From: Deltaproteobacteria bacterium
GTDB taxonomy: Bacteria; Desulfobacterota; Dissulfuribacteria; Dissulfuribacterales; QOAL01
DNA length: 45,856 bases
Reading direction: 5' to 3'
Assembly (NCBI GenBank): GCA_015494395.1
Contig: WGBG01000069.1
Span: forward strand, 1 to 45,856
Positions within the stretch are counted from its first letter, which is position 1. Every line of letters starts with the position of its first letter. Under the pieces are notes generated by a model. It saw only the letters and a list, made by a program, of their open reading frames with translations. It was not told where the DNA came from and ran no database searches. The translations under genes and the position numbers were made by a program. Shown piece by piece: positions 1 through 45,856 of the stretch.

Positions 1-1011
1 ATCAAGTACGAGAGCGAAACAGGCGACGTATGCTATGCAGTTCGCTGTGCATCTCCCCGTCTCATCACTACTGACACTATCCGCGAGATCTGTGAAATCG
101 CTGACAAGTACTCTGAAGGTTCAGTTCGCTGGACAACCCGTAACAACATAGAGTTCACAGTTGACAGCGAAGATAAGATGCGCGCCCTGAAGGACGACCT
201 CTTGGGACGCAAGTTCCCCGGAGGTTCCTACAAGTTCCCCGTAGGCGGAACCGGCGCTGGCGTTACAAACATCGTTCACACCCAGGGTTGGGTACACTGC
301 CACACACCTGCTACTGACGCATCAGGTGTTGTCAAAGCAGTTATGGACGAGGTATTTGACTACTTCGGAAGCCATAAACTTCCTGCACAGGTCCGCATCG
401 CTCTGGCATGCTGCCTCAACATGTGTGGTGCTGTTCACTGTTCAGACATCGCTATCCTTGGCGTACACCGTAAGCCTCCATTTATTGAGGACGACCGTAT
501 TACAGGTGTTTGCGAAATTCCGCTGGCAGTTGCTGCATGTCCTCTGGGAGCCATCAAGCCAGCTACAGTAGAGATTGACGGCGAGAAAAAGAAGACAGTC
601 CGCGTCAAGGAAGATCGCTGTATGTTCTGCGGTAACTGCTACACCATGTGTCCTGCCATGCCTCTTGCCGACATGGATGGTGACGGCATTGCAATCCTGG
701 TTGGTGGTAAGATCTCCAACAGGGTAAGCGCACCCAAGTTCTCCAAGCTGGTTATTCCTTACATCCCCAATGAGCCTCCTCGTTGGCCTTCAACCACAAA
801 GGTTATCAAGAAGATCATCGAGGTTTACGCTTCTGACGCACGTAAGTACGAGCGTATTGGCGAGTGGGCAGAGCGCATTGGCTGGGAGCGCTTCTACGAG
901 AAATGTGACATTCCCTTCACCGAGAAGTCCATTGACGATTACCGCCTCGCTTACGATACCTATCACACCACTACACAGTTCAAGTGGAGTGTACATACCG
1001 ACAACTTCTAA
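1..1011 (+). CDS. dsrB: Dissimilatory sulfite reductase beta subunit DsrB (5' end missing)
   Basis: Open from base 1 in frame, so the N-terminus (roughly 45 residues judging from the usual ~380) lies outside the window. DsrB pairs with DsrA in the cytoplasmic siroheme enzyme that reduces sulfite during sulfate respiration. Visible cluster ligands are a Cys in WVHC (codon at 298), then the CCLNMCG segment (Cys codons at 409, 412 and 424), the layout of the siroheme-coupled [4Fe-4S] site. A ferredoxin-type insert follows with [12 protein letters not shown] (about 619-655). The C-terminal [12 protein letters not shown] segment is also typical. dsrA is expected just upstream. dsrD follows after 18 bases, so the two are surely cotranscribed. 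Identity is clear; only the start is unseen. Confidence 0.97.
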
Positions 1012-1029
1012 TACTGGAGGAGTAACGTC

Positions 1030-1284
1030 ATGGCAGTTAATATCGACGAACTCAAAGAAAAGGTCTTGGCATTCGCCACTAAAAAGGCAGCCCACAAGTC
1101 CAAGATGTACATCAAGGATCTCTACAAGGCTGATCCCGATGCAAAACCAAGAGAGATCAAGAAGGCTGCAAATGCCCTTGTTAACGAAGGGAAACTGGAG
1201 TTCTTCTCATCTGGCAGCACCACAATGTACGGTGTTCCAGGTTTCGGCAAGACTGAGAAAGAACAGTTTGGCGGTGATGATTAA
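1030..1284 (+). CDS. dsrD: DsrD, activator of dissimilatory sulfite reductase
   Basis: An 84-residue protein of the DsrD family, a small winged-helix protein known to stimulate sulfite reduction by DsrAB. Family features seen are the start MAVNIDELKEKVL, the Lys-rich helix KSKMYIKDLYKADP, the REIKKAANALVNEGKLEF helix-and-strand block and the SSGSTTMYGVPG wing. The ATG is preceded by GGAGGAG with a 9-base gap. It lies 18 bases after dsrB and ends at a terminator, so it is the last gene of a dsrABD transcript. DsrD is generally found with the reductive (not the sulfur-oxidising) type of Dsr, which supports the metabolic assignment of the organism. Confidence 0.96.
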   Translation: MAVNIDELKEKVLAFATKKAAHKSKMYIKDLYKADPDAKPREIKKAANALVNEGKLEFFSSGSTTMYGVPGFGKTEKEQFGGDD

Positions 1285-1311
1285 TTACGCAGCGAGCTGT
1301 TAAATAGCAAC

Positions 1312-1342
1312 AAAAAAAGCCCTCCAAAAGAGGGCTTTTTTT
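1312..1342. terminator. Bidirectional intrinsic terminator after dsrD
   Basis: A 13-bp stem (1312-1324 with 1330-1342) has a GC core of GCCCTC/GAGGGC, flanking A7 and T7 tracts and a 5-base loop. The T tract on each strand lets it stop both dsrABD (plus) and the convergent YkgJ-type gene (minus), whose TAA stop at 1341-1343 overlaps the stem. Confidence 0.9.
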
Positions 1343-1997
1343 ATTTCTCCTGCATTTTCTTTACACGTTCAAAGATATCTGCTGCCGGGCTTCCGAAGTA
1401 GAACAGCAGGTCATCCTTCCCCAGTCCAAGGGTCTTGCACGCCTGCTCTCGAAACTGGGAATCGATCCTCGCAACAAGCTCCATGTGTTCCGCAGCCCTT
1501 GCCCTGTCCTCAGGCTCTTGACTGACCGATGCGCTGGAGAAAAAGAGTATGTCCTCAACAGGAATCGCCTTCTCATAGGCTTCCACCAACTGCATCAAGG
1601 TACCTGAGCGGTTGAAAAGCGCCCTTCGAGTCAAGAGATCTTTCAAAAACATCGCCTCAATGTCTGCAGTATCCCAGCACTTGAGGGCTTCACATTCAAC
1701 TGGCCGATGCTCATATATGCTGCATGCCTTGGCTGTGGCATTATAAAGCATACACGCCCTTCCCCCCTCAACAGTCCTTATCTTTATCATCTCCTGCGGT
1801 AGAGAAATCAACTCACCCTTCGCAGGATCCCAGGCAGGCTCACCCTTGCGATGGGTAATCAGCTGAACAGGAAGGAGTTTTCCCTCAGTTACCAGTTCAA
1901 TATCGTCCATGTGGAGGGCAGGACCGCCGCTGGAACAACATGTGCCACACCTCTTGCACGAACCCTGTGTTGGATTAGAATTGTTTTGTGTAGTAAT
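1341..1997 (-). CDS. YkgJ-type Cys-cluster (zinc/iron-chelating) domain protein, probable ATT start
   Basis: The first ATG (1910) gives 189 residues but cuts off the family's defining N-terminal motif. Reading upstream in the same frame gives CKRCGTCCSSGGPALHM, the CxxCxxCC signature of the YkgJ/UPF0153 family, before an in-frame TAG at 2013-2015. No ATG, GTG or TTG lies between that stop and the motif. An ATT at 1995-1997 sits 8 bases after AAAGGAG, so I take it as the start (218 residues). Downstream Cys are in GGRACMLYN, KACSIYEHRP and ECEALKC, as usual for the family. The function of the family is not firmly known; metal binding is inferred. It is convergent with dsrD and shares its terminator. 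The CDS is confident; the start is inferred. Confidence 0.8.
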   Translation of the reverse strand: MTTQNNSNPTQGSCKRCGTCCSSGGPALHMDDIELVTEGKLLPVQLITHRKGEPAWDPAKGELISLPQEMIKIRTVEGGRACMLYNATAKACSIYEHRPVECEALKCWDTADIEAMFLKDLLTRRALFNRSGTLMQLVEAYEKAIPVEDILFFSSASVSQEPEDRARAAEHMELVARIDSQFREQACKTLGLGKDDLLFYFGSPAADIFERVKKMQEK

Positions 1998-2015
1998 TGT
2001 ACTGTCTCCTTTCTA

Positions 2016-2084
2016 AACTTTCATGGCATGGGGTTAGCCCCCTCCTGGCATGAAAGTTAGCTCAAAGCTAAAAGTCGGAAGCTG
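2016..2084 (-). repeat. Dispersed ~70-bp foldback repeat, copy 1
   Basis: On the minus strand this reads TCAGCTTCCGACTTT, then GCTTTGAGCTAACTTTCATG, a short variable part, AACCCCAT and CATGAAAGTT. The same order of blocks occurs at 44191-44260 on the plus strand. The outer ACTTTCATG/CATGAAAGT blocks are inverted repeats, so it can fold into a hairpin. Weaker similarity may extend to about 2135. It lies in the divergent gap between two YkgJ-type genes, beside the start of the first one. Confidence 0.65.
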
Positions 2085-2208
2085 AAAGATAAAGGCAAAC
2101 AGTCATGCCTTCTCTTGTCTTAAACTTTCAGTTTCACCTGGTTTGAGATATTTTCGCTTAAAAATAACATGGACATTAAATACATAATGTCACTCAGAGG
2201 CCAATAAA

Positions 2209-2751
2209 ATGTTTACCAGACTTCAGGCACTATACGATACAATAGACAGAACAGCGTCGCAAATAGCAGGAGAGTACCCTAAAGAGGTAAAATGCAAGAA
2301 AGGCTGTTCTGACTGCTGCCATGCCGCCTTTGACGTATCCCTTGTTGAAGGATACTACCTGTTGAGCGTATTTCGAACTCTGCCGCGCAAACTCAGGCGC
2401 AAAGCGTTGAAAAATGCCCAGAAGGTAATGAAAGAGTGGGATGAAATGATTAAGAAACAGCTTGACATCAGCAGGATAAGGATCAGGTGTCCGCTGCTTG
2501 ATGACAATGACACATGCATTGCCTATGCAGCAAGACCAGTGAACTGCAGAACCTATGGTGTCCCAACAGAAATTGACGGCAAGGGCCATGTCTGCCGCCT
2601 CTCAAGCTTTAACCCGGGTGTCTCCTACCCTACAATCAAGCTCGCCCCTGTACAGAAGGAACTCTACCTGATGTCAGAAAGCATTAATCCAAAGCTTTGC
2701 AAGAAACGCTGGCCCGTCGCCGCGGTTCTTTTGTCGGAAAATGATTCGTGA
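2209..2751 (+). CDS. YkgJ-type Cys-cluster (zinc/iron-chelating) domain protein
   Basis: A 180-residue protein with the family motif near the N-terminus, CKKGCSDCC (residues 28-36, a CxxxCxxCC spacing). Further Cys are in RCPLLDDNDTCIAY, RPVNCRTYG and HVCRLS. Between these is a basic helical stretch (PRKLRRKALKNAQKVMK). The family is thought to bind zinc or iron-sulfur; its biological role is unknown. It points away from the YkgJ-type gene at 1341-1997, so two members are divergently arranged across a 211-base gap. A ribosome site is weak (AGAGG, 12 bases before ATG). The type of protein is well supported; the function is open. Confidence 0.85.
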   Translation: MFTRLQALYDTIDRTASQIAGEYPKEVKCKKGCSDCCHAAFDVSLVEGYYLLSVFRTLPRKLRRKALKNAQKVMKEWDEMIKKQLDISRIRIRCPLLDDNDTCIAYAARPVNCRTYGVPTEIDGKGHVCRLSSFNPGVSYPTIKLAPVQKELYLMSESINPKLCKKRWPVAAVLLSENDS

Positions 2752-2831
2752 TGCAGTATCCTTGTTAAAATTCACAAATACGCAGGACGGTGAAGCCAAG
2801 CCTGAACCGTCCTGCGCATAACTGTTTTCAC

Positions 2832-4601
2832 CTATTTTTCAGCCTCTATTCTTGCCTTAAGCTGCTTGATTCCATCGGCAAGGAGATCTGCCTTCTCCCG
2901 TGCGCCCATGTTACGATAAAGCTTCTCGGACAGGGTATAGCCATCCAGGGCATCCTCCAGCCTTCCAAGACGCTCATATACATCGGCAATTCCTGCCAGG
3001 AACAGTGCAGAGCGTTTAACCTCCCTGAGCTCCTCAACAAGCTCCAGGGCCCTGAAATAGTACGGAAGCACCTTTTCCCACTCTTTAAGCTGCCTGTAAA
3101 CATCTATAATTTTTTCAAGGATAATTACCGTACTTACCTTATCCTCATGCTTTTCGCATATTGCAAGTGTCCTCTGATAAGGTGAAAGGGCTGCCTGGAA
3201 GTTGCCCCGCATGATGTGCAGGTCGCCGATTTTCTCACACACGTTAGCAACCTCATAGGCGCAGCCCTCCTCGTCAAAAATGGCAAGGACCTGCTCAAAT
3301 TTATCCAGGGCATCGAGGGACTGCCCCCGGTTTTTCAGTATGTCTGCCTCCTGATACATTGTTCTTGCCTGTATCACCCTGGGATTTTCACCCTGAACAG
3401 CACCTTCCCGGGTGTCCGGACCGGTTTGCTGATTACCTGTTTCCTGCATATTACCTCCTGTAGCCTCGGCCTGTTTAGGCCTGGCCTCATTATCTTCAAT
3501 ATGATTAACAGCCTCAAGGGCTAACTCTCCAACTGTAGTATGTCTGGTCACCATCCCATCAAACATGGAAAGCTCCTGTTCATCACTGCAGAGCCTGCGG
3601 CATGCATTAAGCGCCTCTTTTGATTTCATCCTGCCAAGTGCCCAAACCGCCAGGCCCCTGACTTCTGGCTCTTCTGACTCAAGGAGATCCAGAAGCGGAA
3701 AAAAGGACGCACTCTTGACAAGCTTGGGATAAAGCTCTCCAATCCTTCCAAGCGCCCAGAGGATAGCCGGTATGGACGGCTTATCAGACATAAGCCCTAG
3801 TATGTGACGAACAAAGGAACCATAAACAGCAGGCTGATGGCGGATTATCTCACCAACCACTTCAATGGTGCCCCAACTTGCCGCTGCAGAATCATTAGCT
3901 GCATACAGCATCCTTCGAACAAGGTCTCCTACGACCCTGGGCTGGGATTTAGCAAGGGCACCAGCGACCCCTCCAAGCATGAGTACCGCATTCCACTTGG
4001 TTTCCTCATCCGCTGCATATATGAGCCGTTGGATCTTCCTGAGCACCAGGGAATCACGTATTGCCATGGCAATTAACCTGGACATGTCACGCTTGGCCAC
4101 GGCGTCCTGAACATCACGCTTTGAAAAGCGGATTTTCTTACCGGAAGCTCCAGTACCCGATAACACTTTAAGGGGCTGCGCTGGCTCTGCACTCTCCTCC
4201 ATGCGCTGTTTAACACCCTCATCTGTCAGTTCACGCACATCATCCAGGAGCCGGATAAAACTGAGAGCGCCACGAACCCTGGAACCCTGATTATCATGAC
4301 CCGAAGGATAAATGCGATGGGACACAACATCATAATGTTCAATAAGAACATCCTGATAATCTTCATCCGGCAAAAGATCCCAGGCCATATCCCAGTTATC
4401 ATTACAGGCGAAACCGAGAGCCTCCACAAGGGCTGCGCCGAGGTTGAAACCGGTGACGTCATGAACATACACCGCCCCGCAACCATCACACCTGCCATAT
4501 CCAAAGTCTCCAAGCCGGGCCGGTTCCATTTCGCGGGGCCTTTTAAGCGGCTCATCACAGAAAGGACACAAGGGCTTTATGGAATCAAGACCTCTTGCCA
4601 T
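2832..4601 (-). CDS. Zinc-ribbon, HEAT-repeat and TPR protein
   Basis: A 589-residue protein with three parts. Residues 12-41 hold a zinc ribbon (CPFC and CDGC). The middle (about 85-360) is helical with HEAT-like repeats such as VRGLAVWALGRMKSKEAL and WNAVLMLGGVAGALA, followed by a low-complexity spacer rich in Gln, Asn and Gly. The last ~190 residues are TPR units, for example QAALSPYQRTLAICEKHED and RLEDALDGYTLSEKLYRN. Such proteins are interaction scaffolds; no catalytic motif is seen. The start is set by AGGAG 6 bases before the ATG. It lies 9 bases after the TPR gene at 4611-5246 and is surely in one operon with it, between dsrBD and dsrMKJOP. Function unknown. Confidence 0.85.
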   Translation of the reverse strand: MARGLDSIKPLCPFCDEPLKRPREMEPARLGDFGYGRCDGCGAVYVHDVTGFNLGAALVEALGFACNDNWDMAWDLLPDEDYQDVLIEHYDVVSHRIYPSGHDNQGSRVRGALSFIRLLDDVRELTDEGVKQRMEESAEPAQPLKVLSGTGASGKKIRFSKRDVQDAVAKRDMSRLIAMAIRDSLVLRKIQRLIYAADEETKWNAVLMLGGVAGALAKSQPRVVGDLVRRMLYAANDSAAASWGTIEVVGEIIRHQPAVYGSFVRHILGLMSDKPSIPAILWALGRIGELYPKLVKSASFFPLLDLLESEEPEVRGLAVWALGRMKSKEALNACRRLCSDEQELSMFDGMVTRHTTVGELALEAVNHIEDNEARPKQAEATGGNMQETGNQQTGPDTREGAVQGENPRVIQARTMYQEADILKNRGQSLDALDKFEQVLAIFDEEGCAYEVANVCEKIGDLHIMRGNFQAALSPYQRTLAICEKHEDKVSTVIILEKIIDVYRQLKEWEKVLPYYFRALELVEELREVKRSALFLAGIADVYERLGRLEDALDGYTLSEKLYRNMGAREKADLLADGIKQLKARIEAEK

Positions 4602-4610
4602 TGCGGGCTC

Positions 4611-5246
4611 CTATGCGTAGGTCTCTGAAAGCTTGTCTGCCAGCTTCTTGTCAAACTCCGGATGAACAGGATATTTGTACTTCTTTGCCTCTTTGACCGC
4701 CTCTGAAGCCTCTTTGTACTTGCCCTTGTAGTAGAGGGCTACGGCAAGGTTGTTATGCGCTACACCAAAGCGAGGGGCAAGGCTAACAGCCTTACGAGCA
4801 GCATCTATTGCCTCATCAAGACGGTCCAGCTCAACAAGCACTGTAGAAAGGCTTGTAAGGGCAGGGACCATGTCAGGATTCTTTTCAAGGGCCATCTGCA
4901 GATATTTAGCGGCATCCTCCCACTTGCCAAGGTGCAGATATGCAGCTCCAATATTTGCCATTGCCTCTGCAGAACCGGGATGGCTTTTAAGCGCCTCCTT
5001 GTTTTGTTCTATGCCCTCCTGAATTTTTCCTGTCTGAAAGTAGAGACTTCCAAGATTGACCCTGAGTTCAAAGGAAAAGGGATCTATCTCAAGGGCCTTC
5101 TTGAAGATATTAATTGCATCATCGAACCGTTCCAAACGTGCATATACAAGCGCAAGCCTGTGTAGTGCCACCACTGACTGGGGATTTTCCTGAACTTCCT
5201 TTTCAACTGCGGCCAGCATTTCTGTGCTGCCTTTATTTTCTGACAT
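4611..5246 (-). CDS. TPR-repeat protein
   Basis: A 211-residue protein made almost wholly of tetratricopeptide repeats, for example RLERFDDAINIFKKALEIDP, PGSAEAMANIGAAYLHLGKW and LDRLDEAIDAARKAVSLAP; about five units. No signal peptide or membrane segment. I prefer the ATG at 5246 (MSENKG) because AGGAGG stands 4 bases before it; the ATG at 5267 has no ribosome site. It is the first gene of a two-gene operon with the zinc-ribbon/HEAT/TPR gene. TPR proteins hold complexes together, so a scaffold role for a neighbouring system is possible but not shown. Confidence 0.85.
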   Translation of the reverse strand: MSENKGSTEMLAAVEKEVQENPQSVVALHRLALVYARLERFDDAINIFKKALEIDPFSFELRVNLGSLYFQTGKIQEGIEQNKEALKSHPGSAEAMANIGAAYLHLGKWEDAAKYLQMALEKNPDMVPALTSLSTVLVELDRLDEAIDAARKAVSLAPRFGVAHNNLAVALYYKGKYKEASEAVKEAKKYKYPVHPEFDKKLADKLSETYA

Positions 5247-5398
5247 ATTGCCTCCTGATATATTCATGGTTTAGTTATGATTGACTGATAAAAATAACAT
5301 GAAACCCAAACAAATTCCATGACTGACCGCCTATTCTTAACATAAACAGGCAGAGACAGATAGCTTTTTCATTTAATTACAACAAAAAGGACACTGAT

Positions 5399-5605
5399 AT
5401 GGAGAAAACCCAAAAGAAGCAACTCGCCAGCCACACACTTCAATGCAAGTTCTGCGGTGAGCCAGCAGAAATAAAGGGCAGATGAGCTGGGGCAACAGTA
5501 GTCTGCACGGGGTGCGGACAGTCACTTCCAGCGGCAATGTACAGCAGGGAGATCGAAGAGATGAAAGATGCCATGATTTGTGAATTTCACGGCAAAAACG
5601 GATGA
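5399..5605 (+). CDS. Small zinc-ribbon protein with in-frame TGA (candidate selenoprotein or pseudogene)
   Basis: Reading from the ATG (AAAGGA 7 bases upstream) gives 68 residues to a TGA at 5603, but codon 29 (5483-5485) is also TGA. Both sides of it look like one protein: CKFC (residues 16-19) before, and CTGC (36-39) after, the two halves of a zinc ribbon, then a helical tail MYSREIEEMKDAM. If TGA is a stop only a 28-residue peptide with half a ribbon remains. A strong hairpin begins 16 bases after the TGA (5501-5519). Options are selenocysteine at residue 29, a Trp or Cys codon mutated to TGA, or a base error. It stands alone on the plus strand between two minus-strand operons. Confidence 0.55.
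5501..5519 (+). promoter_or_regulatory. SECIS-like hairpin after in-frame TGA (codon 29 of the small zinc-ribbon gene)
   Basis: An 8-bp stem (5501-5508 with 5512-5519; one G-U pair, GTCTGCAC/GTGCGGAC) closes a GGG loop. There are 23 bases between the TGA and the loop. Bacterial SECIS elements, as I recall the published pattern, have a short stem, a loop of 3-14 bases starting 16-37 bases after UGA, and a G in the first two loop bases. This hairpin fits all of these. It also overlaps the CTGC codons, so it could be chance. Confidence 0.4.
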
Positions 5606-5613
5606 TTCACTAC

Positions 5614-5646
5614 GCAAAAAAGCCCGCTGCGTTTGCAAGCGGGCTT
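5614..5646 (-). terminator. Intrinsic terminator of the dsrMKJOP operon
   Basis: A 9-bp stem (5620-5628 with 5638-5646, AAGCCCGCT/AGCGGGCTT) has a 9-base loop. On the minus strand it is followed by a T6 run. It lies 27 bases after the dsrP stop. Confidence 0.85.
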
Positions 5647-5672
5647 GATACAGTCAAATGCTAATGGCAAAA

Positions 5673-6833
5673 CTATGCTATCTGCTGTTCCTCCCTTACT
5701 GAAAGGGCTAACTTGTAGAGAATAGTCAATACCAGAGCACCAACAGCCCAGATTGAAATTGCTATCATTATCTCAGGCATGGTGGCACTGTACTCAGTGA
5801 TGGTCTCAAATGGGTTTGGTATAAAACCTCCAATTACAAGACCAACACCCTTGTCGATGAGGGTTGCAATGAATACTGATGCAACACCGGCAATAAGCCA
5901 TCCATTCTGCCTGCGAAGCGCAGGAACGAGAAGGATACCGATCCCTACAAAGCCAGCCAGCATGGAGAATCTCATGAAGCCAACAAGTGAATCATGCCCG
6001 TGAAGGCCAAAGAAGAGGTATTCAAGAGGCGCGATATGGCCTGGTATGTGGCTGTAATATGCAGTGAAGAACTCCATGAACATTAGGAACACGTTCACGA
6101 TCATTGCATAGCATACAGTCTTGGCAACTGACTGAATTGCCTCAGGATCAACCCTGAACTTGCTGACCTTCTGCACGAAAAGAAGAAGCATTATAAGCAG
6201 GGAAGGACCAGCGGCAAAAGCTGATGCCAGGAACCTGGGAGCCATAACAGCAGTGAGCCACAGGTGGCGTCCAGGGACACCAGCGTACAGGAATGCTGTA
6301 ACAGTATGGATACTGATAGCCCAGGGTATTGACAGATAGATAAATGGCTTTACCCAGCCTGGACAGGGAAGCCCCTTCTTGTCTGCAAGAAGTGTGTTGT
6401 AACCGACAATTATGTTAATGGCCAGATAACCATTGAGAACAATCATGTCATAAAAGAGCATTGAATGCGGTGTTGGATGAAGCAGTACATTCAACATCCT
6501 CATGGGTTGCCCGATATCGACAATGATAAAGAGCAGGCACATGGTTACCGCTGCAATTGCAATAAACTCTCCAAAAACAACTATCTTGGCATATTTCTGA
6601 TAGTGGTGAAGATATTTTGGTATCACCAGCATGACAGCTCCCGCAGCCACACCGACGAAATAGGTAAACTGTGCAATATAAACGCCCCAGGAGATGTCAC
6701 GGCTCATGCCTGTGATCCCGAGACCATTCTTGAGCTGGTACAGGTAACACATGAATCCCACTGAAATAACCGCCAGCAGGAAGAATACCCAGCCCCAGTA
6801 CTTTGGTGATCCTTTTAAGGCCCTCTCAATCAT
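5673..6833 (-). CDS. dsrP: DsrP, NrfD/PsrC-type membrane subunit of DsrMKJOP
   Basis: A 386-residue polytopic membrane protein with about ten hydrophobic segments, beginning with YWGWVFFLLAVISVGFMCYL. It belongs to the NrfD/PsrC family that exchanges electrons with the quinone pool. Family marks are DISWGVYIAQFTYFVGVAAG near residue 45-65 and the later PFETITEYSATMPEIMI segment. In the complex it is thought to form a quinone module with the iron-sulfur protein DsrO and the cytochrome DsrJ. It is the last gene of the operon, 12 bases after dsrO, with AGAGG before the ATG and an intrinsic terminator after the stop. Length is normal for the family. Confidence 0.95.
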   Translation of the reverse strand: MIERALKGSPKYWGWVFFLLAVISVGFMCYLYQLKNGLGITGMSRDISWGVYIAQFTYFVGVAAGAVMLVIPKYLHHYQKYAKIVVFGEFIAIAAVTMCLLFIIVDIGQPMRMLNVLLHPTPHSMLFYDMIVLNGYLAINIIVGYNTLLADKKGLPCPGWVKPFIYLSIPWAISIHTVTAFLYAGVPGRHLWLTAVMAPRFLASAFAAGPSLLIMLLLFVQKVSKFRVDPEAIQSVAKTVCYAMIVNVFLMFMEFFTAYYSHIPGHIAPLEYLFFGLHGHDSLVGFMRFSMLAGFVGIGILLVPALRRQNGWLIAGVASVFIATLIDKGVGLVIGGFIPNPFETITEYSATMPEIMIAISIWAVGALVLTILYKLALSVREEQQIA

Positions 6834-6845
6834 GACAACCTCTCC

Positions 6846-7667
6846 CTACACTAAGTAGAATACTGATGGTTTGGTCCCGAGTTCAAGCTTACGTCTCAGG
6901 GACACGCGCTCACGAAGCACCTTGCGTATATTGGAGTTCGGATCTGCCAGATTACCAAAAATCATGACATCCGGACACGCCTCAACACATGCTGGCTTCT
7001 TGCCCTCTGCCAGTCTCTCAACACAGAAGTTGCACTTCTCCACAACACCTCTCATACGGGTGGGGAAGCGAGGATTAAGTTTCCTGCCCTCTGCCTTGAG
7101 TGGAATGCGTGGGTCAAACCAGTTGAAACTCCTGGATCCGTAAGGACACGCAGCCATGCAGAAACGGCAGCCAATGCACCTGTGGTAGTCCTGTGCAACA
7201 ATGCCGTCTGGGCGTTTGAATGTGGCCTCAACCGGACAAACCCTGGCACAAGGAGGGTCGTCACAGTGGTTGCACATTAGGAGGAAAGGAAGCTCCCTTA
7301 CCTCGTCAGCAAGATACTCATTGTGAGTGTCCGGGAATACATGCTCATACTCGTCTTCCCAAATCCACTTTATCTCATCATCCTTGCTGTCCCAGTGAGG
7401 AATATTATGCGCATTATCACATGCAGCCCTGATCTTATCTACTTTTGAATGATCTTTAAGCTGTAGGACATCTATTGCCATCGCCAGTCTGACCTTGGGA
7501 CCTGCCTCAGCCACACCGCCATGGCCCTCTCCGTGCTCGGAATGCCCTTCATGTTCAGAAGCATCAACATCGCCGGGCATGAACAGGTCAAAGGCGCCCT
7601 TGGCCCCCAGACCTGCTACAGCCGATAACCCTGCAGCTTTTAAAAATTCTCTTCTGTCCATGCTCAT
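6846..7667 (-). CDS. dsrO: DsrO, Tat-exported iron-sulfur subunit of DsrMKJOP
   Basis: A 273-residue protein starting with a twin-arginine signal (DRREFLK, residues 4-10, then a hydrophobic AAGLSAVAGLG stretch), so it is exported folded and works on the periplasmic side. Three Cys blocks typical of NrfC/DmsB-type electron carriers follow: CNHCDDPPCARVCP, CIGCRFCMAACPYG and CNFC...CVEACP. A His/Glu/Gly-rich linker (EHEGHSEHGEGHGG) follows the signal. It passes electrons between DsrJ and DsrP. Its ATG overlaps the dsrJ stop as ATGA, which implies translational coupling; AGGAG lies 6 bases before the start. Confidence 0.95.
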   Translation of the reverse strand: MSMDRREFLKAAGLSAVAGLGAKGAFDLFMPGDVDASEHEGHSEHGEGHGGVAEAGPKVRLAMAIDVLQLKDHSKVDKIRAACDNAHNIPHWDSKDDEIKWIWEDEYEHVFPDTHNEYLADEVRELPFLLMCNHCDDPPCARVCPVEATFKRPDGIVAQDYHRCIGCRFCMAACPYGSRSFNWFDPRIPLKAEGRKLNPRFPTRMRGVVEKCNFCVERLAEGKKPACVEACPDVMIFGNLADPNSNIRKVLRERVSLRRKLELGTKPSVFYLV

Positions 7668-8062
7668 AACTCACTCCTGTTCGGATCAATATGACAGTCC
7701 CAGCAGTATGGGTCAACGCCTGCGTAGTTGTGGCACTTGTCACAGAAATCTTTCTTGTTGGAATGACACTTCAGACAGGTATTCTGAAGGCTGATCCATA
7801 CCTTCTCACCCTTGCTGTTCACGTACCACCTGTTACCATCCCTCAAGGCTTGATCTCTCAATTTATTGAGGAGCTGCATGTGGGTGGTAATCATGAACTG
7901 CGTATCTTCTATACACTGTTTCTTGGCCATCTTCTGGATCTCGGGTGTGTCGAGCTTTGGCTCTGGCCGCGGTGCGGCTGTCCCGGTGGTGTACCAGAAG
8001 GCGAAGGTGAATATACCTACGAATATGACCAGTCCGGTTATGACTTTTCCTGTATCATACAT
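7664..8062 (-). CDS. dsrJ: DsrJ, triheme cytochrome c of DsrMKJOP
   Basis: A 132-residue protein with an N-terminal membrane anchor (ITGLVIFVGIFTFAFWY, residues 8-24) and three CxxCH sites close together at the C-terminus: CLKCH (96-100), CDKCH (107-111) and CWDCH (120-124). In characterised DsrJ one heme has an unusual His/Cys ligation by a conserved Cys in the middle of the protein; C50 (in KKQCIED) is the only non-heme Cys here and fits that role. The hemes face the periplasm. The gene overlaps dsrK by 8 bases and dsrO by 4, so the subunits are translated as a coupled set. Confidence 0.95.
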   Translation of the reverse strand: MYDTGKVITGLVIFVGIFTFAFWYTTGTAAPRPEPKLDTPEIQKMAKKQCIEDTQFMITTHMQLLNKLRDQALRDGNRWYVNSKGEKVWISLQNTCLKCHSNKKDFCDKCHNYAGVDPYCWDCHIDPNRSEL

Positions 8063-9692
8063 CTTCAGTTCCCTCCGATTCCTCCTCAGCAGGTGCCATG
8101 CCAGGTATTTCCTCGCCCCTGAGGTTCATGGTGCGTGGTCCCTCACCCTCCATAATAAGGGCATTGGCCACAAGCTCGGATACGCCGGCAACCTGCATGT
8201 CCGGACACCAGTATTCCATTGAAGCAGGCAATACCGCCCTGTCAATTGCACATACATTGGCCAGCATGTTCACTCCGTACTTCTCATGGACATACTTGGC
8301 AGCATTAGCCCTTGGAAGTCCACCGCGAAGCCTGAGCTCCATATTCTCACCTGCATTCAGACCAGAACCACTGCCGCAGCAGAATGTCTGCTCGCGTATC
8401 GTATTTTCAGGCATTTCGTAGAAGTGGTTACATACGTTCTTGATAACGTAACGAGGTTCCTCAAACATTCCCATACCCCTGGACGGATTACAGGAATCGT
8501 GGAAGGTGACCTTGTAGTGATCATTTCTGCTCGGGTCCAGATTCAGCTTGCCGTGCTTGATAAGGTCAGCGGTGAACTCTGACATGTGGACCATCTTCAG
8601 AGACTTTGCATTTTCAAACTTGGTGCCTGTAATGGGGGATACAGGCTCCTCCATTGTGGGAACCGGTTTGTTGAATGTGTTCATGTACTGGTGAACAACG
8701 CGCCACATGTGACCGCACTCACCACCGAGAATCCACTTTACGCCAAGCCTTTCTGCCTCGTGATACATCTTGGCATTAAGCCTCTGAGCCATCTCAAGGG
8801 AGGTAAAGAAACCGAAGTTACCACCCTCACAGGCGTATGTGCTCCAGGTATAATCAAGGCCAATATGCTCAAAAATCATGAGGTAGCCCATAAGGGTATA
8901 GATACCTGGCTCAGCAAATACGTCACCAGACGGGGTAATAAAGAGTATCTCGGCCCCCTTTCTGTTAAAGGATGGCTCGATCTTGACGCCTACATACTCC
9001 TCAATGTCCATAAGGAGGAATTCGATATTCTGTACGAATGTATGGGGCAGGAGACCAAGGTGGTTACCGGTCTCGTAACAGTTTGCCACAGGCTCCTGAA
9101 TCCAGTTAATGTTAAGGCCCAGGAGGTTCAGAAGCTCGCGGCCAATAATGGTGATCTCCGCAGTATCTATGCCATAGGGACAGAAGAGAGAGCAACGGCG
9201 GCACTCTGTACACTGGAACATGTATGACCAAATTTCCTTGAGTACATCTTCCGTGAGCTTGCGTCCACCAGCCAGGCGTCCCAATATCTGCCCGGCTTTG
9301 GTGAACTCTCCACGGTAAACCGACCTTATCAGCTCACCCCTGACAACAGGCATGTTCTTGGGGTCACCGGACCCCAGGAAGAAGTGACACTTGTCAGCGC
9401 ATGCACCACAACGGACACATATATCCATGAAGATCTTGAAGGTACGATGCTTGTCCAGCCTCTCCCGCATTCCTTCCAGGAAGGTTTCCTTCCAACCTTC
9501 CGGAAGGTTCCAGTCCTCGTCAAGCGGGTTCCATTCGTGGGGATTGGGCATGCCCACAATCTCCAGCTTTTCCGGCTTGGCAGGATAACAGTATATACCC
9601 GGTTTAATCTCTACCGGGATATCCATCCAGTCCTGTGTGGGAGGACTGAGATCTATCCGCAGCATTTCTTGAGGTGTTAATTCCTTTGCCAT
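8055..9692 (-). CDS. dsrK: DsrK, HdrD-like catalytic iron-sulfur subunit of DsrMKJOP
   Basis: A 545-residue cytoplasmic iron-sulfur protein related to heterodisulfide reductase HdrD. Two [4Fe-4S] blocks are CVRCGACADKC (residues 92-102) and CTECRRCSLFCPYG (161-174). A single CCG-type site follows, with HDSCNPSRG (399-407) and FCCGSGSGLNAG (438-449), the binding site of the special [4Fe-4S] cluster in HdrB/HdrD-type enzymes. It is thought to reduce the DsrC trisulfide with electrons from DsrM. It follows dsrM after 11 bases, with a ribosome site inside the end of dsrM, and overlaps dsrJ by 8 bases. The length is normal. Confidence 0.95.
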   Translation of the reverse strand: MAKELTPQEMLRIDLSPPTQDWMDIPVEIKPGIYCYPAKPEKLEIVGMPNPHEWNPLDEDWNLPEGWKETFLEGMRERLDKHRTFKIFMDICVRCGACADKCHFFLGSGDPKNMPVVRGELIRSVYRGEFTKAGQILGRLAGGRKLTEDVLKEIWSYMFQCTECRRCSLFCPYGIDTAEITIIGRELLNLLGLNINWIQEPVANCYETGNHLGLLPHTFVQNIEFLLMDIEEYVGVKIEPSFNRKGAEILFITPSGDVFAEPGIYTLMGYLMIFEHIGLDYTWSTYACEGGNFGFFTSLEMAQRLNAKMYHEAERLGVKWILGGECGHMWRVVHQYMNTFNKPVPTMEEPVSPITGTKFENAKSLKMVHMSEFTADLIKHGKLNLDPSRNDHYKVTFHDSCNPSRGMGMFEEPRYVIKNVCNHFYEMPENTIREQTFCCGSGSGLNAGENMELRLRGGLPRANAAKYVHEKYGVNMLANVCAIDRAVLPASMEYWCPDMQVAGVSELVANALIMEGEGPRTMNLRGEEIPGMAPAEEESEGTEDV

Positions 9693-9703
9693 GATATCAA
9701 TCC

Positions 9704-10693
9704 TTACTCCCTTTCAAGTGGTAAGCCAGCTTCTTTCATAAGATCCCTGTACATATCCTCGTATTCCGCATATGTGTGGAATTTAGGCGGTGTCCACCAG
9801 GGATTCTCATGACGCTCCATCCTGTTGGTGTTGGCCAGGTTCCTTGTGGGGCTCATGAATACGCCGCCCATGTGCATGAGCTTGCTGAACGGGAAGTAAG
9901 CAAACAGGGTGCTCACAAGTGCCACATGCACAAAGAAGATGGAACCTATGTTGTCAGGAACTGTGGGATGCAGGCTGGCCAGCCCGTTTGCAAGCTGTTT
10001 AACCGAGACGATATCCACCCTGAACACAAACCTCATAAGCAGACCGGTAATCCCGATACCGAGAAGCAGGAAGAGCGGGAAGTAGTCTGCAGGAAGGGAA
10101 ATAAACCTGACTTTGGAGAGAAACAGACGGCGGCAGAGCAGTGCAGTTACAGCACCGACAAAGAGAAGGTCTGTCAGGTAGATTGGCGGAATTCCTATCT
10201 GGAACATTCCGTCAACTGCATCCAGTGTCTCTACAAAGCCTGGAATCGGATGAACAAAGAGCCTCAGATGTCTCAAGGCTATAATAAGGAACGCATAGTG
10301 GAAGCCTATGGCAAAGAGCCATAGCCACTTTGAGGGGCTGTAGTAAAGGTAGCCTGATCTCAGGTCTGCCCTTGTGTTCCTGAAAAGTGAACGGAAACAG
10401 AACACCTCCAGGAACATGCGCCCGATTACGCCGGCTGTCGTGCTGGGGTTATCCAGCTTGGCCGACTTGATCCAAGGAAGACTGACTTCCTGTCCTGCGG
10501 TAGTAGGAATTCGGAATGGTACTGGTGATTTGGCCCAGTCCACCACCTTTCTGCAGAATCCGACCAGGAATACTGCAAAGGCAGCGTAAGGTACCAGAAC
10601 CCCGAAGATGGGTTGAAGGCCTGATATTGAGCCTCCTATCCATGCTACTACCATAATCGCCAAAACTGCACCTAGGGATACAATGATGCCCAT
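9704..10693 (-). CDS. dsrM: DsrM, NarI-like cytochrome b subunit of DsrMKJOP
   Basis: A 329-residue integral membrane protein related to NarI and HdrE, with about six hydrophobic segments. His residues suitable for heme b are present, for example in FHYAFLIIALRHLRLFVHP and FFVHVALVSTLFAYFPFSKLMHMGG. It oxidises menaquinol and passes electrons to DsrK across the membrane. The C-terminal FMSPTRNLANTNRMERHENPW is characteristic. It is the first dsr gene of the minus-strand operon, 15 bases after the RsbRD-type gene, with GAGG shortly before its ATG. Confidence 0.94.
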   Translation of the reverse strand: MGIIVSLGAVLAIMVVAWIGGSISGLQPIFGVLVPYAAFAVFLVGFCRKVVDWAKSPVPFRIPTTAGQEVSLPWIKSAKLDNPSTTAGVIGRMFLEVFCFRSLFRNTRADLRSGYLYYSPSKWLWLFAIGFHYAFLIIALRHLRLFVHPIPGFVETLDAVDGMFQIGIPPIYLTDLLFVGAVTALLCRRLFLSKVRFISLPADYFPLFLLLGIGITGLLMRFVFRVDIVSVKQLANGLASLHPTVPDNIGSIFFVHVALVSTLFAYFPFSKLMHMGGVFMSPTRNLANTNRMERHENPWWTPPKFHTYAEYEDMYRDLMKEAGLPLERE

Positions 10694-10709
10694 TACCTCA
10701 CACCTCGCT

Positions 10710-11288
10710 TCAGTTTAGACTTGGGTTCTTGCCACACTTCATTTTCTCCAGGTGCTTCTTGCCACGCCTGAGCATGTAAGAAGCACACATGCCCCCTGAA
10801 AGCACAAAGGGCCGTTGTGTAATATCATTATGTCTGACTTCCCAAACCCTCTCCCTGCACCTCATGAAGACATCAAACGCTGCCATAACAGCGTTATCAA
10901 TCCTGCTCTCCAGGGCAAGATATTCCCTGTACAGCCCCTGTTCTTCAATGGTCTCAAGAAGTTCCTCCCGCATTATGTCCTTCAGAAAAGAGACCACTGC
11001 CACAGCAGCCGTAGGAGTGAAATCCTGCACTGCACGGACGCGGATAAGGTAGTCCAGACATTTATATAGGTTGTCAGAATCGTGGCCAGAGATAATTTCG
11101 TCATAAAGCGGCCACACACTTTGCTGAATTGAAGCGCCTATGGGATTGGCAAACTCGTTCTTTTCCTCTTTGAGAAAGTTTGCTGTCTCGTCAGGATAGG
11201 TGTGGTGAATTCTCCTGATCCACTCCTCAACGATCTTGCCCTTTTTCTGCTCAAGCAGTTCTGTAAGTTTCTTTTCTCCGCTCCCCAC
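10710..11288 (-). CDS. RsbRD N-terminal-domain protein upstream of dsrM
   Basis: A 192-residue helical protein resembling the RsbRD N-terminal (globin-like sensor) domain: LLEQKKGKIVEEWIRRIHHTYP at the start, then NPIGASIQQSVWPLYDEI and FTPTAAVAVVSFLKDIMREEL. Proteins of this type are often found directly upstream of dsrM in sulfate reducers; a role in regulation or sensing is assumed, not proven. The frame is open to 11426, but I place the start at the GTG at 11286-11288 because AGGAGGAG ends just upstream and the first ~46 residues of the longer reading do not match the domain and would begin at TTG. It is the first gene of the dsrMKJOP operon. Confidence 0.8.
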   Translation of the reverse strand: MGSGEKKLTELLEQKKGKIVEEWIRRIHHTYPDETANFLKEEKNEFANPIGASIQQSVWPLYDEIISGHDSDNLYKCLDYLIRVRAVQDFTPTAAVAVVSFLKDIMREELLETIEEQGLYREYLALESRIDNAVMAAFDVFMRCRERVWEVRHNDITQRPFVLSGGMCASYMLRRGKKHLEKMKCGKNPSLN

Positions 11289-11663
11289 GGACTCCTCCTG
11301 TGAAAACCCTGCACGCTTTACAGCATCCAGGGTGAATTCTCTGAAAGGCACACCCTTGAGATGACAACCACACTGTTCCCCAGCTTCTGCCAGAATGAAA
11401 TACAGGCAGGCAGGTGCTGAAAACAAGCCATAACCAGGCTTTCATATCCGTCAGTCATCAGGCAGGACATGAGACTCCTGCTTATATGAATGGCCATTCA
11501 GAGCTTTCTATGTATAGATTACTTGTGTGCACCTGTCAAGATACTTATGGCTGTGGCAAACCCTGATAACAAATCACTGTGAAAACCCAGCATGAAGGTG
11601 TAATATCCCTATGAACCAGACATTTGATTATGAACCAACCTTCATTGAACGCTATCAGTTATC
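11289..11663. other. Divergent intergenic region between dsrMKJOP operon and radical SAM gene
   Basis: About 375 bases that must hold the promoters of both the dsrMKJOP operon (minus) and the B12/radical SAM gene (plus). I could not identify clear -35/-10 or -24/-12 boxes. A block at 11590-11618 (AGCATGAAGG, 8 bases, CCCTAT) resembles one upstream of nagZ. No foldback repeat is present here. Confidence 0.4.
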
Positions 11664-13346
11664 ATGCGAATATTTTTAATAAATCCCTATTGCCTTGACC
11701 AACGGGTCGTAGATTATGACATCAAGGTGGTGCCCATAGGGCTCTACTATATCGGCGCGCTGCTGAAGGAGCTTGGCCATGACTGCGCCATCCTTAACTG
11801 GCACGACATAAACGCCAGGCCCCATGAAATCAGGGAGATGTTCCTTCAACACAGGCCTGACCTTGTGGGCATTTCCATAATGCATGCCAACCGGTGGGGC
11901 GGGATAGAAATAGCCCGGATAGCCAAGGAGCTTCTTCCTGATACCCCGGTGGTTTTCGGAGGCCCAGGGGCAACTTTTCTCTACCGTCATCTCATGGAAC
12001 ACTTCCCTGAAATAGACTACATAATCAGGGGAGAAGGCGAAGTCACCTTTACACAACTACTTGATTTTATAACAAATCCCTATTCCCGGAATATTGAATC
12101 AATAAACGGACTTGTTTACAGAGATGAAAACAAAATTCTGAGCACCCCGTCTAGGGAATTTATTGAAGATATAGACACCCTGCCAAACCCTGCCAGGCAC
12201 TTCACCTTTCAGCACGTGGTATCTTCCCGGGGCTGCCCCTGGAACTGCACCTTCTGCGGCTCCCCTGCCTTCTGGAAGAGGAAGGTAAGGTTCCACTCAC
12301 CTGACTATTTCGTTGACCAGCTGGAGTTACTGAACCGGAAAGGGGTCAACCATTTTTATGTTTCTGATGACACATTTACTGTAAAGGAGGATCGGGTTGT
12401 TGAGATATGCCGCAAGATTATTGATCGGGAGATTGACATAACATGGGTTGCCATCTCCAGGGTAAACTGCATAACAGAAAAGATGCTCTACTGGATGAGG
12501 CGTGCCGGGTGTCTCCAGATAAGCTTCGGAGTGGAAAGCGGATCTCAAAAGATAAGGGCAATCTACAACAAGAAGATAAAGGACCAGGATGCTGAACGGG
12601 CGTTCAGCCTCTGTACCGCCTATGGCATACTTCCAAGGGCTTACTTTATCTATGGCGCCCCGGGAGAAACCAGAAAGACCATAAGGGCATCCATAAAACT
12701 CATGGACAGAATCAGGCCCCTTAGCGCCATCTTCTACATCCTTGACCTGTTCCCTGGAACTGCTCTCTACAATACATGGAGGAAGGCAGCATCCTTAAGC
12801 GATGATATCTGGCTAAAGCGAATCGAAGATATAATGTATTTTGAGACTGATCCCAAAATCTCAAAGGAAGACGTGCTCACCTTTGGACGCATGTTAAGAA
12901 GTGCCTGGCACAGGGGCCTGCCCCAGTATGCAAGAGAAATAAAACCGGTTGACATTACAGCACTCTACCCGTTTCATGCCGATTTTCTTGCAAGGCTAGG
13001 TATGACATTTGCTTTTGGCGATTATGCTGCAAACCCGGAGATTCCGCAAAAGGAACAGACAGCAGAGTACCTTTTCAATAAGGCACTTGAATATGCCCCG
13101 GACAGCAAGGCGTACCTTGGACTTGGAGTAATCCGCCAGAAGCAGAGGGATTTTACAGGTTCGGTTGATATACTGCAGGAGGGCGCAAGGCACTATCCAG
13201 ACAATCCCCAGATTCACTCGTGCATGGGGATAAGCCTAATGAACCTCTCAAGATTTGAAGAGGCACTGGATATTTTAAGCAAGTTTCCCGATGACCAGCA
13301 GTGCAACAACTATGCTGCAGAATGCAGGCGCATGCTTGGAAGATAA
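11664..13346 (+). CDS. B12-binding-domain radical SAM protein with C-terminal TPR
   Basis: A 560-residue protein. Residues 1-145 form a cobalamin-binding-type Rossmann domain (RPDLVGISIMHANRWGG, VVFGGPGATF, DYIIRGEGEVTF). The radical SAM core starts with CPWNCTFC (C191, C195, C198), followed by FGVESGSQKIR and PRAYFIYGAPGETRKT. From about 430 to the end are TPR-like units (AYLGLGVIRQKQRDFTGSVD, DNPQIHSCMGISLMNLSRFEEALD). Members modify or methylate diverse substrates; the substrate here cannot be read. It faces away from the dsrMKJOP operon and is followed 34 bases later by the CbiA/DsrN-type gene, so the two are probably cotranscribed, which hints at a corrinoid or siroheme link. Confidence 0.85.
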   Translation: MRIFLINPYCLDQRVVDYDIKVVPIGLYYIGALLKELGHDCAILNWHDINARPHEIREMFLQHRPDLVGISIMHANRWGGIEIARIAKELLPDTPVVFGGPGATFLYRHLMEHFPEIDYIIRGEGEVTFTQLLDFITNPYSRNIESINGLVYRDENKILSTPSREFIEDIDTLPNPARHFTFQHVVSSRGCPWNCTFCGSPAFWKRKVRFHSPDYFVDQLELLNRKGVNHFYVSDDTFTVKEDRVVEICRKIIDREIDITWVAISRVNCITEKMLYWMRRAGCLQISFGVESGSQKIRAIYNKKIKDQDAERAFSLCTAYGILPRAYFIYGAPGETRKTIRASIKLMDRIRPLSAIFYILDLFPGTALYNTWRKAASLSDDIWLKRIEDIMYFETDPKISKEDVLTFGRMLRSAWHRGLPQYAREIKPVDITALYPFHADFLARLGMTFAFGDYAANPEIPQKEQTAEYLFNKALEYAPDSKAYLGLGVIRQKQRDFTGSVDILQEGARHYPDNPQIHSCMGISLMNLSRFEEALDILSKFPDDQQCNNYAAECRRMLGR

Positions 13347-13380
13347 TTTTTCATAACGAGTCAGTCTAGAGCAACAGGAC

Positions 13381-14853
13381 ATGGAAACCAGTAATCCTGA
13401 GACAAAATTTCAGCGAAGACGCCCGGGCATCATGATAGCTGCGGTCAAGGGCGGTGCTGGAAAGACAATCGCAACCCTGGGTCTAATCCGGGCACTTACC
13501 CTGGAAAACAGAACCGTTGTGCCCTTCAAAAAAGGGCCGGACTACATTGATGCCCGCTGGATGGCAATGGCTGCCCGACACCACTGTTATAACCTTGACC
13601 CGTATCTCATGGACAGGGGGATAATAGAGGCATCTTTTATGAAAAGGGAGCCTGAAGGCTCCATCAGCATCGTTGAGGGCAACCGGGGACTCCATGACGG
13701 GGTTGACATTCACGGAAGCTGCAGCACGGCAGAACTTGCCAAGTGGCTGTACCTCCCTGTGCTTCTGGTGATTGACTGTACCAAGGTCACAAGGACAACA
13801 GCAGCAGTGGTTGCAGGGTGTGCAGGTTTTGATCCTGACGTAAGGATAGCAGGTGTTATACTGAATCACATAGCAAGGCCAAGACATGAAGATATAATCA
13901 CAAGAAGCATTGAATATTACACAGACATTCCTGTTATTGGTGCTATTTACCGCATGAAACAGGATCCGCTCCCCATGCGGCATCTGGGTCTGACCCCTGC
14001 AGATGAACATTCCAGGGTCGCTGAGCTTCTTGATAATCTTGCCGCTAAGGTCAGGGACTCACTTGACATTGAACGTATAATGGGAATTGCTGCAGAAGGC
14101 ATTAAAGGCCCTGACATTTCCCAAATTTCTGCCTCAAAGGAAAAGTTGACAGATACCACAAAGGAAGCAGACTCCCGGCCTGAAAAGCCCTGCGTTGGCA
14201 TAATACGGGACAGCGCCTTTCAATTCTACTATCCGGAAAACCTGGAAGCCATTGAGAGGGCAGGCGCAAGGCTCATCTTCCTTGACTCCACATCAGATTC
14301 TTTTGTCCCTGATGAAGTAGATGCCATCTATATTGGGGGGGGATTTCCTGAAACACAGGCGGAACGCCTGGCAAATAATGAAGGCTTTCGAACTTCACTG
14401 CGCAGGCGGGCTGAGGCAGGGCTGCCGGTTTATGCTGAATGCGGTGGGTTAATGTATCTTGGTAAGAATATTATATGGCAGGGCAGAACCTGGCCCATGA
14501 CCGGTATCATTGACTGGAATTTCAGGGTACAGCCAAAGCCTGCAGGACACGGCTACACAATACTGGAAGTAACAGAAGATAACGCTTTTTTCAGTGCCGG
14601 AACAACTCTTAAAGGGCATGAATTCCACTACTCTGTGCCAGAGCGGCCAGACGCTGCGGCTGAAGACCAACAAGAGGAAAAGTTTACGTGCATGGTGAAG
14701 CGCGGGCATGGATTTCAGCACCGCCTTGAAGGAATAGCAGTGCGAAATGTTTTCGGCACCTATACCCATATTCACGCACTTGGCAACGAAAGATGGGGGG
14801 AAAACATGGTAAATGCAGCCCGTGCCTTCAGGTCTGTGCAAAATAATGAATAA
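13381..14853 (+). CDS. cbiA: Cobyrinate a,c-diamide synthase family (CbiA/DsrN)
   Basis: A 490-residue glutamine-dependent amidase. The N-terminal P-loop is AVKGGAGKTI (21-30), followed by FKKGPDYIDARWM and EGNRGLHDGVD, hallmarks of CbiA. The C-terminal glutaminase domain has IYIGGGFPETQAERLA and AECGGLMYLG, with nucleophile Cys at about residue 354. CbiA uses ATP and glutamine to amidate the a and c acetate groups of cobyrinate; the homologue in dsr loci, DsrN, is proposed to amidate siroheme to the form found in Dsr. With dsrBD and dsrMKJOP nearby, either role or both is possible. A ~65-residue spacer (GIAAEGIKGPDISQISAS...) separates the domains. Confidence 0.9.
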   Translation: METSNPETKFQRRRPGIMIAAVKGGAGKTIATLGLIRALTLENRTVVPFKKGPDYIDARWMAMAARHHCYNLDPYLMDRGIIEASFMKREPEGSISIVEGNRGLHDGVDIHGSCSTAELAKWLYLPVLLVIDCTKVTRTTAAVVAGCAGFDPDVRIAGVILNHIARPRHEDIITRSIEYYTDIPVIGAIYRMKQDPLPMRHLGLTPADEHSRVAELLDNLAAKVRDSLDIERIMGIAAEGIKGPDISQISASKEKLTDTTKEADSRPEKPCVGIIRDSAFQFYYPENLEAIERAGARLIFLDSTSDSFVPDEVDAIYIGGGFPETQAERLANNEGFRTSLRRRAEAGLPVYAECGGLMYLGKNIIWQGRTWPMTGIIDWNFRVQPKPAGHGYTILEVTEDNAFFSAGTTLKGHEFHYSVPERPDAAAEDQQEEKFTCMVKRGHGFQHRLEGIAVRNVFGTYTHIHALGNERWGENMVNAARAFRSVQNNE

Positions 14854-14958
14854 CCATTCAAAAAACAGGTTGACAACCCGCCGTGTTCTGGTCTATATGA
14901 GTTTACTGTTTATTTGCTCTAATTGGCCTCACGGCTAAAATAACCAAGGAGGAAAGCC

Positions 14959-15144
14959 ATGTTTCAGATCACAATCGATTTTGACAAGTGCCAGGGCGAC
15001 GAGGAATGCGTAAACGCATGTCCCGCAGAGGTTTATGACTTTGAGGATGACAAGCCCGTTATCGCCAGGCCAGATGACTGTCTGGGCTGCGAAACCTGTG
15101 TAGAGGTTTGCCCTGTAGGCGCAATCACAGTAGAAGAAGTCTAA
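14959..15144 (+). CDS. Two-cluster ferredoxin with Asp in place of one cluster Cys
   Basis: A 61-residue ferredoxin. The second cluster motif is complete (CLGCETCVEVCP, C41, C44, C47, C51). In the first motif, CQGDEECVNACP, the second Cys is replaced by Asp (C11, D14, C17, C21). The same CxxDxxC change is known in Pyrococcus furiosus ferredoxin and in Desulfovibrio africanus ferredoxin III, where it allows a [3Fe-4S]/[4Fe-4S] switch. GGAGG lies 9 bases before the ATG (AAGGAGGAAAGCC). It has its own terminator and sits 105 bases after the CbiA/DsrN-type gene. It is a plausible low-potential electron carrier for sulfur metabolism; the partner is not shown. Confidence 0.93.
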   Translation: MFQITIDFDKCQGDEECVNACPAEVYDFEDDKPVIARPDDCLGCETCVEVCPVGAITVEEV

Positions 15145-15166
15145 GACTTCCTGATTGCGGCTCAAG

Positions 15167-15201
15167 AGGGGAGCCGGCATTTTGCCGGCTCCCCTTTTTT
15201 T
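15167..15201 (+). terminator. Intrinsic terminator after ferredoxin
   Basis: A 13-bp perfect stem (15167-15179 with 15183-15195, AGGGGAGCCGGCA) has a 3-base loop and is followed by T7. It lies 22 bases after the ferredoxin stop. Confidence 0.93.
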
Positions 15202-15413
15202 GTGCCAGACTGCCTTGAGGATTTCAACAGCAATCACTCAATCCAGGAACCTGCAAAAGCGTCAAAAAAATGTCACAAATTCATTGACAGACCACCACCA
15301 CTTAATTATTTTACCTGTGACATGGCAGATGATTGCTTTAATTTCTGCCAATACAAACCTGGTTCATTAAAATCCCTGGGCTTTTAATCCGCAGGGCACT
15401 TCCTGGAAAACCG

Positions 15414-16853
15414 ATGCGAAACGAAACTGTCCTAGTCGTCGATGATGTCCCTGATATAAGGACAACCATGAGTGAAATCCTCAAATACAAGGGTTTCGCT
15501 GTGGATCAGGCCACAGACGGCCAGGAAGCCATCGAACTCATAAATACCCGTTTTTACGATATTGTACTAACAGATATTGCCATGCCAAGAAAGAATGGCA
15601 TGGAGGTGTTGAAGTACATCAAAAACAACAGCCCTGACACCATCTGTATAATGATAACGGGTTTCGGCTCTATTGAAGGGGCTGTTGAAGCCCTTCGGAT
15701 GGGTGCATTTGACTATCTCAGCAAGCCCATCAAACCAAGCGAAGTTGTAGTCATAATAGAAAAAGCCCTTGAGGTAAGGGACCTTAAAAGAGAAAACAAA
15801 TCTCTACGGGAAGAGCTTCAGAACAGATACAGCTATGATCGTATAGTCGGGCAGAGTGAATCCATAAAAAAGGTATTCAAGCTTGTTGACAAGGTTGCCC
15901 ACACAGACAGTACCGTTCTTATTACCGGAGAGAGCGGCACAGGCAAGGAACTGATTGCCCATGCCATTCATTATGCAAGCGGCAGGAAAACCAAGCCTTT
16001 TGTACCAATAAACTGTGCGGCAATTCCTGAAGAGCTCCTTGAAAGTGAACTTTTCGGGCATGAAAAAGGGGCATTTACCCACGCAATCCGCACACGAATA
16101 GGTCGTTTTGAGCTTGCCAACAAGGGCACCATATTCCTGGATGAAATTGGGGAGATGAGCCCATCCCTTCAGGTGAAACTGCTGAGAGTTCTGCAGGAAC
16201 GCTGCTTTGAGCGTGTTGGCGGCGTCAAAACCATCAATGTTGACATCCGGGTGGTGGCGGCCACCAACATTGACCTTGAAGAGGCAGTCAACAAGGGGAC
16301 ATTCAGGGAGGACCTCTATTACAGGCTTAATGTCATACCAATTCACCTCCCTCCGCTAAGAGAGCGCAAGGGTGATATTCCGCTCCTGGTAAACCACTTC
16401 CTGAAAAAATTCTCAAAGGGCACTGATGTAAAATCCATTGATGAAAATGCCCTGATGATGCTTGAATCTTACGACTGGCCAGGCAATGTCAGGGAGCTTG
16501 AGAACATTGTGGAACGCCTAGTAATACTTGCAAATGGCCCAACCATTACCATAGCAGACATACCTGAAACCATTCTGAGGAAATCAGGGCATGTTCCAAT
16601 CCCAAAATCTTCTGAACCACCTGCGATACTGCCTGAAGATGGCCTTTCCCTCAGTGAAGCAGTTGAACAGTTTGAAAAGACGCTTATCCTTCAGGCACTT
16701 GAAAGGACCAACGGGGTTAAAAATCGCGCGGCAAAACTCTTGAAGATGAACAGGACCACACTGATTGAAAAGATGAAAAAGATGAAACTCATGAAACCCC
16801 GGGCTGCAATCAAAAAGGCAAAGGCCAAGGAAACAGGAGGAGCCGCTGCATAA
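15414..16853 (+). CDS. Sigma-54-dependent response regulator (REC-AAA-Fis, NtrC family)
   Basis: A 479-residue regulator. The receiver domain has the acid pocket D10-D11, phosphoacceptor D54 (VLTDIAMP) and K104 (SKPIKP). The AAA+ domain has Walker A GESGTGKE (172-179), Walker B FLDEIGEM (241-248) and the arginine-finger region near [14 protein letters not shown]. The sigma-54 contact loop, normally GAFTGA, reads GAFTHA (219-224). A Fis-type helix-turn-helix ([22 protein letters not shown]) and a Lys/Ala-rich tail end the protein. No histidine kinase gene lies nearby, so it is an orphan regulator. The stop TAA shares its last base with the ATG of the next gene, so the two are cotranscribed and coupled. 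Confidence 0.92.
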
Positions 16854-18595
16854 TGCTTCACCTATCTCATAAAACAGACGGCATCATAAATTTATTCACT
16901 GGCATTTTGACCAAAAAGCTCTTTCAAAACCTCCTTATTTTTACGACTGGCTTAATTTTCCTCTTAACGTCCCTGTCGTGCCCTGCCATTGCAGGAAAAC
17001 CCAGCGTTACAGTACTACCCCTTGATACGTCAAAGGCAGGAAAATTCGCATATCTGGGCAATGCCATACAGCAGATGCTGATCAGCCGTCTTGGAACAGA
17101 GCAGCTTGAGGTAATTCCTGCCGGTGCCTCCCAGGACGGCAACAAAGCCGACTTTATTGTAAGAGGAAAAATAGTCAGCCATGCCGGGGAGAAGGTTGCA
17201 ATTAACCTGCGGCTTGAGGCATCAGGCTCGGACACACCGGTTGCAGCATGGGAAATAACACCTGCAACACTGGATGCCATTGTGCCTGAGACAGGCAGAT
17301 ACTCCCTGATAATATCCCAAAAAATTTCAGATATTGAAAACCAGCGGGCGGTGCTTGCAAGCATTACAGATACTATAAATGCCGTTGAAGGGTCATCAAA
17401 ACCGGTTCTGGACGATGAAGCCCTGCGTATTGCAAGGATTCACCCCGACCTCCTTTACAGGGAAACTCCTGAAAATCTTAAAGGAACCGCCTCTCCAATT
17501 GACAAAGTTCCCGAAGAGGCAAATTCTGGAACAGAAACTGATATGACTGAGACTGCCGGGAATTCAGAAGAAACTGCTGAAACAACACCGGAAGTTGCGT
17601 CCACTGAGGATGAAGAGGAGGATGATAACTGGCAGCCTGATTATCCGCCTGTTTATGAGGATGATCTTTCAGCCAGGAAACCTGTAAAAAATGCGGCAAA
17701 AACTGAAGATGATGAAAGCTGGGCCGCTGACTATCCACCGGAATATGACGATTCAGAGGTTGTAAGGACTGAGAAGACATCAACCACCAAAGAGGAGGAA
17801 GGCGGCTGGCTTTCGTGGATATTGCCTGAGTCAAGCGATAAGGAAGAGGCTGGGAGAGAATCCGGCAAGATTCCTGCACCGGTTCCTCCGGACAAACTGC
17901 CTTATCCTGTTCCAAAAGACATAGAGGAGCTGGAAACTGCTGATGTCACGCCTGATACCCAAAATACTGACTTTATGTCCCTGGCGTCTCTGCCGCCTTC
18001 ACAGCATACGGTAACCGGAATTCCTTCTCCTGAGTCTCCATCATCTCTGGAAAATCAGGCACATGAGGCAATGCATGAGACGGAAACAGCAGCCCCGGAT
18101 ACTGAAACGGCAATAGAAGACGATACGAATGATATCCTGGAGGAAGAGGCAAAGGAGCTTAAAGAAACAGAAACTATTGTCAACAAGGCTGAAAAAGCCG
18201 GCGAGGATGAAGTGGATCATGCTGAAAATTCAGTTGAATATTCGGTTGATAAATCAGCGGAAGAATCAATCAAAGAGGCAGAAAACATACCGGATCCGGA
18301 AACACCAGGCACAGAACCCGACTTGACTGCTTCATCAGAGCCAGTTACCGGAGAGCCGGCTACAGCATCGAGTCTGTCTCATGCAGAGCAGAACACCAAA
18401 ACCGTATCATCCAGCAGCAAAACATCCCGGACCGGCTGGTTTTCCTGGTTGTGGCCAGCAAGCTGGAAGGGAGAAAACAGCGAAACTTCCAGGCACACCG
18501 CTCCAGCCATCCAGGCTCAAAAGGAGCCTGAATATCACGCAGCATCTGAACCCCCTCCTTCCAAGGACAAGGGGCCTGTATGGGTATGGAAATAA
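16853..18595 (+). CDS. Exported acidic protein with FlgO/TolB-N-like domain and repeated Trp motifs
   Basis: A 580-residue protein not assigned to a named family. Residues 23-46 form a signal-peptide-like hydrophobic stretch ending CPAIAG. Residues 50-170 (SVTVLPLDTSKAGKFAYLGN, then IQQMLISRLG) resemble the small alpha/beta domain of FlgO- or TolB-N-like envelope proteins. The rest is low-complexity, rich in Glu, Asp, Thr, Ser and Pro, and probably disordered. Two motifs recur in it: WQPDYPPVYEDD and WAADYPPEYDDS, and GWLSWILPES and GWFSWLWPASW. These may be docking or membrane-surface segments. It starts on the last base of the response-regulator stop codon, so it may belong to an envelope function controlled with that regulator. 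Confidence 0.75.
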   Translation: MLHLSHKTDGIINLFTGILTKKLFQNLLIFTTGLIFLLTSLSCPAIAGKPSVTVLPLDTSKAGKFAYLGNAIQQMLISRLGTEQLEVIPAGASQDGNKADFIVRGKIVSHAGEKVAINLRLEASGSDTPVAAWEITPATLDAIVPETGRYSLIISQKISDIENQRAVLASITDTINAVEGSSKPVLDDEALRIARIHPDLLYRETPENLKGTASPIDKVPEEANSGTETDMTETAGNSEETAETTPEVASTEDEEEDDNWQPDYPPVYEDDLSARKPVKNAAKTEDDESWAADYPPEYDDSEVVRTEKTSTTKEEEGGWLSWILPESSDKEEAGRESGKIPAPVPPDKLPYPVPKDIEELETADVTPDTQNTDFMSLASLPPSQHTVTGIPSPESPSSLENQAHEAMHETETAAPDTETAIEDDTNDILEEEAKELKETETIVNKAEKAGEDEVDHAENSVEYSVDKSAEESIKEAENIPDPETPGTEPDLTASSEPVTGEPATASSLSHAEQNTKTVSSSSKTSRTGWFSWLWPASWKGENSETSRHTAPAIQAQKEPEYHAASEPPPSKDKGPVWVWK

Positions 18596-18631
18596 TCTGG
18601 TTTAAAGTTAGTGAATGGATGCATACTTTAA

Positions 18632-18840
18632 CCTAGATTGAGCGTTTCAAAATCTGGAAAATTATTTTTTCAATGAAATTAAAAGGAGTTATGTCGATTA
18701 TAGCTTTCCAGATTTTGAAACCCTTCGGGATTGCCGTATTTGCTGCATCTCCTTTGTCAGAGGAATCCCCATATAGCCGACTATTATGGGAATTCCTCTT
18801 TCGCGGATCTGCAGCAAATCCGACAATCGCTCAATCTAGG
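18632..18840 (+). mobile_element. MITE-like foldback element, family A, copy A1
   Basis: A 209-bp non-coding element between two convergent genes. The ends are inverted repeats (CCTAGATTGAGCG / CGCTCAATCTAGG). A 5-bp TTTAA flanks both sides (18627-18631 and 18841-18845), as a target duplication would. The inside is a long imperfect palindrome: TCGGGATTGCCGTATTTGCTGC pairs loosely with GCAGCAAATCCGACAATCG. Close copies lie at 25389 and 39156. No transposase gene is present. Confidence 0.8.
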
Positions 18841-18846
18841 TTTAAA

Positions 18847-19935
18847 CTATTTTCGTCTCCCAAGTTTTATCTTAAGCTTCATGAGCCTGCTACCCCTGTA
18901 AATTGTGATCAGGGTTGTATCACCAGGCTTAAACTGCTTTAGCTTCCTTATCACATCGGCATCGCTTCTTATCTGACTCTTTCCAAGCCCTACGATTATG
19001 TCACCGCCAACCGGATAGACCCTGTTACCAAGACACAGGCTCTTTTCAGAACCCTTAAGCCCTGCCTTTTCTGCAGGGCCCCCAGGTACCACTTCAGTAA
19101 TCAATGCACCGTTTGAAACAGGTAAACCAAGGAAACTTGAAAGAGAAGGGGTAATGGAGACAAGGCCTGCCCCTAACCATGCCCGCTCTACAACACCTTT
19201 TTCTATAAGCCCTTCTGCCACCCACCTTACAGTGGGCGCAGGAATGCCATATCCTGAAGGACTTTCACCATCCCTGATAAATAATGATGCACTCATGGCA
19301 ATGACCCTGCCCTGATTGTCAAACATCGGGCCGCCATCCATTACCTTGACCAAGGGCCTGTCTGTCTGGACAACATCATAAAGAAGCGAGCCGGTCACCG
19401 TAACCAGGGTACGCCTGGCACAGCTTACAAGTGCCTGGGATACCATGAGCATCTCACCTCCTGCCACCCTTCCCATTGCAATAACATCCTGACCGGTCAC
19501 AGCATCACCGGCAAACCTTACGCCTCTCAGTGACCGAAGCACCTTTTCAGGCGCCTGAACAGACAGCAGCGCAATCCCGGTCTCGCTATCTTCTCCTCTG
19601 AAAATTGCCGGCCATGTGGTCCCGTCCCAGAGCACAACCTCAACATTATGCCTGTCTGCTATCACCCTTCCCAGCGTAACCACATTGCCCTTTGAATCTA
19701 CGACAAAACCTGAGCCAGAGCCCTTGTCCATGGCGGATGCCGTAACCTGCCCTGACTTGATCACTGTGCTGTTCACCCCTACCACCACTGGAGACAGGGA
19801 TTTGATCAGCCTTAAACGCTCCCTTTCACCAAAGCATGTGGCTGCATTCACTGATGCACACTGGATTAACAGGACCATGAAGGTCAAAAAAAAGGCAGGA
19901 TAACAACTGCTGATATATTTCATCTTCATATTCAT
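18847..19935 (-). CDS. HtrA/DegP-like exported protein with all catalytic triad positions replaced
   Basis: A 362-residue protein with a signal peptide (hydrophobic AFFLTFMVLLIQCASVNA, residues 14-31), a trypsin-like domain and a C-terminal PDZ domain (from about 255; VPGGPAEKAGLKG, VGLGKSQIRSDADVIRKL). The fold is clearly HtrA-like (GSGSGFVVDSKGNVVT). At the places of the catalytic residues, however, NNHVV-type His is R90 (LGRVI), the Asp of the DIAL-type segment is G120 (ETGIALL) and the Ser of GNSGGP is D200 (VMDGGP). It should therefore not be a protease but a peptide-binding or chaperone-like periplasmic protein. The frame is intact over its full length, so it is not a decaying gene. Confidence 0.85.
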   Translation of the reverse strand: MNMKMKYISSCYPAFFLTFMVLLIQCASVNAATCFGERERLRLIKSLSPVVVGVNSTVIKSGQVTASAMDKGSGSGFVVDSKGNVVTLGRVIADRHNVEVVLWDGTTWPAIFRGEDSETGIALLSVQAPEKVLRSLRGVRFAGDAVTGQDVIAMGRVAGGEMLMVSQALVSCARRTLVTVTGSLLYDVVQTDRPLVKVMDGGPMFDNQGRVIAMSASLFIRDGESPSGYGIPAPTVRWVAEGLIEKGVVERAWLGAGLVSITPSLSSFLGLPVSNGALITEVVPGGPAEKAGLKGSEKSLCLGNRVYPVGGDIIVGLGKSQIRSDADVIRKLKQFKPGDTTLITIYRGSRLMKLKIKLGRRK

Positions 19936-20007
19936 TGGCTAACCCGTCATGAAATTGGCAAAAAAGACATAAGGTCTGACTATTTTTTTACTGACTTTAA
20001 ACTTGTG

Positions 20008-20808
20008 CTACAGACCTGAGACAAGTGCTCCTGCCACTGCGGCAGCAAGGACAAGCCTGTAAATGACAAAGGGATAGAATGTGTGACGTTTCAGATAGCG
20101 CATGAGAAATGCGATAACAGCGTAACCTGAAATTACTGATGCTGCAAAGCCCACAAAATACTCCTGGCCTGGCATTTCGGTTCCTGCTTTAAACAGCTTG
20201 AGTCCCTCATAAAGGCCTGCGCCTGCAATTATGGGTGCAGACAGGAGAAAGGAAAATCTCGCAGCATCGGCCCGGGTAAATCCCATAAACATGGCACCGG
20301 TCATGGTAATACCGCTTCTGGATGTGCCGGGAATAACGGCAAGTGCCTGACACACTCCCACAATCAGCGCATCAGAAAGTTTCATATCTTCAACAGACCG
20401 AACATGGGCTGCAATACGCTCAGACAGGGCAAGCAGCAAAGCCACACCTGAGAGGGTACAGACCACCACCCACGGCGATCTCAGTACAGTTGAAACGTAA
20501 TCTTCAAGCAGATACCCAAACAGGGCACCAGGCACAGTACCGGCTACAAGAAACAGAAAAAGACGCCTGTGCACAGCCCTGTCCTTATCAGATGAAAACA
20601 CAGACAGTAACATCTTCAGCCAGTCATTCCAGAAAAAGAGCAGCACTGCAATCAGAGTGCCCATGTGCAGCATGACATCGAATGCCAAAGGCACATCTTC
20701 CAAGCCCATGAAATGCTCGGCAAGTATAAGATGCCCGGAGCTTGAAACAGGAAGAAATTCCGTCAATCCCTGTACTACACCCAAAAAAACTGCTTCAATA
20801 GTTGTCAT
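20008..20808 (-). CDS. uppP: Undecaprenyl-diphosphatase UppP (BacA)
   Basis: A 266-residue polytopic membrane protein that dephosphorylates undecaprenyl diphosphate, recycling the lipid carrier for peptidoglycan. Both family signatures are complete: GVVQGLTEFLPVSSSGHL (10-27) with the acidic and Ser residues, and PGTSRSG (160-166). About eight hydrophobic segments fit the family. Length is normal. No strong ribosome site is seen at the ATG. It starts 40 bases from the left end of MITE copy B1, so the element occupies most of the divergent promoter region it shares with nagZ. Confidence 0.95.
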   Translation of the reverse strand: MTTIEAVFLGVVQGLTEFLPVSSSGHLILAEHFMGLEDVPLAFDVMLHMGTLIAVLLFFWNDWLKMLLSVFSSDKDRAVHRRLFLFLVAGTVPGALFGYLLEDYVSTVLRSPWVVVCTLSGVALLLALSERIAAHVRSVEDMKLSDALIVGVCQALAVIPGTSRSGITMTGAMFMGFTRADAARFSFLLSAPIIAGAGLYEGLKLFKAGTEMPGQEYFVGFAASVISGYAVIAFLMRYLKRHTFYPFVIYRLVLAAAVAGALVSGL

Positions 20809-20848
20809 CTGTAACCATCCTGGCTGTTAAAACCTAGGTAAAACATTG

Positions 20849-21070
20849 GTAACTGTTCAGCGTATTAACGGTATGGTTCGTAAATGGTCTTGTTTTTCCG
20901 TTCCGGTGAATAATGTCTTGTTTTTCCAAGGCTTGCTACGCCAAAATCGCGAAACTCGCTCGCACCTCGCTCAGACAAACGCGATTTTATGGCTGCGCTT
21001 CGCCAAGAAAAACTACGAAATTATTCAGAGTCACTCCCAAACAAGACCATTTACTACGCTGAGTAGATAC
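20849..21070 (+). mobile_element. MITE-like foldback element, family B, copy B1
   Basis: A 222-bp non-coding element. The ends are inverted repeats (GTAACTGTTCAGCGTA and, on the other strand, GTATCTACTCAGCGTA). It is flanked by an 8-bp duplication AAACATTG (20841-20848 and 21071-21078). The inside is a near-complete palindrome with AAAATCGCG / CGCGATTTT at its centre and TTTTTC...GAAAAA arms. It lies in the divergent gap between uppP and nagZ. Confidence 0.85.
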
Positions 21071-21280
21071 AAACATTGTTAACGATACAAGATCCTGCAC
21101 TTATCCGGAACACTCTGTCATCAATCCGTTATGTTTTGCAATATACCAAGTATCCATGATACTTTGTTGATAGACATTCTTGCAGGTTCAGTCTTAAAAC
21201 CATAGTGTAGCCAAACTGCACTTTCAACACAAAGCATGAAGGCATAAAAGCCCTATTGCACCTTAAACCATCAGAACATT

Positions 21281-22288
21281 ATGCCAACAAAAACTCATTA
21301 TCCATGTGGTTCCCTTATCATCGCCGGTATTCCAGGCACCACACTGGACAGGGAAACAGCAAAACTGATAAGGCAATATGGTGTAGGGAATTTTATAATA
21401 TTTAAACGTAATGCACAAAAGGGACATGAAGCACTTAAAAACCTCTGTGAATCCCTTAAAGAGGCGTGTCTGGCTGCTGGAATCGGAACACCAATTATCT
21501 CTGTTGACCAGGAGGGTGGCACGGTTCAGAGGCTAAACAAACCCTTTTGGAAGAAACTGCCCTCTGCACAGGAGGCGGGTGAAGCACCTGACCCTGAGAC
21601 AGCCACTGCCGCACTTGCCGTTGAAACCGCGGAGATGCTGAGGCAAGTTGGCATAAACATGAACATGGCGCCGGTGCTTGACGTGGCAGGCCCTGCCTCT
21701 GATGGTGTACTTAAAGGCCGGTGTTTTGGTGACAATCCCTCTGATGTGGCTGCAGCAGGCACGGTATATATAAATACCCTTCAGGAAAACGGCATAGCAG
21801 CAGTGGCAAAGCACTTCCCGGGAATAGGTCTGGTTCAGGAAGATCCTCACATGCACAGGCCGGTGGTGGAAGCTGACCAAATAACCATCCAGGAAAATCT
21901 CGTGCCATTTCAGCATGCAGTGAATAGCGGGGTCAGCAGTGTGATGACCTCTCACGTAATCTTCCAGCATCTTGACAAGGACGTTCCCGCATCATTTTCA
22001 GCAATCATTGCCCAGAAGATTTTAAGAGAACAGATGGGCTTTGACGGTGTGCTCATGACAGATGACCTGGAGATGGGGGGAATTACCAGGTATGGAAGTG
22101 TTGAAGAATCTGCGCTTAGGGCACTTGTTGCAGGGCACGACATGTTTCTTGTGTGCCACAGCCCTGAACTCATCAAGGCTACTGTGAAAGTGCTTGATGA
22201 CGCTTGCAAATCCAAAAAGATAAGCACCGCCAGGCTGGAAACCTCACTTTTAAGAGTTTCCATGCTTAAAGAGCGGTTTTGCCAATAG
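21281..22288 (+). CDS. nagZ: Beta-N-acetylhexosaminidase NagZ (GH3)
   Basis: A 335-residue cytoplasmic enzyme of glycoside hydrolase family 3 that removes N-acetylglucosamine from peptidoglycan fragments during recycling. Family marks are ISVDQEGGTVQRL, KHFPG (177-181), the D-x-H dyad in EDPHMHRP (D188, H190) and the nucleophile Asp in MTDDLEMGG (D261). The motif after KHFPG is IGLVQ rather than the usual HGD-type sequence, a mild departure, but the catalytic pair is kept. There is no signal peptide. With UppP, the LD-carboxypeptidase at 30 kb and the amidase at 45 kb it forms part of a peptidoglycan turnover set, though these are not one operon. Confidence 0.92.
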   Translation: MPTKTHYPCGSLIIAGIPGTTLDRETAKLIRQYGVGNFIIFKRNAQKGHEALKNLCESLKEACLAAGIGTPIISVDQEGGTVQRLNKPFWKKLPSAQEAGEAPDPETATAALAVETAEMLRQVGINMNMAPVLDVAGPASDGVLKGRCFGDNPSDVAAAGTVYINTLQENGIAAVAKHFPGIGLVQEDPHMHRPVVEADQITIQENLVPFQHAVNSGVSSVMTSHVIFQHLDKDVPASFSAIIAQKILREQMGFDGVLMTDDLEMGGITRYGSVEESALRALVAGHDMFLVCHSPELIKATVKVLDDACKSKKISTARLETSLLRVSMLKERFCQ

Positions 22289-22316
22289 GCTTAATACATT
22301 GTATGCTTAAGCTGCT

Positions 22317-22540
22317 GTAACTGTTCAGCGTATTGATGTTTTAAGGTTGATAATTGATCTTGTTTTTCCGTTCCGGTGAATAATTTCTAGTTTTTCTAAG
22401 GTTTGCTACGCTAAAATCGCGAAACTCGCTCCTTCCTCGCTCAGACAGACGCGATTTTCAGGCTCCGCTTCGCCAAGAAAAACTACGAAATTCTTCATAG
22501 TCACTCCAAAACAAATCCAATTATCACGCTGAATAGATAC
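22317..22540 (+). mobile_element. MITE-like foldback element, family B, copy B2
   Basis: A 224-bp copy of the family at 20849, in the same orientation, flanked by the 8-bp duplication AAGCTGCT (22309-22316 and 22541-22548). It lies between nagZ and the ClC gene, which are on the same strand, and may act as a hairpin terminator or separator of the two. Confidence 0.85.
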
Positions 22541-22587
22541 AAGCTGCTTATTGTGATGATACAAACATCCGGACAGGGTTTCAAGGC

Positions 22588-24378
22588 ATGATGAAAAAAT
22601 TCAAACAGTTATCCCAGGAGGCCCTATTGTGGTTAAGGATGAGGCGTGTCCTTATCCTTGCTCTTCCCACTGGAATCATAGCAGGGCTTGGTTCTGTCCT
22701 GTTCTATACAGCCCTTGATTTTTCCCACACCTTTTTCCTGGACTACCTGGCTGGATACAGACCTGAGGGCCCTGGTGGAGAACACTCTATATTTCCTCAC
22801 ACCACAACCGAATTTGTCCGCTGGATGCTCATTGTGGTGCCAACAATCGGAGGTCTTATTTCCGGATGGCTGATATACACCTTTGCGCCTGAGGCAGAAG
22901 GGCACGGAACAGATGCAGCACTTGAGGGCTATCATTTCAGGGCTGCCATAATCAGGGCCCGTATCCCCCTTATAAAGACCATAGCATCTGCAATAACCAT
23001 CGGCTCAGGTGGATCTGGCGGGCGCGAAGGGCCAATTGCCCAGATTGGAGCAGGTTTCGGCTCTGTAATTGCACAAAAACTTGCCCTATCGGTCCATGAA
23101 CGCCGGGTACTCATGATGGCAGGAATGAGTGCAGGTATCGGCTCAATCTTTCACGCACCCCTGGCAGGTGCCATATTTGCCGCAGAAATCCTCTACAGGG
23201 ACATTGACATGGAGTATGAGCTCCTCGTCCCGTCAGCAATCACATCTGTTATTGCCTACTGCGTATTCTCCCTGTTCTTTGGATTTGGCACACTCTTTAC
23301 CACTCCCTACATGGCATTTGAACATGCCACAGAACTGCTGCCCTATACCATTCTTGCGGTCATAGTTGCCCTTGCTGCCGGAATCTACGCAAGGACATTT
23401 TACGCAATAAGGGATGCGTTCCAGGCACTTCCTGTTCTTCCGCACATCAAACCTGCAATAGGAGGACTTCTTACTGGTATTGTAGGATATTTCCTGCCAG
23501 ACGCCATTTACACTGGCTATGGCATTCTTCAACAGGGTCTGGAAGGGCAGATCGGGGTACAGATGCTGCTGCTGGTTGCTGTGGCAAAGGTATTTACCAC
23601 TTCCTTCAGCATTGCATCAGGCGGAAGCGGCGGTGTGTTCGGCCCGTCGGTTGTAATTGGAGGCGCATTGGGTGGCGCAGTGGGCCTGCTTCTAAAAACC
23701 GTATGGCCACAGTTGATTCCGTTTCCCCAGGCCTACGTCATTGTTGGCATGGCCGGATTCTTTGCATCTGCTGCAAGTACCCCCTTCTCCACTGTCATCA
23801 TGGTAAGTGAGATGACAGGAAACTATGACCTGCTGCTTCCGGCTGTCTGGGTCTCAACCATTGCATTCCTGTTAAAGAGCAAACATGGCATATACGAAAA
23901 ACAGCTTACCACCCGATATGATACACCAATTCACCATGCAGACTTTCTGCTTGGTGTTCTCAGCCGACTTACTGTGTATGAACTTGTTCAGCGCTACAGC
24001 ACCATGCATTTTGAACCTGTAAAAAAGGACATGCCGTTAAGGGAGATCATAAAGATCATGTCCCGCTCCCCTTACTCCACGTTTCCTGTGGTAAATGATA
24101 AGGACGAATATGTTGGCGTGATTCCTGCTTTGAAAGTCAGGGCCGCTGTGGTTGAGTTCGGGCTTAACAGCCCTATAAGGGCCGAAGACCTGGTTGAAGA
24201 ACGGGACGTTGTGTACCCCTGGGAGTCACTTGCCACTGCCCTTCAGAGGATGGCAGAAGCAGGAAGTGATGAGCTTGTGATACTTACAAACCGTAATACG
24301 AAAAAAATTGACGGCATCTTGAGCAGGGCGGACATTCTAAGGGCATACGACCAGGCAGTTGCTCAAAAGAGGGAGTAA
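22588..24378 (+). CDS. ClC-family chloride channel/antiporter with two CBS domains
   Basis: A 596-residue membrane protein. The ClC pore has the selectivity segment GSGGSGGREGP (139-149), with the gating Glu at about 147, and GGVFGPSVVIGG (about 350-361). About ten or more hydrophobic helices cover residues 20-430. The C-terminal ~150 residues carry two CBS modules (MPLREIIKIMSRSPYSTFPV and RAEDLVEERDVVYPW), which usually bind nucleotides and gate the protein. The ATG at 22588 is directly followed by a second ATG. The family moves chloride or exchanges it for protons; which mode applies cannot be told from sequence by eye. Confidence 0.93.
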   Translation: MMKKFKQLSQEALLWLRMRRVLILALPTGIIAGLGSVLFYTALDFSHTFFLDYLAGYRPEGPGGEHSIFPHTTTEFVRWMLIVVPTIGGLISGWLIYTFAPEAEGHGTDAALEGYHFRAAIIRARIPLIKTIASAITIGSGGSGGREGPIAQIGAGFGSVIAQKLALSVHERRVLMMAGMSAGIGSIFHAPLAGAIFAAEILYRDIDMEYELLVPSAITSVIAYCVFSLFFGFGTLFTTPYMAFEHATELLPYTILAVIVALAAGIYARTFYAIRDAFQALPVLPHIKPAIGGLLTGIVGYFLPDAIYTGYGILQQGLEGQIGVQMLLLVAVAKVFTTSFSIASGGSGGVFGPSVVIGGALGGAVGLLLKTVWPQLIPFPQAYVIVGMAGFFASAASTPFSTVIMVSEMTGNYDLLLPAVWVSTIAFLLKSKHGIYEKQLTTRYDTPIHHADFLLGVLSRLTVYELVQRYSTMHFEPVKKDMPLREIIKIMSRSPYSTFPVVNDKDEYVGVIPALKVRAAVVEFGLNSPIRAEDLVEERDVVYPWESLATALQRMAEAGSDELVILTNRNTKKIDGILSRADILRAYDQAVAQKRE

Positions 24379-24465
24379 TATTCCTGTCAGCCCTACTGTA
24401 TATGATAATGCAAAGATACCACAGCAAGACATTCGTCAGTCTGCATTACTCCCCTTATCTAAAGC

Positions 24466-25365
24466 CTACATAACATTTTTCCCATCTACATCCCCATCAC
24501 CATCGTGGTCTTCAGCAGGATCATAGTTGGCATCCTGAATCACACTGCCAAATGCACGAGCCTTGATTTCAGCTTTTTTGCGCTTTTCAACTGCGTCAAC
24601 GATGCACCTGGCAAACAGGGGACCTGCTGTTTTGTTAGCCAGCTCATTGGGATGGGAATCTGAACCGGAATGACTCCGTTCATAATCATAGCGCAGGCAA
24701 TACTGCTGTCCTTCTGGTGGATCAGGCCGTTTTTCAGCAACAATACCAAAGAAATCAAATATAAAAATATTTGGATGGTCCTTGCCATCTTCAGTAAGAA
24801 AATCATTCTTGACCCACTGAACAAACTCCCATGCCCTTGAAGCCTGATCAGCATTTGTTGCAAGCCTGTGCAGTGGCGCCAGAGTCCAGAGAATAAAGGT
24901 GGTTTCAGGATACTTGTCCATCTCGTTACGCAGGGCACGGTACTGCAACTTGTAGTTTTCAAGGCTCTTTCGAGAGGAGCCAACGTCTGGTGTTCCTGTA
25001 TCAGGAAGAATTGCCGCACCTGGGAAACAGTGTTTGAATATCACCACGTCGTATTCTTCAGCCAGGTTGTCCAGGCACTCCATGTTGGGATTGCCAGGCT
25101 GACACGCCCCATTAATCCACAGGTTCCAGTAATCATAAGGATAGTTTGCCCAGGGATAACCGTTGGTGGGATACGCCCGCTCCTCAATAGTTAGGCTTGG
25201 ATCATACTCAGATAGCCACTTAGGAACCTCACCCTGCACATAAACATTGCCTCCGGTTGAGTGGTGCAGAAAAATTATCTTCTCTCCAGCGGCAAATGCC
25301 TTGCCCTGCACTGCCCAACAGCCCAAAAGCACACTCAATATCAAAAAAAGCCCTTTAAGATTCAT
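24466..25365 (-). CDS. Exported protein of unknown function with dockerin-like Asp repeat at the C-terminus
   Basis: A 299-residue protein with a clear signal peptide (LKGLFLILSVLLGCWAVQGKAFA, residues 3-25) and AGGAG before the ATG. The mature part starts with IIFLHHSTGGNVYVQG and has motifs such as VIFKHCFPGA and TFILWTLAPLHRLA; I suspect an SGNH/GDSL-like hydrolase fold, but I cannot name the family. The end, DHDGDGDVDGKN, looks like one calcium-binding loop of dockerin or EF-hand type, cut short by a TAG. In the same frame 9 more codons follow before a TGA, so the tail may have been longer. Upstream lies the nested A2/B3 element pair, which starts 23 bases before the ATG. Confidence 0.7.
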   Translation of the reverse strand: MNLKGLFLILSVLLGCWAVQGKAFAAGEKIIFLHHSTGGNVYVQGEVPKWLSEYDPSLTIEERAYPTNGYPWANYPYDYWNLWINGACQPGNPNMECLDNLAEEYDVVIFKHCFPGAAILPDTGTPDVGSSRKSLENYKLQYRALRNEMDKYPETTFILWTLAPLHRLATNADQASRAWEFVQWVKNDFLTEDGKDHPNIFIFDFFGIVAEKRPDPPEGQQYCLRYDYERSHSGSDSHPNELANKTAGPLFARCIVDAVEKRKKAEIKARAFGSVIQDANYDPAEDHDGDGDVDGKNVM

Positions 25366-25388
25366 ATCATTTCTCCTGTTAATTCAAT

Positions 25389-25829
25389 CCTAGATTGAGC
25401 GTTTCAAAATCTGGAGTAACTGTTCAGCGTATTGATGTTATAAGGTTGATAATTGGTCTTGTTTTTCCGTTCCGGTGAATAATTTCTTGTTTTTCTAAGG
25501 CTTGCTACGCTAAAATCGCGAAACTCGCTGGTCCCACGCTCAGACAGACACGATTTTCTGGCTCCGCTTCGCCAAGAAAAACTACGAAATTCTTCATAGT
25601 CACTCCAAAATAAAACCAATTATCACGCTGAATAGATACAATCTGGAAAAGTATTTTTTTAATAAAATTTAAAGAAGTTAGACCAATTATAGTTTTCCAG
25701 TTTTGAAACCCTGTGGGATTGCCAGCTTCACTGCATCTCCTTTGTCATCGGTCTTCCCACATAGCCTACTATAGTAGGAAGCCCTCTTTCGCGGATCTGC
25801 AGCAAATCTGAACAATCGCTCAATTTAGG
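25389..25829 (+). mobile_element. MITE-like foldback element, family A, copy A2, split by B3
   Basis: The two halves (25389-25415 and 25648-25829) join to a 209-bp copy of the family at 18632. They are separated by element B3 and the second copy of its 8-bp duplication. Left end CCTAGATTGAGCG is exact; the right end CGCTCAATTTAGG has one change. No matching 5-bp duplication is seen at the flanks, so this copy may be older. Confidence 0.8.
25416..25639 (+). mobile_element. MITE-like foldback element, family B, copy B3, inserted in A2
   Basis: A 224-bp copy of the family at 20849, flanked by the 8-bp duplication AATCTGGA (25408-25415 and 25640-25647). Removing it with one copy of the duplication restores an intact A element. 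This shows it moved by transposition, after A2 was already in place. Confidence 0.9.
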
Positions 25830-25865
25830 CATTAATATTCAGTCAGGAAACCAGCAGGCAACGCT

Positions 25866-27434
25866 TTATTTCCCTCCCTGCCTTGATGCGCTCCCCCAGA
25901 CCCGTGGAAGCCACCGGGCAAGATCCCCTGCAGTCCACCCCCAGGGTCCCCTGGCTGATGCAAGCATATCTCCTGCAAGACCGTGGGCACACACCCCGAT
26001 CCTTGCAGCATCCCACGGTTTATAACCTTGTGCAAGAAGCGCACCAATAATGCCGGAAAGCACATCCCCCATTCCTCCGCTTCCCATGCCGGAATTACCT
26101 GTGAGATTTATGCACGTCCTGCCATCAGGCGCTGCAGTCACTGTCCTTGCCCCCTTGAGCACTACTATTGCGCCAGTAATGCCAGCCAGCCTGCGGGCAG
26201 AGCCAATACGGTCTGACTGTACATCCCTAACACTGCACCCCATTAACCGTGCCATTTCACCCGGATGTGGAGTAAGTATCAGATTGTCATTATCTCCTGT
26301 GCTGAACATATCCATTTCGGAGGCCATTGCAGTCAGGGCGTCTGCATCTGCCACCACTGGCATATCCAGGTCTTTGATTATTGTTATGGTGAAATCCTGT
26401 GTTTCCGGCAGCAGCCCTAGGCCAGGCCCTATAACAGCGGCCTTTTTATTTTCTGCAAAGGAAATTACCTCATCAACAGCCCTTACAGACGGCGTACCTT
26501 CAGAAGTTTCACTGACGCCCAGGGTCATTGACTCTGTAAGTTTGGTTGCAAGGACCGTCCGGGATGATCTGGCACACACAGCAGTTACAAGCCCGGCACC
26601 GGACCTGAGCCCCCCCGCCACAGCAAGGGCGGCTGCACCAGTCTTCCCCTGTGATCCTCCAATAACAAGGAGGTGACCAAATGTCCCCTTGTGACCTGCA
26701 TTCGGACGGGGCATTAAAAGGGCTGCAAATTCATGTCGGCCCATTGCTACACACTCTATTTCTGCATTCTCAACTAAAAAGTCAGGGATACCAATATCAA
26801 TAACGTGCAACTTGCCGGTATGGTCACAGCCGGGCCATGTGACATGACCAATTTTAGGAAGGGCCATGCTGCAGGTAATATCTGCTTTCACAGCAACGCC
26901 AAGCACATGGCCTGTATCTGCCGAAAGCCCGGAGGCAATATCAACAGCTACCACCGGGGCATTGCTCCTGTTCATGTACCGCACAGCCCGGGCAAACCGC
27001 CCCTCAAGGGGTCTTCCAAGGCCGGTACCAAAAAGCGCATCCACTATGACACCAGCATTTTCAAAGGATGCACCCCTGTCAAGCAGAGTCTCTTCCGAGG
27101 CACAAACTGCAAGAGGAATGCGCAGCTGTTTAATAATCTCAAGATTAACAAGCGCATCTCCTTTAAACTTTTCTTCCACTGCAAGGCAGATAACCTCTGC
27201 CCTGAAACCTGCCTGCACAAGGTGTCGGGCAATCACAAATCCGTCACCGCCATTATTACCAGGCCCTGCAACGATGAGCGCGCCTCTGCCTGAAAGCTCG
27301 GCATGATATTGACTCATAATGACCTGGGCAGTTCCCCTGCCTGCATTTTCCATGAGTATCAGGCCGTGAATTCCTATCTCCTCTATTGTCTTTCTGTCAA
27401 GCGCCTGCATCTGTGCTGCGGTAACAACCTTCAT
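25866..27434 (-). CDS. nnr: Bifunctional NAD(P)H-hydrate epimerase / ADP-dependent dehydratase
   Basis: A 522-residue fusion that repairs damaged NAD(P)H. The N-terminal epimerase (NnrE/YjeF-N) has MENAGRGTA and AGPGNNGGDGFVIARHL. The C-terminal dehydratase (NnrD/carbohydrate-kinase-like) has LTPHPGEMARLMG and SGMGSGGMGDVLSGIIGALLAQG with the catalytic Asp. The frame is open a little further to a GTG at 27455, but I prefer the ATG at 27432-27434 (MKVVTAAQ), since family members begin here and AGAGG lies upstream. The longer reading would run into a truncated family B element at 27457. Confidence 0.94.
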   Translation of the reverse strand: MKVVTAAQMQALDRKTIEEIGIHGLILMENAGRGTAQVIMSQYHAELSGRGALIVAGPGNNGGDGFVIARHLVQAGFRAEVICLAVEEKFKGDALVNLEIIKQLRIPLAVCASEETLLDRGASFENAGVIVDALFGTGLGRPLEGRFARAVRYMNRSNAPVVAVDIASGLSADTGHVLGVAVKADITCSMALPKIGHVTWPGCDHTGKLHVIDIGIPDFLVENAEIECVAMGRHEFAALLMPRPNAGHKGTFGHLLVIGGSQGKTGAAALAVAGGLRSGAGLVTAVCARSSRTVLATKLTESMTLGVSETSEGTPSVRAVDEVISFAENKKAAVIGPGLGLLPETQDFTITIIKDLDMPVVADADALTAMASEMDMFSTGDNDNLILTPHPGEMARLMGCSVRDVQSDRIGSARRLAGITGAIVVLKGARTVTAAPDGRTCINLTGNSGMGSGGMGDVLSGIIGALLAQGYKPWDAARIGVCAHGLAGDMLASARGPWGWTAGDLARWLPRVWGSASRQGGK

Positions 27435-27456
27435 GTTTCTGTTTCCTCTTTTCACC

Positions 27457-27517
27457 GTATCTATTCAGCATGGTCTATGGTCTTGTTTTGGAGTGACTTT
27501 GAATAATTTCGTATTTC
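27457..27517 (-). mobile_element. Truncated family B element (one end only)
   Basis: GTATCTATTCAGC, then GGTCTTGTTTTGGAGTGACT and GAATAATTTCGTA, match the right end of family B elements read in reverse. Similarity stops near 27517 and no left end is found, so it is a remnant about 60 bases long, inverted relative to the four full copies. It directly abuts the nnr start. Confidence 0.65.
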
Positions 27518-27791
27518 CATCCCTGATTTTAACACATTGCCCACTCAAAACGCTACATCCCCTTATCATCTTCCAGCTGCTCCACCAGCCCCACCATTCA
27601 GAGCATCACTATAACCATCTGAAATTACTTTAAACACCACCCTACATCGCCCCTGCATACCAGCCCATCCGTACCATGCATCACCCCATATCAGCTTTTT
27701 ATTCAGGACATGCGTGGATATTTTGTTTGACAAAGAGAGCGGGGATTTATCCCCATGCCGGAAACTAAAAAATGAAAAAAGGAGAAGCATC

Positions 27792-28289
27792 ATGAAAAAA
27801 AAGACAAGTATCAAGACAATGGTCGGATTCATCACTGTTGTTTGTGCAACTGCAATGCTGTGCCTTCCCAATGGCTCAACAGCAGCGGACAATGCCACTA
27901 AAGGTGCGCAGAAGGTACCGGAAACAGTTGACATCAACCTCCAGAAGCAGTGCCCCTCAATACCGGGGCTGCCTGCTGACAAAAAGGATGTGAAAGGCTT
28001 TACCCATGAAAAACATGCCATCCAGTACCTTTTAGGTAAGGAGAAATTTTCAAAATATCACTATACAGACCAGTTTACCTGTACTGCTTGCCATACAGAA
28101 GCCAAATCACAAGAGGCAATAACAGAAGATGGCATGTGTGCATCAATACAGGAAGAACTTGAAAAGGCCGGTGGCGCCCAGAAGATGTCCAAGTTCTTTC
28201 ACAATACATGCAAGAAATGCCATGCAGCAATGAAAAAGGCTGGTGAAAAGACCGGTCCTACAAGCTGCAAAGGATGTCATAAAAGATAA
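27792..28289 (+). CDS. Triheme class III (c3/c7-like) cytochrome c, periplasmic
   Basis: A 165-residue protein with a signal peptide (MKKKTSIKTMVGFITVVCAT... ending near STAADN). The mature part has three CxxCH sites: CTACH, CKKCH and CKGCH. The early FTHEKHAIQYL (distal His) matches the GFxHxxH start of cytochrome c3-type proteins, and further His residues in KYHYTDQ and FFHNTC can serve as axial ligands. AAGGAG lies 7 bases before the ATG; a longer open frame upstream has no ribosome site. Such cytochromes carry electrons from periplasmic hydrogenases or formate dehydrogenases to membrane complexes such as DsrMKJOP; that link here is inference. A fourth heme site is not seen. The next gene may be cotranscribed. 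Confidence 0.85.
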   Translation: MKKKTSIKTMVGFITVVCATAMLCLPNGSTAADNATKGAQKVPETVDINLQKQCPSIPGLPADKKDVKGFTHEKHAIQYLLGKEKFSKYHYTDQFTCTACHTEAKSQEAITEDGMCASIQEELEKAGGAQKMSKFFHNTCKKCHAAMKKAGEKTGPTSCKGCHKR

Positions 28290-28390
28290 TGCCAAATGGC
28301 ACTATTAACCAGATAACCAGAAAAGTTGCTTGGAGCATCTGGGCACAAAGCAGCTCCTCCATTCAATAGAACACCAAAAAGGAGAACACC

Positions 28391-28861
28391 ATGAAAAAGA
28401 ATCTATCCACCATTACAGCACTATGTATCGCCCTTATAGTAGCAGCAGGTTCAGTTTATGCTGCCAGGATCAAGGCCAATGTTACCTCCGTAGCCTCAAA
28501 CCACGATGAGGTCTGTGCCGGTGTCACACAGCTTGCAGGCACGGATGCCAAAAACTGCACGGTTAAAGACGATGTGACAGGGGCAGTAATCCTTGAGGCA
28601 GGCAAAAAGCTCTCGCTCAAGGAAGGACAGGATGTGATTCTCAAGGCAAAGGGTACCGGCAAGGTCATGGCAAAGGTTGCCGCTGTCATAAAGGCAGGTG
28701 ATGACATAAGTGCCCTTGAAAAGACTGAAAATGGCGCAATTATCGTTAAGGGTAAAAAGGGATGCATAGCAGTAATAGTGCCTGAGAAACCCTTCGCTCC
28801 TGAAAATGGCGCAAAGGTTACCATCAAGACCAAGCAGACACAGACTGTAGAAGGCTGTTAA
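28391..28861 (+). CDS. Small exported protein of unknown function downstream of triheme cytochrome
   Basis: A 156-residue protein with a signal peptide (LSTITALCIALIVAAGSVYA, residues 5-24) and AAGGAG before the ATG. The mature part is mainly beta-strand-like and Lys/Val/Ala rich (VILKAKGTGKVMAKVAAVIKAG, VKGKKGCIAVIV) with four Cys at widely spaced sites, including the last residue. I do not recognise the family. It follows the cytochrome by 101 bases without an obvious terminator between and ends at a strong terminator, so both genes probably share a transcript. A role beside the cytochrome in the periplasm is only inferred from position. Confidence 0.7.
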   Translation: MKKNLSTITALCIALIVAAGSVYAARIKANVTSVASNHDEVCAGVTQLAGTDAKNCTVKDDVTGAVILEAGKKLSLKEGQDVILKAKGTGKVMAKVAAVIKAGDDISALEKTENGAIIVKGKKGCIAVIVPEKPFAPENGAKVTIKTKQTQTVEGC

Positions 28862-28902
28862 ACATCTGCCATTCAATCTCCCTCTCCTTCACCTCCTGAT
28901 GT

Positions 28903-28939
28903 AAGGGGATGCGGCTTTACAGGCGCATCCCCTTTTTTT
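28903..28939 (+). terminator. Intrinsic terminator after cytochrome/exported-protein pair
   Basis: An 11-bp stem (28903-28913 with 28924-28934, AAGGGGATGCG) has a 10-base loop and is followed by T7. Confidence 0.9.
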
Positions 28940-29005
28940 AATTGTTACCTTGTGATAAACTGTAGACACTAGATCGTTCCATCCACATCAGAGGGGAATT
29001 GCACC

Positions 29006-30271
29006 ATGCGTGATACACTTGCAATGATTCTTGCAGGCGGAATTGGCAGCAGGCTTAACATACTTGTAAAGGAAAGGGCAAAGCCTGCTGTCCCCTTTGG
29101 AGGGATTTTCAGAATCATAGATTTTGCATTGTCCAATGTCATGAACTCCGGCCTTACCCAGGTGGCTGTACTTACGCAGTACAAACCCCTCTCTCTCATG
29201 AGGCATATTGGTGACGGCTCTGCATGGGATTTTGTTGGAAGGACCCGGGGAGTAAAAATTCTCCCGCCGCGCACAGGGGAAAAGGACTCTGACTGGTACA
29301 AAGGCACTGCTGATGCAGTGCGCCAGAATATTGATTTCATAGAAGCCCGCCCCTCACAGGATGTACTGATACTTTCAGGAGATCACATTTACTTCATGGA
29401 CTACAAGGACATGGTACGCCACCACCGGGAAGTTGGCGCAAAGGTGACAGTTGCCATGATGACAGTGCCCTGGGAACAGACCTCCCAGTTTGGAATAGGC
29501 ATTATTGACAGCCACGGACGCATTGTTGAATGGGAGGAAAAGCCTGAACAGGCCCGGTCAAACCTTGCATCAATGGGTATTTATGTCTTTGATACCGTTT
29601 ACCTTCTGGAATCCCTCAAAGCCACCAGGGAGGTGGATTTTGGCCATCACGTAATTCCAAAGGCAATGGCAGACGGCGAGCTGTACAGCTATATTTTTAA
29701 TGGTTACTGGCGGGATGTAGGCACCATAAGCTCCCTGTGGGATACCAATATGGACATGATACGCCCAAATGCCCGTATTGATGCCGAGGGCTGGGGAATA
29801 GTAACCAACGTTGAGGCGGATGGGCTTCCGTACGACAGGGAACCGGCGCGCATACTTCCAGGAGCCACGGTAAATAGCTCCGCACTTGCGCCTGGATGCA
29901 TAATCTCAGGCCATGTGGAAAATTCCGTACTCTCTCCAGGGGTAGTAGTGGAAAAGGGGGCAACAGTACGGGACAGTGTAATCATGCATAACTCATGGAT
30001 TGCAAAGAACGCACTGGTACACCGTACGGTTTGTGACAAGTATGTCTATTTTGGGGAAAATTCCTCTGTAGGCATAGGGGATGCCTCTGTAATCAACAGG
30101 GAGTTTCCCAAACACCTTTATGCAGGGCTTACCCTGATCGGTAAAAGGGCAGAGGTGCCTGAAAATGCAAAGGTTGGCACAAACTGTGTGGTCTTTCCAA
30201 GGACAACCCGGGACCTGTGGCCATCCCTGGGAAACCTTGAAGACGGCGAATCTTTAATCGGAAAGGCTTGA
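29006..30271 (+). CDS. glgC: Glucose-1-phosphate adenylyltransferase GlgC
   Basis: A 421-residue enzyme that makes ADP-glucose, the first committed step of glycogen synthesis. Clear family marks are the nucleotide-binding start LAMILAGGIGSRL, KPAVPFGG, the FALSNVMNSG segment, and LILSGDHIYFMDY. The C-terminal half has the hexapeptide-type left-handed beta-helix repeats (SVIMHNSWIAKNALVHRTV). The length agrees with the family. The stop runs 18 bases into the end of the convergent LD-carboxypeptidase gene. No other glycogen gene lies in the window. Confidence 0.95.
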   Translation: MRDTLAMILAGGIGSRLNILVKERAKPAVPFGGIFRIIDFALSNVMNSGLTQVAVLTQYKPLSLMRHIGDGSAWDFVGRTRGVKILPPRTGEKDSDWYKGTADAVRQNIDFIEARPSQDVLILSGDHIYFMDYKDMVRHHREVGAKVTVAMMTVPWEQTSQFGIGIIDSHGRIVEWEEKPEQARSNLASMGIYVFDTVYLLESLKATREVDFGHHVIPKAMADGELYSYIFNGYWRDVGTISSLWDTNMDMIRPNARIDAEGWGIVTNVEADGLPYDREPARILPGATVNSSALAPGCIISGHVENSVLSPGVVVEKGATVRDSVIMHNSWIAKNALVHRTVCDKYVYFGENSSVGIGDASVINREFPKHLYAGLTLIGKRAEVPENAKVGTNCVVFPRTTRDLWPSLGNLEDGESLIGKA

Positions 30272-31162
30272 GCCCAGGGGCCGTAAAATCCCTGCCTCAA
30301 GCTCATATATACCGCCAAGCATCAGGGGCATATTACGGCTTCCATGCCCAGCAGGAAAACCGGATGCAACAGGCACACCCAGGCCACCAAGACGGTCTTC
30401 AAACAGTGCTTCAAGCTCCCCGTTCCCTGCCCCGGCCTTGCTGAACTCTCCCAGCACTATGCCGTTGACATTCCGTAACCTTCCACTCTGGAGCAGATGG
30501 GTAAGCATCCTGTCAATCCGGTAAAGAGGCTCATTGACATCTTCGAGTAACAGGATAGAGTCCTGCCATAGAGGCTCCCAGGGGGTCCCAACAAGATGAC
30601 ACAGGGTGGCAAGATTTCCTCCAGCAAGCCTGCCTGTGACTGTGCCACCGTCTGCAACAATCCTATCTCCGGAAAGTTCAGGCAAAATTCCTTTAAGAAG
30701 AAAGTCCCACAGTGCCTTACGTGATAGGGCATCTGTATTTTCCAATGTACATAGCATGGGGGCATGAAGCGTCTTTACGCCAACACGGTTCAATGCGGCG
30801 TGAAGGCAGGTTACATCACTAAACCCTGCCACAAGAGGTGCATCCGCAGCAACCAGGCTGTCCCAGTCAACCCTGTCCAGCCACCTGAGGATACCGTATC
30901 CACCACGGACTGCCCACAACATCTTCACAGAACTTGAATGGAACAGCCGGGAAAATCTCCGGGCCTGAAACTCATCACTTTCGGCAAGCCACGGGAAGGG
31001 TGAATCTGATTCGGATTTGAGGGAGAATTCTGACAGCATGGAAAAAACCTGAGGGGCCTCCTGTGTAATAATCTCAAGCCCGCTACGGGCAGGCCCTTCG
31101 CGAGGTGGCCCGGACGGGGCAAAAAGGACGATATCCGCAGATGTTTTTTCAGCAATAGTCAT
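30254..31162 (-). CDS. LD-carboxypeptidase (peptidase family S66)
   Basis: A 302-residue cytoplasmic Ser peptidase that removes the terminal D-Ala from murein tetrapeptides during peptidoglycan recycling. The S66 triad is present: Ser in VAGFSDVT (S115), Glu in LLLEDVNEPLYRIDRM (E207) and His in PAGHGSRNMP (H273). Also seen are FAPSGPP and WAVRGGYG, both typical. No signal peptide. It overlaps glgC tail to tail by 18 bases, so no terminator separates the two converging genes. The family assignment is firm; whether it is LdcA itself or a microcin-immunity-type MccF relative is less so, but recycling fits NagZ nearby. Confidence 0.9.
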   Translation of the reverse strand: MTIAEKTSADIVLFAPSGPPREGPARSGLEIITQEAPQVFSMLSEFSLKSESDSPFPWLAESDEFQARRFSRLFHSSSVKMLWAVRGGYGILRWLDRVDWDSLVAADAPLVAGFSDVTCLHAALNRVGVKTLHAPMLCTLENTDALSRKALWDFLLKGILPELSGDRIVADGGTVTGRLAGGNLATLCHLVGTPWEPLWQDSILLLEDVNEPLYRIDRMLTHLLQSGRLRNVNGIVLGEFSKAGAGNGELEALFEDRLGGLGVPVASGFPAGHGSRNMPLMLGGIYELEAGILRPLGSSLSD

Positions 31163-31202
31163 CAGGTTGACATTCCGAAAGCTATAATTATTGTATTTAT
31201 TC

Positions 31203-31222
31203 AGCCATGGGCACGCATGGCT
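31203..31222. promoter_or_regulatory. Perfect inverted repeat upstream of the DnaJ-like gene
   Basis: AGCCATG, 6 bases, CATGGCT: a perfect 7-bp palindrome ending 27 bases before the ATG. It is not the CIRCE heat-shock operator sequence. It could be an operator or a small hairpin in the mRNA leader. Confidence 0.3.
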
Positions 31223-31249
31223 AAAAAGGGATAAAACGGTATAAGAATC

Positions 31250-32227
31250 ATGGGTACAAACAAAGATTACTACAAAGTCCTTGGTGTATCAAAAAATGCA
31301 TCACAGGAAGAGATAAAAAAGGCTTTCAGAAAGCTGGCTGTCAAATATCACCCTGACAAAAACAAGGGCGACAAGGTTGCTGAAGAAAAATTCAAAGAGA
31401 TTAACGAGGCATACGCCGTACTGAGCGATCCGGAGAAGAAAAAACAGTACGACACCTTTGGTTCAAGCGAATTTCACCGGAGGTACAGCCAGGAGGACAT
31501 ATTCCGCAATGCTGATTTCAGCTCCATTTTCCGCGATCTTGGTATGGGCGGCGACATTTTCAACATATTTTTTGGCGGGTCTGCAGGCCCGCATGCCAGA
31601 ACTGGCGGCGCCTCATTTGAAGACCTCTTCAGCGGAGGTTTCCATCAGGGTGGCGGAAGCTGCGGTGGTGGCTGCCACTCAGGGGCAGGTTCCCACTTTT
31701 ATCAGCCGCAACCCAAAGGACAGGATGTCATACTTGACATGACACTCACCCCCAGGGAACTGCTTGAAGGGGGCAAAAAGATTATCTCGCTCCAGACAGG
31801 GGGCGTTCAGGAAAAGATCTCTGTTAACATCCCAAAAGGGATAACCGAGGGGAAAAAGATAAGGGTTGCCGGCAAGGGGACTCCTGGCCCGGGAGGCAGA
31901 GGTGACCTGTACCTGAGAATTCATGTGGCAGCAGGCCCTGGCTTCCGTGTAAAGGGTAATGATGTAGAAACGGACCTTTTCATCCCGTTCTCTGAGGCAT
32001 GTCTTGGCACAAAGGCCCAGGTACAGACCATAGACGGCGGGTCTGTAAAACTGAAGATCCCGGCGGGAACCCGTTGCGGACAGAAGATGCGCCTGAAAAA
32101 CAAGGGTCTCCCAACTTCCACTGGCGGAAGGGGAGATCATTACGTGCGTGTCATGGTGGATGTGCCAGGAAAGCTCAACAGGGAACAGAAAAAACTCATA
32201 AAGGCACTAAAGGAAGCCGGGTTATAA
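31250..32227 (+). CDS. DnaJ-like co-chaperone without canonical zinc finger (CbpA type)
   Basis: A 325-residue protein. The J domain is complete with HPD at 34-36 (KYHPDKN). A Gly/Phe-rich linker follows ([12 protein letters not shown]), and then, in place of the four CxxCxGxG repeats of DnaJ, only a short Cys/Gly/His piece, [11 protein letters not shown]. The C-terminal substrate-binding domains are normal ([38 protein letters not shown]). It stimulates DnaK and binds unfolded proteins in the cytoplasm. A perfect inverted repeat stands 27 bases before the start and a bidirectional terminator follows. The residual Cys-Gly-His cluster is unusual for CbpA. Confidence 0.92.
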
Positions 32228-32276
32228 AGAGACGAGGAATCCTCCAAAACAGCTTTTTAACAACCACCAAGCGCAA

Positions 32277-32315
32277 AAAAAGGGGTAGTGAGCAAAAAAC
32301 TCACTGCCCCTTTTT
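32277..32315. terminator. Bidirectional intrinsic terminator between DnaJ-like gene and ppiD
   Basis: GGGG and GTGAG (32282-32292) pair with CTCAC and CCCC (32300-32310), with a TA/TG mismatch between, A tract before and T5 after. The loop is A-rich. The A and T tracts let it act for both converging genes. Confidence 0.88.
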
Positions 32316-32360
32316 AACTATTCCGCTATTTTTAAGCTGTTGTTAAGCCGCTTTCAAATG

Positions 32361-34259
32361 TTAAAAGTTCTTAAAGGTCTTTGATACCTGTATTTCAGCC
32401 TGCTCCCTTGCGTGTTTGAGCCAGTTTTCAAAAACACTCTTCTGCTTTTCCTGGAGAATTTTGACAGATATCTCCTTCTTTGCCTCTTCAAACCCCTTCA
32501 TGTCAGCATCCTTTGCCTGCTTGAAGGCAAGGATAAAAAAGGAGTTGCCGCTTTCCAGCACATCATCAGGATTTATCTTGCCGGAATAGAGGCTTAATGA
32601 GGCCCTTGCCACAGGTCCCGGAAGCTTGCCGTTGGCAGCCTGATCAGTGCGCTTGAAAAATCCGGTTTCCTGAACAGTGCAGTTTCCATCCTTGCAGATT
32701 GACTCAATACCACCCTTCTTTGCCTGCTCAAGCATCAACCGGGCCTTTTCTCGGCAGAGCTGTTTTGCCTTATCCTTTATATATGCCTGACGCACCCTGT
32801 CCTTGACTGCCTCAAACGCAGGTATATAGGGCGCCTTTTTCTCTGTTACCTCGGCTATCATCACGCCCTCTGGCACATCAAGCAGTGATGTGAGCTCTCC
32901 CTTGGAAAGGGCAAAGATATTATTCAGCAGCTCAGGATCTCTGCCAAGCACCGCAGGAGGTGAGCTCTTTGAAAACATTGGTGTGGTCTTTAAGGACAGG
33001 CCTGATGCCTTGGCAAAATCTTCAAGGCTTCCCATCTGGATAATTTCATCATAAGCGGCATTTGCTCTGTCCCAAACCACCTTGTTGGCCTTTTGCCGGG
33101 CAAGGCGTTTTTTAATCTCTTCCTTAACCTCTTCAAGAGGCTGGGTGTGTTCTGGCTTAATATCCTCAAGCAGGATTATATGCCAGCCAAAACGGGTACG
33201 AACCGGATCACTTACCTCTCCCTTTTTCATACTGAATGCCTTGTCAGCAAAGGGCTTGACCATGGTATTACGGGTAAAGTAACCAAGCTCTCCACCCTTC
33301 TGGCCAGAGCCCGGATCTTCTGAGAACTCTTTTGCCACTTCCGCAAAATCAGCACCATTTTTGATTTTTGCAAGGACAGCCTCAGCCTTCTTCTTTTTGG
33401 CCTGCACCTCCTGGTCAGAGGCATTTTCAGGGACCTTGATCAGTATGTGGCGTGCCCTGCGCTGCTCGTCCTTATGATAATCCTGCTTATGCTCCTCATA
33501 CCACTGGGTGATTTCCGCGTCTGTAACATTTGAATCCCTCTCTGCAGATGCAATATCAAAGAGCAGGTAGGAAAGCTGTATCTGTGGAGCAGTGCGGTAC
33601 TGTGCACTGTGTGCATCAAACCACTGGGTTAACTCCTCATCTGTGTATTTTACTTCGGGCTCACACTGGGAAGAATCAACCTTTACAAAGGCGATATTGA
33701 TTTCCTGGTTTTTATACCGATAATGCTCTTTTGCCTCGGTATCAGGCACAGCAAGCCCTGCGCCAAGCATTGCCCTTAGCTTTTCCATGAGCAGTGTCTC
33801 CCTGACCTGGTTTTCAAAACCTGCAGGGGTAAGCCTTGCATTTCTGAGGGCACTTTCATAGGCACGCCTGTCAAAAACACCGTTTACCTTGAATACAGGA
33901 ATGCCAAGGATTGCCTGCTGAACCTCCTGATCACTGACCCTGATGCCCATTTCCGCTGCCTTCTGCCGGATGAGGGCCTTGTTAATCAGGTTGTCAAGCA
34001 CCTGCTGCTTGATGTTAAGCTGTTTCAGCATGCTTTCAGGTATGCTGCCCCCGAACATCTTGCTGTACTGTTCCAGGGTCTGGTTATACTCATACTGAAA
34101 GGTTTCGGTCATAATCTTTTCGCCGTTAACCTTGGCAACTACGTCCATCCTCTGGGAGCGGAAACTTCCCACGCCCCAGAATATGAATACTATCACTATC
34201 GCGCCCAGGAGAAATTTAATCATCCATGAACTGGCGCCCTTGCGAATAAAATCAAGCAT
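32361..34259 (-). CDS. ppiD: PpiD-type periplasmic folding factor (SurA_N plus parvulin domain)
   Basis: A 632-residue inner-membrane-anchored peptidyl-prolyl isomerase/chaperone. The N-terminus carries one membrane helix (MIKFLLGAIVIVFIFWGVGSF, about residues 13-33), typical of PpiD rather than SurA. A SurA_N-like region follows (VAKVNGEKIMTETFQYEYNQ) to about residue 240. The parvulin domain is at about 265-360 (RRARHILIKVP, DPGSGQKGGELGYF, RTRFGWHIILLED). The C-terminal domain is chaperone-like. PpiD helps newly exported proteins fold as they leave the Sec translocon. It ends at a terminator shared with the DnaJ-like gene; element D lies upstream. Confidence 0.93.
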   Translation of the reverse strand: MLDFIRKGASSWMIKFLLGAIVIVFIFWGVGSFRSQRMDVVAKVNGEKIMTETFQYEYNQTLEQYSKMFGGSIPESMLKQLNIKQQVLDNLINKALIRQKAAEMGIRVSDQEVQQAILGIPVFKVNGVFDRRAYESALRNARLTPAGFENQVRETLLMEKLRAMLGAGLAVPDTEAKEHYRYKNQEINIAFVKVDSSQCEPEVKYTDEELTQWFDAHSAQYRTAPQIQLSYLLFDIASAERDSNVTDAEITQWYEEHKQDYHKDEQRRARHILIKVPENASDQEVQAKKKKAEAVLAKIKNGADFAEVAKEFSEDPGSGQKGGELGYFTRNTMVKPFADKAFSMKKGEVSDPVRTRFGWHIILLEDIKPEHTQPLEEVKEEIKKRLARQKANKVVWDRANAAYDEIIQMGSLEDFAKASGLSLKTTPMFSKSSPPAVLGRDPELLNNIFALSKGELTSLLDVPEGVMIAEVTEKKAPYIPAFEAVKDRVRQAYIKDKAKQLCREKARLMLEQAKKGGIESICKDGNCTVQETGFFKRTDQAANGKLPGPVARASLSLYSGKINPDDVLESGNSFFILAFKQAKDADMKGFEEAKKEISVKILQEKQKSVFENWLKHAREQAEIQVSKTFKNF

Positions 34260-34333
34260 GTCGTCTTCCTGTATTCAGTGTTTTTGTCTGGATTACCCCT
34301 GAGTCATGCCGGGCAGTTACTGCAATGTTTAGG

Positions 34334-34542
34334 CCTAAATCCTGCAATTGGCAAGTTTGCCGGAGCTGCAAGGCATCAAGGACGCAGACGTATTAGCATA
34401 CTTCAAGTCCTTGATAACGCAGCAGATTTGGCAAAATTGCCAATCCCGAAGGGCAAGAAAATAAACCTACGTTACAAAGCCGTAATTATTTGTTTGTACG
34501 GGCTAAATATTTTTTCTTCATTTTCGAAGTGCAGGATTTAGG
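34334..34542. mobile_element. MITE-like foldback element, family D (same size as family A)
   Basis: A 209-bp non-coding element with perfect 13-bp inverted ends (CCTAAATCCTGCA / TGCAGGATTTAGG). Flanks are TTAGG and TTAGA, nearly a 5-bp duplication. Within it ATTGGCAAGTTTGCC and ATCAAGGAC pair with GTCCTTGAT and GGCAAAATTGCCAAT. Size, CCTARAT ends and the block CCCTTCGGGATTG (reverse strand) recall family A, but most of the sequence differs. It abuts the stop codon of the GltD-like gene. Confidence 0.65.
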
Positions 34543-35916
34543 TTAGAGATTACCCTCTAGGTATGCAGCGATTGATTTTGCTGCCTGTTTTGCCTGAAAT
34601 GCAGCCTTTGCCACTGTCTGGGGACCAAGAACATCATCACCTGCTGCAAAAATCCACGGAACTGATGTCTGCAAGGTATCTGGATTGACCTTGTATGTTC
34701 CCCATTTCTCAAGCTCAATCTCCATGCCCTGCTCTGCCGTATGCCCAACACTCTGGCTGATTGCAGGAATAATTGCGTCAGCCTCTATCATAAAGTTGGA
34801 TCCTTCAATGGGAACAGGCCTGCAGCGACCGGACATGTCACACTCACCAAGTTCCATTCTGATACACTCAATTTTGGTAAGTTTACCATTCTCACCGTGG
34901 ATTTCTACCGGAGCTGCAAGAAACTCTATATTTACACCCTCTTCTTCAAGGTGGTGAATTTCGGCCTGGGCTGCAGGCATCTCCTTTTTGGTCCTGCGGT
35001 AAAGGATAAAGACGTCGGTTGAGCCCATACGAAGGGCAGTACGGGCAACATCTATTGCCACGTTTCCTCCGCCAACCACTACAACCCTCTTGCCAATATC
35101 AAGTTTTTCACCCAGATTTACCTTCCTGAGATAATCAACTCCGTGCAGCACTCCTTCAAGGTCCTCTCCTGGAATACCGAGCTTGCGGCTCACATGGGCA
35201 CCAACACCAAGCAGAACCGCCTCAAAACCTTCATCTTTCAGGTCCTGCAGACTCTTGTCCTCTCCAATGGTCACCCCAGGTATAATTTCAACGCCGCAGC
35301 TTTTAAGTGCATCAAACTCTGCCTTTATGATATCCCTTGGAAGCCGGTAGGGAGGAATCCCTACAGTCAGCATACCTCCAAGCACAGGCAGGGAATCAAA
35401 GATGGTGCATGAATAACCGTCATGGGCAAGGTAGTATGCCGCAGCCATTCCGGCAGGACCTGAACCTACAATGGCAACCTTCCGGTTCTTTGGCATTGCA
35501 CAGGGAGTCATCAGATTCTTGTTATTTGCCACCATCCAGTCAACAAGATAACGCTCCAGCATACCTATTGCCACAGGATCTCCCTTCTTGCCCCTGATGC
35601 ATCCGCCTTCGCACTGCATTTCATGGGGGCAGACACGAGAGCAGATTGCAGGCATTGGGCTTGTTTCACGCACAGTCCAGTATGCCTTTTCCACCTCGCC
35701 CTCACGAAGCAGCCTGATAAATTCAGGGATATTGTTGCTCAAAGGGCAACCTTGAACACAACCCGGTTTCTTGCACTGCAGGCATCTTTCAGCCTCTGTG
35801 ACAGCGGTTTTTTCATCAAAACCGCCGGTTACCTCATCAAAATTTTTAATCCTTACCTCTACTGGCAGCTCCGGCGCCTTCTGCCTGGGGATTGCCATGC
35901 GTTCCTTTGGCTTCAC
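34543..35916 (-). CDS. GltD/NfnL-like FAD/NAD(P)-binding oxidoreductase
   Basis: A 457-residue flavoprotein of the glutamate synthase small-subunit family. The N-terminal iron-sulfur region has CLQCKKPGCVQGCP, then CSRVCPHEMQCEGGCIRG. The FAD site is VAIVGSGPAGMAAAYYLAHDGY and the NAD(P) site VVVVGGGNVAIDVARTALRMG; the end has IPAISQSVGHT and IFAAGDDVLGPQ. The start is GTG with GGAGG 8 bases before. It could be GltD working with a GltB encoded elsewhere, or a homologue used in electron transfer such as NfnB/SudA; no large subunit or NfnA-like partner is adjacent, so the role stays open. It is followed immediately by element D. Confidence 0.88.
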   Translation of the reverse strand: MKPKERMAIPRQKAPELPVEVRIKNFDEVTGGFDEKTAVTEAERCLQCKKPGCVQGCPLSNNIPEFIRLLREGEVEKAYWTVRETSPMPAICSRVCPHEMQCEGGCIRGKKGDPVAIGMLERYLVDWMVANNKNLMTPCAMPKNRKVAIVGSGPAGMAAAYYLAHDGYSCTIFDSLPVLGGMLTVGIPPYRLPRDIIKAEFDALKSCGVEIIPGVTIGEDKSLQDLKDEGFEAVLLGVGAHVSRKLGIPGEDLEGVLHGVDYLRKVNLGEKLDIGKRVVVVGGGNVAIDVARTALRMGSTDVFILYRRTKKEMPAAQAEIHHLEEEGVNIEFLAAPVEIHGENGKLTKIECIRMELGECDMSGRCRPVPIEGSNFMIEADAIIPAISQSVGHTAEQGMEIELEKWGTYKVNPDTLQTSVPWIFAAGDDVLGPQTVAKAAFQAKQAAKSIAAYLEGNL

Positions 35917-35947
35917 TTATCCGTCCTCCATTTATATTCAATTATCG

Positions 35948-36039
35948 GTAACAATTCAGATTTTCACCTTTTAACAGAGAAATGGCGCTATTTTTCGCCA
36001 AGCTCCAACGGCAATCTTTTTGCTGTGCTGAACAGTTAC
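35948..36039. mobile_element. Mini foldback element sharing ends with family B
   Basis: A 92-bp stretch with 12-base inverted ends (GTAACAATTCAG and, on the other strand, GTAACTGTTCAG). The second is identical to the left end of family B. It contains a small palindrome (TGGCG...CGCCA). No target duplication is visible. It lies 31 bases upstream of the GltD-like start. Confidence 0.5.
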
Positions 36040-36219
36040 CCTTGAGCTTCATAAAAGTCCTTGAATTACTGGTTTTATTGCCACAGGCATAACAGGACAG
36101 CAGAGTAATAACAGAGGATAAGGAAAAATTCCACTTTTATCATGAATTTTACCCTTGCAACCCTGTTGTTTTGGAGTATTAACTTTTCCGTTCATCAAAA
36201 ACTCAAAAGAGGTAACATC

Positions 36220-36411
36220 ATGAGCAATTCAGAATCTTTACCCGGATTTTGCGCAAAGGATAATGTTGCAACAGACATGGACAAGGGCTGCAAACACCCA
36301 ACCGATTTCTGCCAGCACCGTACCTCCTGCATGATACATTTTATTGAAAAGGAACGGGGACGAGACAAAAACAGCCAGAATGAAGATAACCTGGCTAAAA
36401 ACACCGATTAA
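36220..36411 (+). CDS. Small Cys/His-containing protein of unknown function
   Basis: A 63-residue protein with AGAGG 7 bases before the ATG. Four Cys are spaced as C-x12-C-x6-C-x6-C within 11-38 (FCAKDN, GCKHPTDFCQHR, SCMIHFIEKE), with nearby His, a pattern that could bind a metal or an iron-sulfur cluster. The tail is charged and probably loose. I do not recognise a family. It is alone on the plus strand between two minus-strand genes; the upstream open frame to 36142 has no ribosome site. Confidence 0.6.
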   Translation: MSNSESLPGFCAKDNVATDMDKGCKHPTDFCQHRTSCMIHFIEKERGRDKNSQNEDNLAKNTD

Positions 36412-36434
36412 CAGCACCTGCTGACTGCCTTTTG

Positions 36435-37508
36435 CTAATTTGTATCAACCGCAAACTCATCTATATCTTCCCTGGATAGCGGCTCAATGGCAGTGGCCTT
36501 GTCAACCTTTCCGAAACACTCTGTCCGGACATCAATTGATCCCTGACACTTCCTGCAATAATACAGCATCATGGCTGCTGCCAGTTTAACTGTGGCATTA
36601 TCAGGTTTATGCCCCTTTGCAAGAGGATTCCTCAAGATTCCCGCAGGGGCAGGGACATTTTTGCTTTGCAGAAACAGGTCTGTATGCCTTTTCAGCATCT
36701 CAAGTCGTGCATTTTCCGCTTTATCACGACCAAGCACAAGCCACCAGCCGCCTGGCAGTATAAATTGTCGCCCGGTCACCGCAAGCCTGCAGTCATTTCC
36801 ATCCATTCCAGGCCATTTTCTGAAATATTCATTGAGACGCCTTCCCTGTATTGGGTCTGCAAGCCTGCAGCCTCCAGCCGGATTTGGATAGTCGGTAATG
36901 CCAAACTTTTCAGCAAGCTCTATCTGTTTCTTCCTCCCCCTGCCGCTAATGTGGGGAAGCTTCTCCCTTGATACCCAGCCAAGCTCCTCAGGTATGGTTG
37001 GTTTAAGGCTACGGGCGCAGAGTGGACGCAGAAGCAGCCCCTGTGCCCTGCTCTCGTTCCGAATGCAGTTCAGTGTATCCTTGCGCTGGGACATGGGACG
37101 CTGGCCTATCACCTCGCCTGTGGCAATAAAATCCGCATCATATTCCGGCATAAGCTCCAGCGTCTTGTGAATCATGAGTATCTTGCAGTCAATACAGGGA
37201 TTAAAGTTCTTCCCGTAGCCGTGTTCCGGGTTTCTAAGCATGGGAAGGTATTCATCTGTAATATCCTTTACCACAAGCCTTATGCCGTATTTGTCCTGCA
37301 CCCTGCCTATGTACCGTTGCGGATCATCTGCAGCCTCATCCCCAAAAAAGGGGGTGACAAATTTCACAGCCGTAACCCGGATACCCTGTTCCTGCAAAAC
37401 GCGACACGCAAGGATACTGTCAAGCCCTCCGGAGTACAGAACCAAGCAGCCGCGCTGCCCACGCCCTGGCGTCTTCTTCTCCCCCTCCGAGCATTCTTGC
37501 AATTTCAT
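36435..37508 (-). CDS. PP-loop ATPase (ThiI/MnmA-like tRNA-thiolation type), overlapping recN
   Basis: A 357-residue protein with the PP-loop SGGLDSILA near residue 21-29 and CIDCK about 80 residues later, as in MnmA/ThiI-type adenylating enzymes that thiolate tRNA. GEVIGQRPMSQRKDTL and NPAGGCRLADP are also characteristic. A second Cys pair, YYCRKCQGSIDV, stands near the C-terminus. The substrate is not certain. The start is at ATG 37508 (or TTG 37529). The N-terminus lies inside the 3' end of recN in another frame, an overlap of 89 bases. The conserved PP-loop itself begins just after the recN stop, so the first ~21 residues are dictated by recN. Confidence 0.82.
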   Translation of the reverse strand: MKLQECSEGEKKTPGRGQRGCLVLYSGGLDSILACRVLQEQGIRVTAVKFVTPFFGDEAADDPQRYIGRVQDKYGIRLVVKDITDEYLPMLRNPEHGYGKNFNPCIDCKILMIHKTLELMPEYDADFIATGEVIGQRPMSQRKDTLNCIRNESRAQGLLLRPLCARSLKPTIPEELGWVSREKLPHISGRGRKKQIELAEKFGITDYPNPAGGCRLADPIQGRRLNEYFRKWPGMDGNDCRLAVTGRQFILPGGWWLVLGRDKAENARLEMLKRHTDLFLQSKNVPAPAGILRNPLAKGHKPDNATVKLAAAMMLYYCRKCQGSIDVRTECFGKVDKATAIEPLSREDIDEFAVDTN

Positions 37509-39096
37509 CAACTCTTTCTTCTCCTTCAAGTCCCTTCATCCTGGTAATTGCAACACCATCAGCAACGCCCTTTTCAACACCAATATGTGTATCAGCAGAG
37601 GCAGCTATCTGGGGATAGTGGGATATGGCTACCACCTGGCCATTCCGGGAAAGGCTCCTGAGTTTCTTCCCAACCATATCAGCCACCTCCCCGCTGATGC
37701 CTGAATCAAGTTCGTCAAACACAACAGTCTCGACTCCTACCTTGCGGGCAAGAACGGCTTTAAGGGCAAGCATAACCCTGGAAAGCTCTCCGCCTGATGC
37801 TATGCGGGCAAGGGGTGCAGGCTCCTGTCCGGCATTGGCGCTGAAGAAAAAACTGACATTATCAAATCCTGAAGGGCCGATATCATCAACTTCAGGCTCT
37901 TCCGGACGCCTGACATCAACAATAAATTCTGTATCCTTTAACTTCAAATCCGAAAGCTCGGAACATACCGCCCCTGAAAGCTCCGAGGCTGCATCAATAC
38001 GCCTTTCAGAAAGCTGCCGTGCTGCATCAAGAAGTTCCCCTGAGATACTCTCCTTCTCCTTTTTAAGTGCGTCTATGCGCTCTGAAATGCCTGATGCCTG
38101 GGCAAGTTTCTCCTCTATCTCCTTCCTGTATGAAAGGACATCGTCTATTCCAGGGCCAAACCGCCTCCTCAACTGCCTTATGGCATAGAGTCTCTCCTCA
38201 AGCTGCTCAAGCCTTGCAAGATCAGAGGGGAGTGACCGAACATAATCCCGTATTTCATGGGCTATCTCCTCGGCCTGATAACGCAGGGAATGGGCATCCT
38301 CAAGCATCTTCTCAAGCCTGGCATCAGCCCTGCACATGCGCTCAAGGTCCTTCACAGCCTCTGAAAGAAGCTCAATAACCGCGCCCTTTCCGGCGTACAA
38401 GGCTGAATAGATACTTTCACCACGCAGTTTCAGCTCCTTTGCAGACCTGAGCACGGAAAGTTCCTGCTGAATCTCTTCTTCCTCGTCCTCTGAAGGATTT
38501 ACAGAATCAATCAGTTCAGCCTCATGTCTCAGACGTTCCTCATCCTCTGCCTGACGTCTTCTTGAGCCAACCAGTTGTTCAAGTTCTTTGCCGCAGGTGG
38601 TAAATGCCCTGAAAAGCCCTGATACCCTTTCTCTCTCCTGCTCAAGCCCTGCAAACCTGTCAAGCCACAGGCCATGACTCCCCTTTTTTAAAAGGCTCTG
38701 ATACTCATGCTGACTGGATATGCTCACAAGGTCAGCGGTAATTTCCCTGAGATCCTGCAGGGATACCAGGGATCCGTTTATGTATATCCTGCCCCCCTTT
38801 CCGGAAGCAGGGATTATGCGGCGTATTATCAGGTCATCACCAGGCTCTATTCCCCTCTCCTCGAGCAGCGGGGTAACACTCTCCGGATTGGCAAAAAGCG
38901 CCTGTACCACTGCCTGCTTTTCTCCGGGCCTTACCTGCCTGGAATCTGCCCTTGCACCAAGAAGAAGCTTTAGCGCCTGAACGGAAAGAGACTTTCCTGC
39001 ACCGGTTTCCCCTGTAATGACTGTAAATTTCTCAGAAAGCGAAAGGGATGCCCGCTTTATTAAAACAAAATTCTCTATGCTGAGTTCAAGCAGCAT
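37420..39096 (-). CDS. recN: DNA repair protein RecN
   Basis: A 558-residue SMC-like ATPase of double-strand-break repair. Walker A is TGETGAGKS (28-36), followed by the LKLLLGARAD segment. Long coiled coils fill the middle (about 150-390). The C-terminal ABC signature LASGGELSRVMLALK and Walker B TVVFDELDSGISG are complete, followed by the HYPQIA loop. Length is normal. GGAG lies 10 bases before the ATG. It shares 89 bases at its end with the PP-loop gene, so the two are likely transcribed and possibly translated together. Element A3 lies between its start and the next (plus) gene. Confidence 0.95.
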   Translation of the reverse strand: MLLELSIENFVLIKRASLSLSEKFTVITGETGAGKSLSVQALKLLLGARADSRQVRPGEKQAVVQALFANPESVTPLLEERGIEPGDDLIIRRIIPASGKGGRIYINGSLVSLQDLREITADLVSISSQHEYQSLLKKGSHGLWLDRFAGLEQERERVSGLFRAFTTCGKELEQLVGSRRRQAEDEERLRHEAELIDSVNPSEDEEEEIQQELSVLRSAKELKLRGESIYSALYAGKGAVIELLSEAVKDLERMCRADARLEKMLEDAHSLRYQAEEIAHEIRDYVRSLPSDLARLEQLEERLYAIRQLRRRFGPGIDDVLSYRKEIEEKLAQASGISERIDALKKEKESISGELLDAARQLSERRIDAASELSGAVCSELSDLKLKDTEFIVDVRRPEEPEVDDIGPSGFDNVSFFFSANAGQEPAPLARIASGGELSRVMLALKAVLARKVGVETVVFDELDSGISGEVADMVGKKLRSLSRNGQVVAISHYPQIAASADTHIGVEKGVADGVAITRMKGLEGEERVDEIARMLGGGEEDARAWAARLLGSVLRRA

Positions 39097-39155
39097 AATT
39101 TTTAATCTCCATGAGATGCCATTGTCCTTAAATTCTATTCAAGAACTATCCTTTT

Positions 39156-39363
39156 CCTAGATTGAGCGTTTCAAAATCTGGAAAAGTATTTTTTTGACGA
39201 AATTTAAAGAGGTTACGCCAATTATAGTTTTCCGGTTTTGAAACCCTCCGGGATTGCCGTATTCACTGCATCTCCTTTGTCAGAGGATTTTCCATATAGT
39301 TGACTATTATGGAAATCCCTCTTTCGCGGATCTGCAGCAAATCCGACAATCGCTCAATCTAGG
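39156..39363 (+). mobile_element. MITE-like foldback element, family A, copy A3
   Basis: A 208-bp copy of the family at 18632, same orientation, with ends CCTAGATTGAGCG / CGCTCAATCTAGG. It is flanked by the 5-bp duplication CTTTT (39151-39155 and 39364-39368). It lies in the divergent gap between recN and the DUF1992 gene. Confidence 0.82.
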
Positions 39364-39396
39364 CTTTTAATATCGTATAAAACCATTTCCGCAAAC

Positions 39397-39417
39397 TTTT
39401 GAAACGCTCAATTCAGG
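39397..39417 (-). repeat. Solitary end of a family A element
   Basis: On the minus strand it reads CCTGAATTGAGCGTTTCAAAA, matching the left end of family A (CCTAGATTGAGCGTTTCAAAA) except for two positions. It is inverted relative to A3, 33 bases away, and has no partner end. It is a remnant or trace of a deleted copy. Confidence 0.5.
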
Positions 39418-39530
39418 CTGTGGCTGTTTAATATAGCAGCAATACCCTCTACTTGCCATGTGAGGAAATGGCACTTAAAATACATATCATAAAAACTACG
39501 CAAGCACATTCAGCCCCAGGGAGCAATATT

Positions 39531-39920
39531 ATGCTGAACTTTGAAATAATAGCAGAACGCAGGATACAGCAGGCCATGAAAGACGGGGCATTTGACAATC
39601 TTCAGGGCAAGGGCAAACCCCTTGTGTTTGAAGATGATTCAATGATCCCTCCTGACCTGCGCATGGCATACAAGATACTGAAAAACGCAGGCTTCATCCC
39701 CCCTGCCATACAAAATGAAAGGGAAATCCAGCACGCACTGGACATGCTTGACCAGATGAACGATGAAAGGGAGCGCTATGCACAGGTCACAAAGCTGAAC
39801 CTGATGATAACCAAGGGCAACATGATGCGGCAGCGCCCCATCTATCTTGAGGCTGACCAGGTTTATTACCGGAAGGTGGTGGAAAAGGTAAAGCTTAACA
39901 GCAAGAGAGGAAAATCATGA
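39531..39920 (+). CDS. DUF1992 (DnaJC28 conserved domain) protein
   Basis: A 129-residue protein matching the DUF1992 family: FEIIAERRIQQAMKDGAFDN, LQGKGKPLVFEDDS, DLRMAYKILKNAGFIPPAI. The family is named from the conserved domain of a human J-protein homologue (DNAJC28) and its function is unknown. I take the ATG at 39531, which has GGGAG 7 bases before; the open frame upstream to 39453 lacks conserved sequence. The stop is overlapped by the next ATG (ATGA), so the tiny gene at 39917 is translationally coupled to it. Confidence 0.88.
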   Translation: MLNFEIIAERRIQQAMKDGAFDNLQGKGKPLVFEDDSMIPPDLRMAYKILKNAGFIPPAIQNEREIQHALDMLDQMNDERERYAQVTKLNLMITKGNMMRQRPIYLEADQVYYRKVVEKVKLNSKRGKS

Positions 39921-40081
39921 AAGAGATAATTTTACTTTTAATCTCAGCGGCAGCAGGAATCGGCGGCTCAATGTTTGCAGCCTCACGCCTTCAGGACAGA
40001 TGCACACCATGAATTTATCTCTACGGCGCCCTGGGACTGGGCGTAGTGACCTACACGGTTCTTAAATCTATTCTATCCTGA
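39917..40081 (+). CDS. Tiny two-helix membrane protein with in-frame TGA (candidate CxxU selenoprotein)
   Basis: Starts at an ATG overlapping the DUF1992 stop (ATGA), a sign of a coupled, translated gene. Residues 4-22 form one hydrophobic helix (IILLLISAAAGIGGSMFAA), then DRCTP, a TGA as codon 32 (40010-40012), and IYLYGALGLGVVTYTVL, a second helix, to a TGA at 40079: 54 residues in all. If the first TGA codes selenocysteine the centre reads C-T-P-U, a CxxU redox motif at the membrane surface. A hairpin matching the bacterial SECIS pattern starts 8 bases after the TGA. Alternatives are a mutated Trp or Cys codon, or a true stop giving a 31-residue peptide. Confidence 0.55.
40021..40046 (+). 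promoter_or_regulatory. SECIS-like hairpin after in-frame TGA (codon 32 of the tiny membrane gene)
   Basis: The upper stem is 5 bp (40027-40031 with 40039-40043, CGCCC/GGGCG), closing the loop TGGGACT. A lower stem CTA/TAG (40021-40023 with 40044-40046) is separated by a 3-base bulge. There are 19 bases between the TGA and the loop, and a G is in the second loop position, in line with the bacterial SECIS pattern as I recall it (16-37 bases, 3-14-base loop, G in the first two). Confidence 0.45.
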
Positions 40082-40102
40082 TAATGTTTTTAACCCACAA
40101 CT

Positions 40103-41086
40103 CTACTTGCGCCGTTCAAGCACAAACAGGGCCAATGCCTTGAGAAGTTCTCTGGTTTCAGAAGGCTCAAACACATCAAGGCTGTCACAGGCTGCCTGAA
40201 CAAGATCGCGGGCCTTGTTCCTGGAGTATTCAATGGCACCCGTACTGGTAAGGAGGTTCTTGACCCACTTCATGTCTTCATCAGACGGATGGCCGGCACC
40301 CATTATGGAAAGCAGCCTTTTGCTGTCCTTCTCGTCGGCCTCCTTCACTGCGATTACTATGGGAAGCGTCAGCTTTCCCTCTGCCAGGTCTGTGCCGATT
40401 GCCTTTCCAAGCTCACTCTCATCAGCAGTATAGTCCAGCACGTCATCAATAAGCTGAAAGGCATTGCCAAGATTGAGGCCATAGGTACTCACTGCCTCCT
40501 CCTGTTCCTGAGGTGCCTGGGCAAGCAACGCACCTATACGGCATGATGTAGAGATAAGGGCAGCAGTCTTTCTGTATATGATGTCTGAGTAGGTCTTTTC
40601 ATCAAAGCTTGGACGCTTTGCATGAAGAAGCTGAATAATCTCACCCTCTGCCATAAGGCCAACGGTATTGGCAATTTCTTCAGCAATTTTTACATTCCCG
40701 AACTGGCTTGCAAGGCCAATTGCCTTTGCATACAGGTAGTCACCCACAAGCACTGCTGCACTGTTCCCCCACACCTTGTACGCCGGAGGCACGCCACGCC
40801 GCATCTCCCCTGCATCAACAACATCATCATGCAGGAGACTTGCCGCGTGAAGGTACTCAGGAACAGCAGAAAGATCATAGGCATAGTCAGCATCAACGCC
40901 GCAGAGCCGTGCAGAACAAACAGTAAGAAGCGGCCTTATCCGCTTTCCGTTTGCAAACAGGATATGGCGGCTGATTTCGTTAACAAATGGGATGTGAGAG
41001 GCAAAGTGCTGTTCAAGCACTTCCTCTATCCGCTTGAAATCAGAACTGAATGAATCAAGTATGCCTGGTGCCTGCTTGTCTGTCAT
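40103..41086 (-). CDS. ispB: Polyprenyl diphosphate synthase (IspB type)
   Basis: A 327-residue trans-prenyltransferase that builds the side chain of menaquinone or a similar long polyprenyl diphosphate. Both Asp-rich motifs are present: DDVVD (87-91, in LLHDDVVDAGEMRRG) and DDVLD (214-218, in FQLIDDVLDY). GKRIRP (47-52) and the KTAALISTSC segment also fit. As a sulfate reducer uses menaquinone with DsrM and DsrP, a long-chain product is expected, but chain length cannot be read by eye. It is convergent with the tiny membrane gene; no terminator is visible between them. Confidence 0.9.
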   Translation of the reverse strand: MTDKQAPGILDSFSSDFKRIEEVLEQHFASHIPFVNEISRHILFANGKRIRPLLTVCSARLCGVDADYAYDLSAVPEYLHAASLLHDDVVDAGEMRRGVPPAYKVWGNSAAVLVGDYLYAKAIGLASQFGNVKIAEEIANTVGLMAEGEIIQLLHAKRPSFDEKTYSDIIYRKTAALISTSCRIGALLAQAPQEQEEAVSTYGLNLGNAFQLIDDVLDYTADESELGKAIGTDLAEGKLTLPIVIAVKEADEKDSKRLLSIMGAGHPSDEDMKWVKNLLTSTGAIEYSRNKARDLVQAACDSLDVFEPSETRELLKALALFVLERRK

Positions 41087-41392
41087 GTTGGCCCTGTTGC
41101 CTGAATCTCTTGCCTGCAGATATCACTTGCAGACGGGTTAAGTTGAACCGGTATTAAACATCAAACCACGGGGCAGAAAATCGTGTCCCTATACCCCTTG
41201 CGAGCATGCATGATAAATGAAAGAGGTTTTAATATCAACCATTGCCTGCGTAAAACTGTAAGTTTGGTGCTTTAATTTGGAAATCCCATGGCGGTACAGA
41301 CCCATCGTGCAGTTTTGGAATGTACCAGACAATCACAAACAGGAAACTTCAATGTGTGGTCTGTCAGCCAAAATCGTGTTATCTATCTCTCC

Positions 41393-44140
41393 ATGGCTCC
41401 AGAAAAACAGGAAAACAAAACAGACAGCAAAGAAAAGGGCGGCAAAAAAATAACGCCAATGCTCAGGCAGTACCTTGAGATCAAGGAGCAGTATCCTGAC
41501 ACCATCCTGTTTTACCGAATGGGCGATTTTTATGAAATGTTCTATGAAGATGCGGAAGTTGCGTCCCGCATCCTTGAGATAACTCTAACATCAAGAGACC
41601 GCAAGAGTGAAAATGCCGTCCCTATGTGCGGTGTCCCTGTGCATGCTGCTGAAAACTACCTTACACGGCTTGTACTCTCAGGCAAAAGGGTGGCAGTATG
41701 TGAACAGGTGGAAGACCCCAAAAAGGCAAAGGGGCTTGTGAAACGGGAAGTGGTCCGGGTGGTCACCCCCGGTCTAATCACATCAGAGGGAAGCCTTGGC
41801 TCAAAGACCAACAACTACCTGGTTGCCCTGCGTCCCCCTGATGCAAAGGGTAAATGGGGTGTTGCCTGCCTTGATATATCAACAGGGGAGTTCCGCGTAA
41901 CAGAAATAGAGGGCCTTGATACAGTGCTTGCAGAGCTTTTCAGGCTTGAGCCAGCGGAGATGCTGCTTCCTGAAAGCCTCAGGGATACAGAGGCGGCAAA
42001 CCGTGCATGTTCCATACTGCCGGATGTCTTTGTCACATACAGGCCGGATGCGGTATTCAGGCGAAACCGTGCTGAGGATGTGCTTAAAAATCACTTTTCA
42101 GCACTTTCCATGGACGGATTCGGGCTTTCCGGTTTCACCACAGGCATTGACGCAGCAGGGGCACTGCTTGAATATGCCCATGAGACCCAGAAGAGCCAGA
42201 CAAGGCACATATCCTCCATTTCCCCATACTGGCTTGGCGATCATCTGATAATTGACGAGACAACCAAACGCAACCTTGAGCTTGTTACAAATGCCGTTGA
42301 CCAGTCAAGAAGCGGGAGCCTCCTTGGAATACTCGACATGACGGTAACTCCAATGGGGGGCAGGTGTCTCAGAAAGTGGATTCTCTATCCTCTGAGGAAC
42401 AAAGAGGAGATTGAATCAAGGCTTTCCGGGGTTGAGCGCATTAAAAACCGGCAGGAGCTTGCCAAAAAACTCAGGAAGGCCATGCGTAACGTACATGACC
42501 TGGAGCGGCTGGTTGCAAGGACTGTCCTGGGCACTGCAAATGCCAGGGACCTGCTCTCCCTGGGTGAATCGCTTGCAAGGCTTCCGGAAATTAAAGATAT
42601 CCTTAAAGCTCTCTGCCTCCCTGAACAGGAGGGAGACAGGGAACAGAGCACTTCATCCTCTAAGGAAGATGATGCACCACACAGGCTTTCCCATCTGCTC
42701 AGCACACTTGATACCATTGAAGATATCGCAGACCTTCTGAAACGCGCCATACGTCCGGACTGTGCCCTTCACCTGCGTGAGGGCCGCCTTATAGCAAGGG
42801 GCTACAGTGCAGAACTGGATGAACTGACAGCAATTCAGCGGGACGGGAGGTCATTTATTGCAGGAGTTGAGGCCAAGGAGAGGGAAAGAACCGGAATTTC
42901 AAGCCTAAAGGTGGGATTTAACAAGGTCTTTGGCTACTACCTTGAGGTGCCCAAATCCCAGGCTGACAAGGTCCCTGACGATTATATAAGGAAACAGACA
43001 CTTGTAGGGGCAGAACGTTACATAACCCCTGAAATCAAGGAGATAGAGGCAAAAATCCTCACTGCCCAGGAACGAAGGCTTGCCCTGGAGTATGAACTGT
43101 TTCAGGAGATCAGGGCTGAAGTGGCACAGGCCGGCAGCAGGATACAGGCATCTGCCGCAGTTATTGCAGAGCTTGACTGCCTCACCTCCCTTGCCAGGGC
43201 TGCAGACCTTTACAACTATGTAAGGCCTGAAATCAGCGACACCACTGTTATTGACATCAAACAGGGAAGGCATCCGGTTGTTGAACGCACCATTGACGCT
43301 CCATTTGTGCCAAATGACACAAGGCTTGATCCTGAAACTGCCAGACTGATCCTTATCACCGGCCCCAACATGGCAGGAAAGTCAACGGTTCTTCGCCAGA
43401 CTGCACTAATCGTGCTCATGGCCCACATGGGAAGTTTTGTCCCTGCAGACAGGGCTACAACCGGCCTCGTTGACCAGATCTTTACGAGGGTTGGGGCAAC
43501 CGACTACCTGGCACGGGGCCAGAGTACCTTCATGGTGGAAATGAGTGAGACTGCAAATATTCTGCGAAATGCAACACCAAGGAGCCTGGTTATACTGGAT
43601 GAAATAGGCAGAGGGACAAGCACCTATGACGGACTTTCAATTGCATGGGCAGTGGCAGAACACCTGCTTGGACACGACGACAGGCCGGGCACCATGACGC
43701 TGTTTGCAACCCACTACCACGAACTCACCGAACTTGCGGTAAAACACAGCACTGTAATAAACATGCACGTTGCAGTCCGGGAGTGGAATGACACCATTGT
43801 ATTTCTCCACAGGCTCAGAGAGGGGGCAACCAACAAGAGCTACGGCATCCAGGTAGCTGCACTTGCCGGGGTGCCTGAGAGTGTGGTGAAAAACGCTGCC
43901 AGGATACTTGAAAAAATCGAAAAGCAGGCTGCATTTGCCAGGGAGCAGGATGTGCGTGGCACAATCAAGGCGAAACCCACGGTAAAGATTACCCAGCAGG
44001 CACTTCCAATACAGATGGAGGATGACACTGCTGCCAGGTTGAAGCAGAAGGTGGAGGAGGCAGACATAAACAATCTCACCCCGGTGCAGGCACTTAATCT
44101 GCTTGCAGAGCTGAAAAACATGCTCTCCGGCAAAGACTAA
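41393..44140 (+). CDS. mutS: DNA mismatch repair protein MutS
   Basis: A 915-residue mismatch-recognition ATPase. The mismatch-binding Phe-x-Glu motif is in YRMGDFYEMF near the start. ATPase marks are GPNMAGKST, TRVGATDYLARGQSTF (signature region) and LDEIGRGTSTYDGL, and a C-terminal NKSYGIQVAALAGVP. A hydrophilic insert (about 42620-42670, rich in Glu, Ser, Asp) lies between clamp-region helices. The frame is open to an ATG at 41288, but those 35 extra residues do not resemble MutS, so I prefer ATG 41393; neither has a good ribosome site. The protein is slightly long for the family because of a ~25-residue Lys/Glu-rich N-terminal extension. Confidence 0.95.
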   Translation: MAPEKQENKTDSKEKGGKKITPMLRQYLEIKEQYPDTILFYRMGDFYEMFYEDAEVASRILEITLTSRDRKSENAVPMCGVPVHAAENYLTRLVLSGKRVAVCEQVEDPKKAKGLVKREVVRVVTPGLITSEGSLGSKTNNYLVALRPPDAKGKWGVACLDISTGEFRVTEIEGLDTVLAELFRLEPAEMLLPESLRDTEAANRACSILPDVFVTYRPDAVFRRNRAEDVLKNHFSALSMDGFGLSGFTTGIDAAGALLEYAHETQKSQTRHISSISPYWLGDHLIIDETTKRNLELVTNAVDQSRSGSLLGILDMTVTPMGGRCLRKWILYPLRNKEEIESRLSGVERIKNRQELAKKLRKAMRNVHDLERLVARTVLGTANARDLLSLGESLARLPEIKDILKALCLPEQEGDREQSTSSSKEDDAPHRLSHLLSTLDTIEDIADLLKRAIRPDCALHLREGRLIARGYSAELDELTAIQRDGRSFIAGVEAKERERTGISSLKVGFNKVFGYYLEVPKSQADKVPDDYIRKQTLVGAERYITPEIKEIEAKILTAQERRLALEYELFQEIRAEVAQAGSRIQASAAVIAELDCLTSLARAADLYNYVRPEISDTTVIDIKQGRHPVVERTIDAPFVPNDTRLDPETARLILITGPNMAGKSTVLRQTALIVLMAHMGSFVPADRATTGLVDQIFTRVGATDYLARGQSTFMVEMSETANILRNATPRSLVILDEIGRGTSTYDGLSIAWAVAEHLLGHDDRPGTMTLFATHYHELTELAVKHSTVINMHVAVREWNDTIVFLHRLREGATNKSYGIQVAALAGVPESVVKNAARILEKIEKQAAFAREQDVRGTIKAKPTVKITQQALPIQMEDDTAARLKQKVEEADINNLTPVQALNLLAELKNMLSGKD

Positions 44141-44190
44141 TATCCGTGAAACTGGCTCAACGCTCAAAGTAAAAGATGCCATGTTTGCGT

Positions 44191-44260
44191 TCAGCTTCCG
44201 ACTTTAGGCTTTGAGCTAACTTTCATGTCTTGGGATGATAAACCCCATATCATGAAAGTT
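44191..44260 (+). repeat. Dispersed ~70-bp foldback repeat, copy 2
   Basis: Has the same order of blocks as the minus strand of 2016-2084: TCAGCTTCCGACTTT, GGCTTTGAGCTAACTTTCATG, a 13-base variable part, AACCCCAT and CATGAAAGTT. The ACTTTCATG/CATGAAAGT arms can form a hairpin. It lies 50 bases after the mutS stop and might also end that transcript. Confidence 0.65.
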
Positions 44261-44330
44261 TCGGTTGTATTTTTTCTCAATATGTGCAGAATTGTTATTG
44301 TGTAGTGTCAGCGCATAGCATAAATTAGAC

Positions 44331-44556
44331 GTAAATGGTCAGCGTATTAACGATAATTAAGGTACGTAAATGGTCTTATTTTTCCGTTCCGGTGAATAAT
44401 TTCTTGTTTTTCTAAGGCTCACTCCGCCAAAATCGCGAAACTCGCTCGTACCTCGCTCAAACAGACGCGATTTTATGGCTGCGCTTCGCCAAGAAAAACT
44501 ACGAAATTCTTCAGAGTCGCTCCAAAACAAGACCATTCACTACACTGAATAGATAC
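44331..44556 (+). mobile_element. MITE-like foldback element, family B, copy B4
   Basis: A 226-bp copy of the family at 20849, same orientation, flanked by the 8-bp duplication AATTAGAC (44323-44330 and 44557-44564). The left end (GTAAATGGTCAGCGTA) is more diverged than in other copies. It lies between mutS and the amidase gene. Confidence 0.85.
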
Positions 44557-44612
44557 AATTAGACTATAATTTCCCAAAGGTAATACGGTCCAAATACATT
44601 AATCAAATCCTG

Positions 44613-45856
44613 ATGAGTTCTATTTTTTCTGCCAACCGGTCCGGCTCAAGCGTTCCGGTCAATATAGGCAGCTTTCCTCAAGCTGCATCTTCTATGAGGC
44701 TCCTGACAATAGTTCTGTGCCTGATATTTTCGGCATTCCTGATGGCAAATACCACCCAGGCCAGGACTTCACACTCAGGTTCCACCAAGGCCGAGAGAGC
44801 GTATAAAAAGGCAAAAGCCTCCTATGACCGCCTGGCCCGCAGTGCCAGGCTGAGAAAAGACCGACGCGCGTGGAATAATGTCATCAAAGAGGTCCGAAAG
44901 GTCTACCTCTCATGGTCGCACGACCCGTCCGTAGGCCCTAAGTCTCTTTACATGCTGGCGCGCTGCTACAGGGAACTTTACGGATATTCACGGCTCAGAA
45001 AGGATTTAAACAAGGCCATTGACCTCTACCAGCTCCTTGTTGAAAAATACCCGACCAGCCGTTTTGCAGATGACGCCCTGTATGCCCAGGGAGAACTTTA
45101 CCTTCGCACAGGCAGCCGGGACAAGGCAAGGAGGGTATTTACCCAGCTTGTTTCCCAATATCCAAAGGGTGACAAGGCAAGGGCTGCAAAAAAACGGCTC
45201 AAGACCATGGGGGTTACTGTTGTTGCCAAAAAAACCAGCAAAAAAGGCTCATCATCCCACAGCAGCGACCGTCTTGAAACCGGAAAGGGTAGCCCCGGTT
45301 ATGAACCGTCAAAAAGTCCAACAATCTCACGCTCCTCAAGCCCTGCCATAATTACCCGAATACGCTACTGGTCAGACCCTGACTATACCAGGGTGGTGAT
45401 TGATGCCACCAGGCCGGTTGCATTCAAGCAGGGCAGCCTTCCGGCCAACAAAAAAAAGGGGCTTCCAAGACGCTTTTACCTGGACCTTTCACCGGCATAC
45501 AAGTCTAAAAAGATAAAGGACAGACTTAAAATTCAGGACGGCCTCCTGAAGGCTGTGAGGATAGCCCAATTTCAGCCGCGTACTGTAAGGGTTGTATTTG
45601 ACCTGGGCCATACACAGAAGACAAAAGTATTTTACCTGGAAGAGCCATTCAGGGTAGTTGTTGACGCCTACGGCAGTGAATACTCTAAAAAGACCGCCTG
45701 TGCTCCAAAGAAAATCACAGATACATCAAAGGCCGTGCGGTCAGGCAAGAATATCTCGCTTGCCCAGCAGTTAGGGCTGTGTGTACGCAGGGTGGTTATT
45801 GATGCAGGCCATGGCGGCAAAGACCCGGGGGCGATTGGCCCAACAGGTCTTAAGGA
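44613..45856 (+). CDS. N-acetylmuramoyl-L-alanine amidase with TPR and AMIN domains (3' end missing)
   Basis: Open to the end of the window (414 codons visible). An N-terminal signal or anchor helix (LLTIVLCLIFSAFLMANTTQA, about 31-51) is followed by TPR-like repeats (NKAIDLYQLLVEKYPTSRFAD, then DKARRVFTQLVSQYPKGDKA). A Ser/Lys-rich spacer comes next. An AMIN domain (IRYWSDPDYTRVVIDATRPV, then VVFDLGHT) begins near residue 248. The amidase_3 domain starts with RRVVIDAGHGGKDPGAIGP, including the zinc-binding His; the rest is outside the window. It cleaves peptidoglycan in the periplasm, probably at division. The start is uncertain since no clear ribosome site precedes ATG 44613. Confidence 0.88.
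   Translation, partial: MSSIFSANRSGSSVPVNIGSFPQAASSMRLLTIVLCLIFSAFLMANTTQARTSHSGSTKAERAYKKAKASYDRLARSARLRKDRRAWNNVIKEVRKVYLSWSHDPSVGPKSLYMLARCYRELYGYSRLRKDLNKAIDLYQLLVEKYPTSRFADDALYAQGELYLRTGSRDKARRVFTQLVSQYPKGDKARAAKKRLKTMGVTVVAKKTSKKGSSSHSSDRLETGKGSPGYEPSKSPTISRSSSPAIITRIRYWSDPDYTRVVIDATRPVAFKQGSLPANKKKGLPRRFYLDLSPAYKSKKIKDRLKIQDGLLKAVRIAQFQPRTVRVVFDLGHTQKTKVFYLEEPFRVVVDAYGSEYSKKTACAPKKITDTSKAVRSGKNISLAQQLGLCVRRVVIDAGHGGKDPGAIGPTGLK

Follow-up and report, generated by a model that had tools for sequence, protein, structure and literature searches.

Does the short open reading frame at positions 39917-40081 of the plus strand, which starts within the stop codon of a DUF1992 gene and crosses one in-frame TGA, encode a selenoprotein, or does it end at that codon? 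The frame lies in the window, by which we mean the whole stretch of 45,856 nucleotides that was analysed. The original prediction had described both the TGA-crossing frame and its ATGA overlap with the DUF1992 stop, and both were confirmed in the sequence, where the following features were located.

39531-39920, plus strand: DJC28_CD (DUF1992) gene, the 5' neighbour (PF09350, E 6.4e-26), its TGA stop overlapping the start of the putative selenoprotein gene (ATGA).
39905-39910, plus strand: Shine-Dalgarno-like GAGAGG, recognized in the sequence 6 nt 5' of the ATG.
39917-40081, plus strand: putative selenoprotein gene, 54 amino acids with Sec as residue 32, assigned from the sequence and its homologues; it ends in TGA, followed by TAA.
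40001-40012, plus strand: Cys29-Thr-Pro-Sec32 motif with the Sec codon TGA at 40010-40012; Cys29 and the TGA column are conserved across homologues.
40022-40048, plus strand: SECIS-like hairpin, assigned by folding, a check against synonymous recodings and family covariation (register one base off).

The frame translates as MKEIILLLISAAAGIGGSMFAASRLQDRCTP up to its single in-frame TGA (40010-40012) and as IYLYGALGLGVVTYTVLKSILS from there to the terminal stop. Read through, it yields 54 residues consisting of a hydrophobic stretch, DRCTP-UGA and a second hydrophobic stretch, and the two-span shape with a CxxU motif that had been claimed is recognizable as helix, C-T-P-UGA, helix and stop. Elsewhere in the window, positions 36435-37529 of the minus strand encode a ThiI/MnmA-like PP-loop domain joined to an NFACT-R_2 RNA-binding domain, likely a tRNA-modifying enzyme.

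The frame might alternatively be taken for an ordinary 31-residue single-helix peptide ending at the TGA, with the later open frame due to chance, as TGA is a normal stop in the genome of the window and an open stretch of 22 codons past a stop is common by chance. Homologues bear directly on this. A search with the single sequence in 119 related genomes revealed the first three further genes with TGA at the equivalent place. Using a profile of four sequences, 16 out of 395 genomes of the phylum were matched at E <= 5e-7, each match containing exactly one in-frame TGA in the same column and the 16 being separated from noise by a gap of three orders of magnitude. A wide scan was performed with the pattern C[IT]Px[ML][LM][LI]YGS, x being left free, on one genome per species for 84,980 species. 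It yielded 49 matches, 42 of which were confirmed as homologues, and TGA occupied the free position in all 42. Among the narrowly named groups, these homologues belong to Desulfobulbaceae, Desulfocapsaceae and relatives, and the cultured carriers include Desulfogranum mediterraneum, Desulfoprunum benzoelyticum and Desulfopila. The order of genome G131, evidently Desulfobulbales, carries the gene in 168 of 194 genomes (130 of the 141 good ones) with one TGA across all matches listed, and the G131 protein is identical to that of D. mediterraneum DSM 13871. Ten weak or unlisted homologues from this order were checked as well, nine of which had TGA and one TGC. In the family of genome G084, 30 genomes carry the gene at E <= 5e-6, with one TGA in each. 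Within the window's own order the gene was found in only one of 46 genomes, namely that of the window, and it is therefore either a relic or an acquisition there. No homologue was found in viral contigs.

Comparison of seven pairs of relatives clearly demonstrated pS values exceeding pN after the TGA in every pair (e.g., 0.37 versus 0.09 and 0.86 versus 0.14), and the same was true before the TGA; the residues flanking the UGA on both sides are under purifying selection. The family alignment is almost free of gaps after the TGA, with Cys at position 29 in nearly all members, mostly Pro at position 31 and YGSxGxG following Sec, and the UGA with conserved flanks that is expected of a selenoprotein was thus found among the homologues. 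Among members below E 1e-4, the stop found in frame is always TGA and never TAA or TAG. A 31-residue peptide would account neither for this restriction nor for post-TGA residues conserved almost without gaps over hundreds of genomes, nor for a cysteine homologue that continues through the site, and we consider it hardly credible. Homologues extending past codon 32, which had been sought, do exist and retain the UGA across hundreds of genomes, and their TGA at the same codon excludes a sequence error as its origin.

The cysteine form, the sole one found, is encoded in genome G434 (locus L143, E 5.5e-8), which has TGC at the Sec site and reads straight through as MKTVLISLAAAVAAATAFFYFRNQEDDGCPACLAVNAAIAAALLAIYLLNRFF. 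A Cys homologue such as selenoprotein families are expected to possess was thereby obtained, though it is rare. As with the Sec members of its lineage, the G434 gene is followed by mtnA, but at a greater distance, and of the family hairpin described below it retains neither the AGGU loop nor the ATA codon, with several stem pairs missing as well. The Tyr and Gly residues that are conserved in the second helix have also been lost. Apart from this one cysteine, the site is TGA in the matches listed and in those checked, and Trp (TGG) was not seen there among the homologues found. Two further members are divergent. In a weak one (L145 in genome G462) the TGA is present and Cys29 is apparently absent (SGRP-TGA), which would reflect a deletion, an error in the sequence or a form with Sec only, and the sequence of G430 diverges past the motif.

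A hairpin with a seven-base loop had been predicted 19 bases after the TGA and was found at that place. Its 6-bp stem (40026-40031 with 40039-40044) encloses the 7-nt loop UGGGACU (40032-40038), with lower pairs between 40022-40024 and 40046-40048; the loop lies 19 nt past the UGA and folding gave -13.5 kcal/mol. According to the published bSECIS model, the hairpin should lie 16-37 nt after the UGA and have a loop of 3-9 nt, a G in the first two loop positions and an energy of -7.5 kcal/mol or lower (PMC13188914), and the window hairpin agrees with the model on all four counts. However, 29% of synonymous recodings of the window peptide also pass, a proportion that favours the 31-residue peptide, and 1.5% do so at an energy as low as that of the window hairpin or lower. 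Taken alone, the hairpin is therefore only modestly unusual and weak evidence. The decisive evidence is, as we read the alignments, comparative and consists in the UGA being kept by homologues in hundreds of genomes.

In 51 distinct family sequences, a stem of 8 bp and a loop of 4 nt are formed by positions +15 to +34, counted from the U of the UGA, and the loop reads AGGU in 29 of them. The strongest stem pair links the wobble bases of two Gly codons (C-G 19, A-U 13, G-C 3, U-A 3), and cells with two-sided changes in the stem numbered 44, compared to 15.8 after shuffling and at most 15 after sliding, a count made on related and thus phylogenetically correlated sequences. Correction for the tree left two independent pairs on well supported branches, mostly in the expected direction and without significance. 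Ile at the loop codon is encoded by ATA in 22 out of 22 cases, whereas ATA makes up 10% of the Ile codons in neighbouring genes. When single sequences were folded to minimum energy, 34 of the 51 members passed a strict bSECIS check, versus 38% of synonymous recodings. The hairpin of the window is one base off the register of the family and does not have the AGGU loop, and an Rfam search of the window gave no match.

The genome of the window contains SelA, SelB, SelD and tRNA-Sec (74 bits), so that selA, selB, selC and selD, the machinery a selenoprotein depends on, are all present. Its selD gene (contig C68, positions 53802-54728) has an in-frame TGA itself and represents a second likely selenoprotein gene in this genome. 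All 16 carriers of the phylum possess selA; however, so do 355 of the 395 phylum genomes, and this co-occurrence therefore says little and is weak evidence. More telling is the joint absence in genus g293, where selA is missing from three out of three genomes and the gene was not found in the same three, while nearly all other members of their family carry it. Since selA is retained in most other non-carriers, the gene can also disappear on its own.

These data also bear on the possibility that the UGA is read as Trp or by a near-cognate tRNA, without selenium. Other organisms do read UGA as Trp, and what is demonstrated directly is the conservation of the frame only. Nevertheless, no TGG homologue was seen and the only homologue with a sense codon has Cys, the hairpin past the UGA covaries, the Sec machinery is present and the three genomes without selA are also without the gene, which makes such a readthrough very improbable. 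The selenocysteine reading of the in-frame TGA is supported by UGA conservation among homologues, purifying selection, the Cys homologue and the machinery. We are thus highly confident that ORF 39917-40081 represents a bona fide selenoprotein gene of an apparently undescribed family.

The original prediction had further paired the gene with DUF1992, and this pairing did not hold up as a family feature. Among 58 loci, the gene directly upstream is one that we take from its sequence to be typA (bipA) in 35 and the gene directly downstream presumably mtnA in 8, and a presumed Nudix gene is often convergent. In the family of G084, rubredoxin is located upstream in one genus and a small membrane protein in another. 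At six loci of genus g61 only a few bases separate the end of the rubredoxin gene from the selenoprotein gene that follows. Five loci of genus g314 (family f50) have a membrane protein of ~62-75 amino acids with the end FGSGRTGWP directly upstream; its two best examples show S/T-x-P-Y in place of C-x-P-U, and it aligns weakly over its full length to the selenoprotein, of which it may be both a Sec-less paralogue and a partner. DUF1992 is the upstream neighbour in only one of the 58 loci, that of the window, and when the DUF1992 genes of relatives were located and their downstream regions read, no selenoprotein gene followed. As a partner DUF1992 was rejected, since a conserved PF09350 neighbourhood was not found and the overlap is peculiar to the genome of the window. 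Despite the stop-start overlap, a functional tie to DUF1992 (DJC28_CD) has next to no probability. The changing neighbours argue for a self-contained function of the selenoprotein.

No described selenoprotein of this shape was encountered. A scan of 35 members gave best E values of 0.004 in Pfam and 0.006 in NCBIfam, to unrelated membrane and sorting models and thus without a credible match, a sequence search of the PDB revealed no relative, and Foldseek of the structural model against the PDB found nothing. None of the 119 prokaryotic selenoprotein families in the 2026 catalogue combines such a shape with the motif (PMC13188914), nor is the family named in the 2006 selenoproteome lists of Desulfotalea psychrophila and Desulfovibrio vulgaris (PMC1794560) or in the portion consulted of the 2007 stop-codon survey (PMC1914089). 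Within the open literature the family appears undescribed so far, a description elsewhere being possible. UGA-coded Sec, a downstream hairpin in the coding region and Cys-x-x-Sec spacing are shared with SELENOW-like, AhpD-like, GrdA and CC/Se motif (NF041239) selenoproteins, but these have NCBIfam or Pfam models of their own, none of which is matched by the 54-residue two-helix protein. KCU-star (DUF466) selenoproteins are likewise small but carry CU instead of CxPU, and their model, NF033934, gave no match. The hypothetical selenoproteins DG, DW and DF (NF049953, NF041197, NF049942), reported by deep-Sep in 2025, also come from Desulfobacterota genomes (PMC12013277). They differ in having GUxG, GxU or no motif and Cys homologues in many organisms, and the new family has no NCBIfam match to their models.

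An AlphaFold model built with 35 sequences has two helices, at residues 2-24 and 30-53, and the motif falls at the turn between them; its confidence is moderate (pLDDT 68, pTM 0.35). The loop contains 2.3 K/R on average compared to 0.7 at each end. As positively charged loops face the cytoplasm (positive-inside rule), this charge suggests that the turn of the putative helical hairpin is cytoplasmic. Since Cys-x-Pro-Sec sits at a helix start, a classic redox arrangement, a membrane-bound selenol/thiol redox site is probably the function and the most likely one, followed by binding of a metal or metalloid.

In the latter case the protein would still be a selenoprotein, but its Cys-x-Pro-Sec would bind metal like the paired cysteines of small Mer transport proteins. 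The two-helix size and the interfacial thiol pair are reminiscent of MerF/MerE-type carriers, a lead at most. The 2026 catalogue (PMC13188914) moreover includes a putative Sec-containing mercuric transport protein (PF02411, C/SxxU), which is likewise small and membrane-bound and also pairs a thiol with a selenol. The new family, however, matches neither PF02411 and the other Mer transport models nor any other family in Pfam or NCBIfam, no mer-type neighbours were noticed in the contexts read, and its near-universal occurrence in one order is unlike that of typical resistance genes. A metal-binding role is accordingly a minority reading, to which we give about one chance in a few.

For the preferred reading as a redox selenoprotein, sequence, conservation and genome content suggest that UGA codon 32 is decoded as selenocysteine by SelB and tRNA-Sec, aided by the hairpin, which would start ~20 nt past the UGA within the coding region. 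The product would span the inner membrane as a helical hairpin of 54 residues (helices 2-24 and 30-53, joined by a turn), with the Cys-x-Pro-Sec pair at the membrane-water interface where the second helix begins. This pair most likely cycles between selenolate/thiol and selenenyl-sulfide, presumably forming a small membrane-bound redox site in anaerobic sulfate reducers and relatives. The gene itself would stand alone, placed last or first in transcription units of unrelated housekeeping genes (typA, mtnA, rubredoxin and here DUF1992). More tentatively, the protein could be a minimal membrane oxidoreductase, whose Cys-x-Pro-Sec shuttles electrons from a cytoplasmic donor to a membrane partner. 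This would be a function central to Desulfobulbales that has gone unnoticed because annotation ends at the UGA; rubredoxin, the direct neighbour in one lineage, is a possible cytoplasmic electron donor.

If the selenoprotein reading is true, nearly all members of a major order, which comprises sulfate reducers, sulfur disproportionators and relatives, make a selenoprotein of the membrane, and current gene calls would shorten it to a fragment of 31 residues or omit it. A two-span membrane shape would join a catalogue of mostly thioredoxin-like and other redox proteins, and cultured strains such as Desulfogranum mediterraneum and Desulfoprunum benzoelyticum would be at hand for settling the question. 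That Cys forms are almost completely absent suggests that selenium is not easily substituted in this family, which would make it a good case for asking why selenocysteine is retained.
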